Below, one piece after another: positions 1-64,000 of a stretch of 64,000 bases of DNA. This stretch comes from Lacinutrix sp. WUR7 (GTDB lineage Bacteria > Bacteroidota > Bacteroidia > Flavobacteriales > Flavobacteriaceae). The stretch is taken from positions 2,366,001-2,430,000 of the forward strand of contig NZ_CP045067.1 of assembly GCF_016864015.1 (NCBI RefSeq), read 5' to 3'. The notes under the pieces were generated by a model that made no database searches, was not told the DNA's origin, and was given only the letters and a program-made list of their open reading frames with translations. The position numbers and the translations under genes were made by a program. Position 1 is the stretch's first letter; each line of letters begins with the position of its first letter.

Positions 1-3000
1 AACATCAGTGATAAATAACGCTGGAGAAATTATTATAAACAGTTCCAATGGAATCACATTCAATAGTGGTGTAACAGTTAATAATTATGATGGTGCTAAT
101 TTTGTGATGAATGGTGGTTCTAATGGTATTATACTTGATGGAATCATTAGTAACTGTGGTATAATTAGAGCAAACACTTCTGGTGATACTCAATTTAATG
201 CTAATTCTCAGATATATAACGCTTGTACTTTCTATGTTGAGAATGATTTAAGAATAGATAGGGTTTTTACAAACGATGGTTTAATCGTTTCAGGTGGAAC
301 TCTTAGAATAAATAATGGAATCGTAACCAATAACGGAGTTTTTGATGCAACAGATGTAATCGTTGACGGTACAACACAGCAATTGAATGGTAATAACTCA
401 ACCTCTTTATTAATAGCAAGTGGTTCGGTTACATTAACGAATGGAGGGGATATTACAGATCATTTTTATTACGGACCAACAATAACAGCATGTAGTAATG
501 GATGTGATGCAGGTGTAACTTTAGTAGACGATGTATATAGAAATTATGTGTCAACAGAAGAATATTTAGAATCTTGTGGAGGGTTAATATGTTCTGCTGA
601 AACAGATTTTACGGATCCAGTAATTATGTGCCCTGCTAATATTGAGCAAGTTACATCTGGTAGTGGGGAGGCTATAGTAATTCCAGATCCTGTTTATTCA
701 GATAATTGTCTTGTAGACACATTAGTTTGGGAAATGACTGGAGCAACAACAGGTAGTTCTTCAGTAACAGGAGAAAATGTTGTAGGAACACAAACATTTA
801 ATATAGGTGTTACAACAGTTACATATACAGTTACAGATGTAGCTGGTAGATCTGTTGTATGTTCTTTTACTGTTACTATAATTTTAAATGATTCAGATGG
901 AGATGGTGTTATTGATGATGAGGATGTTTGTAACGGTTTTGATGACACTTTAGATGCAGATAATGATACTGTGCCAGATGGTTGTGATCTAGATGATGAT
1001 AATGATGGTATTTTGGATACTGTTGAAAATAGCCAATGTGTTGTAGGAATACCTTCTAATTCTGGTGCATGGACTGCGTCAGGAAATGGTTCAAGTACAA
1101 CTTGGAGTACCTCTGCAGGTTTAGTTAATATATCGGCTTCAGCTACAAATTATGGTGCTGGAACAGGATTTGCTTTAAATGATTTTGAAACAACGGATAC
1201 AATGGCATGTAGTGGAGCTTATAGTGAGCCGACTATTGTTGGAAACCCTTCGTTAAGTATAAGACATACATTTCACCCTGATGGAAATATAAACGGAACA
1301 TCAAGTACAGGGCAAATTACTTTTGATTTTGGAGTTAATGTTATTAATCCAGTAATACATTTCGACCGATTAGGAGGTGGAGGAGGTATGAATCTTAGCA
1401 CTACTTCATCATTAATTACTGTATTGAATTCGGAAATCTCTTTAACAGAACTGCAACAAAATGACGTCCACTTTGTAACAACATCAAAGACAATAACTAG
1501 AAGTAGTGGTGTTATTTATAATTCTACTCCTTCAGAATGTGGTACTCCATTAGATGGTACCGCTGCAGGAAGTGTTAGGTTAAACGGTGTGTTTAGATCA
1601 TTGACAATAGAAATTTCTATGAATCCTAATGAAAATGGGCTTGTAAATGATAGATGGGAAATAGCTTTTAGTGATATTATTCAGGCTCCGGATTGTGATA
1701 ATGATGGAATACCGAATAGTTTAGATACAGATAGTGACAATGATGGTTGTCCAGATGCTTTAGAAGGAGGAGATAATATTTTAGCTGCAAACGTGAATCC
1801 GGATGGAACACTGGATGGGACTGCAAACGCATCTACTAATGGAGTACCTAATAATGTAAGTGCTACTATGGGGCAACCAATAGGTGGCTCAATAGATGGA
1901 ACCCCTTCAGATGCATTCGGACAATGTGATTCTGATGGAGATGGTGTTATAGATGATAATGATATATGTAATGGTTTTGATGATACTGTAGATACAGATA
2001 ATGATACCGTGCCTGATGGTTGTGATTTAGATAATGATAATGATGGTATTACAGATATTAATGAAGGTATTTGTACTTCACCAGTACAATCTGGTGCATG
2101 GACTTTAGTTAGTGGTACAGAAGCTACTTTCGATTATGGAAATGGAGTTGTTGCAAGATTAATAACAAATTCTACAGGATTTCAAGCAAATGGAGCAGAG
2201 AATTTTAATACAGAAGCTTTTTGGTCTGAAAATTTAAGTGGAGACGCCTCACTAGTAAGAGAATATAGTTGGGGAAGTACTTTAACGGTTTCTTTTGAAG
2301 ATGCAACTGGAGACCCTATAAATGTTACAAATCCTAAATTACATGTAGATAGACTAGGAGGTAGTGATGGTATTACGGAAAACAGTGCTTTAATGACATT
2401 GCAAGGAGGTTTAACTTGGACTAAGTTAATTGGGTCTGGTACTTCAGATTTTCAAGTAACATCAAATACCGCAAGAGATAGTGGTTCTGGAAATCCAATA
2501 GGTACTGGTTATACTTTTGAAAGTACAGAAGGTGTTGCAGATGGTACAGCAGCAGGATCATTGCAAATCAATGGTAATTTATCAACTTTTACTATTCAAT
2601 TTGTACAAGATGGTGTTTCTGGTGTGCTTTCAGATGGAATTGAGTTTATTCTTTTTGCTTGTCCAGATTTAGATACAGATGGTGATTTAATACCAGATTA
2701 TTTAGATACTGATAGTGATGATGATGGTTGTTTTGATGCAATAGAAGGTGGAGATGATATTGATTCTTCTAGTGTTAATAGTACAACTGGACAATTAACA
2801 GGTGTTGTAGATATTAACACAGGTCTTACAGATGATGTAGTGAATGCAACAACAGGTCAAACTGTGGGGAATTCTATTGATGATGGTGTAAATTCATGTC
2901 AAGGTGATTTAACGGGAGTTGTATTCGAAGACCTTAACGGAAACGGAACACAAGAAACTGGCGAATCAGGAATTGCAGATGTAGATGTAACCATTACGGA

Positions 3001-6000
3001 TGTAAATGGAAATGAAACAACAGCAACTACGGATGCTAACGGAACATGGACAGCAACAGATATTCCAGTAGGAGCAGCAGATATTGATGTAGATGAAACT
3101 ACCTTACCAACAGATATTACCAACACATTAACAAGTACTGGATCAGATCCAGAAACAGTTACGGTATTAGATGGAGTAACAACTACCACAACAGATGATG
3201 GTTATGCACCAGTAGTAGGAGGATTAACGGGAGTTGTATTCGAAGACCTTAACGGAAACGGAACACAAGAAACTGGTGAATCAGGAATTGCAGATGTAGA
3301 TGTAACCATTACGGATGTAAATGGAAATGAAACAACAGCAACTACGGATGCTAACGGAACATGGACAGCAACAGACATTCCAGTAGGAGCAGCAGATATT
3401 GATGTAGATGAAACTACCTTACCAACAGATATTACCAACACATTAACAAGTACTGGATCAGATCCAGAAACAGTTACGGTATTAGATGGAGTAACGACTA
3501 CCACAACAGATGATGGTTATGCACCAGTAGTAGGAGGATTAACGGGAGTTGTATTCGAAGACCTTAACGGAAACGGAACACAAGAAACTGGCGAATCAGG
3601 AATTGCAGATGTAGATGTAACCATTACGGATGTAAATGGAAATGAAACAACAGCAACTACGGATGCTAACGGAACATGGACAGCAACAGATATTCCAGTA
3701 GGAGCAGCAGATATTGATGTAGATGAAACTACCTTACCAACAGATATTACCAACACATTAACAAGTACTGGATCAGATCCAGAAACAGTTACGGTATTAG
3801 ATGGAGTAACAACTACCACAACAGATGATGGTTATGCACCAGTAGTAGGAGGATTAACGGGAGTTGTATTCGAAGACCTTAACGGAAACGGAACACAAGA
3901 AACTGGCGAATCAGGAATTGCAGATGTAGATGTAACCATTACGGATGTAAATGGAAATGAAACAACAGCAACTACGGATGCTAACGGAACATGGACAGCA
4001 ACAGATATTCCAGTAGGAGCAGCAGATATTGATGTAGATGAAACTACCTTACCAACAGATATTACCAACACATTAACAAGTACTGGATCAGATCCAGAAA
4101 CAGTTACGGTATTAGATGGAGTAACGACTACCACAACAGATGATGGTTATGCACCAGTAGTAGGAGGATTAACGGGAGTTGTATTCGAAGACCTTAACGG
4201 AAACGGAACACAAGAAACTGGCGAATCAGGAATTGCAGATGTAGATGTAACGATTACGGATGTAAATGGAAATGAAACAACAGCAACTACGGATGCTAAC
4301 GGAACATGGACAGCAACAGACATTCCAGTAGGAGCAGCAGATATTGATGTAGATGAAACTACTTTACCAACAGATATTACCAACACATTAACAAGTACTG
4401 GATCAGATCCAGAAACAGTTACGGTATTAGATGGAGTAACGACTACCACAACAGATGATGGTTATGCACCAGTAGTAGGAGGATTAACGGGAGTTGTATT
4501 CGAAGACCTTAACGGAAACGGAACACAAGAAACTGGCGAATCAGGAATTGCAGATGTAGATGTAACCATTACGGATGTAAATGGAAATGAAACAACAGCA
4601 ACTACGGATGCTAACGGAACATGGACAGCAACAGATATTCCAGTAGGAGCAGCAGATATTGATGTAGATGAAACTACCTTACCAACAGATATTACCAACA
4701 CATTAACAAGTACTGGATCAGATCCAGAAACAGTTACGGTATTAGATGGAGTAACGACTACCACAACAGATGATGGTTATGCACCAGTAGTAGGAGGATT
4801 AACGGGAGTTGTATTCGAAGACCTTAACGGAAACGGAACACAAGAAACTGGCGAATCAGGAATTGCAGATGTAGATGTAACCATTACGGATGTAAATGGA
4901 AATGAAACAACAGCAACTACGGATGCTAACGGAACATGGACAGCAACAGATATTCCAGTAGGAGCAGCAGATATTGATGTAGATGAAACTACCTTACCAA
5001 CAGATATTACCAACACATTAACAAGTACTGGATCAGATCCAGAAACAGTTACGGTATTAGATGGAGTAACGACTACCACAACAGATGATGGTTATGCACC
5101 AGTAGTAGGAGGATTAACGGGAGTTGTATTCGAAGATCTTAACGGAAACGGAACACAAGAAACTGGCGAATCAGGAATTGCAGATGTAGATGTAACCATT
5201 ACGGATGTAAATGGAAATGAAACAACAGCAACTACGGATGCTAACGGAACATGGACAGCAACAGATATTCCAGTAGGAGCAGCAGATATCGATGTAGATG
5301 AAACTACTTTACCAACAGATATTACCAACACATTAACAAGTACTGGATCAGATCCAGAAACAGTTACGGTATTAGATGGAGTAACAACTACCACAACAGA
5401 TGATGGTTATGCACCAGTAGTAGGAGGATTAACGGGAGTTGTATTCGAAGACCTTAACGGAAACGGAACACAAGAAACTGGCGAATCAGGAATTGCAGAT
5501 GTAGATGTAACCATTACGGATGTAAATGGAAATGAAACAACAGCAACTACGGATGCTAACGGAACATGGACAGCAACAGATATTCCAGTAGGAGCAGCAG
5601 ATATTGATGTAGATGAAACTACCTTACCAACAGATATTACCAACACATTAACAAGTACTGGATCAGATCCAGAAACAGTTACGGTATTAGATGGAGTAAC
5701 GACTACCACAACAGATGATGGTTATGCACCAGTAGTAGGAGGATTAACGGGAGTTGTATTCGAAGACCTTAACGGAAACGGAACACAAGAAACTGGCGAA
5801 TCAGGAATTGCAGATGTAGATGTAACCATTACGGATGTAAATGGAAATGAAACAACAGCAACTACGGATGCTAACGGAACATGGACAGCAACAGATATTC
5901 CAGTAGGAGCAGCAGATATCGATGTAGATGAAACTACTTTACCAACAGATATTACCAACACATTAACAAGTACTGGATCAGATCCAGAAACAGTTACGGT

Positions 6001-9000
6001 ATTAGATGGAGTAACAACTACCACAACAGATGATGGTTATGCACCAGTAGTAGGAGGATTAACGGGAGTTGTATTCGAAGACCTTAACGGAAACGGAACA
6101 CAAGAAACTGGCGAATCAGGAATTGCAGATGTAGATGTAACCATTACGGATGTAAATGGAAATGAAACAACAGCAACTACGGATGCTAACGGAACATGGA
6201 CAGCAACAGACATTCCAGTAGGAGCAGCAGATATTGATGTAGATGAAACTACCTTACCAACAGATATTACCAACACATTAACAAGTACTGGATCAGATCC
6301 AGAAACAGTTACGGTATTAGATGGAGTAACGACTACCACAACAGATGATGGTTATGCACCAGTAGTAGGAGGATTAACGGGAGTTGTATTCGAAGACCTT
6401 AACGGAAACGGAACACAAGAAACTGGCGAATCAGGAATTGCAGATGTAGATGTAACCATTACGGATGTAAATGGAAATGAAACAACAGCAACTACGGATG
6501 CTAACGGAACATGGACAGCAACAGATATTCCAGTAGGAGCAGCAGATATCGATGTAGATGAAACTACCTTACCAACAGATATTACCAACACATTAACAAG
6601 TACTGGATCAGATCCAGAAACAGTAACGGTATTAGATGGAGTAACGACTACGACAACAGATGATGGTTATGCACCAGTAGTAGGAGGATTAACGGGAGTT
6701 GTATTCGAAGACCTTAACGGAAACGGAACACAAGAAACTGGCGAATCAGGAATTGCAGATGTAGATGTAACCATTACGGATGTAAATGGAAATGAAACAA
6801 CAGCAACTACGGATGCTAACGGAACATGGACAGTAACAGACATTCCAGTAGGAGCAGCAGATATTGATGTAGATGAAACTACCTTACCAACAGATATTAC
6901 CAACACATTAACAAGTACTGGATCAGATCCAGAAACAGTTACGGTATTAGATGGAGTAACGACTACCACAACAGATGATGGTTATGCACCAGTAGTAGGA
7001 GGATTAACGGGAGTTGTATTTGAAGACCTTAACGGAAACGGAACACAAGAAACTAGCGAAGCAGGAATTGCAGATGTAGATGTAACGATTACGGATGTAA
7101 ATGGAAATGAAACAACAGCAACTACGGATGCTAACGGAACATGGACAGCAACAGACATTCCAGTAGGAGCAGCAGATATTGATGTAGATGAAACTACCTT
7201 ACCAACAGATATTACCAACACATTAACAAGTACTGGATCAGATCCAGAAACAGTTACGGTATTAGATGGAGTAACGACTACCACAACAGATGATGGTTAT
7301 GCACCAGTAGTAGGAGGATTAACGGGAGTTGTATTCGAAGACCTTAACGGAAACGGAACACAAGAAACTGGCGAATCAGGAATTGCAGATGTAGATGTAA
7401 CCATTACGGATGTAAATGGAAATGAAACAACAGCAACTACGGATGCTAACGGAACATGGACAGCAACAGATATTCCAGTAGGAGCAGCAGATATCGATGT
7501 AGATGAAACTACTTTACCAACAGATATTACCAACACATTAACAAGTACTGGATCAGATCCAGAAACAGTTACGGTATTAGATGGAGTAACAACTACCACA
7601 ACAGATGATGGTTATGCACCAGTAGTAGGAGGATTAACGGGAGTTGTATTCGAAGACCTTAACGGAAACGGAACACAAGAAACTGGCGAATCAGGAATTG
7701 CAGATGTAGATGTAACCATTACGGATGTAAATGGAAATGAAACAACAGCAACTACGGATGCTAACGGAACATGGACAGCAACAGATATTCCAGTAGGAGC
7801 AGCAGATATTGATGTAGATGAAACTACCTTACCAACAGATATTACCAACACATTAACAAGTACTGGATCAGATCCAGAAACAGTTACGGTATTAGATGGA
7901 GTAACGACTACCACAACAGATGATGGTTATGCACCAGTAGTAGGAGGATTAACGGGAGTTGTATTCGAAGATCTTAACGGAAACGGAACACAAGAAACTG
8001 GCGAATCAGGAATTGCAGATGTAGATGTAACCATTACGGATGTAAATGGAAATGAAACAACAGCAACTACGGATGCTAACGGAACATGGACAGCAACAGA
8101 TATTCCAGTAGGAGCAGCAGATATCGATGTAGATGAAACTACTTTACCAACAGATATTACCAACACATTAACAAGTACTGGATCAGATCCAGAAACAGTT
8201 ACGGTATTAGATGGAGTAACAACTACCACAACAGATGATGGTTATGCACCAGTAGTAGGAGGATTAACGGGAGTTGTATTCGAAGACCTTAACGGAAACG
8301 GAACACAAGAAACTGGCGAATCAGGAATTGCAGATGTAGATGTAACCATTACGGATGTAAATGGAAATGAAACAACAGCAACTACGGATGCTAACGGAAC
8401 ATGGACAGCAACAGATATTCCAGTAGGAGCAGCAGATATTGATGTAGATGAAACTACCTTACCAACAGATATTACCAACACATTAACAAGTACTGGATCA
8501 GATCCAGAAACAGTTACGGTATTAGATGGAGTAACGACTACCACAACAGATGATGGTTATGCACCAGTAGTAGGAGGATTAACGGGAGTTGTATTCGAAG
8601 ACCTTAACGGAAACGGAACACAAGAAACTGGCGAATCAGGAATTGCAGATGTAGATGTAACCATTACGGATGTAAATGGAAATGAAACAACAGCAACTAC
8701 GGATGCTAACGGAACATGGACAGCAACAGATATTCCAGTAGGAGCAGCAGATATTGATGTAGATGAAACTACCTTACCAACAGATATTACCAACACATTA
8801 ACAAGTACTGGATCAGATCCAGAAACAGTTACGGTATTAGATGGAGTAACGACTACCACAACAGATGATGGTTATGCACCAGTAGTAGGAGGATTAACGG
8901 GAGTTGTATTCGAAGATCTTAACGGAAACGGAACACAAGAAACTGGCGAATCAGGAATTGCAGATGTAGATGTAACCATTACGGATGTAAATGGAAATGA

Positions 9001-12000
9001 AACAACAGCAACTACGGATGCTAACGGAACATGGACAGCAACAGATATTCCAGTAGGAGCAGCAGATATCGATGTAGATGAAACTACTTTACCAACAGAT
9101 ATTACCAACACATTAACAAGTACTGGATCAGATCCAGAAACAGTTACGGTATTAGATGGAGTAACAACTACCACAACAGATGATGGTTATGCACCAGTAG
9201 TAGGAGGATTAACGGGAGTTGTATTCGAAGACCTTAACGGAAACGGAACACAAGAAACTGGCGAATCAGGAATTGCAGATGTAGATGTAACCATTACGGA
9301 TGTAAATGGAAATGAAACAACAGCAACTACGGATGCTAACGGAACATGGACAGCAACAGATATTCCAGTAGGAGCAGCAGATATTGATGTAGATGAAACT
9401 ACCTTACCAACAGATATTACCAACACATTAACAAGTACTGGATCAGATCCAGAAACAGTTACGGTATTAGATGGAGTAACAACTACCACAACAGATGATG
9501 GTTATGCACCAGTAGTAGGAGGATTAACGGGAGTTGTATTCGAAGACCTTAACGGAAACGGAACACAAGAAACTGGCGAATCAGGAATTGCAGATGTAGA
9601 TGTAACCATTACGGATGTAAATGGAAATGAAACAACAGCAACTACGGATGCTAACGGAACATGGACAGCAACAGATATTCCAGTAGGAGCAGCAGATATC
9701 GATGTAGATGAAACTACTTTACCAACAGATATTACCAACACATTAACAAGTACTGGATCAGATCCAGAAACAGTTACGGTATTAGATGGAGTAACAACTA
9801 CCACAACAGATGATGGTTATGCACCAGTAGTAGGAGGATTAACGGGAGTTGTATTCGAAGACCTTAACGGAAACGGAACACAAGAAACTGGCGAATCAGG
9901 AATTGCAGATGTAGATGTAACCATTACGGATGTAAATGGAAATGAAACAACAGCAACTACGGATGCTAACGGAACATGGACAGCAACAGACATTCCAGTA
10001 GGAGCAGCAGATATTGATGTAGATGAAACTACACTTCCAGCAGATATTACAGATACGTTAACAACAACAGGATCTGACCCAGAAACAGTAACTGTAGGAA
10101 CGGGAACAAACGCAACAACAGATGATGGTTATGCACCAGCAGTAGGAGATATCAGCGGATTAGTATTCGAAGATATTAACGGCGATGGAGTTCAAGACCC
10201 AGGAGAAGAAGGAATTGCAGATGTAGATGTTATCATTACCGATATAAACGGTAATCCAATAACAGTAACTACAGGATCTGACGGAACATGGACAGCAACA
10301 GACATCCCGGTAGGAGATGCAACAGTTAATGTAGATGAATCTACCTTACCAACAGATGTAAGTAGCACTTTAACTACCACTGGTTCTGATCCAGAAACAG
10401 TAACAGTAACCGAAGGACCAAATACTAGTACAGCAGATGGATATTCTCCAGTAACGGCAGAATTAACCGGAGTTGTATTTGCCGATACTAACGGAAACGG
10501 TGTTCAAGATGCCGGAGAAGATGGAATTGCAGGAGTAGATGTTATCATTACCGATGTAAATAGTACACCAACTACAGTAACTACAGGAGCAGACGGAAGT
10601 TGGTCATTAAACAATGTACCAGTAGGTGATGCAACCGTAGATGTAGATGAAAGTACTTTACCAGCAAACATAACAAGTACCTTAACTACTACAAATTCTG
10701 ACCCAGAAACAGTAACTGTAGGAACGGGAACAAACGCAACAACAGATGATGGTTATGCACCAGCAGTAGGAGATATCAGCGGATTAGTATTCGAAGATAT
10801 CAATGGCGATGGTGTTCAAGATCCAGGCGAAGATGGAATTGCAGATGTAGATGTTATTATTACCGATGTAAATGGTAACCCAGTAACAGTAACTACAGGA
10901 TCTGACGGAACATGGACAGCAACAGACATCCCGGTAGGAGATGCAACAGTTAATGTAGATGAATCTACCTTACCAACAGATGTAAGTAGCACTTTAACTA
11001 CCACTGGTTCTGATCCAGAAACAGTAACAGTAACCGAAGGACCAAATACCAGTACAGCAGATGGATATTCTCCAGTAACGGCAGAATTAACCGGAGTTGT
11101 ATTTGCCGATACTAACGGAAACGGAATTCAAGATGCAGGTGAAGATGGTATTGCAGGAGTAGATGTTATCATTACCGATGTAAATAGTACACCAACTACA
11201 GTAACTACAGGAGCAGACGGAAGTTGGTCATTAAACAATGTACCAGTAGGTGATGCAACCGTAGATGTAGATGAAAGTACTTTACCAGCAAACATAACAA
11301 GTACCTTAACTACTACAAATTCTGACCCAGAAACAGTAATTGTAGGAACGGGAACAAACGCAACAACAGATGATGGTTATGCACCAGCAGTAGGAGATAT
11401 CAGCGGATTAGTATTCGAAGATATCAATGGCGATGGTGTTCAAGATCCAGGCGAAGATGGAATTGCAGATGTAGATGTTATTATTACCGATGTAAATGGT
11501 AACCCAGTAACAGTAACTACAGGATCTCACGGAACATGGACAGCAACAGACATTCCAGTAGGAGATGCAACAGTTAATGTAGATGAATCTACCTTACCAA
11601 CAGATGTAAGTAGCACTTTAACTACCACTGGTTCTGATCCAGAAACAGTAACAGTAACCGAAGGACCAAATACTAGTACAGCAGATGGATATTCTCCAGT
11701 AACGGCAGAATTAACCGGAATTGTATTTGCCGATACTAACGGAAACGGTGTTCAAGATGCCGGAGAAGATGGAATTGCAGGAGTAGATGTTATCATTACC
11801 GATGTAAATAGTACACCAACTACAGTAACTACAGGAGCAGACGGAAGTTGGTCATTAAACAATGTACCAGTAGGTGATGCAACCGTAGATGTAGATGAAA
11901 GTACTTTACCAGCAAACATAACAAGTACCTTAACTACTACAAATTCTGACCCAGAAACAGTAACTGTAGGAACGGGAACAAACGCAACAACAGATGATGG

Positions 12001-15000
12001 TTATGCACCAGCAGTAGGAGATATCAGCGGATTAGTATTCGAAGATATCAATGGCGATGGTGTTCAAGATCCAGGCGAAGATGGAATTGCAGATGTAGAT
12101 GTTATTATTACCGATGTAAATGGTAACCCAGTAACAGTAACTACAGGATCTGACGGAACATGGACAGCAACAGACATCCCGGTAGGAGATGCAACAGTTA
12201 ATGTAGATGAATCTACCTTACCAACAGATGTAAGTAGCACTTTAACTACCACTGGTTCTGATCCAGAAACAGTAACAGTAACCGAAGGACCAAATACTAG
12301 TACAGCAGATGGATATTCTCCAGTAACGGCAGAATTAACCGGAGTTGTATTTGCCGATACTAACGGAAACGGAATTCAAGATGCAGGTGAAGATGGTATT
12401 GCAGGAGTAGATGTTATCATTACCGATGTAAATAGTACACCAACTACAGTAACTACAGGAGCAGACGGAAGTTGGTCATTAAACAATGTACCAGTAGGTG
12501 ATGCAACCGTAGATGTAGATGAAAGTACTTTACCAGCAAACATAACAAGTACCTTAACTACTACAAATTCTGACCCAGAAACAGTAATTGTAGGAACGGG
12601 AACAAACGCAACAACAGATGATGGTTATGCACCAGCAGTAGGAGATATCAGCGGATTAGTATTCGAAGATATCAATGGCGATGGTGTTCAAGATCCAGGC
12701 GAAGATGGAATTGCAGATGTAGATGTTATTATTACCGATGTAAATGGTAACCCAGTAACAGTAACTACAGGATCTGACGGAACATGGACAGCAACAGACA
12801 TTCCAGTAGGAGATGCAACAGTTAATGTAGATGAATCTACCTTACCAACAGATGTAAGTAGCACTTTAACTACCACTGGTTCTGATCCAGAAACAGTAAC
12901 AGTAACCGAAGGACCAAATACTAGTACAGCAGATGGATATTCTCCAGTAACGGCAGAATTAACCGGAATTGTATTTGCCGATACTAACGGAAACGGTGTT
13001 CAAGATGCCGGAGAAGATGGAATTGCAGGAGTAGATGTTATCATTACCGATGTAAATAGTACACCAACTACAGTAACTACAGGAGCAGACGGAAGTTGGT
13101 CATTAAACAATGTACCAGTAGGTGATGCAACCGTAGATGTAGATGAAAGTACTTTACCAGCAAACATAACAAGTACCTTAACTACTACAAATTCTGACCC
13201 AGAAACAGTAACTGTAGGAACGGGAACAAACGCAACAACAGATGATGGTTATGCACCAGCAGTAGGAGATATCAGCGGATTAGTATTCGAAGATATCAAT
13301 GGCGATGGTGTTCAAGATCCAGGCGAAGATGGAATTGCAGATGTAGATGTTATTATTACCGATGTAAATGGTAACCCAGTAACAGTAACTACAGGATCTG
13401 ACGGAACATGGACAGCAACAGACATCCCGGTAGGAGATGCAACAGTTAATGTAGATGAATCTACCTTACCAACAGATGTAAGTAGCACTTTAACTACCAC
13501 TGGTTCTGATCCAGAAACAGTAACAGTAACCGAAGGACCAAATACTAGTACAGCAGATGGATATTCTCCAGTAACGGCAGAATTAACCGGAGTTGTATTT
13601 GCCGATACTAACGGAAACGGTGTTCAAGATGCCGGAGAAGATGGAATTGCAGGAGTAGATGTTATCATTACCGATGTAAATAGTACACCAACTACAGTAA
13701 CTACAGGAGCAGACGGAAGCTGGTCATTAAACAATATACCAGTAGGCGATGCAACCGTAGATGTAGATGAAAGTACTTTACCAGCAAACATAACAAGTAC
13801 CTTAACTACTACAAATTCTGACCCAGAAACAGTAATTGTAGGAACGGGAACAAACGCAACAACAGATGATGGTTATGCACCAGCAGTAGGAGATATCAGC
13901 GGATTAGTATTCGAAGATATCAATGGCGATGGTGTTCAAGATCCAGGCGAAGATGGAATTGCAGATGTAGATGTTATTATTACCGATGTAAATGGTAACC
14001 CAGTAACAGTAACTACAGGATCTGACGGAACATGGACAGCAACAGACATCCCGGTAGGAGATGCAACAGTTAATGTAGATGAATCTACCTTACCAACAGA
14101 TGTAAGTAGCACTTTAACTACCACTGGTTCTGATCCAGAAACAGTAACAGTAACCGAAGGACCAAATACTAGTACAGCAGATGGATATTCTCCAGTAACG
14201 GCAGAATTAACCGGAATTGTATTTGCCGATACTAACGGAAATGGTGTTCAAGATGCCGGAGAAGATGGAATTGCAGGAGTAGATGTTATCATTATCGATG
14301 TAAATAGTACACCAACTACAGTAACTACAGGAGCAGACGGAAGTTGGTCATTAAACAATGTACCAGTAGGTGATGCAACCGTAGATGTAGATGAAAGTAC
14401 TTTACCAGCAAACATAACAAGTACCTTAACTACTACAAATTCTGACCCAGAAACAGTAACTGTAGGAACGGGAACAAACGCAACAACAGATGATGGTTAT
14501 GCACCAGCAGTAGGAGATATCAGCGGATTAGTATTCGAAGATATCAATGGCGATGGTGTTCAAGATCCAGGCGAAGATGGAATTGCAGATGTAGATGTTA
14601 TTATTACCGATGTAAATGGTAACCCAGTAACAGTAACTACAGGATCTGACGGAACATGGACAGCAACAGACATCCCGGTAGGAGATGCAACAGTTAATGT
14701 AGATGAATCTACCTTACCAACAGATGTAAGTAGCACTTTAACTACCACTGGTTCTGATCCAGAAACAGTAACAGTAACCGAAGGACCAAATACTAGTACA
14801 GCAGATGGATATTCTCCAGTAACGGCAGAATTAACCGGAGTTGTATTTGCCGATACTAACGGAAATGGTGTTCAAGATGCCGGAGAAGATGGAATTGCAG
14901 GAGTAGATGTTATCATTACCGATGTAAATAGTACACCAACTACAGTAACTACAGGAGCAGACGGAAGTTGGTCATTAAACAATGTACCAGTAGGTGATGC

Positions 15001-18000
15001 AACCGTAGATGTAGATGAAAGTACTTTACCAGCAAACATAACAAGTACCTTAACTACTACAAATTCTGACCCAGAAACAGTAACTGTAGTAGACGGACCA
15101 AATGCAACAACAAATGATGGTTATGCACCAGCAGTAGGAGATTTAATAGGAATTGTATTTGAAGATACCAACGGAAACGGAGTTCAAGATGCAGATGAAG
15201 ATGGAATTGGAGATGTAGATGTTGTCATTACAGATGTTGACGGAACAGTAACCACAGTAACAACTGGCGCAGATGGGACATGGACATTAGAAGATGTACC
15301 AGTAGGAGATGCAACGGTAGATGTGGATGAAACAACGTTACCAACAGATGTAAGTGGAGATTTAACAACAACAGGATCAGATCCAGAAACAGTAACAGTT
15401 GCAGAAGTTGATAACTCAACATTAGATGATGGATATGCACCAGTAGTAGTAGATCCTTGCCCTTCACCAACAGATACCGATGGTGACGGACTTACAGATT
15501 GTGAGGAAACAACAGGAATTGATGATCCATTAACTCCATTAGATCCAAATGATTTCGGAGATGGTATTTCAGATCCAAATGATCCATGTGATCCAATCGG
15601 AATAAATAGTACAGATACCGATGGTGACGGACTTACAGATTGTGAGGAAACAACAGGAATTGATGATCCATTAACTCCATTAGATCCAAATGATTTCGGA
15701 GATGGTATTTCAGATCCAAATGATCCATGTGATCCAATCGGAATAAACAGTACAGATACCGATGGTGACGGACTTACAGATTGTGAGGAAACAACAGGAA
15801 TTGATGATCCATTAACTCCATTAGATCCAAACGATTTCGGAGATGGTATTTCAGATCCAAATGATCCATGTGATCCAATCGGAATAAACAGCACGGATAC
15901 CGATGGTGACGGACTTACAGATTGTGAGGAAACAACAGGAATTGATGATCCATTAACTCCATTAGATCCAAATGATTTCGGAGATGGTATTTCAGATCCA
16001 AATGATCCATGTGATCCAATCGGAATAAATAGTACAGATACCGATGGTGACGGACTTACAGATTGTGAGGAAACAACAGGAATTGATGATCCATTAACTC
16101 CATTAGATCCAAATGATTTCGGAGATGGTATTTCAGATCCAAACGATCCATGTGATCCAATCGGAATAAATAGTACAGATACCGATGGTGACGGACTTAC
16201 AGATTGTGAGGAAACAACAGGAATTGATGATCCATTAACTCCATTAGATCCAAATGATTTCGGAGATGGTATTTCAGATCCAAATGATCCATGTGATCCA
16301 ATCGGAATAAACAGCACGGATACCGATGGTGACGGACTTACAGATTGTGAGGAAACAACAGGAATTGATGATCCATTAACTCCATTAGATCCAAATGATT
16401 TCGGAGATGGTATTTCAGATCCAAATGATCCATGTGATCCAATCGGAATAAATAGTACAGATACCGATGGTGACGGACTTACAGATTGTGAGGAAACAAC
16501 AGGAATTGATGATCCATTAACTCCATTAGATCCAAATGATTTCGGAGATGGTATTTCAGATCCAAATGATCCATGTGATCCAATCGGAATAAATAGTACA
16601 GATACCGATGGTGACGGACTTACAGATTGTGAGGAAACAACAGGAATTGATGATCCATTAACTCCATTAGATCCAAATGATTTCGGAGATGGTATTTCAG
16701 ATCCAAACGATCCATGTGATCCAATCGGAATAAATAGTACAGATACCGATGGTGACGGACTTACAGATTGTGAGGAAACAACAGGAATTGATGATCCATT
16801 AACTCCATTAGATCCAAATGATTTCGGAGATGGTATTTCAGATCCAAATGATCCATGTGATCCAATCGGAATAAACAGCACGGATACCGATGGTGACGGA
16901 CTTACAGATTGTGAGGAAACAACAGGAATTGATGATCCATTAACTCCATTAGATCCAAATGATTTCGGAGATGGTATTTCAGATCCAAATGATCCATGTG
17001 ATCCAATCGGAATAAATAGTACAGATACCGATGGTGACGGACTTACAGATTGTGAGGAAACAACAGGAATTGATGATCCATTAACTCCATTAGATCCAAA
17101 TGATTTCGGAGATGGTATTTCAGATCCAAACGATCCATGTGATCCAATCGGAATAAATAGTACAGATACCGATGGTGACGGACTTACAGATTGTGAGGAA
17201 ACAACAGGAATTGATGATCCATTAACTCCATTAAATCCAAATGATTTCGGAGATGGTATTTCAGATCCAAACGATCCATGTGATCCAATTGGAATAAACA
17301 GTACAGATACCGATGGTGACGGACTTACAGATTGTGAGGAAACAACAGGAATTGATGATCCATTAACTCCATTAGATCCAAACGATTTCGGAGATGGTAT
17401 TTCAGATCCAAATGATCCATGTGATCCAATCGGAATAAACAGCACGGATACCGATGGTGACGGACTTACAGATTGTGAGGAAACAACAGGAATTGATGAT
17501 CCATTAACTCCATTAGATCCAAATGATTTCGGAGATGGTATTTCAGATCCAAATGATCCATGTGATCCAATCGGAATAAATAGTACAGATACCGATGGTG
17601 ACGGACTTACAGATTGTGAGGAAACAACAGGAATTGATGATCCATTAACTCCATTAGATCCAAATGATTTCGGAGATGGTATTTCAGATCCAAATGATCC
17701 ATGTGATCCAATTGGAATAAATAGTACAGATACCGATGGTGACGGACTTACAGATTGTGAGGAAACAACAGGAATTGATGATCCATTAACTCCATTAGAT
17801 CCAAATGATTTCGGAGATGGTATTTCAGATCCAAACGATCCATGTGATCCAATCGGAATAAATAGTACAGATACCGATGGTGACGGACTTACAGATTGTG
17901 AGGAAACAACAGGAATTGATGATCCATTAACTCCATTAGATCCAAATGATTTCGGAGATGGTATTTCAGATCCAAACGATCCATGTGATCCAATTGGAAT

Positions 18001-19756
18001 AAACAGCACGGATACCGATGGTGACGGACTTACAGATTGTGAGGAAACAACAGGAATTGATGATCCATTAACTCCATTAGATCCAAACGATTTCGGAGAT
18101 GGTATTTCAGATCCAAATGATCCATGTGATCCAATCGGAATAAACAGCACGGATACCGATGGTGACGGACTTACAGATTGTGAGGAAACAACAGGAATTG
18201 ATGATCCATTAACTCCATTAGATCCAAATGATTTCGGAGATGGTATTTCAGATCCAAATGATCCATGTGATCCAATTGGAATAAATAGTACAGATACCGA
18301 TGGTGACGGACTTACAGATTGTGAGGAAACAACAGGAATTGATGATCCATTAACTCCATTAGATCCAAATGATTTCGGAGATGGTATTTCAGATCCAAAT
18401 GATCCATGTGATCCAATTGGAATAAATAGTACAGATACCGATGGTGACGGACTTACAGATTGTGAGGAAACAACAGGAATTGATGATCCATTAACTCCAT
18501 TAGATCCAAATGATTTCGGAGATGGTATTTCAGATCCAAATGATCCATGTGATCCAATTGGAATAAATAGTACAGATACCGATGGTGACGGACTTACAGA
18601 TTGTGAGGAAACAACAGGAATTGATGATCCATTAACTCCATTAGATCCAAATGATTTCGGAGATGGTATTTCAGATCCAAACGATCCATGTGATCCAATC
18701 GGAATAAACAGTACAGATACCGATGGTGACGGACTTACAGATTGTGAGGAAACAACAGGAATTGATGATCCATTAACTCCATTAGATCCAAATGATTTCG
18801 GAGATGGTATTTCAGATCCAAACGATCCATGTGATCCAACAGGTTTATGTGATACAGATGGCGACGGAGTAATTGATACTACTGAAATAACAAACGGAAC
18901 GGATCCAAATGATCCATGTTCTTATAATGTAGAGGATATTACAGAAACAATTACAGCAGGAATTGATTGTGATGGTGACGGAGTTATTGATGCAGACGAA
19001 GTTATGGATGGAACAGATCCTCATGATTATTGTGATTTTGTAATAGAGAGCGCAACAGTAGATCCATCTGCAGCATGGTTAGCAGATGATTGTGATAATG
19101 ATAATGTGCCAAATGGAGAAGAATTAGAGTATGGAGATACCGACGGAGATGGTATGCCTAACTTTAATGATACGGATGATGACAATGATGGTGTAGATAC
19201 TATTAATGAAGATTACACAGATACAGATGTATCAGATGGTGATGTAGATCCAACAGGTGATGGTTTACCGGCAAATGATGATACAGATGGTGATGGTACT
19301 CCAGACTATTTAGATACGGATGATGATAATGATGGTATTCTAACTAGTGATGAATATCCTGGTGATGGATTTGGTTTCGATGCCTTTGATAGTGATGGAG
19401 ATGGCTTGCCAGATTATCTAGAAGTAGATAATGGCGTATTATCAGCATCAGATGATGATATTGAAATATTCAATGCTGTTACTCCAAATGGAGATAATGA
19501 TAATGATGTATTTACAATTGAAAACATTGAATTATTCCCAGAAAATCAAGTAAGAGTATATAATAGATGGGGAGTTTTAGTCTATGATGCTTTAGGATAC
19601 GGTCAAAATGGAGAGTATTTTAGTGGTAGATCTAGTGGTAGAGTGACTATTAGTGAAGATGAATTATTACCAGCAGGTACTTACTTCTACGTTGTGACTT
19701 ATGTTAAGAACGGAGAAACAAAAGAAAAAGCAGGTTACTTATACATCCATAGATAG
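1..19756 (+). CDS. Giant T9SS type B surface protein with SdrD-like and TSP3 repeats (5' partial)
   Basis: The frame is open to the window edge, so the true start lies upstream; at least 6,584 residues are encoded here. Order, numbering residue 1 at base 8: about 200 residues of Asn/Gly-rich beta-solenoid-like sequence; an HYR-like domain (about 205-290); thrombospondin type 3 (TSP3) motifs of the form DSDGDGVIDD; two copies of a roughly 200-residue unknown domain, each followed by TSP3 motifs; 40 SdrD/Cna-B-like beta-sandwich units from residue 968; 24 TSP3-type 47-residue repeats; more TSP3; and a C-terminal domain starting near AVTPNGDNDNDVF with YNRWG and GTYFYVV. That last domain is the gliding-motility-associated CHU_C type, the type B T9SS signal. 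Inference: a cell-surface adhesin of SprB-like size, stiffened by calcium. The next gene is its likely dedicated PorP/SprF partner. No Lys or Arg occurs from about residue 824 to 6515. Confidence 0.93.
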   Translation, partial: TSVINNAGEIIINSSNGITFNSGVTVNNYDGANFVMNGGSNGIILDGIISNCGIIRANTSGDTQFNANSQIYNACTFYVENDLRIDRVFTNDGLIVSGGTLRINNGIVTNNGVFDATDVIVDGTTQQLNGNNSTSLLIASGSVTLTNGGDITDHFYYGPTITACSNGCDAGVTLVDDVYRNYVSTEEYLESCGGLICSAETDFTDPVIMCPANIEQVTSGSGEAIVIPDPVYSDNCLVDTLVWEMTGATTGSSSVTGENVVGTQTFNIGVTTVTYTVTDVAGRSVVCSFTVTIILNDSDGDGVIDDEDVCNGFDDTLDADNDTVPDGCDLDDDNDGILDTVENSQCVVGIPSNSGAWTASGNGSSTTWSTSAGLVNISASATNYGAGTGFALNDFETTDTMACSGAYSEPTIVGNPSLSIRHTFHPDGNINGTSSTGQITFDFGVNVINPVIHFDRLGGGGGMNLSTTSSLITVLNSEISLTELQQNDVHFVTTSKTITRSSGVIYNSTPSECGTPLDGTAAGSVRLNGVFRSLTIEISMNPNENGLVNDRWEIAFSDIIQAPDCDNDGIPNSLDTDSDNDGCPDALEGGDNILAANVNPDGTLDGTANASTNGVPNNVSATMGQPIGGSIDGTPSDAFGQCDSDGDGVIDDNDICNGFDDTVDTDNDTVPDGCDLDNDNDGITDINEGICTSPVQSGAWTLVSGTEATFDYGNGVVARLITNSTGFQANGAENFNTEAFWSENLSGDASLVREYSWGSTLTVSFEDATGDPINVTNPKLHVDRLGGSDGITENSALMTLQGGLTWTKLIGSGTSDFQVTSNTARDSGSGNPIGTGYTFESTEGVADGTAAGSLQINGNLSTFTIQFVQDGVSGVLSDGIEFILFACPDLDTDGDLIPDYLDTDSDDDGCFDAIEGGDDIDSSSVNSTTGQLTGVVDINTGLTDDVVNATTGQTVGNSIDDGVNSCQGDLTGVVFEDLNGNGTQETGESGIADVDVTITDVNGNETTATTDANGTWTATDIPVGAADIDVDETTLPTDITNTLTSTGSDPETVTVLDGVTTTTTDDGYAPVVGGLTGVVFEDLNGNGTQETGESGIADVDVTITDVNGNETTATTDANGTWTATDIPVGAADIDVDETTLPTDITNTLTSTGSDPETVTVLDGVTTTTTDDGYAPVVGGLTGVVFEDLNGNGTQETGESGIADVDVTITDVNGNETTATTDANGTWTATDIPVGAADIDVDETTLPTDITNTLTSTGSDPETVTVLDGVTTTTTDDGYAPVVGGLTGVVFEDLNGNGTQETGESGIADVDVTITDVNGNETTATTDANGTWTATDIPVGAADIDVDETTLPTDITNTLTSTGSDPETVTVLDGVTTTTTDDGYAPVVGGLTGVVFEDLNGNGTQETGESGIADVDVTITDVNGNETTATTDANGTWTATDIPVGAADIDVDETTLPTDITNTLTSTGSDPETVTVLDGVTTTTTDDGYAPVVGGLTGVVFEDLNGNGTQETGESGIADVDVTITDVNGNETTATTDANGTWTATDIPVGAADIDVDETTLPTDITNTLTSTGSDPETVTVLDGVTTTTTDDGYAPVVGGLTGVVFEDLNGNGTQETGESGIADVDVTITDVNGNETTATTDANGTWTATDIPVGAADIDVDETTLPTDITNTLTSTGSDPETVTVLDGVTTTTTDDGYAPVVGGLTGVVFEDLNGNGTQETGESGIADVDVTITDVNGNETTATTDANGTWTATDIPVGAADIDVDETTLPTDITNTLTSTGSDPETVTVLDGVTTTTTDDGYAPVVGGLTGVVFEDLNGNGTQETGESGIADVDVTITDVNGNETTATTDANGTWTATDIPVGAADIDVDETTLPTDITNTLTSTGSDPETVTVLDGVTTTTTDDGYAPVVGGLTGVVFEDLNGNGTQETGESGIADVDVTITDVNGNETTATTDANGTWTATDIPVGAADIDVDETTLPTDITNTLTSTGSDPETVTVLDGVTTTTTDDGYAPVVGGLTGVVFEDLNGNGTQETGESGIADVDVTITDVNGNETTATTDANGTWTATDIPVGAADIDVDETTLPTDITNTLTSTGSDPETVTVLDGVTTTTTDDGYAPVVGGLTGVVFEDLNGNGTQETGESGIADVDVTITDVNGNETTATTDANGTWTATDIPVGAADIDVDETTLPTDITNTLTSTGSDPETVTVLDGVTTTTTDDGYAPVVGGLTGVVFEDLNGNGTQETGESGIADVDVTITDVNGNETTATTDANGTWTVTDIPVGAADIDVDETTLPTDITNTLTSTGSDPETVTVLDGVTTTTTDDGYAPVVGGLTGVVFEDLNGNGTQETSEAGIADVDVTITDVNGNETTATTDANGTWTATDIPVGAADIDVDETTLPTDITNTLTSTGSDPETVTVLDGVTTTTTDDGYAPVVGGLTGVVFEDLNGNGTQETGESGIADVDVTITDVNGNETTATTDANGTWTATDIPVGAADIDVDETTLPTDITNTLTSTGSDPETVTVLDGVTTTTTDDGYAPVVGGLTGVVFEDLNGNGTQETGESGIADVDVTITDVNGNETTATTDANGTWTATDIPVGAADIDVDETTLPTDITNTLTSTGSDPETVTVLDGVTTTTTDDGYAPVVGGLTGVVFEDLNGNGTQETGESGIADVDVTITDVNGNETTATTDANGTWTATDIPVGAADIDVDETTLPTDITNTLTSTGSDPETVTVLDGVTTTTTDDGYAPVVGGLTGVVFEDLNGNGTQETGESGIADVDVTITDVNGNETTATTDANGTWTATDIPVGAADIDVDETTLPTDITNTLTSTGSDPETVTVLDGVTTTTTDDGYAPVVGGLTGVVFEDLNGNGTQETGESGIADVDVTITDVNGNETTATTDANGTWTATDIPVGAADIDVDETTLPTDITNTLTSTGSDPETVTVLDGVTTTTTDDGYAPVVGGLTGVVFEDLNGNGTQETGESGIADVDVTITDVNGNETTATTDANGTWTATDIPVGAADIDVDETTLPTDITNTLTSTGSDPETVTVLDGVTTTTTDDGYAPVVGGLTGVVFEDLNGNGTQETGESGIADVDVTITDVNGNETTATTDANGTWTATDIPVGAADIDVDETTLPTDITNTLTSTGSDPETVTVLDGVTTTTTDDGYAPVVGGLTGVVFEDLNGNGTQETGESGIADVDVTITDVNGNETTATTDANGTWTATDIPVGAADIDVDETTLPTDITNTLTSTGSDPETVTVLDGVTTTTTDDGYAPVVGGLTGVVFEDLNGNGTQETGESGIADVDVTITDVNGNETTATTDANGTWTATDIPVGAADIDVDETTLPADITDTLTTTGSDPETVTVGTGTNATTDDGYAPAVGDISGLVFEDINGDGVQDPGEEGIADVDVIITDINGNPITVTTGSDGTWTATDIPVGDATVNVDESTLPTDVSSTLTTTGSDPETVTVTEGPNTSTADGYSPVTAELTGVVFADTNGNGVQDAGEDGIAGVDVIITDVNSTPTTVTTGADGSWSLNNVPVGDATVDVDESTLPANITSTLTTTNSDPETVTVGTGTNATTDDGYAPAVGDISGLVFEDINGDGVQDPGEDGIADVDVIITDVNGNPVTVTTGSDGTWTATDIPVGDATVNVDESTLPTDVSSTLTTTGSDPETVTVTEGPNTSTADGYSPVTAELTGVVFADTNGNGIQDAGEDGIAGVDVIITDVNSTPTTVTTGADGSWSLNNVPVGDATVDVDESTLPANITSTLTTTNSDPETVIVGTGTNATTDDGYAPAVGDISGLVFEDINGDGVQDPGEDGIADVDVIITDVNGNPVTVTTGSHGTWTATDIPVGDATVNVDESTLPTDVSSTLTTTGSDPETVTVTEGPNTSTADGYSPVTAELTGIVFADTNGNGVQDAGEDGIAGVDVIITDVNSTPTTVTTGADGSWSLNNVPVGDATVDVDESTLPANITSTLTTTNSDPETVTVGTGTNATTDDGYAPAVGDISGLVFEDINGDGVQDPGEDGIADVDVIITDVNGNPVTVTTGSDGTWTATDIPVGDATVNVDESTLPTDVSSTLTTTGSDPETVTVTEGPNTSTADGYSPVTAELTGVVFADTNGNGIQDAGEDGIAGVDVIITDVNSTPTTVTTGADGSWSLNNVPVGDATVDVDESTLPANITSTLTTTNSDPETVIVGTGTNATTDDGYAPAVGDISGLVFEDINGDGVQDPGEDGIADVDVIITDVNGNPVTVTTGSDGTWTATDIPVGDATVNVDESTLPTDVSSTLTTTGSDPETVTVTEGPNTSTADGYSPVTAELTGIVFADTNGNGVQDAGEDGIAGVDVIITDVNSTPTTVTTGADGSWSLNNVPVGDATVDVDESTLPANITSTLTTTNSDPETVTVGTGTNATTDDGYAPAVGDISGLVFEDINGDGVQDPGEDGIADVDVIITDVNGNPVTVTTGSDGTWTATDIPVGDATVNVDESTLPTDVSSTLTTTGSDPETVTVTEGPNTSTADGYSPVTAELTGVVFADTNGNGVQDAGEDGIAGVDVIITDVNSTPTTVTTGADGSWSLNNIPVGDATVDVDESTLPANITSTLTTTNSDPETVIVGTGTNATTDDGYAPAVGDISGLVFEDINGDGVQDPGEDGIADVDVIITDVNGNPVTVTTGSDGTWTATDIPVGDATVNVDESTLPTDVSSTLTTTGSDPETVTVTEGPNTSTADGYSPVTAELTGIVFADTNGNGVQDAGEDGIAGVDVIIIDVNSTPTTVTTGADGSWSLNNVPVGDATVDVDESTLPANITSTLTTTNSDPETVTVGTGTNATTDDGYAPAVGDISGLVFEDINGDGVQDPGEDGIADVDVIITDVNGNPVTVTTGSDGTWTATDIPVGDATVNVDESTLPTDVSSTLTTTGSDPETVTVTEGPNTSTADGYSPVTAELTGVVFADTNGNGVQDAGEDGIAGVDVIITDVNSTPTTVTTGADGSWSLNNVPVGDATVDVDESTLPANITSTLTTTNSDPETVTVVDGPNATTNDGYAPAVGDLIGIVFEDTNGNGVQDADEDGIGDVDVVITDVDGTVTTVTTGADGTWTLEDVPVGDATVDVDETTLPTDVSGDLTTTGSDPETVTVAEVDNSTLDDGYAPVVVDPCPSPTDTDGDGLTDCEETTGIDDPLTPLDPNDFGDGISDPNDPCDPIGINSTDTDGDGLTDCEETTGIDDPLTPLDPNDFGDGISDPNDPCDPIGINSTDTDGDGLTDCEETTGIDDPLTPLDPNDFGDGISDPNDPCDPIGINSTDTDGDGLTDCEETTGIDDPLTPLDPNDFGDGISDPNDPCDPIGINSTDTDGDGLTDCEETTGIDDPLTPLDPNDFGDGISDPNDPCDPIGINSTDTDGDGLTDCEETTGIDDPLTPLDPNDFGDGISDPNDPCDPIGINSTDTDGDGLTDCEETTGIDDPLTPLDPNDFGDGISDPNDPCDPIGINSTDTDGDGLTDCEETTGIDDPLTPLDPNDFGDGISDPNDPCDPIGINSTDTDGDGLTDCEETTGIDDPLTPLDPNDFGDGISDPNDPCDPIGINSTDTDGDGLTDCEETTGIDDPLTPLDPNDFGDGISDPNDPCDPIGINSTDTDGDGLTDCEETTGIDDPLTPLDPNDFGDGISDPNDPCDPIGINSTDTDGDGLTDCEETTGIDDPLTPLDPNDFGDGISDPNDPCDPIGINSTDTDGDGLTDCEETTGIDDPLTPLNPNDFGDGISDPNDPCDPIGINSTDTDGDGLTDCEETTGIDDPLTPLDPNDFGDGISDPNDPCDPIGINSTDTDGDGLTDCEETTGIDDPLTPLDPNDFGDGISDPNDPCDPIGINSTDTDGDGLTDCEETTGIDDPLTPLDPNDFGDGISDPNDPCDPIGINSTDTDGDGLTDCEETTGIDDPLTPLDPNDFGDGISDPNDPCDPIGINSTDTDGDGLTDCEETTGIDDPLTPLDPNDFGDGISDPNDPCDPIGINSTDTDGDGLTDCEETTGIDDPLTPLDPNDFGDGISDPNDPCDPIGINSTDTDGDGLTDCEETTGIDDPLTPLDPNDFGDGISDPNDPCDPIGINSTDTDGDGLTDCEETTGIDDPLTPLDPNDFGDGISDPNDPCDPIGINSTDTDGDGLTDCEETTGIDDPLTPLDPNDFGDGISDPNDPCDPIGINSTDTDGDGLTDCEETTGIDDPLTPLDPNDFGDGISDPNDPCDPIGINSTDTDGDGLTDCEETTGIDDPLTPLDPNDFGDGISDPNDPCDPTGLCDTDGDGVIDTTEITNGTDPNDPCSYNVEDITETITAGIDCDGDGVIDADEVMDGTDPHDYCDFVIESATVDPSAAWLADDCDNDNVPNGEELEYGDTDGDGMPNFNDTDDDNDGVDTINEDYTDTDVSDGDVDPTGDGLPANDDTDGDGTPDYLDTDDDNDGILTSDEYPGDGFGFDAFDSDGDGLPDYLEVDNGVLSASDDDIEIFNAVTPNGDNDNDVFTIENIELFPENQVRVYNRWGVLVYDALGYGQNGEYFSGRSSGRVTISEDELLPAGTYFYVVTYVKNGETKEKAGYLYIHR
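2909..10150 (+). repeat. Tandem array of 23 SdrD/Cna-B-like units, 315-bp period
   Basis: Twenty-three units begin at 2909 and every 315 bp to 9839. Each encodes 105 residues starting LTGVVFEDLNGNG and ending DDGYAPVVGG. Amino-acid changes are very few (for example GES to SEA and A to V in the units at 7004 and 6689); most differences are silent. The last unit (9839) is 312 bp and switches after TLPADIT into the sequence of the following family. FEDxNGNGxQ with GxxDVxVxITD is typical of SdrD B-like calcium-binding domains. There is no Lys, Arg, His, Cys or Met in the consensus unit, and about 20 acidic residues. Confidence 0.95.
10151..15142 (+). repeat. Tandem array of eight 624-bp two-domain SdrD-like units
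   Basis: Eight copies, 624 bp apart, each encode two different 104-residue SdrD-like domains: A (ISGLVFEDINGDGVQDPG...) and B (LTGVVFADTNGNGVQDAG...). The domains alternate strictly A-B, so the copying unit was the pair rather than the single domain. A and B differ at many positions from each other and from the 315-bp family. Rare changes include D to H in the third A domain (GSHGTW, near 11528) and T to I (IIIDVN, near 14292). Odd and even pairs also differ in linked ways, such as GVQDAG versus GIQDAG and TVTVGTG versus TVIVGTG. Confidence 0.93.
15143..15469 (+). repeat. Single diverged SdrD-like unit between the arrays
   Basis: One further SdrD-like domain (LIGIVFEDTNGNGVQDADED...) that belongs to neither array. 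It is followed by a short linker, VVVDPCPSP, before the calcium-binding repeats. It probably keeps an older form of the domain that has not been homogenised by array turnover. Confidence 0.85.
15470..18840 (+). repeat. Tandem array of 24 TSP3-type calcium-binding repeats, 141-bp period
   Basis: Units of 47 codons begin TDTDGDGLTDCEE and end DPCDPIGINS. The first starts at 15470, and the 24th departs from the consensus near 18839. Each unit has the DxDGDGxxDCEE calcium loop and two Cys residues, so the array adds 48 cysteines that could form disulfides outside the cell. The copies are nearly identical in protein sequence; one D to N change lies near 17234. Silent third-base variants (AGC-ACG versus AGT-ACA at the junctions, AAT/AAC, ATC/ATT) distinguish the copies. 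Confidence 0.95.
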
Positions 19757-19766
19757 AATTAAAAAA

Positions 19767-19790
19767 GGAGGTAGGGTAACACGTGCCTCC
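19767..19790 (+). other. Stem-loop between the giant gene and the PorP/SprF gene
   Basis: GGAGGTA pairs with TGCCTCC (one G-U pair) around a 10-base loop, 10 bp after the giant ORF's stop and about 30 bp before the next start. No T run follows on the + strand, so it is a weak terminator at best. It could be an RNA processing or partial-termination site separating expression of the giant protein from its helpers. Confidence 0.4.
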
Positions 19791-19818
19791 ATTTAAAAAA
19801 TAAACATAACAGATTAGA

Positions 19819-20754
19819 ATGAAAAATAAAATCTTACTATTAGTTATTAGTATTAGCACTACTTTTTGCTTAGAAAGTTTTGCGCAGCAAGAAGCCCAAT
19901 ATACGCAGTATATGTATAATACAATGAGCATTAATCCTGCCTATGCTGGATCGCGAGAAGTATTGAGTGTTGTTGGTTTATATAGAACACAATGGGTAGG
20001 CTTAGAAGGTGCTCCAGAGACACAAACATTAGGTGTTCATTCTCCAATAGGTAGTAGTGAAAAACTAGGTTTAGGATTATCTATTGTAAATGATAATATA
20101 GGTCCAACTCATGAAACTAATTTTGATATTGATTTATCTTATACCTTACATACATCAGATGAGGGGAGATTCTCTTTTGGCTTAAAAGCTGGAGGTCATT
20201 TAATGAATATTAATTATGATGAACTGGATAGATATAATGAAGGAGATGCTTTGTTACCAACAGGGTCTATAAGTGAATTCTCTCCAAATGTTGGTGTTGG
20301 TTTATACTATCGTCATGCAGATAGATGGTATGTAGGTGTTTCTGCTCCAAACTTATTAGAAACAGAACATTTAGATGAAATTAGCTTGTCTACAGCAAAA
20401 GAAAGAATTCATTATTATTTAATTGGAGGTTATGTTTTTGATTTAACAGAAAATTTAAAATTTAAACCAGCATTTTTAGGTAAAGCAGTAGAAGGAGCTC
20501 CATTACAAGTAGATTTAACAGCAAATTTTTTAATAAACGATAAACTAACTTTAGGTGCTGCTTATAGATGGAGTGCTTCTATAAGTGCATTAGCAGGTTT
20601 TCAAATTACAGAAGGGTTAATGATTGGTTTAGCGTATGACAAAGAAACTACAGAACTTGGTAAAACTAAATTTAATAGTGGTTCTTATGAAGTTATGTTA
20701 AGATTTGAATTGTTTAAAAAAGATAGTAAAATTATTTCCCCTAGATTTTTCTAA
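19819..20754 (+). CDS. PorP/SprF family T9SS outer-membrane protein
   Basis: The 311-residue product has a signal peptide (MKNKILLLVISISTTFC... cut near SFAQQ) and the family signature QYTQYMYNTMSINPAYAGSR at the mature N-terminus, followed by amphipathic beta strands and an aromatic C-terminus (ISPRFF), as expected for an outer-membrane barrel. PorP/SprF proteins are T9SS accessory barrels. In Flavobacterium johnsoniae SprF is needed for secretion of the adhesin SprB, and genes for type B cargo are often followed by their own SprF-like partner. Its position directly after the giant cargo gene fits that role. The partnership is inferred from gene order and signal type. Confidence 0.92.
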   Translation: MKNKILLLVISISTTFCLESFAQQEAQYTQYMYNTMSINPAYAGSREVLSVVGLYRTQWVGLEGAPETQTLGVHSPIGSSEKLGLGLSIVNDNIGPTHETNFDIDLSYTLHTSDEGRFSFGLKAGGHLMNINYDELDRYNEGDALLPTGSISEFSPNVGVGLYYRHADRWYVGVSAPNLLETEHLDEISLSTAKERIHYYLIGGYVFDLTENLKFKPAFLGKAVEGAPLQVDLTANFLINDKLTLGAAYRWSASISALAGFQITEGLMIGLAYDKETTELGKTKFNSGSYEVMLRFELFKKDSKIISPRFF

Positions 20755-20765
20755 TATAAAAGATT

Positions 20766-22709
20766 ATGAAATTATATAAACTTACATTAATTGCATTTTT
20801 TGGTTTCTTTATATCTATAGGATATGCTCAAAAAGGAAAAATTAAAAAAGCAAATAAAGATTATGATCAATTTAGCTATGTGAAAACAAGTGAAATTTTG
20901 CTTGAAGTAGCTAAAGAAGGATACAAGTCTGTCGATTTATTCCAAAAACTTGGTAACTCATTCTATTTTAATAATAAAATGGAAGATGCAGCTAAATGGT
21001 ATGGCGAATTAGTGGCTTTAAATGAACCTTTAGAAGCCGAATATTACTTTAGATATGCACAAGCATTAAAATATAGTGAAAACTATGAAGAGTCTGATAA
21101 ATGGATGAAAAAATTCAACGACTCTAAATCCAATGATTCTAGAGGAAGAGCATTTGCTTCTACTGTAGATTATCTTGCTAAAATTGAAGCAGCTAGTAAA
21201 GATTTTGAAGTAACCAATATGGACTTTAATTCTGAAGTTTCAGATTTTGGAACAACACAATATAAAGACAAATTAATATTTGCTTCCTCCAGAGGAGATG
21301 GAAAAATTTATCAATGGAATAATCAACCTTTCTTAGATTTATACGCAGTAGAAAAACAAGAAGATGGTACTTATATTAATGTAGAAAACTATGATGAAAC
21401 AGTAAATACACCATATCATGAATCTACACCCTCGTTTACCCCAGATGATCAATTAATGTTTTTTACTCGTAATAATTATACCAATAAAAAACTAAAAAGA
21501 GATAGTAAAGATATTACTAGATTAAAAATATACAGAGCGAGATTACAAGATGATAAAACTTGGGGAGATATTGAGTCTGTACATTTTAATAGTAACCAGT
21601 ATAGTGTAGCACATCCATCTATTAACGTATACGGAACAAAATTATACTTTGCTTCAGATATGCCAGATACCCAAGGAGAATCCGATCTTTATGTTGTAGA
21701 TATAAATACAGATGGTACTTTAGGAAAGCCTGTAAATTTAGGCTCTAAAATAAATACAGAAGGACAAGAAACATTTCCTTTTATTAATGAAAAAGGAGAT
21801 CTATTCTTTTCATCTAATGGATATCCTGGTTTAGGAGGATTGGATGTATATGTTATTAGAAATTTTGAAAATAAATACGAAAGTAATTCTGCTATAGTTG
21901 TAGAAAATATTGCGAAACCTATTAACAGTCCGCAAGATGATTTTGGTTACTATGAAAACTTAGGAACTAATGAAGGCTTTTTCTCGTCGAATAGACTAAA
22001 CGGAAAAGGAGATGATGATATTTATAGTTTTGCTGCAAAAGAAACGAAATGTGAGCAAATTGTTGAAGGTAAAGTTAAAGATAAAAATTCTAGAGAATTA
22101 ATACCTCAAGCTACAGTTATTTTATTTGATAAAGACGGAAAAGAAATGCAAAGATTAGAAGTTTCAGAGGATGCCGCTTTTAGTTTTAATTTAGACTGTG
22201 AAGAAGAATATTTAGTGCGTGCTCAAAAACAAGATTATGCTTCAGACGAAGTACGTTTTACAACTCCAAGTACAAAACAAGAATTAGACTTAGAACTTAA
22301 CCTCTCTAAAGAACTTAGAGAAATTGTTGTAGGTACCGATTTAGCTAAAGTATTAGATATTCCAATTATCTATTTCGATTTTGATAAATCGGATATTAGA
22401 CCAGACGCAGCTTTAGAATTACAAAAAGTAATTGCTGTAATGAAGCAATATCCTAATATGAAAATAGATGTACGTTCGCATACCGATTCTAGAGCTCCTT
22501 ATAGTTATAACGAATCACTATCTAAAAGAAGAAATAAATCAACCATAGCACATATCATTAAAGTTGGTTTAATAGACGCAAATAGATTAACAGGGAATGG
22601 TTATGGTGAAAGAAGATTAATAAATAGATGTTCAGATGGTGTACCATGTACAGAAGAAGAACACCAGCTTAACAGACGTAGCGAGTTTATTGTAGTTTCT
22701 ATGGACTAA
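20766..22709 (+). CDS. PorE-like OmpA family protein (TPR, PD40 propeller, CRD, OmpA)
   Basis: The 647-residue product has a signal peptide (cut near GYAQ), TPR-like helices (about 25-135), WD40/PD40 beta-propeller motifs (about 150-425; e.g. DKLIFASSRGDGK, GDLFFSSNGYPGLGG, GTNEGFFSSNR), a carboxypeptidase-regulatory-like domain (about 435-510, VEGKVKDKNSRELIPQA), and a C-terminal OmpA peptidoglycan-binding domain (about 530-645, IYFDFDKSDIRPDAA, RSHTDSRAP). This domain order matches PorE of the T9SS, which ties the outer-membrane machine to peptidoglycan. It starts 11 bp after the PorP/SprF stop, so the two are surely cotranscribed. Inference: it anchors or assists secretion of the giant protein rather than being the core PorE, since Bacteroidota carry several paralogs. 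Confidence 0.9.
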   Translation: MKLYKLTLIAFFGFFISIGYAQKGKIKKANKDYDQFSYVKTSEILLEVAKEGYKSVDLFQKLGNSFYFNNKMEDAAKWYGELVALNEPLEAEYYFRYAQALKYSENYEESDKWMKKFNDSKSNDSRGRAFASTVDYLAKIEAASKDFEVTNMDFNSEVSDFGTTQYKDKLIFASSRGDGKIYQWNNQPFLDLYAVEKQEDGTYINVENYDETVNTPYHESTPSFTPDDQLMFFTRNNYTNKKLKRDSKDITRLKIYRARLQDDKTWGDIESVHFNSNQYSVAHPSINVYGTKLYFASDMPDTQGESDLYVVDINTDGTLGKPVNLGSKINTEGQETFPFINEKGDLFFSSNGYPGLGGLDVYVIRNFENKYESNSAIVVENIAKPINSPQDDFGYYENLGTNEGFFSSNRLNGKGDDDIYSFAAKETKCEQIVEGKVKDKNSRELIPQATVILFDKDGKEMQRLEVSEDAAFSFNLDCEEEYLVRAQKQDYASDEVRFTTPSTKQELDLELNLSKELREIVVGTDLAKVLDIPIIYFDFDKSDIRPDAALELQKVIAVMKQYPNMKIDVRSHTDSRAPYSYNESLSKRRNKSTIAHIIKVGLIDANRLTGNGYGERRLINRCSDGVPCTEEEHQLNRRSEFIVVSMD

Positions 22710-22732
22710 CAAAAAAATAGAGTAAACAAAAA

Positions 22733-22762
22733 ACCACCAAGAAATTGGTGGTTTTTTGTTTT
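22733..22762 (+). terminator. Rho-independent terminator of the adhesin operon
   Basis: ACCACCAA and TTGGTGGT form a perfect 8-bp stem with a GAAA loop, followed by TTTTTGTTTT. It lies 24 bp after the PorE-like stop codon. Confidence 0.9.
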
Positions 22763-22780
22763 AATAAAATGTGTAAAATA

Positions 22781-22811
22781 AAAAAGCAAGCTTAAATTAA
22801 GCTTGCTTTTT
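22781..22811 (-). terminator. Terminator of the tRNA-Arg transcript
   Basis: A 15-bp nearly continuous palindrome (AAAAAGCAAGCTTAA and its complement) sits immediately 3' of the tRNA on the minus strand and ends in a T run in that orientation. Confidence 0.8.
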
Positions 22812-22815
22812 TTCG

Positions 22816-22889
22816 TGACCTCGACTGGATTCAAACCAGTAACCTCTTGAGCCGTAATCAAGTGCGCTATTCAGTTGCGCCACGAGGCC
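22816..22889 (-). tRNA. tRNA-Arg (anticodon ACG)
   Basis: Read on the minus strand, 74 nt fold as a complete cloverleaf. The acceptor GGCCTCG pairs with CGAGGTC (one G-U). The anticodon arm is CTTGA / TTACGGC / TCAAG with anticodon ACG. The T arm is ACTGG / TTTGAAT / CCAGT. The discriminator base is A, and CCA is not encoded. The A34 is expected to be changed to inosine and to read CGU, CGC and CGA. Confidence 0.96.
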
Positions 22890-22902
22890 TTTTTTGTGGG
22901 TG

Positions 22903-22933
22903 CAAATATATTTCTTTTTAATAGAAACACAAA
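22903..22933 (-). promoter_or_regulatory. Promoter of tRNA-Arg
   Basis: On the minus strand a -7 element TATATTTG (22903-22910) matches the Bacteroidota consensus TAnnTTTG. It is preceded, 19 bp away, by TTTG (22930-22933). The tRNA begins 13 bp after the -7 box. Nothing else is seen between here and 23100. Confidence 0.75.
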
Positions 22934-23100
22934 GCAAACTTAAATTTTTATTTATTTTTTTTTACGAGTAATATTATGCACAAATAATAGGCGGAGTTTA
23001 TATCACATTTAAAGAGAAAGGAAGCAAGTTCAATTGCTTGAAATCGTATGAGTTGTGAGTTCTTTTACGTTCCTTTTAATAGGAAGATGAAAAATTGTAA

Positions 23101-23253
23101 TTAATCTAAAGCGTTTTTGGTGACATAAAGTTTCCAACCAAAAATAGCCATTTGTAGTTTTGAGGCTTTGCTTAAATCCAATCGCTGTTTCGTGAAACTA
23201 GGTAATATGGTTTTATTAAGCTTTGCTAATATTTTAAACGCTTTATTTTTCAT
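23101..23253 (-). CDS. Small conserved basic protein of about 50 residues
   Basis: The start at 23253 gives MKNKAFKILAKLNKTILPS..., 50 residues; a longer reading from 23283 adds ten residues that look non-coding. The product is Lys-rich, with an amphipathic N-terminal helix and a C-terminal segment LQMAIFGWKLYVTKNALD. I recall proteins of this size and sequence across Flavobacteriaceae, sometimes labelled SsrA-binding protein. It has none of the SmpB fold and is far shorter than the usual 150 or so residues, so that label is doubtful. Function unknown. Confidence 0.65.
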   Translation of the reverse strand: MKNKAFKILAKLNKTILPSFTKQRLDLSKASKLQMAIFGWKLYVTKNALD

Positions 23254-23283
23254 TGTTAAAAAGGGTGTATTCCTATAGTGCAA

Positions 23284-23867
23284 AATTATTGCTTTAAATA
23301 GACGTAGCCAAATATACCTTTTTTATAAAAGAGTAAAACTTATTCTAGACTAAGTTTTACTAGGTTATATGCTACAGCATAGAAATAATAAGTTCAATTA
23401 AAGTGGTTACAAGTGTCATCATAATTTTAGGGGATATTGGTTAATAAAGCGTTTCGTTTTTCTAATGTTTTTTCAATATATATGTTTTTAAAAGCATGTT
23501 CCAAATGTTTTAGTCAAAAACAATGAAGTTGTGTATGGTATTATAACTAAAATGAAGATTTATGTTATTAATTGTTATGCAGTTGTCTTGATATGTGTTT
23601 TAGTATGTAATATTTTTTATTGATATTGTTGTTATTTGTAATTGTTCAAGGGGGTTTCTAGACGTTTTTTGTAAAACGAAGGCTTTCTTTTATCAAAACA
23701 GATGGTATTTATCTGTTTTCATCTTTTTTTAGGATTTCTAAAGGCTTAAAACAGTATCTTTTTTTCGTGTAGATTTTTTTCTATAAGTGTTAAAGTTATG
23801 CATTTCCTGAGGCTAAAATCTACTTAAACCCAAACGGATACGTACTTTTACAAAAAATTCCCGCCTA
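23284..23867. other. Intergenic AT-rich region, 584 bp
   Basis: No ORF with coding character is seen on either strand. The likely promoter of the endonuclease gene is in the last 30 bp (TACTTTTA at 23843-23850, a near match to TAnnTTTG, without a clear TTTG partner). A short dyad ATGCT-AC-AGCAT lies near 23370. I recognise nothing else. Confidence 0.5.
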
Positions 23868-25847
23868 ATGAAAAAGTATTACATGTTATTGATATGTTTA
23901 GTCATATATCAATTTTCCTTCACTCAAATTGTTATCAATGAAGTCGATTGCGACACACCAAGTACAGACGACAAAGAATTTATAGAACTTAAATCAGCTA
24001 CACCCAATTTTCCACTAGATGGTTATGTGTTAGTTTTATTTAATGGTAATGGAGATGACAGCTATTTTGCTTTAGATTTAGATGGTTACCAAACAGATCC
24101 TAATGGTTTGTTTTTAATCGGTAGTACTACAGTGGAACCTTTTCCGCAATTACTTATTTCAATAAATACCATTCAAAATGGTGCCGATGCAGTTGCCATT
24201 TATTTGGGCGATGATTCTGATTTTCCAGAGGAAACACCTGCTACACAAACCAATTTAATTGATGCCTTGCTTTATGATACTTCAGATTCTGATGATACTG
24301 GGCTAATGGCAGCTTTGGGAGTTACGGTACAAACCAATGAAGGTAGTAGTGGTAATACAAATTCCGTACAACTTCTTCAAGATGGTTCTTACGTATCTAC
24401 AACGCCAACACCAAGAGCGGTTAATGATGGAGTAGGTATAGCTGTTACTGCAATTAGCATGTATACAAGTCAAACCATATATAATGAAGGAGACACGTTT
24501 GATATTGTTTTTTCTACGGAAGAAAACGTAACTGAAAATTTGACTTTTAGTTTTACATTAAATAATTACGGGTTTAATGCTACCGATTTTACAGGGGACA
24601 CAACCGTAACTATTCCTAATGGATCTAATACGGTAATAACAACGATAACTATTATAAACGATACCTTAGATGAAGGTGATGAAGAACCACTAGTGAGATT
24701 TTCTAGCTTAGATTGGCCATACATTGCAAACAATAATTTTTTAAAATTAAGAGCTGTTGATGATGATTATACCATGGCTAATTTTGGAACACCAGTAAAT
24801 CAGTTTGATCCAATTTTAGGAAACGTTACCAGCACACAACCTGCAGGATATTATGATAGCTTAGATGGTTTGCAAGACGATGCTTTGCGTCAAGCGGTAC
24901 AGGATATTATTGCCGAAGAAGGTGTGGTAAGAGCACAAACATATACAGATGTAATTGATATTTTAAGAGAAGCAGATCAAAACCCAGAGCATAGTAATGA
25001 GGTTTGGTTATTGTATACAGAACAAGGTAGATCTAAGTTAGATAATCATACTGGAGGTAGCAGTACAGGTTTGTGGAATAGAGAGCATACCTATCCACAA
25101 TCTCGTGGTACTTTTAAAGCTAGAGAAGGAGATGATATTGCAGATGGAAAAGAAATTTATTGGAATACCACAGCAGATTCGCTTCGTCATGGTTATTCAG
25201 ATGCACACGCTTTAAGAGCGGCAGATGGACCAGAAAATAGCTCACGTAACAATAAAAATTATGGAGACCCACTTTTAGGTGGATATAATGGGCCAGAAAA
25301 TACGGCGGGAAGTTTTTACGGAGACGTGGCTAGAAGTGTTTTTTATATGGCAGTTAGATATAATGGGTTAGAACTTGTTAATGGCTATCCAGTTGATGAG
25401 GATGCAAACGACGGAACACTTGGAGATTTAGCAACCTTACTAGAATGGCATAGAAATGATCCGCCAGATGATTATGAAATGAACAGAAACAACGTAGTCT
25501 ATACTTGGCAGTTTAATAGAAACCCATTTATTGATGAGCCAGATTTAGTAGAGTACATTTGGGGAGATCAAGTAGCTCCAGATATAACTTGGGATCAAGG
25601 ACTAACTATTGCAGAATCAAATGAACTTCAGGTGCAAGTATATCCTAATCCAGCAACAGATAAGGTTTATATTAACGGACTTTTAAATAAAGCTACAGTG
25701 GAAGTTTTCTCTGTGGAAGGACGAAAATTAGAAAACTATACGATTACCGGTAATTCCGTTTTAAACATCAACCTTTCTAGTGGCATGTATTTGTTTAAAA
25801 TTACTTCGGAAGATAAAGCAACGATTAAGAAAATAGTGATTCAATAA
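23868..25847 (+). CDS. Secreted endonuclease I with T9SS type A sorting domain
   Basis: The 659-residue product has a signal peptide (MKKYYMLLICLVIYQFSFTQ); an N-terminal lamin-tail-like domain (IVINEVDCDTPSTDDKEFIE, about 20-170); a Calx-beta-like segment (about 190-290); an endonuclease I nuclease domain (about 310-560); and a type A T9SS C-terminal domain (VQVYPNPATDKVYINGL to the end). The nuclease active-site region is visible as WNREHTYPQS (His407) and RHGYSDAHALRAAD. Endonuclease I enzymes are nonspecific DNases or RNases; here the enzyme would be exported to the cell surface or medium, perhaps to use extracellular DNA. It is transcribed alone and stops at a shared terminator. Confidence 0.9.
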   Translation: MKKYYMLLICLVIYQFSFTQIVINEVDCDTPSTDDKEFIELKSATPNFPLDGYVLVLFNGNGDDSYFALDLDGYQTDPNGLFLIGSTTVEPFPQLLISINTIQNGADAVAIYLGDDSDFPEETPATQTNLIDALLYDTSDSDDTGLMAALGVTVQTNEGSSGNTNSVQLLQDGSYVSTTPTPRAVNDGVGIAVTAISMYTSQTIYNEGDTFDIVFSTEENVTENLTFSFTLNNYGFNATDFTGDTTVTIPNGSNTVITTITIINDTLDEGDEEPLVRFSSLDWPYIANNNFLKLRAVDDDYTMANFGTPVNQFDPILGNVTSTQPAGYYDSLDGLQDDALRQAVQDIIAEEGVVRAQTYTDVIDILREADQNPEHSNEVWLLYTEQGRSKLDNHTGGSSTGLWNREHTYPQSRGTFKAREGDDIADGKEIYWNTTADSLRHGYSDAHALRAADGPENSSRNNKNYGDPLLGGYNGPENTAGSFYGDVARSVFYMAVRYNGLELVNGYPVDEDANDGTLGDLATLLEWHRNDPPDDYEMNRNNVVYTWQFNRNPFIDEPDLVEYIWGDQVAPDITWDQGLTIAESNELQVQVYPNPATDKVYINGLLNKATVEVFSVEGRKLENYTITGNSVLNINLSSGMYLFKITSEDKATIKKIVIQ

Positions 25848-25864
25848 AAAGTATCACAATAAAA

Positions 25865-25893
25865 AAAATCGCAAACAGAACGTTTGCGATTTT
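25865..25893. terminator. Bidirectional terminator between convergent genes
   Basis: AAAATCGCAAAC and GTTTGCGATTTT form a 12-bp stem with a 5-base loop and T runs on both strands. It serves the endonuclease gene (+) and the M56 gene (-). Confidence 0.85.
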
Positions 25894-25919
25894 TTTTATG
25901 CTTGGTTTTAACTAAAATA

Positions 25920-27839
25920 TTATTTTTTGGTGGTCACCTGTATCACACCATTTTTTGCCTTATCTCCATAGATTCTTGTGTGCTTTTCTCCTTTAACAAC
26001 ATTCATACTTGCAATGTTATTTGGGTCTAGATTTTCCAGTTCTTCCCTTGTAGATTCTTTATTGTCTATAAATATTAAAGGGCTGCTTATGTCATCAGTA
26101 GAAATAAATAAAGAATTTCCAATATTAGATTTTATATATTTCACATCTTGTTCTTCTTTATTGTCAGTATGCCAAATAGTTTCCTTGTCTCCTTCAATAA
26201 TAATATCTTCGTTAATTATATTTCCATTTTTTTCTTTTGTTTGAATTATCATGTGTTTGGAGTTTGGACTAAGTGATTTATTACTTGTAAATGAATATAC
26301 CTTTTTTTCGGTTTTAAAAATTTTTCCGTCTTTTATGATATTTCCGTCTTTATCCTGAGTAATAATTTTTATATCATTAGTAGCACCTTCTTCAACAACC
26401 CAAGTTTTACTTTCTTTTCCTTGTTTAATATCTTCAGTTATTATATTTCCATCTTTATCTTTCGTTATAAAAAGTACTTTTTCTTTGTTTTCTGAAGCAT
26501 CCGTATTTAAATCTATAATAGTAGCTTTTCTTTGTACCATTACTTTGTGGTCTTTGTTGTTTTCATCTTCAACAATAACTTCCTTATTGTGGTTGGCATT
26601 TTTTTCTTCTTCCGTTAAAATATTAACGTTACTTCCAGAACCAGATTTTACAATTTTAGTCTTGCCATCTTCCGTAATAAATATTTCTTCGTCTTCTATA
26701 GTGCTAATAGAAATACTATAGTCTTCACTATTATACGTGATTTTAATAGGTTTAATGGCGTTATTCGAATTAGAACTAAACTTGGTTTTTGTCTTTTTAG
26801 AACTTGCTTCAATCTTAATAGCTATGATTTCATTGTTGTTATTTCTTTTGATGCTTTTAAAATCAAGAGTTACGTCTTTAGTTTTAAAATCGAAGGTTAT
26901 TTTGTCTAATACAGCATCTGTGAAATCCTTATTAATTAGCACCGTTTCAATAACTTCAGTAGTTTGTGTGGAATGAAAAGCATTTCCATTCAAGTACACT
27001 TCTTTCGTATTAAAACTCATTAAAAACAACGCTAATAACGGCAATATAAAAGCATACTTTAATAGATTTAATTTATTGGATTTTGATTTGTGTAACATAA
27101 CGATTCGTTTTTTGATTAATGAAGTGTAAAAATTATTTGTTAGCTCTAATTGCGGATTAGAAACAGTCGTTTTAAGTAGAACATAGGCATAACTTTTTTT
27201 ACAAGAAGAGATACGCTGCGCATTTTTGTCGGCAATAAACTCCAGGTTTTGCTGCATTTCTTTTTTGTAAAACCAGATAAACGGATTAAACCAAAATATA
27301 ACCGTCGCTAATTGTATTAAAATAATATCCATAGAATGCAAATGCTTGGCATGTGCTTTTTCGTGATTAATGATATGTGTTAATTCGGTAGTATTAAATT
27401 GTTTTGCATTATAAACAATGAAATTGAAAAACGAAAATGGAGAAGTGGCAGCTTCCGTTTCTATGATTTGAAAACCATTAATGGCTTCCGTCTTTTTATT
27501 CTTTAATAAACGAAACAAAGAAGTGCATTCTAAAACCAACTTTATCAAAAAGAAACTGACACCAAGTAAGTACATACTACTTAAAATGTTAAAAGTGTAA
27601 TCTGAATCTGTTACGGTTGCAATACTTCCTCCGGTTTCTGTAAATGCCGAAATATCGAAGGCGTGCTGCGAAGCTTCTATATAAATAGGAATCACTAATA
27701 AAGGCAAACCAACAGTCGCTAATACACCTATTAATAAAAACCATCGGTTGCTTTCAAAAAAAGTTTCCCGTTGCAAAAACAATTTGTAGCATAAATAGAA
27801 TAGAGCAGTAATGACAGGTGCTTTTATTAAATATTCCAT
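25920..27839 (-). CDS. M56 (BlaR1-like) membrane metallopeptidase
   Basis: The 639-residue product has N-terminal transmembrane helices (about 5-25, 35-55, 85-110) and a cytoplasmic zinc-peptidase domain with HEKAH (His159-His163) and the downstream LEFIADKNA motif carrying the third ligand. A fourth helix is near 260-280, followed by a long periplasmic region of about 350 residues. That region has recurring KDGNII-ED type segments and ends in IYGDKAKNGVIQVTTKK, which resembles the plug-type tail found on many Bacteroidota M56 proteins and TonB-linked receptors. In the BlaR1/MecR1 paradigm a signal triggers the peptidase to inactivate a BlaI repressor. The blaI-like gene is 2 bp upstream in the same operon. 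The inducing signal is unknown, and no beta-lactamase gene lies nearby. Confidence 0.88.
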   Translation of the reverse strand: MEYLIKAPVITALFYLCYKLFLQRETFFESNRWFLLIGVLATVGLPLLVIPIYIEASQHAFDISAFTETGGSIATVTDSDYTFNILSSMYLLGVSFFLIKLVLECTSLFRLLKNKKTEAINGFQIIETEAATSPFSFFNFIVYNAKQFNTTELTHIINHEKAHAKHLHSMDIILIQLATVIFWFNPFIWFYKKEMQQNLEFIADKNAQRISSCKKSYAYVLLKTTVSNPQLELTNNFYTSLIKKRIVMLHKSKSNKLNLLKYAFILPLLALFLMSFNTKEVYLNGNAFHSTQTTEVIETVLINKDFTDAVLDKITFDFKTKDVTLDFKSIKRNNNNEIIAIKIEASSKKTKTKFSSNSNNAIKPIKITYNSEDYSISISTIEDEEIFITEDGKTKIVKSGSGSNVNILTEEEKNANHNKEVIVEDENNKDHKVMVQRKATIIDLNTDASENKEKVLFITKDKDGNIITEDIKQGKESKTWVVEEGATNDIKIITQDKDGNIIKDGKIFKTEKKVYSFTSNKSLSPNSKHMIIQTKEKNGNIINEDIIIEGDKETIWHTDNKEEQDVKYIKSNIGNSLFISTDDISSPLIFIDNKESTREELENLDPNNIASMNVVKGEKHTRIYGDKAKNGVIQVTTKK

Positions 27840-27841
27840 GC

Positions 27842-28201
27842 TTATTTTTTTTGTTCAATTATGGAAATGATCTCCTTTAGTTCTGCAACACTTATTTTCT
27901 CTTCTTTGGCAAAAAAGGAAACTACATTTTTATAAGAGCTATTAAAGTAATTGTCTATGGCAGTGTTCATAAACTTCTTTTTATACGCTTCTTTAGTAAT
28001 AATAGGGAAGTATTGATGCGTTTTTCCGTAGGCAGTATAACTAACATAACCTTTCTCTTCCAGATTTCTAATAATTGTAGAAAGTGTATTGTAATGCGGT
28101 TTGTCGTCCGTTATTTCTTTTAAAACATCTTTTACAAATGCCTTTTCAAGCTTCCATAAAATGTGCATAATCTCTTCTTCTTTGTTGGTTAGTTTCTGCA
28201 T
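27842..28201 (-). CDS. BlaI/MecI/CopY family transcriptional repressor
   Basis: The product has 119 residues from the start chosen here (MQKLTNKEEEIMHILW); a start three codons upstream is also possible. A winged-helix DNA-binding domain is visible (about 1-75, with KPHYNTLSTIIRNLEEKGYV as recognition helix and wing), then a C-terminal dimerisation helix region. Length and sequence match BlaI/MecI. It sits directly before the M56 gene and faces a long palindrome about 70 bp upstream that fits an autoregulatory operator. Confidence 0.92.
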   Translation of the reverse strand: MQKLTNKEEEIMHILWKLEKAFVKDVLKEITDDKPHYNTLSTIIRNLEEKGYVSYTAYGKTHQYFPIITKEAYKKKFMNTAIDNYFNSSYKNVVSFFAKEEKISVAELKEIISIIEQKK

Positions 28202-28255
28202 CGAAAACATATTTTCGTTCCTATAAAAATGGGAATCTAATTAACTTCATCAAAT

Positions 28256-28303
28256 GTATAACTATTTGCACAGTTATACAACTATAGATATAGTTGTATA
28301 ACT
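28256..28303. promoter_or_regulatory. Probable BlaI-family operator (palindrome plus extra half-site)
   Basis: A perfect 15-bp inverted repeat (arms 28272-28286 and 28289-28303, left arm starting AGTTATACAACTAT) has a 2-bp centre. A third half-site TGTATAACT at 28256-28264 forms a second dyad with AGTTATACA at 28272-28280. BlaI/MecI operators are TACA/TGTA dyads, which is what these arms contain. The position between the two divergent genes could control both. Confidence 0.7.
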
Positions 28304-28314
28304 AAATTTATAGT

Positions 28315-28348
28315 TTTGTTTTTTCATTTAGAAGAAATACTATCTTCG
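28315..28348 (+). promoter_or_regulatory. Likely promoter of the Na+/Ca2+ exchanger gene
   Basis: TTTG (28315-28318) and TATCTTCG (28341-28348, one mismatch to TAnnTTTG) are 22 bp apart. The start codon follows 14 bp after the -7 box. The operator palindrome ends 11 bp upstream of the TTTG element. Confidence 0.45.
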
Positions 28349-28362
28349 TAAAAAAAATAATT

Positions 28363-29304
28363 ATGAGTATTGCTTTTTTAATTTTAGGCTTTGTTTTATT
28401 AGTAATAGGAGGTGAGTTTCTAGTTCGAGCTTCGGTTGCTTTATCCTTTAAATTAAACATATCTAAGATAGTTATTGGTATGACTGTGGTGTCTTTTGCG
28501 ACTTCAGCTCCAGAATTGCTAGTAAGTTTAAATGCAGCCTTGTCTGGTTCTCCAGCAATTGCTATAAATAATGTGGTAGGTTCTAATATCGCAAATATTG
28601 GTTTGGTGCTAGGTATTACGGCAATAGTTGGTGCTATTGGTGTTGATAAGTCTTTTTATAAGGTAAACTGGCCAGTAATGATGTTGTTTTCTATTGCTTT
28701 ATATTATTTTCTTTGGAATGATAACCAACTAACAGCAATAGAAGGAGGAATCCTTTTTACTGCTTTAATTGTATTCATCATCTTTTTAATTAGAAGTCAG
28801 AAAAACGCGGAAGTTTCCGAAGAAGTAGATGATGCTTTAGCAACCGTTTCCAATTTTAAAATGATTATTTGGTTACTTATAGGTGCTTTGGCTTTATACT
28901 TTGGTAGTGAATGGTTGGTAAAAGGAGCTACAGAAATTGCAACGCAACTTGGCGTAAGTGAAGCCGTAATTGGTGTTACTATGATTGCTATTGGAACTAG
29001 TGTTCCAGAATTAGCAGCGTCGGTAATTGCAGCAGCGAAACAAGAAAAAGCAATCTCTTTAGGGAACTTAATTGGTTCTAATATTTTTAATATTGGTTCT
29101 GTACTTGGTTTAACTTCTATAATAAAAACCATTCCGGTAACCGAGCCTTTAATACTATCTCGCGATATCTTTTGGATGCTAATCTTTGCTTCTCTAGTTC
29201 TGGTTTTAGCATTGCTTCCAAAAAGACATGAGATTAATAAAATTAAGGGATTTGGCTTAGTTATGCTTTACGGTATTTTTATTGTCTTAGTGTTTAGAGG
29301 ATAA
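28363..29304 (+). CDS. Calcium/sodium antiporter (CaCA family, YrbG-like)
   Basis: The 313-residue product has ten predicted membrane helices in two homologous halves. Each half carries the ion-binding alpha repeat: SFATSAPELLVSL with NNVVGSNIANIG in the first, and AIGTSVPELAASV with GNLIGSNIFNIG in the second. The acidic Glu of APEL/VPEL is the expected cation ligand. Proteins of this family exchange Ca2+ for Na+ (some also K+) across the inner membrane. It is alone in its operon and divergent from the BlaI gene, with whose operator it shares an upstream region. Confidence 0.93.
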   Translation: MSIAFLILGFVLLVIGGEFLVRASVALSFKLNISKIVIGMTVVSFATSAPELLVSLNAALSGSPAIAINNVVGSNIANIGLVLGITAIVGAIGVDKSFYKVNWPVMMLFSIALYYFLWNDNQLTAIEGGILFTALIVFIIFLIRSQKNAEVSEEVDDALATVSNFKMIIWLLIGALALYFGSEWLVKGATEIATQLGVSEAVIGVTMIAIGTSVPELAASVIAAAKQEKAISLGNLIGSNIFNIGSVLGLTSIIKTIPVTEPLILSRDIFWMLIFASLVLVLALLPKRHEINKIKGFGLVMLYGIFIVLVFRG

Positions 29305-29305
29305 A

Positions 29306-29335
29306 AAAAAGGCTATCTATACAGATAGCCTTTTT
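29306..29335. terminator. Bidirectional terminator between the antiporter and GSII genes
   Basis: GGCTATCT pairs with AGATAGCC around ATAC, flanked by an A run on the left and a T run on the right. Confidence 0.85.
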
Positions 29336-29363
29336 AATGGATAATTAAATAATGTAAATGGTA

Positions 29364-30389
29364 TTAGCTAATATTAGCAGACTTTACAGTCTTAATAATT
29401 CTACCAGCAATTTTATATGGATCTCCATTAGAAGCAGGTCTTCTGTCTTCTAACCATCCTTTCCAACCTTTCTCTACTGTAATAATTGGTATTCTTATAG
29501 ATGCTCCTCTATCCGATACTCCGTAAGAGAAATCATCAATAGATGCCGTTTCATGGTCTCCTGTTAAACGTTGATCGTTAAATTCTCCGTAAACAGCCAT
29601 GTGTTCTTTTACAACTGGTCTAAATGCTTCACATATTTTTTCGTACGTTTCTTTACTTCCACATGTTCTTAAAACAGTGTTAGAGAAATTGGCATGCATT
29701 CCAGATCCATTCCAATCCATATCTCTACCTAATGGTTTTGGATGGTACTCAATATAGTAACCATATTGTTCTGTTAATCTATCTAATAAATAACGAGAAA
29801 TCCAGATTTCATCACCTGCTTGTTTAGCACCTTTTGCAAACAATTGGTATTCCCATTGCCCAGAAGCAACTTCTTGGTTAATTCCTTCAAAATTTAAACC
29901 TGCATCAATACATAAATCTGCATGCTCTTCTACTAGTTTTCTACCATGTGTATGTAAACCACCAACAGAACAGTAATACATTCCTTGCGGAGCAGGATAA
30001 CCACCAATAGGGAATCCTAAAGGTAATTGTGTTTTTGTGTCCATTATAAAGTACTCTTGCTCAAATCCAAACCAGAAATCATTATCTTCATCTTCAATCG
30101 TAGCTCTTCCATTAGAAACGTGTGGCGTACCATCTGCATTTAAAACTTCTGTCATTACTAAATAACCATTTCTTCTTGTAGGATCTGGGTAAATTGCAAC
30201 TGGTTTTAATAAACAATCAGAAGAACCTCCAGATGCTTGTTTAGTAGATGAACCATCAAACGACCAATTATCTAGCTCTTCAATGGTACCTTGAAAATCT
30301 TCATGCTCTTCCACTTTGGTTTTACTTCTCATGTTTTGAGTTGGAAAATATCCATCTAACCAAATGTATTCTAATTTAATTTTTGCCAT
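29364..30389 (-). CDS. Glutamine synthetase type II (eukaryote-like)
   Basis: The 341-residue length is that of GSII (GSI is about 470, GSIII about 730). A beta-grasp domain starts at LEYIWLDGYFPTQNMRSK; WSFDGSST is the GSII signature near residue 45. Metal and substrate motifs include FGFEQEYF, NFEGINQEVASGQWEYQ, DWNGSGMHANFS and DRGASIRIP. It makes glutamine from glutamate, ammonia and ATP in the cytoplasm. It is transcribed away from the GSIII gene 185 bp distant, so the two isozymes probably share a control region. Confidence 0.95.
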   Translation of the reverse strand: MAKIKLEYIWLDGYFPTQNMRSKTKVEEHEDFQGTIEELDNWSFDGSSTKQASGGSSDCLLKPVAIYPDPTRRNGYLVMTEVLNADGTPHVSNGRATIEDEDNDFWFGFEQEYFIMDTKTQLPLGFPIGGYPAPQGMYYCSVGGLHTHGRKLVEEHADLCIDAGLNFEGINQEVASGQWEYQLFAKGAKQAGDEIWISRYLLDRLTEQYGYYIEYHPKPLGRDMDWNGSGMHANFSNTVLRTCGSKETYEKICEAFRPVVKEHMAVYGEFNDQRLTGDHETASIDDFSYGVSDRGASIRIPIITVEKGWKGWLEDRRPASNGDPYKIAGRIIKTVKSANIS

Positions 30390-30456
30390 AATACTTACAA
30401 ATTATATTAATAATAAGGTTACGAATATAGGTAATTTTCATTATTGCCTATAAAAA

Positions 30457-30504
30457 AATAGCCCTAATAGTTTTAATTTTATTGAATTGTTGTTAATAGC
30501 CCTA
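30457..30504. promoter_or_regulatory. Direct repeats in the GSII/GSIII divergent control region
   Basis: AATAGCCCTA occurs at 30457-30466 and again at 30495-30504, 38 bp apart, followed by AGGG at 30513-30516 as a partial inverted copy. These GC-rich words stand out in an AT-rich spacer between two nitrogen-assimilation genes and may be regulator sites. I cannot name the regulator. Confidence 0.4.
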
Positions 30505-30518
30505 TTTTTTTTAGGGTA

Positions 30519-30551
30519 TTGTTTTTTTTATAGCTGAAAATTGTAAATTTG
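30519..30551 (+). promoter_or_regulatory. Promoter of the GSIII gene
   Basis: TTG (30519-30521) and a perfect TAAATTTG (30544-30551) are spaced 22 bp apart. The ATG is at 30575. Confidence 0.65.
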
Positions 30552-30574
30552 TAAAACAAATAAAACATAAACTT

Positions 30575-32761
30575 ATGTCCACCTTAAGATTTCACGCAGT
30601 AAAAGAAACCTATAATAGGAAACCTGTTCACATTGAAGAAAAGGAACGTCGTTCTTCTATTTTTGGTGCTAATGTCTTTAATGAAGACACCATGCAACAA
30701 TATTTAACTAAAGAAGCACTTAAAAGTGTGCAAGATGCCATTAAAAATGGTTCAAAAATAGATAGGGTAATTGCAGATCATATTTCTACAGGTATGAAAG
30801 AATGGGCAATTTCTAAAGGAGTGACTCATTATACCCATTGGTTTCAGCCACTAACAGGTGCTACTGCAGAAAAGCACGATGCGTTTTTTGAACCTCTTGG
30901 AAATGGTAGAGCTATTGAGAAATTTGAAGGCGGACAACTAGTACAGCAAGAACCAGATGCTTCAAGTTTTCCTAATGGAGGAATACGTAATACATTTGAA
31001 GCGCGTGGGTATACCGCTTGGGATCCAACTTCGCCAGCATTTATTTATGGTACAACGCTTTGTGTGCCTACTGTTTTTGTGTCGTATACTGGTGAAGCTC
31101 TAGATTATAAAACTCCGCTACTTCGCGCGTTGCAAGCCGTAGATCAAGCAGCAGTGGCCGTTTGTAAATATTTTGATAAAAATGTAAAGAAAGTAAACGC
31201 CTCTTTGGGTTGGGAACAAGAGTATTTTTTAATCGATCTTGCCTTGGCTAATTCTCGTCCAGATATAGTATTAACTGGTCGTACGTTATTAGGACATTCT
31301 CCAGCAAAAGGACAACAGCTAGATGATCACTATTTTGGAACCATTCCAAATCGTGCAATGGCATATATGCGAGACTTAGAAACCGAATGTATGTTACTTG
31401 GTATTCCTGTTAAAACAAGACATAACGAAGTCGCACCTAATCAATTTGAATTGGCGCCTGTTTATGATGAAGCGAATCTTGCAGTAGATCATAATTCCTT
31501 ATTAATGGATGTGATGGATAAGATTGCGGCACGTCATAATTTTAAAGTGCTTTTTCATGAGAAACCATTTGCCGGAGTAAACGGTTCTGGGAAACATAAC
31601 AATTGGAGTTTAGCTACAGATACCGGAGTAAATCTTTTAAGTCCGGGGAAAACGCCAATGAGTAACTTACAGTTTTTAACTTTCTTTATTAATACCATTA
31701 AAGCGGTTTATGATAATGAAGAGCTTCTTCGTGCTGCAATTGCATCTGCAAGTAATGATCATCGTTTGGGAGCAAATGAAGCGCCTCCTGCAATTATTTC
31801 TGTATTTATAGGCGAACAATTAACCAAAACATTAAGTGAGCTGGAAAATGTGACTAATGGTAAATTGTCTCCGGAAGAAAAAACAGATTTAAAATTGAAT
31901 GTCGTAGGAAAGATTCCAGATGTGCTACTCGATAATACCGATAGAAACAGAACATCTCCTTTTGCATTTACCGGAAATAAATTCGAATTTAGAGCCGTAG
32001 GATCTACAGCAAATTGTGCAAATCCAATGACGGTTTTAAACGCTATTGTTGCAAAGCAATTAATAGAGTTTAAAGGGGAAGTAGATGCCTTAATTGAAAA
32101 GAAAAGCTTAAAGAAAGACGAAGCGGTCTTTAATATACTAAGAGAATACATCAAGAAATCTAAAAATATTCTATTCGAAGGAAACGGCTATGGAGAAGCT
32201 TGGGAAAAGGAAGCTAAAAAACGCGGATTGAGCAATAATAAAACGACTCCGGAAGCATTAAAAGCCAAAATTTCTAAAAAAGCAATAGATCTGTATGGCG
32301 ATTTAGGTATCATGAATAAGGTGGAAGTGGAAGCACGTTACGAAATAGAAGTAGAGCAATATACCATGCGTTTACAAATAGAAAGTCGTGTGCTTGGTGA
32401 TATCGCTAGAAATCATATTGTGCCAACTGCTGTAAAATATCAAAATATTTTAATTGAAAACGTAAGAGGGCTTAAAGAAATTTATGGTGCGGATTTTAAA
32501 AAATTAGCCAAAGAACAAATGGTTTTAATTGAAAGCATATCCAGCCATTTAGAATCTTTAAATTCGAATGTTACCAAAATGACGAACGAGCGTAAAAAAG
32601 CGAATACGCTAGCAGATATTGAGAAAAAAGCGGAAGCATATTGTTTTAAAGTAAAACCGTTGTTTGATGATATTAGATACCATTGTGATAAGTTAGAACT
32701 ATTAGTAGATGATGAGCTTTGGCCATTAACAAAATATAGAGAATTACTATTTACAAACTAG
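30575..32761 (+). CDS. glnN: Glutamine synthetase type III
   Basis: The 728-residue product has the GSIII length and order. The N-terminal GSIII extension includes GGQLVQQEPDASSFPNGGI and AWDPTSPAFI. The catalytic core shows GWEQEYFLID (Glu ligands), KTRHNEVAPNQFELAPVY, HEKPFAGVNGSGKHNNWS and NDHRLGANEAPPAI. The C-terminal GSIII tail is a helical region (about 600-728). It catalyses ATP-dependent glutamine formation and is a main ammonia-assimilating enzyme in Bacteroidota. It ends at a terminator (32783-32812) and is divergent from the GSII gene. Confidence 0.96.
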   Translation: MSTLRFHAVKETYNRKPVHIEEKERRSSIFGANVFNEDTMQQYLTKEALKSVQDAIKNGSKIDRVIADHISTGMKEWAISKGVTHYTHWFQPLTGATAEKHDAFFEPLGNGRAIEKFEGGQLVQQEPDASSFPNGGIRNTFEARGYTAWDPTSPAFIYGTTLCVPTVFVSYTGEALDYKTPLLRALQAVDQAAVAVCKYFDKNVKKVNASLGWEQEYFLIDLALANSRPDIVLTGRTLLGHSPAKGQQLDDHYFGTIPNRAMAYMRDLETECMLLGIPVKTRHNEVAPNQFELAPVYDEANLAVDHNSLLMDVMDKIAARHNFKVLFHEKPFAGVNGSGKHNNWSLATDTGVNLLSPGKTPMSNLQFLTFFINTIKAVYDNEELLRAAIASASNDHRLGANEAPPAIISVFIGEQLTKTLSELENVTNGKLSPEEKTDLKLNVVGKIPDVLLDNTDRNRTSPFAFTGNKFEFRAVGSTANCANPMTVLNAIVAKQLIEFKGEVDALIEKKSLKKDEAVFNILREYIKKSKNILFEGNGYGEAWEKEAKKRGLSNNKTTPEALKAKISKKAIDLYGDLGIMNKVEVEARYEIEVEQYTMRLQIESRVLGDIARNHIVPTAVKYQNILIENVRGLKEIYGADFKKLAKEQMVLIESISSHLESLNSNVTKMTNERKKANTLADIEKKAEAYCFKVKPLFDDIRYHCDKLELLVDDELWPLTKYRELLFTN

Positions 32762-32782
32762 ATATTTGTATTCATTAATATT

Positions 32783-32812
32783 AAGGTCGCTTTAGTAAAA
32801 GCGACCTTTTTT
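32783..32812 (+). terminator. Terminator of the GSIII gene
   Basis: AAGGTCGCTTT pairs with AAAGCGACCTT (stem 11 bp), followed by TTTT. Confidence 0.85.
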
Positions 32813-32942
32813 ATGGAGCAAAAATGAATAATTTGTATTTTACCTAATATAATTACATATCAACGAATACTTTGGTTAATAGGACTTTAGTCTCTTCAGT
32901 TTTCCTTATTTTAGCAAAGCTATTAATCAATATCAATTTAAA

Positions 32943-33083
32943 ATGAAGAGGCTTTTCTTAAGTGTCCTTATGCTCATGGTTGCGACTTTTATATTTTCGC
33001 AAGCTAGTAAAGAAAAAGAGGAACAAGATTTCAAAAAAGATTTAGTACAAACAGAACACGTAGTTCAAAATAATATTAACTAG
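32943..33083 (+). CDS. Small exported protein of 46 residues
   Basis: This short frame reads MKRLFLSVLMLMVATFIFSQ, a clear signal peptide ending at a typical Flavobacteriaceae cut site, followed by a charged 26-residue mature peptide (ASKEKEEQDFKKDLVQ...). It has its own spacer on both sides and lies between the GSIII terminator and a terminator-like hairpin at 33146-33180. I do not recognise a family. The signal peptide makes it a probable real gene; the function is unknown. Confidence 0.6.
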   Translation: MKRLFLSVLMLMVATFIFSQASKEKEEQDFKKDLVQTEHVVQNNIN

Positions 33084-33145
33084 TTGTAGTTGGTAAATGA
33101 CTTTACGAGTTGTTTTGTGTTAATTTAAGTTTTAAAGTATTTATA

Positions 33146-33187
33146 ATAAAGACAAATGAACTTTCTTCATCTGTCTTTATTTTTTTA
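33146..33187 (+). terminator. Terminator-like hairpin after the small exported protein
   Basis: ATAAAGACAAATGAA pairs with TTCATCTGTCTTTAT with one mismatch and a 5-base loop, followed by a run of T. Confidence 0.75.
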
Positions 33188-33218
33188 TATTAGATGGATC
33201 CCTAAATAAGTAATACCC

Positions 33219-33890
33219 ATGATTTTATATTTAAAACAATCTTTTACAGTTGTATTTCTGTGCTTTTGTTTTTCTCAAGCTAATTCGCAAACAAAAAGCG
33301 AAATAAATAAACAACCGAAAGATAATTCGCATGCTTTTTTCTATCAATATAGAGCAAATAATGTGTTTACAGCAGCTGTTGGTACCGCAGTAATTAATGG
33401 GGATTATCAAGATCCATTATTCGAGTTTTATGGTCAAGTGGGATATAAAAGATATATTAATCCTTATGTTAATGTGAATTTTACATATAATAAATTCAAT
33501 CTTGCACATAAAAACATTAGCAATAATGGATACATGTCTTTTGATCTTAATGTAGAAAGCACCATAATGCCAGATAGCTTTTTTACCCCTTTTATATTTG
33601 CAGGTGCAGGAGTTAATGCATCTAATTATTTTACAGCAACAGATATGAAAATACAGGGAGGTATTGGTGTAGAATATATAGTTATGGAAGATTTTGGTAT
33701 TAAACTTTTCACCGATTATAACCATACCTTTTCAGATGAATTAGATGGAAAAGTATTTGGTGATGCAAACGATGTGTATTGGAGAATTGCTTTTGGAGTA
33801 AATTATTACTTTGGTAGAACTAACAAAAAGAGCAAAATACCAAGTGATGTACCAACAATTATTAATTCTAATCCAATAATTCATAATTAA
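33219..33890 (+). CDS. Outer-membrane beta-barrel protein, uncharacterised
   Basis: The 223-residue product has a signal peptide (cut near QANSQ) and about eight alternating strands with aromatic girdles (VGYKRYINPYVNVNFTYN, FTPFIFAGAGVNAS, WRIAFGVNYYFG), as in small OmpW/OprF-like barrels. A short polar C-terminal extension follows the last strand. It is monocistronic, 40 bp upstream of purM. The specific role is unknown; a CsgG/curli-related label is possible for similar proteins, but I see nothing that supports it. Confidence 0.7.
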   Translation: MILYLKQSFTVVFLCFCFSQANSQTKSEINKQPKDNSHAFFYQYRANNVFTAAVGTAVINGDYQDPLFEFYGQVGYKRYINPYVNVNFTYNKFNLAHKNISNNGYMSFDLNVESTIMPDSFFTPFIFAGAGVNASNYFTATDMKIQGGIGVEYIVMEDFGIKLFTDYNHTFSDELDGKVFGDANDVYWRIAFGVNYYFGRTNKKSKIPSDVPTIINSNPIIHN

Positions 33891-33930
33891 CTAAAATACA
33901 ATTCTTATTTTTGTTGCTCAAAATATATTC

Positions 33931-35109
33931 ATGAGCCAAGATGTAAGTAAAAGATATGCACAAAGAGGAGTTTCTGCTTCTAAAGAAGATGTGCATAATG
34001 CTATAAAAAATATAGATAAAGGATTATTCCCAAAAGCATTCTGTAAAATCGTTCCAGATTATTTAACCAATGATGACGATTATTGTTTAATCATGCACGC
34101 AGATGGTGCTGGAACAAAATCATCACTAGCATATATGTACTGGAAAGAAACAGGAGATATTTCTGTTTGGAAAGGTATTGCACAAGATGCACTTATCATG
34201 AATATTGACGATTTACTTTGCGTTGGTGCAACAGATAATATCATGCTTTCCTCTACTATTGGAAGAAATAAAAACCTAATTACAGGAGAAGTGCTTTCGG
34301 CAATCATTAATGGTACCGAAGAACTTATTCAAGACTTAAAAAACTTCGGTGTTACTATTCATTCTACAGGAGGCGAAACGGCAGATGTTGGTGATTTGGT
34401 TAGAACCATTATTGTAGATTCTACAGTAACAGCAAGAATGAAACGTGCAGATGTTATTGATAATGCAAACATTAAACCTGGCGACGTCATTGTTGGTTTA
34501 GAAAGTTTTGGTCAAGCTACTTATGAAAAAGAATATAATGGCGGAATGGGAAGCAATGGCTTAACTTCTGCAAGACACGATGTCTTCTCTAAATATTTAG
34601 CAGAAAAATACCCGGAAAGTTTTGATGCTTCCGTACCAGAAGATTTAGTGTATTCTGGAAATGTCAAATTAACAGACGCTGTACAAGATTCTCCTATTGA
34701 TGCAGGAAAACTAGTATTATCCCCAACTAGAACCTATGCGCCAATTATTAGTGCCATCTTATCTAAATATAAAAGCGATCGTTTACACGGAATGGTGCAT
34801 TGCTCAGGAGGAGCACAAACTAAAATACTTCACTTTATAGATAACCTGCATATTGTAAAAGATAATATGTTTGCTGTACCACCATTATTTAAACTTATTC
34901 AAGAACAATCTAAAACAGATTGGAAAGAAATGTACCAAGTTTTTAATTGCGGACATAGAATGGAATTATACGTAACTCCAGAAATAGCAGAAGATATTAT
35001 CGCTATTTCAAAATCCTTTAATGTAGATGCTAAAATTATTGGTAGCGTAGAAGCTTCTGATGAGAAAAGATTGACTATTAAAAGCGAGTACGGTACTTTT
35101 GAGTATTAG
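33931..35109 (+). CDS. purM: Phosphoribosylformylglycinamidine cyclo-ligase (AIR synthase)
   Basis: The 392-residue product begins RYAQRGVSASKEDV, the PurM-type start. It carries HADGAGTKSSLAYMYW (cofactor region) and DALIMNIDDLLCVGATDNI, the ATP-binding core of the PurM fold. GGETADVGDLVRTIIVD and VHCSGGAQTKILHF belong to the C-terminal lobe. It catalyses ATP-dependent ring closure of FGAM to AIR, step five of purine synthesis, in the cytoplasm. The Bacteroidota form is longer than the E. coli enzyme (about 345). No other pur gene adjoins it; purU lies 8 kb away. Confidence 0.92.
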   Translation: MSQDVSKRYAQRGVSASKEDVHNAIKNIDKGLFPKAFCKIVPDYLTNDDDYCLIMHADGAGTKSSLAYMYWKETGDISVWKGIAQDALIMNIDDLLCVGATDNIMLSSTIGRNKNLITGEVLSAIINGTEELIQDLKNFGVTIHSTGGETADVGDLVRTIIVDSTVTARMKRADVIDNANIKPGDVIVGLESFGQATYEKEYNGGMGSNGLTSARHDVFSKYLAEKYPESFDASVPEDLVYSGNVKLTDAVQDSPIDAGKLVLSPTRTYAPIISAILSKYKSDRLHGMVHCSGGAQTKILHFIDNLHIVKDNMFAVPPLFKLIQEQSKTDWKEMYQVFNCGHRMELYVTPEIAEDIIAISKSFNVDAKIIGSVEASDEKRLTIKSEYGTFEY

Positions 35110-35186
35110 ATTTTCTTCTTAAATAGCAAACTCCAATCTGTATCTGTTTTAGTGTAAATATTTTATTCCTTAAAAACGAATAACCA

Positions 35187-35885
35187 ATGAGCTTTGAGAA
35201 AAAAAGCCTACTTATCATATCGCTTCTATTAGTCGCCATCAATATATATGTGATTTCGGAATATACCATTCTAGAAAACAGAGTAATAAGGTTCATAAGT
35301 GTGTTCGTTTATTTTTTAATGTTCCTTTATTTTAAAGGATATAAGAATAAAGCGATATTATTTGTTTTTTTGTGCTTTTTAATAGCGGACGTATTTAAGC
35401 TTTTTTATGAAGATGCAACTTATAATAAGTTAACCTCATTGTTTTCTATAAGTGGCTATCTTGTTTTCTTCTTTTGCGGATTAAGAAGAATCCAATTAAA
35501 AAAAGTAAACAAATTACTCATCGTTTTTTTTGTTGCTATAATTACTTTAAATTTCTTCGTTCTCGATCAGCTTTTTAGTTTTATAGCATATAAATTACAT
35601 GACGACTTACAACAACTTATACTTTATTTTTATGGTGTTGTGCTTATTTTTGCATGTGTTTTTGCTGGGCATTATAATTTTACAGCCAATACCACAAAGG
35701 CGCTGTACTATATGTATTTTGTTTTTGGTTTTGCGCTTTCCGATTTTTTTAAAGCACTAGCTTATTATTTTGATGTCAACCTTTTATATATACCCGGAAT
35801 ATGCTTTAATCTTTTTGCTTTCTTTATTCTTGTACGGTATGCTATTCAGGATTATAAAGAGGAATATGTAATATTGGAGGAATAG
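35187..35885 (+). CDS. Integral membrane protein, possibly YhhN-like
   Basis: The 232-residue product has about eight hydrophobic segments and short polar loops, with no signal peptide. Two acidic positions inside the membrane, FLIADVFKLFYE (about residue 70) and FGFALSDFFKALAYYF (about 185), resemble the paired acidic motifs of the YhhN/TMEM86 lysoplasmalogenase family. The match is weak and by eye only. It could equally be an unassigned membrane protein. It follows purM by 77 bp and might be cotranscribed. Confidence 0.55.
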   Translation: MSFEKKSLLIISLLLVAINIYVISEYTILENRVIRFISVFVYFLMFLYFKGYKNKAILFVFLCFLIADVFKLFYEDATYNKLTSLFSISGYLVFFFCGLRRIQLKKVNKLLIVFFVAIITLNFFVLDQLFSFIAYKLHDDLQQLILYFYGVVLIFACVFAGHYNFTANTTKALYYMYFVFGFALSDFFKALAYYFDVNLLYIPGICFNLFAFFILVRYAIQDYKEEYVILEE

Positions 35886-35985
35886 CAATAAAAACTACTG
35901 CATTGCCGTTTTCTTGTTAAAATTTGTTAAAAACAATAAATCCTTTGTCGAAGTATTTAAATTCGTATGCTCTTAAATGTTACAC

Positions 35986-36951
35986 ATGAAAAAAGTTATA
36001 TTCCTACTACTCGTTTTTACTATTCAATTTACTTTTGCGCAATCTGATTCTACAGTTGTGGATACCACCTTTAGAGGAAGTTTTCCTAAATGGAAAAATA
36101 AAAATATTGCTACCTTAGATGTAAGTGAAGTGGCTTTTGTTAATTGGAATTCTGGAGGAAGCAATTCCATTTCCGCATTATTAGGAGTTGCAAGTCAGGC
36201 AAACTATAAATTCAAACATTTTTTTTGGAACAATAATATTAATATCCGCTACGGAATTAATAAACAACAAGAACAAGAGTTGAGAAAAACCGAAGATTTA
36301 GTAGAGGTTAACTCTAGTGTTGGTTATAGAAGAGATAGTTTGACCAATTGGTTTTATACTTCTAGATTTAATTTTAAAACCCAGTTTACAAACGGGTACA
36401 CCTATCCAAATACAACAAATGCTATTTCTAAAATTATGGCTCCTGGCTATTTGTTTTATGGTGTGGGAATTGAATATGGTAAAAATATAGAAAGATTATC
36501 CGTTTACTTTTCACCCGCAACTACTAAATCTACTTTTGTTTTAGATCAAGAACTAGCAAACGCAGGAGCATTTGGTGTTAAGCCAGCTATTCTAGATGAA
36601 CAAGGAAATGTGATTAAAAATGGAGAGCAGGTACGTAATGAATTTGGGATACTAATTACCAACGCCTACGAAACAGAAATTGCTACCAATATTTATATGA
36701 AGCATGCCGTGAATTTTTATACCGATTACCTTAATGGCTTCGGAAACATAGATGTAGACTGGCAAGTGAACTTGGATTTTAAAGTAAATAATTACGTAAG
36801 AGCGAATCTAGGTTCGCATTTAAAGTATGATAATGATGTGAAAAATCTTATGGCTATTAGTGAAGAAAATGAAGAAGAAGCATATGTAGAAGAAGGAGCC
36901 AGAGTACAATGGAAACAAATTCTTGGTATAGGTGTTGTTGTAGATTTTTAG
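35986..36951 (+). CDS. DUF3078 domain outer-membrane protein
   Basis: The start at 35986 (MKKVIFLLLVFTIQFTFAQ) gives 321 residues with a signal peptide; an upstream ATG would add three residues. Conserved DUF3078 features are KWKNKNIATLDVSEVAFVNW, GGSNSISALLG, and repeated amphipathic strands with W/Y girdles to the end (IGVVVDF), consistent with an outer-membrane barrel. The family is widespread in Bacteroidota and has no defined function. Its last 4 bp overlap the end of the convergent ABC gene, leaving no room for a separate terminator. Confidence 0.85.
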   Translation: MKKVIFLLLVFTIQFTFAQSDSTVVDTTFRGSFPKWKNKNIATLDVSEVAFVNWNSGGSNSISALLGVASQANYKFKHFFWNNNINIRYGINKQQEQELRKTEDLVEVNSSVGYRRDSLTNWFYTSRFNFKTQFTNGYTYPNTTNAISKIMAPGYLFYGVGIEYGKNIERLSVYFSPATTKSTFVLDQELANAGAFGVKPAILDEQGNVIKNGEQVRNEFGILITNAYETEIATNIYMKHAVNFYTDYLNGFGNIDVDWQVNLDFKVNNYVRANLGSHLKYDNDVKNLMAISEENEEEAYVEEGARVQWKQILGIGVVVDF

Positions 36952-37610
36952 TGTATGCTATTTGCATTTAAGTAGTTGTAGAATTCTAAATCTTTTAAAT
37001 CCTTAATTTGTTTGGTATAACCATTTTTAAGTAAGTAGATAGAATCTGCTGTATCTATAATGTCTTTGTACATATGATCGGTGATAATAACAATTTTATG
37101 CTGTTTTTCTTCGGTAATTAGACTTTTTAATTTCTCTATATAAAGAGGAGCGATATGAGAAAATGGTTCATCTAGTAAAATAATTTCACTTTTTCCTTTT
37201 ACTATTAAATAGGTTTCTACTAAACGACGTTCTCCACCAGAAAGCAAGTGAATCTTGTTATTTTTGTATTTTGAAAAACCTTCAAAAGTAGTAGTGAAAG
37301 TTTCCCAGGATACCTCTAAAATTTTAAAAATGGTTTTCAGTTTTAAACCTTTCGGAACAAAATTGTATTGTGGTAATAAACTAACATTTTTAGCTAAATA
37401 TAAAGGTTTCGTAATCGGTTTGTTGTCTATTCTAACTAGTTTGTATTTTGGGTGTAATGCACCAAAAACTATTTGTAATAAACAGCTTTTTCCACAACCA
37501 TTACTGCCAAGAATAGCAGTTACTTTTCCTGTTTCTGCTTTCAGGTAAATTCCATTTAATAATAGTTTGTTGGAAAAAGAAAGTTCTACATTATCTATCT
37601 CTAAAATCAT
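36948..37610 (-). CDS. ABC transporter ATP-binding protein
   Basis: The 220-residue product has all nucleotide-binding motifs: Walker A GSNGCGKS (about 35-42), Q-loop LLPQYNF, a degenerate but recognisable signature LLSGGERR, Walker B IILLDEPF and the switch His in ITDHMYKD. It lacks the usual ABC-2 permease partner. Instead, its start codon overlaps the stop of a 92-residue membrane protein (ATGA, 4 bp), with a second paralogous membrane protein upstream. Inference: these three genes form one small transporter. The substrate is unknown. Confidence 0.88.
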   Translation of the reverse strand: MILEIDNVELSFSNKLLLNGIYLKAETGKVTAILGSNGCGKSCLLQIVFGALHPKYKLVRIDNKPITKPLYLAKNVSLLPQYNFVPKGLKLKTIFKILEVSWETFTTTFEGFSKYKNNKIHLLSGGERRLVETYLIVKGKSEIILLDEPFSHIAPLYIEKLKSLITEEKQHKIVIITDHMYKDIIDTADSIYLLKNGYTKQIKDLKDLEFYNYLNANSIH

Positions 37611-37885
37611 AATATTGTTTTTGCTAATAGAAGAAAGATAATCGATAATATAGCATCCATAAAAAACAAGGAAGCATATAATTTAAAAGTAGAAATACCT
37701 ACGTTTTTGTAAAACACCAAATTGTTTTTTGCTTTTGTTTCTCGAATATAATACCATAAAAATACCGTGAGAAGAAGTTTCAGAAATATAAGAACGCCTA
37801 GATTGCTTCCTGCTAAAACATTAATTATAAAGGACCAAAGAAGGAACGGTTTGTAAAAAATAAAAATAAGTTTTAGCGATTTCAT
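37607..37885 (-). CDS. Small membrane protein, putative ABC membrane subunit (copy 2)
   Basis: The start at 37885 (MKSLKLIFIFYKPFLLWS) gives 92 residues, about three hydrophobic helices and a cytoplasmic-looking basic loop (YIRETKAKNN) before FYKNVGIS. Start choice rests on alignment with the upstream paralog; an in-frame ATG at 37927 would add 14 residues without membrane character. Shared features with the upstream copy are YKP-(F/L)-(L/V)WSF, FYK-VG(I/V)S and a C-terminal hydrophobic stretch. I know no family for it. Confidence 0.72.
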   Translation of the reverse strand: MKSLKLIFIFYKPFLLWSFIINVLAGSNLGVLIFLKLLLTVFLWYYIRETKAKNNLVFYKNVGISTFKLYASLFFMDAILSIIFLLLAKTIL

Positions 37886-37948
37886 ACCTTCTAATAAAAG
37901 CGTTTTTTCTGGTATTACTAAATCCATTTGGAAAGGTTTAACAATATA

Positions 37949-38236
37949 TCAAGCAAATCCTTTTATCAAGAATATAAAAACAAGAGACACAGAACAATCT
38001 ATTAAAAATAGAAAACAGAGTAGTTTTACGTTAGAAACGCCAACCATTTTATAAAACCCAATTCTTCTTCTAACGCTAGCATCTTTTAGTAATAACCAAA
38101 ATAAAATCACTACAAATAACTTGGTTAAAATAGTAAGCACAAAGCTTTGACTTATTATTAAAACAATAAGATTTATAGTAAAAGACCACACAAATAGTGG
38201 CTTATAATAAGCGAGTATTCCTTTTAGCAGTTTCAT
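37949..38236 (-). CDS. Small membrane protein, putative ABC membrane subunit (copy 1)
   Basis: The start at 38236 (MKLLKGILAYYKPLFVWS) gives 95 residues; a start at 38263 would add nine. It has three hydrophobic segments, a short basic loop (LKDASVRRRIGFYK) and a final helix with LIDCSVSL. It is a clear paralog of the next gene, by tandem duplication. This first gene of the three-gene operon faces prfA divergently. The pair is too small to be ordinary permeases, so a multimeric channel or an atypical exporter is possible. Confidence 0.72.
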   Translation of the reverse strand: MKLLKGILAYYKPLFVWSFTINLIVLIISQSFVLTILTKLFVVILFWLLLKDASVRRRIGFYKMVGVSNVKLLCFLFLIDCSVSLVFIFLIKGFA

Positions 38237-38322
38237 GAGTATTATTAAAACGCAAAAGAGCACTAATTATTTTCAAGACAATATTGCTAGTCTATACACT
38301 ATATAAAATCCATAAATTATCG

Positions 38323-38330
38323 TATTTTTG
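38323..38330 (+). promoter_or_regulatory. Possible -7 element of prfA
   Basis: TATTTTTG matches TAnnTTTG 23 bp upstream of the prfA ATG. I do not see a well-placed TTTG partner. Confidence 0.35.
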
Positions 38331-38353
38331 GCATACAATTTTTTAGAAGATAG

Positions 38354-39430
38354 ATGTTAGATAAATTACAAATAGTAAAACAACGCTTTGATGAGGTTAG
38401 TGATTTAATCATTCAACCAGATATTATTACAGATCAAAAGCGTTATGTAGAGTTAAATAAAGAATACAAAGACTTACGCCTTTTAATGGATAAACGTGAG
38501 CAATACATAGAGTATACAGATAATTTAGCGGAAGCAGAAGCGATTATAGCAGATGGTAGTGATGCCGAAATGGTGGAAATGGCCAAAATGCAATATGACG
38601 AAGCTAAAGAAGCGATTCCTAAGTTAGACGATGAAATTCGTGTACTTTTAATTCCTAAAGATCCACAAGATTCTAAAAATGCGGTAGTAGAATTACGTGC
38701 AGGAACTGGTGGAGATGAAGCTAGTATTTTTGCTGGTGATTTATTTAGAATGTACACCAAATACTGCGAAGGTAGAGGCTGGAAAGTAGATACTGTAGAT
38801 TATAGTGAAGGTACTAATGGCGGATTTAAAGAAATTCAATTTGAAGTTACTGGTAACGATGTGTACGGAACTTTAAAATTTGAAGCTGGTGTGCATCGTG
38901 TACAACGTGTACCACAAACCGAAACACAAGGTCGTGTGCATACAAGTGCTGCAACCGTTATGGTATTTCCAGAAGCCGAAGAGTTTGATGTAGAAATAAA
39001 CCCAAAAGATGTACGTATCGATTTTTTCTGTTCTTCAGGACCAGGAGGGCAATCGGTAAATACAACCTATTCGGCAGTACGTTTAACACACGTTCCAACT
39101 GGATTAGTAGCACAATGTCAAGATCAAAAATCACAACATAAAAACAAAGAGAAAGCATTTAAAGTATTGCGTTCTCGTTTGTATGATATGGAGTTGGCTA
39201 AGAAAAATGAAGAAGATGCTGCTTTACGTGGAACCATGGTAACTTCTGGTGATAGAAGTGCGAAAATTAGAACCTACAACTATTCGCAAGGTCGTGTAAC
39301 CGATCACAGAATTGGATTAACACTTTATGATTTACAAAATATTGTAAATGGTGATATTCAAAAAATTATAGACGAATTACAATTAGCAGATAACACCGAG
39401 AAGTTAAAAGCTAGTGACGAACACCTTTAA
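38354..39430 (+). CDS. prfA: Peptide chain release factor 1
   Basis: The 358-residue product has the RF1 length. The N-terminal coiled region is followed by [13 protein letters not shown], the anticodon-like tripeptide region [18 protein letters not shown] (PQT where E. coli has PAT), and the catalytic GGQ (Gly231-Gln233, [12 protein letters not shown]) that triggers peptidyl-tRNA hydrolysis at UAA and UAG. There is no internal frameshift. It is followed by its own terminator. PrmC, the enzyme that methylates the Gln, is not in the window. Confidence 0.97.
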
Positions 39431-39434
39431 TAAT

Positions 39435-39459
39435 AAGCCTCTTTTTTGAGGCTTTTTTA
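39435..39459 (+). terminator. Terminator of prfA
   Basis: AAGCCTC and GAGGCTT form a 7-bp stem around a T6 loop, followed by more T. Confidence 0.75.
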
Positions 39460-39536
39460 ATAATATTCCTGCAAGGTTTTTAGAACCTTTAGGTATCAAA
39501 ATAATAGTTTCCTCTGTTAGAGGATTAAGGAGGCGC

Positions 39537-40364
39537 ATGACAACACAACAACTTACTGCTCAGATCCAAAAAAAGAAATCCTTTCTATGTATTGGATTAG
39601 ATGTCGATTTAAATAAAATTCCGAAACATCTTTTAAAAGAGGAAGATCCAATATTCGCTTTTAATAAAGCAATTATAGACGCTACACACCATTTATGTGT
39701 TGCCTATAAACCTAACACTGCTTTTTATGAAGCCTACGGATTGAAAGGTTGGAAAGCTTTAGAAAAGACCATTAACTATTTAAACGAAAAGCATCCAGAA
39801 ATTTTTACCATTGCCGATGCTAAACGTGGCGATATTGGTAATACAAGTACTATGTATGCTAAAGCTTTTTTTGAAGACTTAGCTTTCGATAGTGTTACTG
39901 TAGCTCCCTACATGGGAAAAGATTCCGTAGAGCCTTTCTTAGCTTTTGAAAATAAACATACTATCATGTTGGCTTTAACTTCCAACGAAGGTGCTTTCGA
40001 TTTTCAAACCAAACAAGTAGAAGGAAAGGAATTATACAAACAGGTTTTAGAGACTTCTAAAAATTGGAAAAATTCAGAAAACCTAATGTATGTAGTTGGT
40101 GCTACTAAAGCCGAATATTTTGCAGAAATTAGAAAAATTGTTCCAAATAGCTTTTTACTAGTTCCAGGAGTTGGAGCGCAAGGTGGAAACTTACAAGATG
40201 TTTGTAAATACGGAATGAGTGATACTATAGGTTTATTAATAAACTCTTCTAGAGGAATTATTTACGCTTCCAAAGAACAAGATTTTGCAACTGCGGCAGC
40301 AAACAGTGCAAAAGATTTGCAAACACAAATGGAAGCATTACTGTCATTACGAGAAACGAAGTAA
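39537..40364 (+). CDS. pyrF: Orotidine 5'-phosphate decarboxylase
   Basis: The 275-residue product belongs to the longer PyrF group (type 2). The substrate motif is [12 protein letters not shown], and the catalytic Asp-Lys pair is in [13 protein letters not shown] (Lys96). [16 protein letters not shown] and [12 protein letters not shown], the phosphate-binding end, follow in order. It makes UMP from OMP, the last step of pyrimidine synthesis. The BtuF-like gene starts 9 bp after the stop, so the two are cotranscribed, although their functions are not obviously linked. Confidence 0.95.
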
Positions 40365-40373
40365 GCTTTTTAA

Positions 40374-41156
40374 ATGAAACTAAAAGATCAATTAGGAAGA
40401 CCATTAAACTTAGAATCCGTTCCAAAACGAATCATCTCTTTAGTGCCTTCACAAACCGAATTACTCTACGATTTAGGTTTAGAATCTTCTATTGTTGGTA
40501 TTACTAAATTTTGTGTTCATCCAAAACATTTACTAAAAACAAAAACGATTGTTGGCGGTACAAAGCAAATAAATCTTGAAAAAATAAAAGCCTTACAACC
40601 AGATATTATTCTATGTAATAAAGAGGAAAACACAAAGGATATTGTGGATGCTTGTAATGACATTTGTGTGGTGCATGTTTCCGAAATTGAAACCATTTCC
40701 CATTGTATAGAAATGATGCAACAATATGGAGAAATCTTCAATAGAAAGGAGGAAGCTTTCGAAATTTCAGAAAAAATTCAAAACAATTTAAAAGATTTTC
40801 AAAACTATATTCAGGAAAAACCGACTTTAAAAGTGGCATATTTTATTTGGAAAAATCCTTTTATGGTTGCTGGTAAAGACACTTTCATTAATTATTTATT
40901 ACAATTAAATAAATTGGAAAATGTTTATGAAGATTTAGGAAGGTATCCAGAAATTGAAATGCAACAAAATAAAGAAGTAGAGGTGGTCTTTTTATCTAGT
41001 GAGCCATATCCTTTTAAAGAAAAACATATCGAAGGATTAGGAGCGTACTATACTAATGCCAAAATACAATTAGTAGATGGCGAAATGTTTTCGTGGTATG
41101 GTTCTAGACTAATTAAGTCTTTTAGTTATTTTAAGAAGCTACATGTAAGTCTTTAG
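40374..41156 (+). CDS. BtuF-like helical-backbone metal receptor protein
   Basis: The 260-residue product has the periplasmic binding protein class III fold: RIISLVPSQTELLYDLGLES at the N-terminus, IKALQPDIILCNKEEN, a long central helix and AYFIWKNPFMVAGKDTFI. These proteins bind cobalamin, haem or siderophores. Unusually there is no signal peptide or lipobox, since the protein opens MKLKDQLGRPLNL, so it should stay in the cytoplasm unless a start is missed. No ABC permease or TonB receptor lies nearby. The ligand is undetermined; cobalamin is attractive because a B12 enzyme (icmF) is 2.5 kb away, but that is inference. Confidence 0.82.
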   Translation: MKLKDQLGRPLNLESVPKRIISLVPSQTELLYDLGLESSIVGITKFCVHPKHLLKTKTIVGGTKQINLEKIKALQPDIILCNKEENTKDIVDACNDICVVHVSEIETISHCIEMMQQYGEIFNRKEEAFEISEKIQNNLKDFQNYIQEKPTLKVAYFIWKNPFMVAGKDTFINYLLQLNKLENVYEDLGRYPEIEMQQNKEVEVVFLSSEPYPFKEKHIEGLGAYYTNAKIQLVDGEMFSWYGSRLIKSFSYFKKLHVSL

Positions 41157-41277
41157 TATACTTTTTCTTGTATACCACTTCCACAAAACGTACAGCTTTT
41201 TTATCTGTAGCTTTTAGGTTTAATAGCTTGTCTAAATTCGGTTTTATATTTCCAACCTTGCAAAATTGTGCGCTCAT
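41131..41277 (-). CDS. Possible 48-residue protein overlapping the end of the BtuF-like gene
   Basis: The frame reads MSAQFCKVGNIKPNLDKLL... and ends KKYTKDLHVAS, a soluble, Lys-rich sequence with reasonable codon choice. The last 26 bp overlap the convergent gene. It could be a small gene, a remnant of a longer one, or chance. I know no homolog. Confidence 0.3.
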   Translation of the reverse strand: MSAQFCKVGNIKPNLDKLLNLKATDKKAVRFVEVVYKKKYTKDLHVAS

Positions 41278-41352
41278 AACTTGTTCTTTATATAAAGTAC
41301 GAGTTTTCTTCGCGTTTGGATTTTAAGCAAAGGTTAAAGAAAGGATAAATAA

Positions 41353-41550
41353 TTAATTAGTAGATGCAGATGGCTCTCTAGAAAGGTATTTTAACTTGTT
41401 TAGTTTCCCAAGAAGTTTGATAGCTCTGTATTCCGAAATATCACTTAAAGCATGGTCTGTTTGTCTAAGATTATAAGCTTGCTCTACCAAATTTTTATAT
41501 TTTTTATCGAGTTTACTTTGATGCTTTTGTATTAATTCATTTTTGTTCAT
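41353..41550 (-). CDS. Small conserved-looking helical protein, unknown function
   Basis: The 65-residue product begins MNKNELIQKHQSKLDKKYKN. It is almost wholly helical and charged, with no membrane segment or signal. Upstream is an AT-rich spacer of about 240 bp, and codon usage resembles neighbouring genes. I do not recognise it, but the regular amphipathic pattern (LVEQAYNLRQTDHALSDI) makes it likely real. Confidence 0.6.
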   Translation of the reverse strand: MNKNELIQKHQSKLDKKYKNLVEQAYNLRQTDHALSDISEYRAIKLLGKLNKLKYLSREPSASTN

Positions 41551-41719
41551 GATGGTAATTTGCTATTAATCAATTAAATATACAATATTTTTAGGTAGCA
41601 TAATTATGCTTGATTAAATTTAATAAAAAAAAAGATTCTTTTAAAATTTATTTTAAAATTCTAATTAAAACCCATCAAATTCTTATTTCGGTATTTTAAA
41701 TAGAATATAGTTAGCAAAT

Positions 41720-41758
41720 AAAAAGCCTTTGAAGAATCATTCCTTCAAAGGCTTTTTT
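41720..41758 (-). terminator. Terminator downstream of the DUF4197 gene
   Basis: AAAGCCTTTGAAG and CTTCAAAGGCTTT form a 13-bp stem between the two minus-strand genes, with A/T runs on both sides. The remaining 41551-41719 is AT-rich with no gene seen. Confidence 0.75.
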
Positions 41759-41792
41759 ATATTTTAGTAATCGAATTTTCTAACGGTCTTGA

Positions 41793-42497
41793 CTAATCTT
41801 GCAAAGCAAAAACCTTACGTAATAAATCTGTAGTTCTTGAAGACGATTTACTTCTTATTTCTTTTTCTTCCACAGCAATCATTGTATACACACCTTTTAA
41901 AGCTTCTTCTGTAACATAATCTGTTAAATCTGGGTTTACATTACTCGTAAAAGGAATCGTATTGTACTTATTAATTAGATTCGCCCAAATTTGATCTGCC
42001 CCAACTTTATCAAAGGATGCTTTAATTACTGGATTAAACTTAGCGTATAAAGCCGTTTGTGTTTTGCTGGTTAAATATTGTGTAGCTGCATCATTATTAC
42101 CAAGAAGAATATTTTTTGCATCTGTAAAAGTGATCTCTTTAACTGCATTTACAAAAATAGGAGTCGCTTCACTTACTGCATCTTCTGCTGCTCTGTTTAA
42201 AACTTTTAAACCTTCGTCTGCTAAACTGCTTAAGCCAATATCACGTAACGCTTTATCTACTTTTTGTAATTCTTCTGGTAGTACTATTTTTACCAAATCG
42301 TTTTTATAAAAACCATCTGTTTGTGTCAATTTAGTTACTTGTTTGTCAATACCAAGCTCTAAAGCTTCTCTTAATCCAGATCCAATTTCAGATTCAGACA
42401 GAGACCCAACTTCTTGTGGTAATTGGTCAATAACTTGTTGTAATTCTGCGCAAGCAGTTAAGTTTAAAAGAATAACAAAGGCAAATATTTTTTTCAT
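41793..42497 (-). CDS. DUF4197 lipoprotein
   Basis: The 234-residue product has a lipoprotein signal (MKKIFAFVILLNLTAC, lipobox LTAC). The remainder matches the DUF4197 pattern: SLSESEIGSGLREALELGID near the N-terminus, LPEELQKVDKALRDIGLSSLADE in the centre, and DYVTEEALKGVYTMIAVEEK near the end. The family is common in Gram-negative bacteria and is of unknown function; it is presumed periplasmic and membrane-anchored. It is monocistronic, and TATCTTTA at 42516-42523 on the minus strand is a possible -7 box. Confidence 0.88.
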   Translation of the reverse strand: MKKIFAFVILLNLTACAELQQVIDQLPQEVGSLSESEIGSGLREALELGIDKQVTKLTQTDGFYKNDLVKIVLPEELQKVDKALRDIGLSSLADEGLKVLNRAAEDAVSEATPIFVNAVKEITFTDAKNILLGNNDAATQYLTSKTQTALYAKFNPVIKASFDKVGADQIWANLINKYNTIPFTSNVNPDLTDYVTEEALKGVYTMIAVEEKEIRSKSSSRTTDLLRKVFALQD

Positions 42498-42623
42498 GAT
42501 ATATAATTTTGGGTGTAAAGATACTTATTATGGCGTGTTTTTTTAATAAAAACCGCGTTTTCCGTTATATCTTTTTGTGAAAAACAAAAAGGATGCCACT
42601 GCAACCGCTCACGCAAATTATAA

Positions 42624-43478
42624 CTACGAGAAAATCACTGTTTTATTATTATAAACCATCACTTTACGTTTAATATGCAGTTTAATAGCATTGGCTAATA
42701 CTATTTTTTCTAAATCGCGTCCTTTGGCAATTAAATCTTCAATGGCATGTGTATGAGAAACACGAGCAACATCTTGTTCTATAATTGGTCCAGCATCTAA
42801 TTCTTCGGTAACATAATGACTGGTTGCTCCAATAATTTTCACGCCGCGTTTATAGGCAGAATGATATGGCTTTGCGCCAACAAAAGCGGGTAAAAAAGAA
42901 TGGTGAATATTGATGACTTTGTTGTTGTACTGACTTATTACTTTGCTAGATACAATTTGCATATAACGTGCCAATACAATAAAATGAATACCAAACTCTT
43001 TACATAATTTTAATTGTTGTTCTTCGGCTTCCGGTTTCGTGTCTTTAGTTACTGGAATATGATAAAATGGAATATTGAAACTATCTGCAATAGGTTTTAA
43101 AGTATTGTGATTACTTATAATAAACGGAATCTCTACATCTAATTCTCCAGAGTTATAACGACCTAAAATATCGTATAAACAATGGTCGTATTTAGAAACA
43201 AACAACGCCATTTTTGGCTTGTCTTCGGCAGAATAAATACGCCATTTCATTTTAAATTGTTCGGCCAAATTAGATTTGAAGTTTTCTTTAAAAGCTTCCG
43301 TATTAAAAGAAATTGCTTCAAATTCTCCCTCTAAACGCATAAAGAAAATGTCTTGTTCTCTATCTACATGCTGATCTATATATACAATGTTTCCGTTATT
43401 ATTCGCTATAAAATTGGTGACAGTTGCAATAATTCCAGATTGATCCTTACAGTTTATAAGTATGGTTAGTTTTTTCAT
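42624..43478 (-). CDS. purU: Formyltetrahydrofolate deformylase
   Basis: The 284-residue product has an N-terminal ACT domain (TILINCKDQSGIIATVTNFI, 1-85) and a formyl-transferase-like domain (90-284). The catalytic motifs are visible: FIISNHNTL, LARYMQIVS, VINIHHSFLPAFVGAKPYH (the HHSFLP motif) and YVTEELDAGPII with its Asp. It hydrolyses 10-formyl-THF to formate and THF, balancing one-carbon pools and supplying formate for purine synthesis. It stands alone, and the repeat element at 43483-43534 lies just upstream. Confidence 0.94.
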   Translation of the reverse strand: MKKLTILINCKDQSGIIATVTNFIANNNGNIVYIDQHVDREQDIFFMRLEGEFEAISFNTEAFKENFKSNLAEQFKMKWRIYSAEDKPKMALFVSKYDHCLYDILGRYNSGELDVEIPFIISNHNTLKPIADSFNIPFYHIPVTKDTKPEAEEQQLKLCKEFGIHFIVLARYMQIVSSKVISQYNNKVINIHHSFLPAFVGAKPYHSAYKRGVKIIGATSHYVTEELDAGPIIEQDVARVSHTHAIEDLIAKGRDLEKIVLANAIKLHIKRKVMVYNNKTVIFS

Positions 43479-43482
43479 GTTT

Positions 43483-43534
43483 GTTTCCGCGAAAGCAGTA
43501 TTTTTTTATATTTTTATTTCCGTGAAAACGAAAA
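43483..43534. repeat. Intergenic repeat element (TTTCCG-GAAA type), two partial copies
   Basis: GTTTCCGCGAAAGCAGTAT (from 43483) is followed by TTTCCGTGAAAACGAAAA (43517-43534). The second word recurs inverted and perfect at 47207-47224, on the far side of the icmF gene. Such words are common interspersed repeats in Flavobacteriaceae. Confidence 0.6.
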
Positions 43535-43677
43535 TCGAATACCTAATAGGTATACTAAATTACTCTAAAAAAGGGAACTTATCTTTTTGTTTTTAACTTT
43601 TAGATAATTACATATTATAGAGCAATATTTTTGAATATTCCGTAAATTGCAAGCCTAAAACAGATTATATTTTAAGA

Positions 43678-46600
43678 ATGACACAAGCAACACCATACAA
43701 GCCAAAATATAAAGTACGAATCGTTACTGCAGCAGCATTATTTGATGGTCATGATGCATCCATAAATATTATGCGTCGTATAATTCAATCTACAGGAGTA
43801 GAAGTCATCCATTTAGGGCATGACAGAAGTGTAGATGAGGTTGTAAATACAGCCATTCAAGAAGATGCAAATGCTATTTGTTTAACTTCTTACCAAGGTG
43901 GACATAACGAGTATTTTAAATATATGTACGATCTTTTAAAAGAAAGAGGTGCAGAACACATCAAGATTTTTGGTGGTGGTGGCGGTGTAATCCTTCCGTC
44001 TGAAATTAAAGATTTAATGGATTATGGTATTGCACGTATCTACTCTCCAGATGATGGTCGTGCCATGGGATTACAAGGTATGATTAACGATCTAGTGGAG
44101 CAATCGGACTTTGCTATTGGTGATGTTTTAAATGGGGAATTAGATATTTTACCAACTAAAAATGCAAAAGCAATTGCTAGAGTAATTTCTTCTGCAGAAA
44201 ATTTTCCAGAGGTTGCCAAAGACACCTTAGATAAGATTCATATAAAAAATAAGAATTCTAAAACACCAGTTTTAGGAATCACAGGAACTGGAGGAGCAGG
44301 AAAATCTTCTTTAGTAGATGAATTGGTTCGTCGCTTTTTAATCGACTTCCCAGAAAAAACGATCGGTTTAGTTTCTGTCGATCCTTCTAAACGTAAAACA
44401 GGTGGTGCCCTTTTAGGGGATAGGATTCGAATGAATGCTATCAATTCACCAAGAGTATATATGCGTAGTTTGGCTACTCGTCAATCTAATTTAGCATTAT
44501 CAAAATATGTAAATGAGGCAGTTCAAGTTTTAAAAGCTGCGGAATATGATTTAATTATTTTAGAGACTTCAGGAATCGGACAATCCGATACCGAAATCAT
44601 GGAACATTCTGATGTTGCATTATACGTGATGACTCCAGAATTTGGTGCAGCAACCCAATTAGAGAAAATTGACATGTTGGATTTTGCGGATCTCGTTGCT
44701 ATCAATAAATTTGATAAGCGTGGTTCTTTAGATGCCTTACGTGATGTGAAAAAACAATACATGCGAAACAATAATCTTTGGGATGTGCATCAAGATGATT
44801 TACCAGTTTATGGTACCATCGCTTCGCAATTTAACGATCCAGGAATGAATACGCTGTACAAAGCGATCATGGATAAGTTAGTGGAGAAAACAGATTCGGA
44901 TTTAAAATCGACCTTCCATATTTCAGATGAAATGAGCGAGAAGATTTTTGTGATTCCTCCATCAAGAACACGTTACCTTTCTGAAATTGCCGAGAGTAAT
45001 CGTGCCTATGATAAAACAGCAAGAACGCAAGAGGAAGTTGCGCAGAAGCTATACGGTATTTTTAAAACCATTGGTTCTGTTGCAGGTGTCACCTTGAGCG
45101 CAGTCGAAAGGTCTTTCATTGGAAAGTTAGGATTAAATGAGGAAGAGATTCTTCTACAAGCTCAGAATGACACAGATAAAGAATTTTTAAATCTTCTTAT
45201 TAAAGAATTTGACCGCGTAAAATTAAACTTAGATCCTTACAATTGGGAAGTAATTACCGGTTGGGACGAAAAAGTAAATAAATACAAAAACCCGATCTAT
45301 ACTTTTAAAGTAAGAGATAAAGAAATAAAAATAGAAACGCATACCGAATCGTTATCTCATTTACAAATTCCAAGAATAGCCTTACCAAAGTATCAAGCTT
45401 GGGGAGATTTATTAAAATGGAGTTTGCAAGAAAACGTACCTGGAGAATTTCCATATACTTCTGGGTTGTATCCTTTTAAACGTACCGGAGAAGATCCAGC
45501 ACGTATGTTTGCAGGAGAAGGTGGACCAGAACGTACCAATAGACGTTTTCACTATGTAAGTGCAGGATTACCAGCAAAACGCTTGTCGACAGCTTTTGAT
45601 AGTGTAACGCTTTACGGAAACGATCCAGATTTAAGACCAGATATTTACGGTAAAATTGGTAATGCTGGAGTTTCCATCTGTTGTTTAGATGATGCTAAGA
45701 AACTGTATTCTGGGTTCGATTTAGCAAATGTAATGACTTCGGTAAGTATGACTATAAATGGTCCTGCGCCAATGTTATTAGGTTTCTTTATGAATGCTGC
45801 CATTGACCAACAATGTGAATTTTACATTAAAGAAAATGGTCTAGAAAAAGAAGTAGAAGCAAAAATTGCTAAAATTTATAAAGGTAAAATTCGTCCATCT
45901 TATAATGGCGAATTACCAGAAGGAAACAATGGTTTAGGTTTAATGCTTCTTGGTGTTACAGGAGATAAAGTATTACCAGCAGACGTGTACGCAGAAATTA
46001 AAAAGAACACGATTGCGCAAGTTAGAGGAACCGTTCAAGCAGATATTTTAAAAGAAGATCAAGCACAAAACACGTGTATTTTTTCTACAGAATTTGCATT
46101 GCGTTTAATGGGAGATGTGCAAGAATATTTTATCGAGAATAATGTACGTAACTTCTATTCGGTTTCTATTTCTGGATACCATATAGCAGAAGCAGGAGCA
46201 AATCCGATTACACAATTAGCGCTGACCTTATCTAATGGTTTCACGTACGTGGAATATTATTTAAGTCGTGGTATGGACATCAATAAATTTGGTCCAAACC
46301 TATCCTTCTTTTTCTCTAACGGAATTGATCCAGAATACGCCGTAATTGGTCGTGTAGCACGTAAAATTTGGGCAAAAGCAATGAAGCACAAATATGGAGC
46401 AAATGCAAGAGCGCAAATGTTGAAGTATCATATTCAAACTTCGGGACGAAGTTTACACGCACAAGAAATTGACTTTAATGATATTCGTACAACACTTCAA
46501 GCATTGTATGCTATTTATGATAACTGTAATTCCTTACATACAAATGCATATGACGAAGCGATTACTACGCCAACGGAAGAATCGGTTAGACGTGCAATGG

Positions 46601-47118
46601 CAATTCAATTAATTATCAATAAAGAATTAGGTTTAGCTAAAAATGAAAATCCAATTCAAGGATCTTTTATTATCGAGGAATTAACCGATTTAGTAGAAGA
46701 AGCTGTGCTTTTAGAATTCGACAGAATTACAGAAAGAGGTGGTGTTTTAGGTGCTATGGAAACCATGTACCAACGTAGCAAAATACAAGAAGAAAGTCTG
46801 TATTATGAAACTTTAAAACATAACGGGAAGTTCCCAATTATTGGTGTAAATACTTTCTTAAGTTCTAAAGGATCACCAACGGTTATTCCTGCGGAAGTGA
46901 TTAGAGCAACAGAAGAAGAAAAGCAATTTCAGATTAAAACATTGGCAAATCTTCATGATGCAAATGAAACAAAAGCATTATTAAAAGATTTACAAGAGAA
47001 AGCAATCCATAACGAAAATATTTTTGAAGCTTTAATGGAAGTTTGTAAAGTATGTTCCTTAGGTGAAATTACTGCTTCTTTATTTGAAGTTGGCGGACAG
47101 TATAGACGGAATATGTAA
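43678..47118 (+). CDS. icmF: Fused isobutyryl-CoA mutase (B12 domain, G-protein chaperone, mutase)
   Basis: The 1,146-residue product has three fused parts. First is a cobalamin-binding domain (about 10-145, DGHDASI with the cobalt-ligand His25). Second is a MeaB-like GTPase (about 190-420, P-loop GTGGAGKS at 203-210, NKFDKRG). Third is the acyl-CoA mutase barrel (about 540-1130). Order and fusion are those of IcmF, which interconverts isobutyryl-CoA and butyryl-CoA. The substrate pair of methylmalonyl-CoA mutase (Tyr89, Arg207) seems to be Phe611 and Gln797 here, as in IcmF; the alignment is by eye. The barrel has an insertion near 725-775 ([14 protein letters not shown] region). It is monocistronic. 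The built-in G domain reloads or protects B12. Confidence 0.93.
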
Positions 47119-47164
47119 GCAGGATTCCAATTTTGAAAAGCTTGCGCATTCAAAATTGTGAATA

Positions 47165-47375
47165 TCGCTTATCCCAAACTTGTTTTGGGATCTCAGAGAT
47201 TCTATTTTTTCGTTTTCACGGAAAGTGTACGAATCGCTTATCCCAAATTCATTTTGGGATCTCAGGAAATCCCTTTTGTGAATAACGAAAAGGATATAAC
47301 AAGATTTTATAGAAAGAATAATTCTTTCAGTGAAACGTTTGTCATTCAGAGTATAGCGAAGAATCTCAATAAATA
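47165..47375. repeat. Flavobacterial interspersed repeat cluster
   Basis: This gap after icmF holds no gene. CGCTTATCCCAAA...TTTTGGGATCTCAG occurs twice (about 47166-47195 and 47234-47263), each a hairpin (ATCCCAAA / TTTTGGGAT). Between them lies TTTTCGTTTTCACGGAAA (47207-47224), an inverted copy of the element at 43517. It ends with GTCATTCAGAGTATAGCG (from 47341) and AAGAATCTCA, a word I know as a highly repeated intergenic element of Flavobacteriaceae. The short ORFs predicted here on both strands are by-products. Confidence 0.7.
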
Positions 47376-47386
47376 ATATCAAAACA

Positions 47387-47417
47387 AAAAAGCGTTTCAA
47401 TCTGAAACGCTTTTTTT
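47387..47417. terminator. Hairpin terminator after icmF
   Basis: AAAAAGCGTTTCA pairs with TGAAACGCTTTTT around a 3-base loop, with T runs on the + strand. It lies 19 bp before the OsmC start. Confidence 0.75.
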
Positions 47418-47435
47418 ATATTCAATAAAAAAAAT

Positions 47436-47909
47436 ATGTCTATCAAACACACTTTTAAAGCAACCGTAAATTGGACAATAAACGAAGGAGAAAGCACGCA
47501 AAATCCAAGAATCTTCAGTCGAAATCATGAAGTTTTCATTGACAACAAAGCAACACCATTGCATGTGTCTGCAGCAAAAACCTTTAGAGGTGACGATGCA
47601 TTATACAATCCGGAAGATTTATTATTATCTGCTTTAACTTCCTGTCACATGATGTCTTATTTATACGTGTGTGCTCAAAATAATGTCGAAGTAGTAAGCT
47701 ATACCGATCATGCAGAAGGAGATTTAGAAGTTGCAGCTTCAGGAAGTGGAAGTTTTAAAACGGTACGATTAAAACCAGTAGTAACCATAAAAAATGCTAG
47801 TCAAAAAGAATTGGCTTTACGTTTACATGAAAAGGCAAATAGTTTATGCTTTATAGCTAATTCGTGTAATTTTCCAATTGCTCATGAGGCGACTATAGTG
47901 GTTCAATAA
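47436..47909 (+). CDS. OsmC family peroxide-related protein
   Basis: The 157-residue product has the OsmC/Ohr fold. The first redox Cys is in NPEDLLLSALTSCHMMSY (about residue 71) and the second in LCFIANSCNFPI (about 143-150). An N-terminal TVNWTINEGES strand and the Arg/His-rich loop VSAAKTFRGD are also typical. Members reduce organic hydroperoxides with paired Cys residues; it is probably an OsmC-like (YhfA) subgroup rather than Ohr proper. It lies 82 bp upstream of a Cys-rich metallothionein-like gene and a Cys-tailed sigma factor, so a redox or metal link is conceivable. Confidence 0.88.
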   Translation: MSIKHTFKATVNWTINEGESTQNPRIFSRNHEVFIDNKATPLHVSAAKTFRGDDALYNPEDLLLSALTSCHMMSYLYVCAQNNVEVVSYTDHAEGDLEVAASGSGSFKTVRLKPVVTIKNASQKELALRLHEKANSLCFIANSCNFPIAHEATIVVQ

Positions 47910-47991
47910 TAAGTTTGAAAAAATAATTCAAATGTTTTGCATCTTTTTTAATGGTATCACGTCTATTATATGAACATAAAAATTAGATATC

Positions 47992-48093
47992 ATGAAAAAT
48001 AAAGAATGTACTTGTAACTGTGATGGTTGCTCTAAAGGAAATTGCCAAAACTGTACTTGCGAAAACTGTACCTGTACAAGTTGTAACTGTTAA
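47992..48093 (+). CDS. Metallothionein-like Cys-rich protein of 33 residues
   Basis: This short frame begins MKNKECTCNCDGCSKGNCQN and continues with CTC and CNC motifs. Eleven of 33 residues are Cys, arranged as C-x-C and C-x2-C, with few hydrophobic residues and no aromatic residue. That is the composition of a small metallothionein-like metal-binding protein. It lies 80 bp upstream of a sigma factor whose tail is also Cys-rich. The start codon and frame are unambiguous. Function is inferred from composition only: binding of Cu(I), Zn or Cd, or a thiol buffer. It is too short for most gene callers. Confidence 0.75.
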   Translation: MKNKECTCNCDGCSKGNCQNCTCENCTCTSCNC

Positions 48094-48117
48094 GCAATAC
48101 TTAAAGACAGTAATAAC

Positions 48118-48155
48118 AACGCTAATTGTAGTAAATTTATACTATGATTAGCGTT
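48118..48155 (+). promoter_or_regulatory. Long imperfect palindrome between the Cys-rich gene and sigZ
   Basis: AACGCTAAT (48118-48126) pairs with ATTAGCGTT (48147-48155). After a 2-base mismatch, TAGTA pairs with TACTA around AATTTA. The centre is 36 bp upstream of the sigZ start. It may be an operator or a weak terminator of the preceding short gene. Confidence 0.45.
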
Positions 48156-48172
48156 ATTTATAGTATATCCTT

Positions 48173-48712
48173 ATGAAAACTCAAGACATTTGGGAATTGC
48201 ATGCAGACGACATCAAATATTTTATATTCAGTAAAGTAAAAGATGCCGTTGTTGCTGAAGATTTACTCCAAGAAACATTCATTAAAGTGCATACCAAACT
48301 AAACACTTTAAAAGACGAAGACAAATTGAAGTCTTGGTTATTCGCTATAGCAAGGTATACCGTTTTAGATTATTTTAGAAGTAAAAAAGTGGTGTATGAA
48401 ACTACAGATGAAGATTTTATTTTTGAAGAACAAAAACTAGAGCATACTGAAATAGATTGTTTGCATGGTATTATTAAAAGCTTACCTAAAAAGTATAGAG
48501 ATCCTTTGTTTTTAAGTGATATAAAAGGTGTCAAACAACAACAAATAGCAGAACAATTGCACCTACCATTACCTACCATAAAATCCCAGATACAACGTGG
48601 TCGAAAAATGATTGCACAAGGTTTTGTAGACTGTTGCGACTTTGTAATAAATGAAGAAGGTTTTTTAGTTGGAGAAATCAAAGACAAAGCAGACTGTAAA
48701 ATGTGTCATTAA
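48173..48712 (+). CDS. sigZ: SigZ-type ECF sigma factor with Cys-rich C-terminal tail
   Basis: The 179-residue product has region 2 (AEDLLQETFIKVHTKL, SWLFAIARYTVLDYFRSKK) and region 4 (LPKKYRDPLFLSDIKGVKQQQIAEQLHLPLPTIKSQIQRGRK). A tail of about 30 residues carries DCCDFVINEEGFLVGEIKD and ends KADCKMCH, giving four Cys and a His. SigZ proteins lack a classical adjacent anti-sigma gene, and none is seen here. In CorE-type ECF factors a C-terminal Cys-rich domain senses metal directly; a similar role is plausible but inferred. Its upstream neighbour, a Cys-rich peptide, is a natural candidate target or partner. Confidence 0.88.
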   Translation: MKTQDIWELHADDIKYFIFSKVKDAVVAEDLLQETFIKVHTKLNTLKDEDKLKSWLFAIARYTVLDYFRSKKVVYETTDEDFIFEEQKLEHTEIDCLHGIIKSLPKKYRDPLFLSDIKGVKQQQIAEQLHLPLPTIKSQIQRGRKMIAQGFVDCCDFVINEEGFLVGEIKDKADCKMCH

Positions 48713-48775
48713 TACGTACCTTTGTGCAGAATTAAGACGATTTATTTCGTTTTACAACTTACAAATTTACGTAGC

Positions 48776-49390
48776 ATGTCCTTTAAAAAATTAAATCCAG
48801 TATTAAAAGAAGCCTTAGAAACTCTTAATTATGAGGCACCTTTACCTTTTCAGAAAGAAATATTACCAAAGATAAAAGGAGGAGCAAATGTATACGGATT
48901 AGCTCCAAAAGGTTCTGGTAAAACGACAGCTTTAATCATAGCAATCATTCATAAATTAAAAGCAGAAGCTTTTGAAGATTCTCCTAGAGCATTAGTTATT
49001 GTAAAAGACAAGCAAGCCGCTTTAGACTTAAAAGAAGAGTTTGAAAAGTATACTAGATACATGGATTTAAGAATCTATGCAGCTTATGATGAGCAAACTT
49101 TAGACCAACAACGCGAGGAAATTTATTACGGAGTAGATGTTTTAATTGCAACACCAAAACGTTTGAACAAGCTTTACTTTATGAATAGTGTGCATTTAGG
49201 GCAACTTAAATTATTAGCTTTAGATGATGCTGAGTTTTTAATACGTAATAACTACCATAATGATGTTTTACGTGTTACCGAAAGTTTAGCGAAATGTCAA
49301 TATGTGCTTTTAGCCGAAAAAATGCATTCTAAATATGAGCGTCTTCAAGATACAATTATGTACAATGCACAAATAGTAGAAGGGAAATAA
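48776..49390 (+). CDS. Single-lobe DEAD-box-like ATPase protein
   Basis: From the start at 48776 (MSFKKLNPVLKEALETL) there are 204 residues; an upstream start at 48722 would add 18 that look untranslated. A Q-motif-like segment (APLPFQKEILP), motif I (LAPKGSGKTTALI), a Ia-like stretch (RALVIVKDKQAALDL) and a motif II equivalent (LLALDDAEFL) are present, with DDAE in place of DEAD. There is no second RecA lobe: the protein stops after about 200 residues. A full helicase needs both lobes, so this may bind RNA or ATP without unwinding. The family appears conserved in Flavobacteriaceae as a short form. Confidence 0.82.
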   Translation: MSFKKLNPVLKEALETLNYEAPLPFQKEILPKIKGGANVYGLAPKGSGKTTALIIAIIHKLKAEAFEDSPRALVIVKDKQAALDLKEEFEKYTRYMDLRIYAAYDEQTLDQQREEIYYGVDVLIATPKRLNKLYFMNSVHLGQLKLLALDDAEFLIRNNYHNDVLRVTESLAKCQYVLLAEKMHSKYERLQDTIMYNAQIVEGK

Positions 49391-49786
49391 TTACAGCGTA
49401 TGCATCCAGGTGTTTTGTAGTTTTTTAAACACTTTAAGCTCTTTTCTTAAAATAGGAATATATTCTTTTCCATTACTATTGCATTTTTCTAAACGCTTAC
49501 AATGGCTATACAGTCTATTGGTAAGTTGTCTTACAGATGCAATATGTTTGTGCTTTTTATCTGAAAAACGTTCCATTTCTGCATTAATAATTTCAGGAGC
49601 AAGAGAAATAGAATGCTGTACAATATCACCAGAAAAGTAAATGTGTGCATCTTCAGAACCATCTTCTTTTAAGTATGCTAAATCTTGATTTAGATACGTA
49701 GAAATACTTCTAGACAATAGAAAAATATGCAAGGCTTGCTTGTATATTGGTAAGTCTGAAAGATGTGATGGAATATGCGCTAACAT
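49391..49786 (-). CDS. Four-helix-bundle family protein
   Basis: From 49786 (MLAHIPSHLSDLPIYKQAL) there are 131 residues; the longer frame to 49819 overlaps a good -7 box on the minus strand (TAAATTTG, 49807-49814), which favours the shorter start. It is helical throughout, with the LPIYKQAL opening and the QLTNRLYSHCKRL / ELKVFKKLQNTW helices of the small four-helix-bundle (S23-like) group. It shares the LP-x2-K-x-A opening with the broken gene at 50342-50845. Its stop abuts the convergent DEAD-like gene with no spacer. Function unknown. Confidence 0.75.
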   Translation of the reverse strand: MLAHIPSHLSDLPIYKQALHIFLLSRSISTYLNQDLAYLKEDGSEDAHIYFSGDIVQHSISLAPEIINAEMERFSDKKHKHIASVRQLTNRLYSHCKRLEKCNSNGKEYIPILRKELKVFKKLQNTWMHTL

Positions 49787-49858
49787 GATAATTTTTCGGT
49801 TTCCATCAAATTTAGTCACAAGATCGCACTAAATACTTTCGTTTTTAAAGTAATATCA

Positions 49859-49866
49859 TATATTTG
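49859..49866 (+). promoter_or_regulatory. Promoter -7 element of the Lrp gene
   Basis: TATATTTG is a perfect match to TAnnTTTG, 38 bp before the ATG. TTTCG at 49837-49841 is an imperfect upstream partner. Confidence 0.5.
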
Positions 49867-49904
49867 CTTTAATAATTAAATCATTTTAAACAAAAACTTT
49901 AAAA

Positions 49905-50345
49905 ATGAGCTTAGATAATCTTAATTGGAAGATACTGAAATGTTTGCAGGAAAATTCGCGACAATCTAATGCCGCTATTGGTAGGCAAGTTGGTATCACT
50001 TCTCCTGCAGTTTCCGAGCGTATTAAGAAGATGGAAGATTTGGGGATTATTCAAAACCATATCACATTAATTTCTCCTTTTGAGGTTGGTTATCAACTTA
50101 AAGCATTGATTACTTTACATGCTTTTATGGGGAAACTAAAGCCGTTTCTTGAGAAAGTGAAAACCTTTGATGAGGTTATTAATTGTTACCGAATTACGGG
50201 TGACGAAAACATTGTCATGGAAGTGATTTTAAAAAATCAAAAACACCTAGAAACATTTATCGACCAACTTATTGTGTATGGCGAAAGCAAAACGCAAATT
50301 ATTCTTTCGCATGTTGTGAAGAATAATGCTATTAATAAGATTTAA
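49905..50345 (+). CDS. Lrp/AsnC family transcriptional regulator
   Basis: The 146-residue product has an N-terminal helix-turn-helix (LNWKILKCLQENSRQSNAAI, GITSPAVSERIKKMEDLGII) and a C-terminal RAM/ligand domain (about 65-140, CYRITGDENIVMEVILKN, the usual G-x-D-x-x-x pattern). Lrp-type proteins respond to amino acids. It is transcribed alone, and its stop overlaps by 2 bp the stop of the convergent broken four-helix-bundle gene. The target is unknown. Confidence 0.92.
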   Translation: MSLDNLNWKILKCLQENSRQSNAAIGRQVGITSPAVSERIKKMEDLGIIQNHITLISPFEVGYQLKALITLHAFMGKLKPFLEKVKTFDEVINCYRITGDENIVMEVILKNQKHLETFIDQLIVYGESKTQIILSHVVKNNAINKI

Positions 50346-50845
50346 AAACCTTCAAAATTATCCGGATTAAAAGGGATATCCTCATCAGGATCTTTGTCAT
50401 CATAATTTATTCCTGGAGGATTAAAAAGTCCCCAACGGTCAATTATATAATTCCAACAATCAAAAGTTTTAACCCATTCAGCAAATAAAACTCTAAATTC
50501 TTCTACTTCATTTCAAAGTAAATTTAGGTATTCAATATCTTTATAACCATGCATTTGTATGCCACGAATATCAATAATTAATTCTTTTGCCGATTTTCTT
50601 ATAATTGCAGCGTTTTCCATTTTAATATCGTACAGCATATCTTCACCAGAAGCTCCAGCAATTTTGGCAGGAATAATCATAGCGTTTTTTCTTAGGTAGT
50701 CTAAATTACCTTGAATCATTTCGGCTTGAATTTCTTTTTCAAAATCTATCTCTGTATTTTCAACAACTTTCACAATATGATCTACTAGTTTTTGAAGCTG
50801 CATTGCCTTTTTAAAAACAGGCAATTTTTCCCATTGCTCTTTCAT
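50342..50845 (-). pseudogene. Four-helix-bundle protein gene interrupted by an in-frame TGA
   Basis: Starting at 50845 (MKEQWEKLPVFKKAMQLQ) the frame runs 110 codons to TGA at 50513-50515. It then continues in the same frame, without another stop, for 56 more codons to TAA at 50342-50344. The downstream part is clearly protein-like: NEVEEFRVLFAEWVKTFD, then WNYIIDRWGLFNPPG and a Pro/Asp-rich end (DEDIPFNP). No frameshift is involved; one base change (CGA to TGA, Arg to stop) explains it. It is the third gene after an MFS and a VOC gene. It is either a recent pseudogene, a truncated but working protein, a readthrough case or a sequence error. Confidence 0.8.
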
Positions 50846-50858
50846 TCTGATTATTATT

Positions 50859-51233
50859 TTAAATTCGCCAAGGTGGATTTTTTCTATTTTCTCCAGCTTT
50901 ATATAGAATAATATGGTTTCCATCTAAATCCTGTAAATGTGCTTCACTCCATAACCAAGATTTATCTTCGACTTTACTAATAAATGTAATACCTTTATCT
51001 TGAAGTTCTTCAACTTTTTTTTCCAGATTATCATTTTCAAAATAGATAGCTATTAGTTGTTCTTTTGGTAATGCATTTACTTTGTGAATAGAGAATGTGC
51101 TTTCTCCTTCAGGACATGCAAAACGCACATATCTAGGAAGTGCATCTACAATAAGTTGTAAGCCTAAAATTTTGTAGAACACAACCGCTTTTTCGACATC
51201 TAAAGATGGAATAGTAATTTGATTTAAATTCAT
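50859..51233 (-). CDS. VOC superfamily (glyoxalase-like) protein
   Basis: The 124-residue product has two beta-alpha-beta-beta-beta halves. The opening NQITIPSLDVEKAVVFYKIL and the closing AHLQDLDGNHIILYK are typical of VOC proteins, with a Glu/His-type metal site possible. It is close to glyoxalase/bleomycin-resistance relatives, but the reaction cannot be told from sequence. Its start overlaps the MFS stop by 4 bp (ATGA), so it is translationally coupled to the transporter. A joint role in handling a small molecule is plausible. Confidence 0.88.
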   Translation of the reverse strand: MNLNQITIPSLDVEKAVVFYKILGLQLIVDALPRYVRFACPEGESTFSIHKVNALPKEQLIAIYFENDNLEKKVEELQDKGITFISKVEDKSWLWSEAHLQDLDGNHIILYKAGENRKNPPWRI

Positions 51234-52441
51234 TGTTTCCAGTTTTTATTCTTCATATATACCTTTAAAAAGAGGAATAAGACAGCACAAACACCTCCTA
51301 GTATAGCCATAATATACCAAGTGTTATTAAAGCCAAACCCATCTACAAGTCGCATTCCTGCATTATGTCCAAAAATATGCGCAATAGAAAAAGCGATAGA
51401 GTATAATGCCATATATTCTCCTTGATTTCCTTTTTTAGCACGTTGCATAGCAAAGGCATTAGAAAACGGAAAAGCAATCATTTCTCCAACAGTCATTAAA
51501 AACATTCCTATAATTAATATTCCTGTCCAAGTGGTTAGGTTTAATACCAAAAAACTAAGTGCTGTTAATGTTACACCAAAAAGCATTAAACCAGTTTTGG
51601 TGTATTTGGAGTTTTCTAGCCATTTAATTAGAGGCATTTCTAATAGAAAAATGAAAAACCCATTTGCACCTAAAAGTAATCCTATTTGCGATTCGCTTAA
51701 AAAATGTTTTTCTCTGTAATAAATTGGCATGGTAGAAAAGTATTGCAGAAAAATAAAACCAAACAAAAACATAGCCACTAAAAAAATTAAAAAGGACTTG
51801 TCTTTATATGCCGATTCAGGGTTTTCAACAAGGATATCATCTTGTATTTTTGCCTTTTTAGGATTTAATACTAGAATCATTACCATTGTTGCTAGAATGC
51901 AAGTAATACCGTCTACCCAAAATAAACCACTATAGTTCATTTTTGTTATTATAAGCCCGCCAACAGCTGGTCCTGCAGAAAAACCAAGGTTTATGGCAAG
52001 ACGAATAAGTGTTACACTTCTAGTTTTATTTTCTGGTTTACTATACGCACTCAAGGCAACAAACATGGCAGGACGAAACATATCTGCCACTAGCATTACT
52101 AGAAAAATACCAATACATAAAGCGGCAAAAGTGTTTAAGAACTGAAGCGCTACAAATAGTATTCCCGTTAATAATAAACTTCTAACCATTACTTTGTAAT
52201 AGCCAATTTTGTCGGTTAATTTTCCGCCTAACCAAGATCCTGCAACAGAACCTAATCCAAATGCAGACATGATCCATCCTACATCTTTAAGTGTGAACTT
52301 TAAATCTTCTATTAGGTATAGAGATAAAAAAGGAATCACCATAGTTCCGGCTCTATTGATTAAAGTTATAAGTGCAAGCCACCAAACTTCTGTGGAGAGT
52401 CCTTTAAATGTATCTATGTAATTATGTAATAGTTTTTTCAT
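51230..52441 (-). CDS. MFS transporter
   Basis: The 403-residue product has 12 predicted membrane helices. The MFS motif after helix 2 is GSVAGSWLGGKLTDKIGYYK (the G-x3-D-R/K-x-G type), and RLAINLGFSAGPAVGG is near helix 5. It resembles drug-efflux or sugar-type major facilitators; the substrate is unknown. It is the first gene of an operon with the VOC gene and the broken four-helix-bundle gene. A strong hairpin lies about 75 bp upstream. Confidence 0.88.
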   Translation of the reverse strand: MKKLLHNYIDTFKGLSTEVWWLALITLINRAGTMVIPFLSLYLIEDLKFTLKDVGWIMSAFGLGSVAGSWLGGKLTDKIGYYKVMVRSLLLTGILFVALQFLNTFAALCIGIFLVMLVADMFRPAMFVALSAYSKPENKTRSVTLIRLAINLGFSAGPAVGGLIITKMNYSGLFWVDGITCILATMVMILVLNPKKAKIQDDILVENPESAYKDKSFLIFLVAMFLFGFIFLQYFSTMPIYYREKHFLSESQIGLLLGANGFFIFLLEMPLIKWLENSKYTKTGLMLFGVTLTALSFLVLNLTTWTGILIIGMFLMTVGEMIAFPFSNAFAMQRAKKGNQGEYMALYSIAFSIAHIFGHNAGMRLVDGFGFNNTWYIMAILGGVCAVLFLFLKVYMKNKNWKQ

Positions 52442-52514
52442 GTTGGTTGGTTTTAATCGATTCTTGGTTTACTTCATTTGCAAAAAGATTACTTCGTTAA
52501 TAGACCTAAAATAA

Positions 52515-52542
52515 AAAAGTCCAACTACGAAGTTGGACTTTT
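52515..52542 (-). terminator. Terminator-like hairpin upstream of the MFS gene
   Basis: AAAAGTCCAACT and AGTTGGACTTTT form a 12-bp stem around ACGA. On the minus strand a T run follows. It would end a transcript coming from 52571-52675, not the MFS transcript. Confidence 0.7.
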
Positions 52543-52570
52543 AATATTGTATTAATTGATATTTACATCA

Positions 52571-52645
52571 TCATAATATATAAGAAGTCCAACCTGTATT
52601 TCTACAAGTGGTATATTGCTTATTATTTTTAATGACTAAATTCAT
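52571..52645 (-). CDS. Possible 24-residue peptide or small RNA gene
   Basis: The frame reads MNLVIKNNKQYTTCRNTGWT and four more residues. A perfect -7 element TAGCTTTG sits at 52667-52674 on the minus strand, and the hairpin at 52515-52542 closes the unit. The promoter, ORF and terminator together suggest a short transcript. Whether the ORF is translated is uncertain; a small RNA is equally possible. Confidence 0.3.
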   Translation of the reverse strand: MNLVIKNNKQYTTCRNTGWTSYIL

Positions 52646-52719
52646 TTTATTTATAATTTGATCACTCAAAGCTAAACAAAATAATTAGAAGTTGTATTTT
52701 TAAGCCGAAAAATATTACC

Positions 52720-53319
52720 ATGAAAAAATTATTCTATCTATTGATATTGACATCTGTCTTAAGTTGTGCACAAGAAAAACAACCTTTATTAGGTGATACC
52801 GATTGGCAACGAGAACAGAATGCAGATTTTAAAGATGCTTCTAAATCGCCCTTAAAAGCTAAAGATAGAAAGACGTTTAGAACATTAGATTTTTATAAAT
52901 TCGATGCTAATTTTGTAGTAACTGCTATTTTAGAAAGAACACCAGATTCGGAATGGTTTAAAATGAAAACCACTACAGATCGTGTTTCTAAAGAACGTGT
53001 TTATGGCGTTTTATCTTTTCAGTTAAACGGAAATACCTATCGTTTGGATGTTTATCAAGGTCAAGATTTAATGCAGAAAGAAGGTTTTGAAGACTATTTA
53101 TTTCTTCCGTTTATAGATAATACGAATGGCGATACTACCTATGGTGGCGGACGATATATTGATTTGCGCATTCCGGAAGGAGATACTTTAACGCTTGACT
53201 TTAATCAGGCATACAATCCGTTTTGTGCGTATAATGAAAAGTTTTCTTGTCCGATTGTACCTAGAAATAATTATGTAGATGAAAGTGTTGAAGCAGGAGT
53301 GAAGGCTTTTGTGAAGTAG
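52720..53319 (+). CDS. DUF1684 lipoprotein
   Basis: The 199-residue product has a lipoprotein signal (MKKLFYLLILTSVLSC, lipobox VLSC). It carries the DUF1684 core: WQREQNADFKDASKSPL, YGVLSFQLNGNTYRLDVYQ, FLPFIDNTNGDTTYGGGRYI and the C-terminal FNQAYNPFCAYNEKFSCPI. The family is of unknown function. Here it is probably attached to a membrane on the periplasmic side. It is monocistronic. Confidence 0.88.
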   Translation: MKKLFYLLILTSVLSCAQEKQPLLGDTDWQREQNADFKDASKSPLKAKDRKTFRTLDFYKFDANFVVTAILERTPDSEWFKMKTTTDRVSKERVYGVLSFQLNGNTYRLDVYQGQDLMQKEGFEDYLFLPFIDNTNGDTTYGGGRYIDLRIPEGDTLTLDFNQAYNPFCAYNEKFSCPIVPRNNYVDESVEAGVKAFVK

Positions 53320-53341
53320 TACTCAGTCTCAGTCTTCTGTT

Positions 53342-53707
53342 TTACTTTGCTAAAAACATTCCTAAAAAGACAGCTAGAAATCCTAAAACAAAACTAGCAA
53401 TCGTGTATATGGCAAAACTGGTGAAGTCTCCAGATTTTAAAAACAGATGATTTTCATAAGCAAAAGTGGAAAAGGTGGTGAAACCGCCACAAAAACCAGT
53501 TGCTAATAATACCGTTTGGTTAGAAGATAAACTATTGTTTTTAAGCGCATAACCAAGAATTAATCCAATAAGTAAGCTTCCTATTATATTGGCTAAAAAT
53601 GTTCCGTACGGGATTCCGTTTTCAGTGTTATTTAAATATTTTCCAATAATATAACGCAAAACACTACCAAAACCGCCACCAACAAATACGAGTAATAAAT
53701 TCTTCAT
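53342..53707 (-). CDS. crcB: Fluoride channel CrcB/Fluc
   Basis: The 121-residue product has four membrane helices with the Fluc signatures GGGFGSVLRYIIGKYL, PYGTFLANIIGSLLIG and TGFCGGFTTFSTFAYE (the TFSTF phenylalanine box). It forms a dimeric channel that lets fluoride leave the cell. I looked upstream (53708-53780) for a fluoride riboswitch and saw none. It converges with DUF1684 with only 22 bp between the stops. Confidence 0.94.
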   Translation of the reverse strand: MKNLLLVFVGGGFGSVLRYIIGKYLNNTENGIPYGTFLANIIGSLLIGLILGYALKNNSLSSNQTVLLATGFCGGFTTFSTFAYENHLFLKSGDFTSFAIYTIASFVLGFLAVFLGMFLAK

Positions 53708-53821
53708 ATAACAAATATACTACCTAATAAATTACAATAGAATTAATTTTTAAAACATGTTAACCTTTTTAGTTTTTGCGTATTAAAATTTGAATTCCAT
53801 TAATTCATTTTCCTAAATACA

Positions 53822-53870
53822 CTGGTTTGGCCTAAAGGCGTAATCCGAAAAGCCTCAGAATAGAGTAGGT
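53822..53870 (+). promoter_or_regulatory. GC-richer leader upstream of the 687-residue gene
   Basis: The words GGCCTAAAGGCGTAATCC and GAAAAGCCTCAGAATAGAG stand out in an AT-rich gap. GGCC/GGC and AGGC/GCCT can pair in alternative ways, so an RNA element is possible. No known riboswitch class is recognised. Confidence 0.25.
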
Positions 53871-53894
53871 ATATCTTAAATTAAAAAAAAAATC

Positions 53895-55958
53895 ATGGAA
53901 AAATTAAGCGAAAAGCAACTATTGGTTGCTAGACAAGAATTTAGACCTTATTTAACTTCAGGAAGTAAAACGCTTTCAAAATTAAAACTGAAAACACCAT
54001 GGAGTGCTTTTAAACAACAACTAAATACTACTTTTGAATCTTTAGGTTGTGTAGGTTATAATTCGGAAAAAAAACAACTAACAGCAACCGTAAATATTAA
54101 AAGAGCAACAGGGTATTCAGGCGGTTTATGTACTAATGGATCTCATGAGTATGTACGATTCTACTTGAACTATCAAGATGGTGCTGGTTGGGAAGATATG
54201 GGAGTTGTTGGTTTGAATGTACACGATATTCCAACAAAAAAAGACTGTCAAGGAGAAAATGAACTGCCTATGTCTTACGTGCTTAGGTTGAATATTAGTC
54301 CTAAAAAGAAAGTATGTACGGTTGCTAATTTACCAACCGTAAGAGCTGTTCTTGCTTGGAATACAATTCCCGAACCAAATGATCCAAACCTAACAAAAGG
54401 AACTTATGTATGGAGTGATAAAAAAGATGCTCGAATTCAAATTACTCCATTACAATTTTTTATTCCAAATTTCCCGGTTTTAGAGATGGATGATCTGTTG
54501 CATGCAGCTCTGTTAAAACCTAATTTATCATTAAATACTATTGCTTTTGATAAGCCGGAATACATGTTGGCATTACAAAAAGTAAAACAATATATAACTC
54601 CTAAAGACTTACCTTTTAAGGAACTTGTACGTTTATATACAAAAGATAAAATTGAGCCACATAGATTTGGTTATAAATTATTGAATAAGATTCAAAATAC
54701 TCCATTTACTGGCAATGTTAGTGCTATTTCGAATTTGTTTGAAATGAACAATGTTTCGCTATCAGACAGTTTAATTCATTTAAATAATCTTGAGTGTAAT
54801 ACAAATTATGAAGAATTGATTTGTGTAGGAGCAGATTACAATAGAGGTGCTTTAGTTGGAACCATTAAGGTGAAAAAATCTTCTGGATATAGCGGAAGTC
54901 TTTGCAGTAGCGGAAGTAAAGAGTTTGTATCTTTTTGGTTGCAAACGGAAGAGAATTGTGAATGGGTTCATGCTGGTACATCTTCTGTTACCGTATATGA
55001 CATAGATAACATACCTAGTGATGGTTTGTTTTATTCCGTAGTTTTACCTTATAATTTTGAGGATTTAAAAAAGAATTGCAGTACACCAAATGTTTTAAAA
55101 GTGCGTGCTGTATTATCATGGAATGTTCCTCCAAATGATATGAATTGTTCCAGTTGGGGAAATGTTGTAGAATCTTATATACAATTAAAACCGAAAGATT
55201 CATGGCATAGTATTGGTCCTAAATTAACGGTTATTGGAGGAGTTAGAGTCGAAGATATTGGGAGTGATGGTTTAACAAAACCAGGAACTTTCTTTGATTA
55301 TTATGATACACCAGTGCCTTATGATAATTGTGCTTTTGCTAGATTAATAATGGTTGAAGCAAAAACAAATGCATTTGCTGGTCAGAAATATAAAATTAGA
55401 GTAGATAATCTTACTACGGGAGAAAGTAATTATTTAAACAAGTCATTCAAATTAGATGATAATTCAGAATCTACTGCTAATGCTGATAATGAATATACCT
55501 ATTATGGTGATGCTACTAACAATGAAAATAATATTGTTGCTAGATTTATACCTGGAAATAATGACTTATTGAAAATTACATTAGAGCACTTAGATGGTTC
55601 GATTCCTGATAGTCAAGTCATTCAAATGGATAATACTATTCCTGATTTAACTTTGGATATAGTTAATTATGGTGAATGTTCTCATTTTGTAAAAGGAAGT
55701 CCTATAACTGGAAGTTTTTCTGTGGAAGAAACCCATTTAGAAGAATTTATTTTACATACAAGTTTAACCGATGTGGCTCATCATACTATTGCAAGCGGAA
55801 CCGCTTCAACTAGTGGTGATTTTACAGTGCATACTTCTAGTACTAAAAATTGTGGTGAAATATCTTTAACTGCAAGACATAGAGTCATCCTGGACAGTAA
55901 AAGGATATATCCAGCAAGAAATATTAGAAAAATTGTTTGTTTAAAGGATCCAGTTTAA
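53895..55958 (+). CDS. Uncharacterised protein with two copies of a GYSGxLC domain
   Basis: The 687-residue product has no signal peptide and no membrane segment. Two homologous domains are visible, at about 45-200 and 297-450. Each has LxCVG, a repeated strand such as TATVNIKRATGYSGGLC or GTIKVKKSSGYSGSLC, GSHEYVRFYL or GSKEFVSFWL, and later VRAVLAWN or VRAVLSWN. Between them is a helical linker; the C-terminal 240 residues are beta-rich with an immunoglobulin-like look. The paired Cys residues are unusual for a protein with no export signal. I know no function. It stands alone, with a leader element upstream. Confidence 0.75.
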   Translation: MEKLSEKQLLVARQEFRPYLTSGSKTLSKLKLKTPWSAFKQQLNTTFESLGCVGYNSEKKQLTATVNIKRATGYSGGLCTNGSHEYVRFYLNYQDGAGWEDMGVVGLNVHDIPTKKDCQGENELPMSYVLRLNISPKKKVCTVANLPTVRAVLAWNTIPEPNDPNLTKGTYVWSDKKDARIQITPLQFFIPNFPVLEMDDLLHAALLKPNLSLNTIAFDKPEYMLALQKVKQYITPKDLPFKELVRLYTKDKIEPHRFGYKLLNKIQNTPFTGNVSAISNLFEMNNVSLSDSLIHLNNLECNTNYEELICVGADYNRGALVGTIKVKKSSGYSGSLCSSGSKEFVSFWLQTEENCEWVHAGTSSVTVYDIDNIPSDGLFYSVVLPYNFEDLKKNCSTPNVLKVRAVLSWNVPPNDMNCSSWGNVVESYIQLKPKDSWHSIGPKLTVIGGVRVEDIGSDGLTKPGTFFDYYDTPVPYDNCAFARLIMVEAKTNAFAGQKYKIRVDNLTTGESNYLNKSFKLDDNSESTANADNEYTYYGDATNNENNIVARFIPGNNDLLKITLEHLDGSIPDSQVIQMDNTIPDLTLDIVNYGECSHFVKGSPITGSFSVEETHLEEFILHTSLTDVAHHTIASGTASTSGDFTVHTSSTKNCGEISLTARHRVILDSKRIYPARNIRKIVCLKDPV

Positions 55959-55978
55959 AAGTCAAATACGTAATAAAA

Positions 55979-56013
55979 AAAGAAAAGCAGCTCCATTAGG
56001 GCTGCTTTTCTAT
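55979..56013. terminator. Bidirectional terminator between convergent genes
   Basis: AGAAAAGCAGC and GCTGCTTTTCT form an 11-bp stem with a 9-base loop. It serves the + strand gene and the SRPBCC gene. Confidence 0.85.
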
Positions 56014-56030
56014 TACTACGCTGGAATAAA

Positions 56031-57068
56031 TTACTTTATAGGATAATAAATATCTGTTTGTATTTCTTCCGGTTTAACCGTTGTAGGATCATTAACATAT
56101 AATTCCCATACAGATACGCCATGCATTTCTAGTTTTTTGTCTTGCATGTATTCTCCAATTTTTACATGTGCTTGATAATCACCAGAACCGTAATTACCAT
56201 ATTTGGCAATTTTAACAGCTTTTCCTGCTGGTATATTAAAAGAAGTCATTCCAGGAGCAGGAGCTAATTCTTTTTTTAATAATAGGCCAATATAGAATTC
56301 CGCTTGTTTCGTTTCTTCATCCCATTTGGTGTAATAGGTTCCGGGAATATAATCTCCAGGTGTTAATTTGTCGGCAGCATATCTTCCTGCTTTTGGCATG
56401 AATTCCATGAAAAGTTTTGTCATTTCTTCTTGGGGTAAATCGGTAGATGTTTTTTGAATATAGCCTATAAATTTCTGAGAAGGTAAAGTTAGTTCCACAA
56501 CATCGCCTAGTTTGTAATCTACTTTTGGTATTTTGTTAAAAGCTTCGGTTACAATCGTGTCTAGTTTATTAAGCCCTTTATCGAACATGGTACCAAGGTT
56601 TTTTTCCATTCCGCCTTGAGCTGCCGCAAAAGCTTTAAACATAAAATTCATTTTGTCATGTTTCATTCCCCAAGTTACTTCTGTGCCATCTTCCACTTCC
56701 TTAAATAGCCAATAAACATCATTTGGTTCCATACCTGCAAAAGATATTTTTTGATCTATAGATGTATTAGGTGTTAGAGCAACAGTTTCCATATAACCTG
56801 GTCCTTCAGCACCTTCCCATGAATAATTAGCACCTACACCAGAAGTTTTTTCAGGATACGTAATCGTCATTGTTGGATCTTCTGCTTTCCATGGACCCCA
56901 GTTTTCCCAGTTTTTAAAATCGTTAATCTGATTGAAAACCATAGCTACTGGAGCTTTAATTAATTTGGTTCTTTTTACATCATAGCTATTTGGTTGTACA
57001 GCTACATAAATTAAAAAACCAACAATTAAAATCAGTAATAGAAATAGGACGTACTTAAAAATTTTCAT
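56031..57068 (-). CDS. SRPBCC and GyrI-like effector-binding domain protein
   Basis: The 345-residue product has an N-terminal membrane anchor (MKIFKYVLFLLLILIVGFLI), an SRPBCC (START/polyketide-cyclase-like) domain (about 30-175: VKRTKLIKAPVAMVFNQIND, NWENWGPW, SWEGAEGPGYM), and a GyrI-like/AraC effector-binding domain (about 190-345: LPSQKFIGYIQKT, PAGKAVKIAKYGNYG). Both modules bind small hydrophobic or drug-like ligands. This fusion is common in Bacteroidota and its role is not established. It is divergent from the DPP III-type peptidase gene 85 bp away. Confidence 0.85.
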   Translation of the reverse strand: MKIFKYVLFLLLILIVGFLIYVAVQPNSYDVKRTKLIKAPVAMVFNQINDFKNWENWGPWKAEDPTMTITYPEKTSGVGANYSWEGAEGPGYMETVALTPNTSIDQKISFAGMEPNDVYWLFKEVEDGTEVTWGMKHDKMNFMFKAFAAAQGGMEKNLGTMFDKGLNKLDTIVTEAFNKIPKVDYKLGDVVELTLPSQKFIGYIQKTSTDLPQEEMTKLFMEFMPKAGRYAADKLTPGDYIPGTYYTKWDEETKQAEFYIGLLLKKELAPAPGMTSFNIPAGKAVKIAKYGNYGSGDYQAHVKIGEYMQDKKLEMHGVSVWELYVNDPTTVKPEEIQTDIYYPIK

Positions 57069-57153
57069 TTTCTAAATTTTGTGTATTAACAAATATAGTG
57101 AATAAAAAAAAACACTAAATTTGAGATTGAAAAAAATCAATAATAATATTAAT

Positions 57154-59184
57154 ATGAAATTAAAATCTATTGTAAGCTTAACTTTACTTGCATTGGTAAT
57201 GCTAGCATGTAAAAAGGATAAAGCAGAAACCGAAGTAATTAAAGATGAACCTGTTGCGTTTAACTATAATGTAGAGCAGTTTGCAGACATTAAAGTGCTA
57301 CGTTATCAAATTCCTGGATGGGAAAATTTAACACTTAAAGAACAAAAACTAGTCTATTATCTTACACAAGCAGGATTGGCTGGTCGTGATATTAGTTGGG
57401 ATCAGAATTATAGACATAATTTAAAGATTAGAAAAGCTTTAGAATCTGTTTATACAAACTATCAAGGAGATAAGACGGTTGCAAATTGGGCGAATTTTGA
57501 AACGTATTTAAAACGCGTTTGGTTTTCTAATGGAATTCATCATCATTATTCTAATGATAAAATTAAACCAGAATTTTCATCTGATTATTTAACGCAACTT
57601 TTAAAGGAAACGAACACTACTTTAGAAGGTGAAGCTTTTGATGTTATCTTTAATGATAAAGATGCTAAAAAAGTAAACTTAACTAAAGATGTGGATAATG
57701 TGTTTTTATCTGCAGTTAATTTTTATGGACCAGATGTTACTACTGCGGAGGTAGAAGCTTTTTACAAAAAGAAAACATCTCCAAACCCAAAAAAGCCTTT
57801 GTCTTTTGGTTTAAATTCTCAATTGGTTAAAGATAATGGTGTTTTAAAAGAACGTGTATATAAATCTGGAGGTCTTTATGGTTCTGCAATAGATCAAATA
57901 ATTACTTGGTTAGAAAAAGCACAAAGTGTAGCAGAAAATAAGGCACAAGGTGATGCTCTTGGTTTATTAATTCAATATTATAAAACAGGAGATCTTCAAA
58001 CTTGGGATGATTATAACGTTACTTGGACGGCTGCAACCGAAGGAAATATAGATTATATAAACAGTTTTATTGAAGTATACAATGATCCATTAGGATATAC
58101 AGGTTCTTATGAAACAATTGTACAGATTAAAGATTTTGATATGTCTGAGAAGATGGCTGTTTTATCTGAAAATGCACAATGGTTTGAAGATAATTCTCCT
58201 TTAATGGATGCTCATAAAAAAGAGAGCGTTGTTGGTGTAACTTACAAAGTTGTTAATGTAGCAGGAGAAGCAGGAGACGCTTCGCCAAGTACCCCAATTG
58301 GTGTGAATTTACCAAATGCAAATTGGATTCGTGCTGCTGTTGGTAGTAAATCTGTATCCTTAGGAAACATTATTAATGCATACAATAATGCAGGTAGTAC
58401 AGGTCGTTTAAAAGAGTTTGTTCATGATGAAGAAGAGCTTAAATTAGAAGAGGAATTTGGTCAGAAAGCAGATAAATTGCATACCGCATTACATGAAGTG
58501 ATTGGTCATGCTTCAGGACAATTAAATCCAGGGGTAGGAGAAACGAAAGAAACTCTTAAAAAATATGCATCTACTTTAGAGGAAGGACGTGCAGATTTAG
58601 TTGGGTTGTACTATTTATATAATCCAAAGTTACAAGAGTTAGGTTTGGTGGATGATTGGAAATCTGTTGGAAAAGCAGCCTATGATGGTTACATTAGAAA
58701 TGGATTAATGACGCAATTAATTAGATTAAAATTAGGAGATGATGTTGAAGAAGCACACATGGTTAATAGACAATGGGTTTCTGCTTGGGCTTTTGAAAAA
58801 GGCTTAAAAGATAATGTTATTGAAAAAGTAACACGTGATGGAAAAACCTATTTCAATATTAATGATTACGAAAAGCTTCATGCTTTATTTGGTGAATTAT
58901 TACGCGAAACACAACGTATTAAATCGGAAGGAGATTACAAAGCTGTAGAAGATTTAGTAGAAGGTTATGGTGTAAAAGTAGACCCAGCAATTCATGCTGA
59001 AGTTTTAGAACGTAACAAACAATTTACATCTGCTCCTTATAGTGGTTTTGTAAATCCGGTGTTAGTTCCAGATACAAATGATGCAGGAGAAATTACTGGA
59101 GTAAAAGTAATACAACCAGGGACTTTTTCTGGACAAATGTTAAACTATAGTAGGGATTATAATTTTTTACCAGAAGTGAATTAA
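57154..59184 (+). CDS. Dipeptidyl-peptidase III family (M49) lipoprotein
   Basis: From the start at 57154 (MKLKSIVSLTLLALVMLAC, lipobox MLAC) there are 676 residues, the usual DPP III length; a TTG start 33 bp upstream is possible. Zinc motifs are HEVIGH (His447 to His452, the M49 HEXXGH form) and EEGRAD (Glu476, Glu477), which supplies the third ligand. DPP III removes dipeptides from the N-termini of short peptides. The lipoprotein signal places this one in the periplasm or at the cell surface, unlike the mostly cytoplasmic eukaryotic form. It is monocistronic and ends at a hairpin (59208-59247). Confidence 0.9.
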   Translation: MKLKSIVSLTLLALVMLACKKDKAETEVIKDEPVAFNYNVEQFADIKVLRYQIPGWENLTLKEQKLVYYLTQAGLAGRDISWDQNYRHNLKIRKALESVYTNYQGDKTVANWANFETYLKRVWFSNGIHHHYSNDKIKPEFSSDYLTQLLKETNTTLEGEAFDVIFNDKDAKKVNLTKDVDNVFLSAVNFYGPDVTTAEVEAFYKKKTSPNPKKPLSFGLNSQLVKDNGVLKERVYKSGGLYGSAIDQIITWLEKAQSVAENKAQGDALGLLIQYYKTGDLQTWDDYNVTWTAATEGNIDYINSFIEVYNDPLGYTGSYETIVQIKDFDMSEKMAVLSENAQWFEDNSPLMDAHKKESVVGVTYKVVNVAGEAGDASPSTPIGVNLPNANWIRAAVGSKSVSLGNIINAYNNAGSTGRLKEFVHDEEELKLEEEFGQKADKLHTALHEVIGHASGQLNPGVGETKETLKKYASTLEEGRADLVGLYYLYNPKLQELGLVDDWKSVGKAAYDGYIRNGLMTQLIRLKLGDDVEEAHMVNRQWVSAWAFEKGLKDNVIEKVTRDGKTYFNINDYEKLHALFGELLRETQRIKSEGDYKAVEDLVEGYGVKVDPAIHAEVLERNKQFTSAPYSGFVNPVLVPDTNDAGEITGVKVIQPGTFSGQMLNYSRDYNFLPEVN

Positions 59185-59522
59185 AAAGCTTTTGAAACTT
59201 CAGATTAAAAACAGAATCTAAAATTATTTTAGGTTCTGTTTTTTTTTGTTTTTCACTGTTTGAAAGGAATGTCTAAAGTCTTTTTTTTCTATGTTTTATT
59301 AGAGCTTTAAACGAATTAAAACCTATTCATTAATACTAAATTTTAGTAAAATAAAATTGAAAATCAGAAGAATAAAAAGGATTGTTATTATTTGAAACAT
59401 TATAGAAGGGTTTGGTTTCTTTAAATTTAAGGAATTATTAGAATGCATAAAATCCCCAATACAGGGGATTTTAATAATTAGAATAAATAAGCGTTTTCCC
59501 TAAAAAAGACTTACCATCCTAA
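59185..59522. other. Intergenic region, 338 bp, with terminators and a palindrome block
   Basis: A hairpin with a T run at about 59208-59247 (ACAGAATCTAAAA / TTTTAGGTTCTGT) ends the peptidase gene. At 59449-59472 AAAATCCCC and GGGGATTTT form a palindrome with conserved flank to about 59502, shared with 63665-63720. No ORF is convincing between them. Confidence 0.6.
59449..59502 (-). repeat. CCCC-GGGG palindrome block, copy 1
   Basis: Read on the minus strand it lies 21 bp after the stop of the 988-residue cargo gene. It consists of a conserved flank (TAGGGAAAA, then an AT stretch with TCTAATTAT) and a 9-bp stem hairpin, AAAATCCCC/GGGGATTTT. TAAATTTA lies 19 bp beyond. It could be a terminator of the cargo gene or a promoter-linked operator. 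Confidence 0.5.
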
Positions 59523-62489
59523 TTAGTTTTTAATAATTCGTTTGGTGTAATATCTACCTTCCACTTTAAATCGGATTAAATACATGCCAACTTCTAATTT
59601 TGAAACATCCATTGTAGAAACTGCTCCTTGATTTTGTATGACTTTTTTACCATTTAAATTGAATATTACAATTTCGTTTATTTGCATATTTGTGGAAATA
59701 TTTAAAATGCCTTCCGTTGGAACGGGGAAAATCTTAATTTGATTTTTGGTTATCGTTTCTTCTTCAATGCTTAAAGAACTATCTACAACAGTGACCGTAA
59801 TTGTAATGGAGGTTGCATTACCAAAACCATCTGTTATCGTTAATGTTACGGGATAATCTCCAACCATTGAAAAAGTATCTGTGTCTATACTTAATACGAA
59901 AGTACAATTGTCGGAAGAGCCATTATCGACATCCTCTGGTGTAATAGTTACCCATGGATTTCCTTCTAAATCTACAGTGATATCTTGACCCGCTACCGCC
60001 GGATCTATAGTGTCTTGCACTGTAATTATTGCCGTTGCAGCATCGCTATTATTAATAGCGTCATTTACTGTTAATGTAACGGTGTTTTCTCCAATATCAT
60101 CACAAGTAAATGTGGTAATATCTAAGCTAGAACTCGCAATGCTACAATTGTCGGTAGAATTATTATCTACCATATTTGGTGTAATACTAGCACTTCCACT
60201 TGCATCTAATTGCACGGTAATATTTTGTGTACTTGCTGTTGGATTAATGCCATCTTCTACCGTGACGATTGCAGTTGCGGTTCCTGTGTTGTTACTGGAA
60301 TCTGTTACCGAAAGCGTTACTGTATTTGTTCCTAAATCCCCACAAGAAAAACTAGTAATGTCTAAACTGCTGCTTGCAATAGCACAATTATCGGATGAAC
60401 CATTTTCTATTTGAGATGCTACAATACTTGCAGTACCATTGGCATCTAATTGCACGGTAATATTTTGCGCAATAACTGTTGGGTTTACGGAGTCTTCTAC
60501 CGTAATAATTGCAGTTTCCGTATCACTATTATTGCTTTGGTCTGTAACGGTTAAGATAACGGTATTGTTTCCTAAGTTAGCACAAGTAAAAGCGGTAATA
60601 TCTAAACTAGAACTGGCAATAGTACAATTGTCTGTGGAGTTGTTATTTACCATATTTGGCGTAATAACAGCGTCCCCATTAACATCGAGTTGCACGGTAA
60701 TATTTTGTGTAATAGCTGTTGGGTTAATACCGTCTTCAATAGTAACAATAGCGGTTGTGCTATTGCTGTTTCCGAAAGTATCTTCCACAGTAAATGTAAC
60801 CGTGTTTGCTCCTAAGTTTGTGCAAGTAAAAGCAGAAACGTCTAAACTGCTACTTGCGATAGAGCAATTATCTGTCGAACCATTTTCTATTTCCGAAGGC
60901 GTAATACTTGTTACACCATTTGCATCTAATTGGATGGTGATATCTTGTGAAATTGCTACAGGATCTATACTATCTACAACAGTAATAGTTACATCTTGTG
61001 TGCTTACTTTGTCTTCGGCATCTGTAGCTGTAATGGTTACCGTATTAGTACCAAGGTTTGCACAGGTATAATCAAATTGTGTTTGATTTAATACTACCGA
61101 AACTAATTCGCAATCGTCAAAAGTACCATTATTAACATCTGCAATTGTAATAGAGGCTTGTCCGTTTGCATCTAGTTCTGCAGTGATGTTTGGATGCACC
61201 ATAATAGTAGGAGGTAGGTCATCATAAACATCGACATCCAATGCAATTTTGTATAGCGAATAATTACCATCTGCATTTTTTATGCTTAACCAAATATCGT
61301 GTAAATCACAGGTTACTAGATTGGTTGGTATTTCTACCAAGTATTCATCGGTATTTCCTGTTGGTGTTAAAGCAGCAGCAGTTCCTGTATCAAAGCCTAA
61401 TTCGGCATCATATAAAAATTCAGCTTCCGCTAAAGCAGCAGGTGGTTGGTTATCTTCGGCTTCAAAAACATAAAATATTTTCTTTTCGTATAAGCTCCAA
61501 TCTCCATTTAGATTTTGAATACGCATTCCTAGTTTATGAAAACCCGCAGCTAATGTTCCTAAAGGAATTACAAAGTTCTGCGACGTTTCATTCGGACTAC
61601 CAGAAATAGTCAAAGGATTGCCATTTCCTTGTCCAGGATCTGCATCAAACCAATATTCTGCTCCTGCAATGTTAGAAACAGGATCGCTTCCTGCAATGTC
61701 TTCAGAAACATAAAATACTTTATTATCGTACAAACTCCATGTCCCATCCAGATTTTGTGTCCGTAAACCTATGGTATGAAATCCAACATCTAGTGTTCCT
61801 AACGGAATAACAAAGTTTTGTGAAGTATCACTTGGGTTTCCAGAAATAGTTAAAGGATTTCCGTTTCCTTGTCCAGGATCTGTATTAAACCAATATTCGG
61901 CTCCTGCAATATTAGAAATAGGATCACCTCCTGCAATGTCTTCAGAAACATAAAATACTTTCTTATCGTATAAACTCCATGTTCCATTTAGATTACGTGT
62001 TCGTATTCCAATATTATGAAAACCAACATCTAATGTGCCTAATGGAATTGCAAAGTTTTGTGAAGTTTCACTAGGGCTTCCAGATATAGTTAACGGATTT
62101 CCATTTCCTTGTCCAGGATCTGTATTAAACCAATATTCAGCTCCAGCTATATTTGAAATAGGATCGCTTGTATTAATTTCTTCTGAAACATAAAAAGTAA
62201 CATTTTGATATAATCCCCAAGTACCAAGATTATCTTGTGCTCTAACGGTTAGCTTATGAAAGCCTTCATTTAAACTAGTTATTGGTAAATTTAAAGCTTG
62301 TGTAAGTTCGCCAGTATTTGCGTTTGCAGTTACCAAAGTACCATTACCTAATCCAGGATCTGTACCAAAATAATATTCTAATTGTTGAATGTTTTGCGAC
62401 GTTACTGTAGCAAAACTACAAAAGAATAGTAGTATAAATCCGAATAGATAATTTTTTGGCAAGCGCATGTTTTTTTGTTGCGCTTTCAT
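59523..62489 (-). CDS. T9SS type A cargo with repeated domains and seven HYR-like domains
   Basis: The 988-residue product has a signal peptide (cut near TVTSQ; a second ATG at 62468 may be the true start). Residues 35-345 hold four copies of a roughly 80-residue unit with AGAEYWFNTDPGQGNG and GFH-(K/N)-IG. These are followed by a shorter fifth unit, then about seven immunoglobulin-like HYR repeats (DxINPT, QNITVQLDANG, SSSLDITAFTC, TNTVTLTVTD), each with conserved Cys pairs. The end is the type A T9SS signal (IKIFPVPTEGILNIS to KRIIKN). It is an exported, surface or released protein, role unknown. It starts 2 bp after the upstream cotranscribed gene's stop. Confidence 0.9.
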   Translation of the reverse strand: MKAQQKNMRLPKNYLFGFILLFFCSFATVTSQNIQQLEYYFGTDPGLGNGTLVTANANTGELTQALNLPITSLNEGFHKLTVRAQDNLGTWGLYQNVTFYVSEEINTSDPISNIAGAEYWFNTDPGQGNGNPLTISGSPSETSQNFAIPLGTLDVGFHNIGIRTRNLNGTWSLYDKKVFYVSEDIAGGDPISNIAGAEYWFNTDPGQGNGNPLTISGNPSDTSQNFVIPLGTLDVGFHTIGLRTQNLDGTWSLYDNKVFYVSEDIAGSDPVSNIAGAEYWFDADPGQGNGNPLTISGSPNETSQNFVIPLGTLAAGFHKLGMRIQNLNGDWSLYEKKIFYVFEAEDNQPPAALAEAEFLYDAELGFDTGTAAALTPTGNTDEYLVEIPTNLVTCDLHDIWLSIKNADGNYSLYKIALDVDVYDDLPPTIMVHPNITAELDANGQASITIADVNNGTFDDCELVSVVLNQTQFDYTCANLGTNTVTITATDAEDKVSTQDVTITVVDSIDPVAISQDITIQLDANGVTSITPSEIENGSTDNCSIASSSLDVSAFTCTNLGANTVTFTVEDTFGNSNSTTAIVTIEDGINPTAITQNITVQLDVNGDAVITPNMVNNNSTDNCTIASSSLDITAFTCANLGNNTVILTVTDQSNNSDTETAIITVEDSVNPTVIAQNITVQLDANGTASIVASQIENGSSDNCAIASSSLDITSFSCGDLGTNTVTLSVTDSSNNTGTATAIVTVEDGINPTASTQNITVQLDASGSASITPNMVDNNSTDNCSIASSSLDITTFTCDDIGENTVTLTVNDAINNSDAATAIITVQDTIDPAVAGQDITVDLEGNPWVTITPEDVDNGSSDNCTFVLSIDTDTFSMVGDYPVTLTITDGFGNATSITITVTVVDSSLSIEEETITKNQIKIFPVPTEGILNISTNMQINEIVIFNLNGKKVIQNQGAVSTMDVSKLEVGMYLIRFKVEGRYYTKRIIKN

Positions 62490-62491
62490 AA

Positions 62492-63607
62492 TTAATGCGC
62501 TTTTGCGTTAATTGTTACATTAATATTACCGTTTTTTGGTACAGCTCCATCATAACTAATTACGTCTAGCGTAGGGATTCCTTTTGGATTACCAATAGTA
62601 TTATATAAAAAACCATTGTTGTATAGGCCCATTTCAGAACCACCACCTCCACCAGTAAGTGCAGGAGATCCAGCTTGTAAGGTTAGATCTTCTTCTAAAC
62701 GTATGGTTGGATTATACGCACCCGTTCCTGCAAGGCTAGTACTGACTGTACTATCTACATTTGTAAATAAAGGATCTGTGTTTGCTAATGTATTAGATTC
62801 TAAATGTGTGCCTCCACTAACATTTGCAAATACAGTATTAAACGTATCAGCGTAATTATAAATTAGATTATTAGATAGGTTAAAATCACCGCTTCTAAAA
62901 TTGATAACAGATTCACCTCCATAATTACTAATAAACATGTTGTTATATAAAATAGCGGTACCAGAAGGATTATTATTTCTAAAAGTAAGACTGCTCTGAA
63001 ATCTAAATACATTATTTGCAATAACAGAACTGGTTGTATTGTAAATATATAATGGCGTGGGAGAATCAAATATATTGTTAGAGAAAAGTACATTGGTAGC
63101 ATCTTCATATATATAATTGACGCTTTTTAAAATGCAACCTCTTACTTTTACATCATCAATAGAAACAATTGGTGCTGCTTGACCTTCTCCAAGTTGTAAA
63201 GAGCTAACATTACATTCGTAAACAGTTAAACCTACAAAAGGAGGTGCTACTAGAGCACCAGAACTTTGAGGATATAATGAAGAAAGTTTTAAGCCTTTTA
63301 AAGTCACATTTGATGAGCGAATAATAACTCCATCTAATAGTGATATTTTAGAAGGTTCGCTATGAGAACGACCAACTATAGTTAATTCTTTATCTATGGT
63401 AACAGCACCGTAGGATGTGCCAGAAGGTTGCACATAAATAATATCTCCAGCTGAAGCAGCATCATGTGCAGCTTGAATAGTTTGGTGTGTGGTTGTCGAA
63501 CCAGAATTATTATCAATAGTGATAATGGTTTGTGCTAGAAAATTTGTTGAGGCAAGCATAAAGCATGCCATTAGGACATTTTTGAATGTTTTTGTAAATG
63601 TTTTCAT
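62492..63607 (-). CDS. Secreted parallel beta-helix protein
   Basis: The 371-residue product has a signal peptide (cut near TNFLAQ). A PbH1-type right-handed beta-helix follows from about residue 40, with NosD-like turns such as TIQAAHDAASAGDIIYVQPSG, ITIVGRSHSEP-like and NVLFSNNIFDS / SVIANNVFRF. Gly/Ser-rich loops near the end (LTGGGGGSEMGLYNNGF) resemble pectate-lyase-like folds. No T9SS tail is visible, so it may use another export route or work with the adjacent cargo. It is first in the operon with the 988-residue gene. Substrate unknown. Confidence 0.85.
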   Translation of the reverse strand: MKTFTKTFKNVLMACFMLASTNFLAQTIITIDNNSGSTTTHQTIQAAHDAASAGDIIYVQPSGTSYGAVTIDKELTIVGRSHSEPSKISLLDGVIIRSSNVTLKGLKLSSLYPQSSGALVAPPFVGLTVYECNVSSLQLGEGQAAPIVSIDDVKVRGCILKSVNYIYEDATNVLFSNNIFDSPTPLYIYNTTSSVIANNVFRFQSSLTFRNNNPSGTAILYNNMFISNYGGESVINFRSGDFNLSNNLIYNYADTFNTVFANVSGGTHLESNTLANTDPLFTNVDSTVSTSLAGTGAYNPTIRLEEDLTLQAGSPALTGGGGGSEMGLYNNGFLYNTIGNPKGIPTLDVISYDGAVPKNGNINVTINAKAH

Positions 63608-63639
63608 AATATAAAATATTTGTTGATTAATAGTATTAG

Positions 63640-63720
63640 CAAAGTAGGAAAGGGTGCAATACGAAAAAATCCCCAGTACTGGGGATTTTTGATAATTAGA
63701 GATAAAAAGAATTTTCCCTA
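63640..63720 (-). promoter_or_regulatory. CCCC-GGGG palindrome block copy 2, with promoter of the cargo operon
   Basis: On the minus strand TAGGGAAAATTC (from 63720) is followed by TCTAATTATC, then a 13-bp-arm perfect palindrome at 63665-63690 (AAAAATCCCCAGT and its complement). TACTTTG at 63640-63646, a close -7 box, lies 18 bp further on. The 62492 gene starts 33 bp beyond that box. Placement upstream of a promoter without a good TTTG element suggests an activator site. Confidence 0.5.
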
Positions 63721-63737
63721 GTAACTAATTAGTCAAA

Positions 63738-64000
63738 TTATTTTTTTAGGATACGTTTGGCTATAGAACCGTTTTCAGTATCTAGTTTTAAAATATAAAT
63801 ACCAGTTGGTAAGTGTGCAATGTTTAGAAAGTGTGTATTACTTTCAAATTCTTTTTGCAATACTTTTTTGCCTAAAATATTATATAGTGTGGCACTTGTT
63901 TTAGAAGTATTATTTAAAGTAATATGTAATAATGAATTTGTTGGATTAGGGTAAACCTGGATAGCTTGTAAATCATTTTCTGCAATACCTAACAAACTAA
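63738..64000 (-). CDS. T9SS type A cargo protein, C-terminal end only
   Basis: The frame is open to the window edge, so only the last 86 residues are seen. They are a type A T9SS domain: IQVYPNPTNSLLHITL, LYNILGKKVLQKEF and LPTGIYILKLDTENG, ending KRILKK, much like the tail of the 988-residue protein. The catalytic or adhesive part lies outside the window. The palindrome block is 18 bp after its stop. Confidence 0.88.
   Translation of the reverse strand, partial: SLLGIAENDLQAIQVYPNPTNSLLHITLNNTSKTSATLYNILGKKVLQKEFESNTHFLNIAHLPTGIYILKLDTENGSIAKRILKK

Follow-up and report, generated by a model that had tools for sequence, protein, structure and literature searches.

Do a 33-residue, 11-Cys protein and the Cys-tailed ECF sigma factor encoded next to it in Lacinutrix sp. 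WUR7 form one regulatory unit and, if so, to which signal would this unit respond? All positions below refer to the window, i.e. the whole stretch of 64,000 nucleotides that was analysed. An earlier note, made from the letters alone, had described a 33-residue ORF with 11 Cys, a palindrome and a SigZ-like ECF factor with four Cys and a His in its tail. All were found again in place: the tail residues are C154, C155, C175, C178 and H179, beyond sigma4, and the long palindrome between the two genes occupies 48115-48158. The promoter at 47938-47965 and the conserved linker residue C96 are features that the note had missed. The locus comprises the following elements:

47436-47909: OsmC gene, upstream of the peptide gene
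47938..47965, + strand: ECF-type promoter (-35 TGCATC at 47938-47943, 16-base spacer, -10 CGTCTA at 47960-47965)
47992..48093, + strand: Cys-rich peptide gene (type A, 33 aa, 11 Cys, metallothionein-like)
48118..48155, + strand: terminator-like hairpin in the gap between the peptide gene and sigZ (16 pairs, 6-base loop)
48173..48712, + strand: sigZ, SigZ-like ECF sigma factor (179 aa, Pfam and NCBIfam matches)
48458..48460, + strand: codon of the linker cysteine C96 in sigZ
48584..48586, + strand: codon of Ser138, in the sigma4 helix 133-155 (AF2), predictor of -35 base 3
48632..48709, + strand: C-terminal Cys tail of SigZ, proposed metal sensor (C154/C155 at 48632-48637, C175 at 48695-48697, C178 at 48704-48706, then H179)
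48722-49390, + strand: DEAD-box protein, N-terminal RecA half only

The peptide gene (translation MKNKECTCNCDGCSKGNCQNCTCENCTCTSCNC, ORF 47992-48093) and sigZ are on the same strand, separated by a gap of 79 bases. The genes adjoining the pair in the window encode OsmC-like and DEAD-box proteins, neither of which is an anti-sigma factor. Regarding these surroundings, no second helicase domain was found by a Pfam search of the DEAD-box gene, and a stand-alone DEAD-box ORF of about 200-240 aa follows sigZ in 16 of the 24 type-A loci examined. A short palindromic repeat (TCCCAAA...TTTTGGGATCTCA) is present in two copies, at 47172 and 47241, between OsmC and an ORF identified by eye as methylmalonyl-CoA mutase-like.

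Judging by its conservation, the short ORF is a real gene and not a chance ORF, because an ORF of the same kind precedes close sigZ homologues, its dN/dS is low and its Cys are invariant. The type-A Cys pattern is CxCxCxxCx4CxxCxCxxCxCxxCxC, and all 11 Cys and one Gly are the invariant positions of a 20-sequence alignment. Compared with the window copy, the median dN/dS of the peptide gene was 0.12 on the 29 usable pairs out of 38, many of which are near saturation, the remaining pairs being dS-saturated. Among the peptide genes of the relatives it was 0.18 over 409 pairs (dS 0.05-2), with 99.8% of the values below 1. Such ratios indicate purifying selection on the peptide gene. Bacterial metallothioneins (SmtA/BmtA, MymT) and the mammalian MT alpha domain consist of Cys for about one third, with CxC/CxxC spacing, and the alpha domain has an M4S11 stoichiometry. 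The peptide combines the features expected of a metallothionein (small size, about 30% Cys, CxC/CxxC motifs), 11 of its 33 residues being Cys. It resembles these proteins in Cys share and spacing, its 11 Cys equalling the alpha-domain M4S11 count, and differs from SmtA/BmtA, MymT and MT alpha in being shorter, in matching no profile and in lying beside a sigma factor rather than being controlled by an ArsR/SmtB-type repressor. Searching Pfam and NCBIfam at an E-value of 0.1 returned 0 families for the peptide, no curated metallothionein profile being matched, and 0 matches for six further SigZ-linked or orphan Cys-rich peptides. The SigZ-linked peptides are diverse, with 11 Cys in 33 residues, 14 in 37, 8 in 26-27, 13 in 43 and more. 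Peptides of 58-59 residues with 14-15 Cys and many CC pairs, unlike the CxC types, were observed at loci L187 and L189.

A SigZ-like match at an E-value of 1e-15 was detected in 80 of 299 sampled genomes of the family, and a close SigZ (E-value of 1e-44 or better, identity of at least 41%) in 36 genomes, that of the host included, from 28 genera. The earlier note had made its claim depend on conservation of the pair across Flavobacteriaceae, and the pair proved to be conserved: the peptide lies directly upstream of the close SigZ in 36/36 genomes, with 11 Cys in 35 of them. In the exception, G188, both genes appear to be decaying, because the peptide is frameshifted and the 5' end of sigZ is broken; in G047 the pair is split over contigs. 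The peptide profile matched 48 of the 299 genomes, 36 with a close SigZ and 12 without a SigZ match. Thus a close SigZ was never seen without the peptide, and the peptide can occur without SigZ. Around these 12 SigZ-less peptides (L256-L267), neither a SigZ ORF nor the promoter motif (0/12) was found, the ORF rule recovering the peptide itself in 11 of the 12 cases. The peptides in these 12 genomes, several small or incomplete, are type-A-like. Within 21 loci taken from named genome records, the peptide is present in the 18 closest (Lacinutrix, Olleya, Oceanihabitans, Algibacter, Seonamhaeicola, Winogradskyella and other genera); at L057 another kind of Cys-rich ORF is present, and at L058 and L059 (31% and 26% identity) there is none.

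The 16-base spacer of the promoter begins with a T-run, and a -10 CGTC is typical of ECF promoters. Using a relaxed pattern, the 28-base layout was recovered in all 51 distinct upstream regions of type A, at a distance of 53-57 bases from the start codon in 47 of them, and it is found in 9 of 11 type-B upstream regions. The number of further targets was estimated by a scan with one consensus and a fixed spacing. In the host genome, TGCATC-N16-CGTCTA has a single exact match, which is this locus, and 7 two-mismatch matches versus 11 for the reversed pattern. A larger SigZ regulon in the host was rejected on these grounds, the two-mismatch level being that of background. The scan was also run with at most one mismatch on 55 genomes, 35 with the pair and 20 without a SigZ match at an E-value of 1e-15. 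The promoter was found at the pair in 31 of the 35 pair genomes; exact matches numbered 16, all at the pair locus, and 0 in the 20 genomes without a SigZ match. One-mismatch matches off the locus (7 in the 35 SigZ genomes versus 3 in the 20, with 3 and 4 for the reversed pattern) look like background. The surroundings of five of these seven (L269-L273) were scanned for the motif, SigZ and Cys-rich ORFs. At L269 (G083:C14, around 987, - strand) a second near-consensus SigZ-type promoter was noticed in a genome where the promoter of the peptide itself has diverged, making it a possible extra target. Within the limits of one consensus and one spacing, SigZ appears to have one promoter.

Recognition of this promoter by SigZ was analysed by covariation on 65 loci, including the window, having C or T at -35 base 3 and the motif within 700 bases of sigZ. 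SigZ residue 138 is Ser or Thr in all 51 loci where this base is C, and Ala, Val or Met in all 14 loci where it is T. Among 179 positions, residue 138 has the highest mutual information with -35 base 3 (0.752 bits, the next value being 0.555), and it belongs to the second helix of the sigma4 helix-turn-helix (helix 133-155 in the AF2 model). Since residue 138 predicts base 3 in 65/65 loci, SigZ very probably reads -35 base 3 of the peptide promoter, and direct recognition would be expected to leave such a match at a residue of the recognition helix. When placed on a tree, each trait requires two changes and both independent pairs agree (sign test p 0.5). One type-A locus, L063, with A at -35 base 3 and Ser138, falls outside the 65-locus pattern and count.

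The stem at 48118-48155 was scored as terminator-like (1 found versus a shuffle mean of 0.3), and the whole leader in the window folds with a z-score of -3.95 against dinucleotide shuffles. For the 90 bases following the peptide stop, all 62 regions have a z-score below -1, and 50 of the 51 of type A and 7 of the 11 of type B have one below -2; these folds include the start of sigZ, with mononucleotide shuffles as the sole reference. The stem sequences are unrelated, and such a structure kept while the sequence turns over suggests that the stem is under selection. No known RNA element was detected at the locus by Rfam at gathering scores. We propose that the hairpin is an attenuator of sigZ; by terminating part of the transcripts, it would keep the amount of sigma factor below that of the peptide. 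The gene pair, the promoter, its near-unique target, the covariation of sigma factor and promoter and the intergenic stem are strongly supported. The compact unit put forward in the earlier note, a sigma factor with its own Cys-rich peptide, is borne out by the conservation, the promoter and the promoter/sigma covariation.

The sigZ product matches sigma70 r2 and r4_2 in Pfam, and two SigZ models are by far its best NCBIfam matches: NF007215 (177.5 bits, residues 1-178 aligned to positions 1-181 of 181) and TIGR02959 (161.0 bits, residues 7-167 aligned to positions 1-164 of 170). SigZ (TIGR02959/PRK09637) is thus its best family, aligned over nearly the full length including the tail region after sigma4; the scores nevertheless stay under both curated cut-offs (212 and 168.65), the latter of which is exceeded in just 13 of 395 genomes of the phylum. 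To our knowledge, Bacillus subtilis SigZ has had no function assigned since it was named. The AF2 model (pTM 0.44) has a usable core and a tail of low confidence. No solved structure with the Cys tail was found among 18 sequence matches, two of which reach residue 167 while the rest end by 149.

Sampling was widened by a further 60 loci of SigZ type and, as controls, 40 ECF factors without the tail. The resulting set of 98 SigZ-type proteins, chosen and not exhaustive, was drawn from 99 loci and the window copy, less two duplicate proteins; it leaves out 11 middle-scoring phylum matches (about 97-128 bits), several weak family matches, L001-L038 and L080-L109. The controls are lower-scoring phylum matches (E-values of about 1e-28 to 9e-26), of which L212, L226 and L244 are shortened by contig ends. 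Among the 98 proteins, 49 are accompanied by a Cys-rich peptide (24 of type A), 24 are ars-linked and 25 have neither neighbour. The ars-linked neighbours, within 1.2 kb, are 11 ArsI, 6 ArsM, 5 ArsP and 2 ArsI + ACR3; next to the 40 control ECFs no Cys-rich peptide or ars neighbour was found. Representative neighbours above NCBIfam cut-offs are two arsenite methyltransferases, two ArsI/CadI and two ACR3; the ArsP call rests on a Pfam permease match, ArsC-like matches are below cut-off, and the remaining ars labels correspond to phmmer E-values below 1e-8 to one representative each. The ArsI homologue of L193 is encoded on the other strand. Two peptide-linked loci (L065, L180) are also beside ACR3, so that arsenite remains a candidate signal for the peptide-linked type too. 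The strict promoter motif was present at 31 of the 48 SigZ loci linked to a peptide, 17 of the 24 linked to ars genes and 8 of the 25 remaining ones, in 0 of 40 tail-less ECF loci, one of which has the -35 core alone, and in 0 of 137 reversed flanks. We also matched 20 plasmid SigZ records and read four regions. On Arenibacter pSMS7, SigZ is accompanied by a thioredoxin-family protein and a permease, and on a Hymenobacter plasmid ArsC and ACR3 lie close to it; the Vibrio and Priestia plasmid SigZs have no annotated metal gene nearby, which argues against a metal role for every SigZ. From these neighbourhoods, the function of the SigZ family in Bacteroidota appears to be the detoxification of soft metals and arsenic. 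Counted against a detoxification switch are the 25 of 98 proteins without either kind of neighbour and L071, which has a full tail and no peptide.

The tail Cys are kept throughout the 98 members, C154 in 95, C155 in 83, C175 in 88 and C178 in 72, and the tail columns are empty in 40/40 control ECFs, partly by choice since these are low scorers. The conserved tail Cys, the lack of an adjacent anti-sigma factor and the many relatives beside metal or arsenic detoxification genes point, indirectly, to the tail as a metal sensor. Linker residue C96 is Cys in 49/49 peptide-linked, 2/24 ars-linked and 19/25 other SigZs and in 0/40 control ECFs. The peptide-linked versus ars-linked difference is marked (Fisher 1e-16, 'other' rows excluded), and a tree of C96 and target class requires 4-5 changes, with one supported independent pair, or 5 on an unsupported tree. 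The association, being phylogenetically clustered, may reflect shared ancestry. C96 need not be a metal ligand, because it is present in 19 of the 25 'other' members, a group with eight one-Cys tails. These eight (L169, L173, L195, L200, L202, L204, L205 and L206) form a single-Cys-tail subgroup, possibly a non-metal branch; in one member, L107 (the same locus as L173), the downstream sequence resembles a PhzF-type protein, judged by eye.

C-terminal extensions without anti-sigma factors are a known non-canonical ECF mechanism, according to the available text of PMC8999054. CorE of Myxococcus xanthus, which the earlier note had taken as the nearest parallel, and CorE2 (former ECF44, ECF238) share with SigZ a Cys-rich C-terminal extension and the absence of a linked anti-sigma gene. 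The available portions of PMC3107203 and PMC8999054 describe the CorE extension as sensing metal and as needed for copper-dependent activity. The parallel holds for function, but not for the linker motif or the spacing of the Cys. CorE has six tail Cys, four of them invariant in the group (181, 184, 192, 194), in the portion of PMC3107203 available, a spacing distinct from the CC-x19-C-x2-C of SigZ (154, 155, 175, 178). Likewise, the CXC linker motif, a feature of former ECF44 members and absent from about 85% of ECF238 in the available text of PMC8999054, is replaced in SigZ by the single C96. CorE, as far as the same sources go, activates cuoB and copB, whereas SigZ would drive essentially one adjacent peptide gene. 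The 21 sigma factors of the 2011 CorE paper cover four phyla, Bacteroidota not being among them (PMC3107203). In OrbS of Burkholderia cenocepacia, a C-terminal Cys cluster is the on-board Fe(II) sensor of an ECF sigma factor; OrbS, as presented in the accessible part of PMC9023288, is an iron-starvation sigma factor inhibited by Fe(II), a physiological logic opposite to that proposed for SigZ. In the open-access literature, we found no paper joining SigZ and metallothionein, no bacterial metallothionein with a sigma factor in Bacteroidetes or Flavobacteriaceae, and no ECF sigma factor with arsenite/arsM or arsenic resistance in Bacteroidetes; for SigZ and arsenic, the available text gave just single mentions of SigZ, in a Bacillus genome paper and a cyanotoxin review.

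We consider it likely that SigZ is an on-board-sensing sigma factor for soft metals or metalloids which drives essentially one detoxification gene, forming a self-contained switch. In this mechanism, we infer metal binding by tail and peptide, the sign of the switch, the identity of the metal and the function of the hairpin. A thiophilic metal (Cd, Zn, Cu, Hg, Pb or As(III)) would bind the CC...CxxC tail of SigZ, possibly with C96, and enable SigZ to work with RNA polymerase. By analogy with CorE and OrbS, such metal-dependent activation through the tail is the most likely one. SigZ would then read TGCATC-N16-CGTCTA and direct transcription of the 33-residue, 11-Cys peptide, which would chelate the metal. 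At the hairpin after the peptide gene, a fraction of transcripts would continue into sigZ, leaving the peptide in excess and SigZ positively but weakly autoregulated.

The layout of a short ORF rich in one codon, a terminator-like hairpin and then a regulator gene is also that expected of cysteine attenuation, where the Cys-codon ORF would be a functionless leader peptide and ribosomes stalling on it when Cys is short would prevent the terminator and turn on sigZ. A leader of this kind agrees poorly, however, with the fixed amino-acid pattern and spacing of the peptide and its low dN/dS, with the Cys-rich ORF that lies downstream of sigZ under its own promoter copy in L159, L160, L161 and L166, with the peptides of genomes lacking a SigZ match and with the relatives whose neighbour is ArsM, ArsI or ArsP instead; we regard it as very unlikely. 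The vicinal CC of the tail could alternatively belong to a thiol or peroxide sensor, forming disulfides under oxidative stress, with the 11-Cys peptide as a thiol buffer working together with the OsmC peroxidase encoded upstream in the window. The earlier note had drawn attention to this OsmC gene, a hint that did not hold: homologues of OsmC were seen upstream in no more than 14 of the 24 type-A loci examined, every one of them belonging to the syntenic close group, and in none of the type-B loci examined (within 2-3 kb), whereas many relatives adjoin arsenic and metal genes. The OsmC/peroxide link was consequently rejected, OsmC being incidental and merely syntenic in the close group, and a thiol or peroxide sensor seems improbable.

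A CC...CxxC tail could also form a Zn knuckle, in which case SigZ would be constitutive with a structural zinc site, with autoregulation and the hairpin alone determining its level, and the peptide would be a housekeeping zinc store. The same kind of tail nevertheless accompanies ArsM, ArsI and ArsP genes, which are usually inducible, and the number and spacing of tail Cys differ between SigZ subgroups, both arguing against a structural site, to which we give a small though not negligible chance.

Beyond the metal-responsive switch preferred here for the window, we put forward with some doubt a broader reading in which SigZ is a widespread one-component sigma factor for soft metals and metalloids, with dedicated near-unique promoters, interchangeable detoxification genes and a Cys set which tunes the ligand. 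A site of three thiolates is suited to As(III), and one of four to divalent cations. Applied to the Cys sets of SigZ, an inference on our part, CC + C without C96 in the ars-linked proteins would bind trigonal As(III), and C96 + CC + CxxC in the peptide-linked ones, that of the window included, would bind four-thiolate cations. Since C178 is kept in 12 of 24 ars-linked proteins, the three-thiolate picture fits only part of them. Genes common to ars operons (ArsM, ArsI/CadI, ACR3, ArsP) adjoin the more distant SigZs, whereas ars operons are known to be controlled by repressors such as ArsR. If true, this would be a regulation of arsenic and metal resistance of a type absent from the literature searched.

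Very short metallothionein-like peptides appear to exist in several kinds, and the seven scanned examples match neither Pfam nor NCBIfam families. One sigma factor, one promoter and one peptide would also make a compact metal biosensor part. The SigZ family gains a promoter, a class of targets and a class of signals that can be put to the test, and the results suggest that in Bacteroidota resistance to arsenic and metals can be controlled through a sigma factor.
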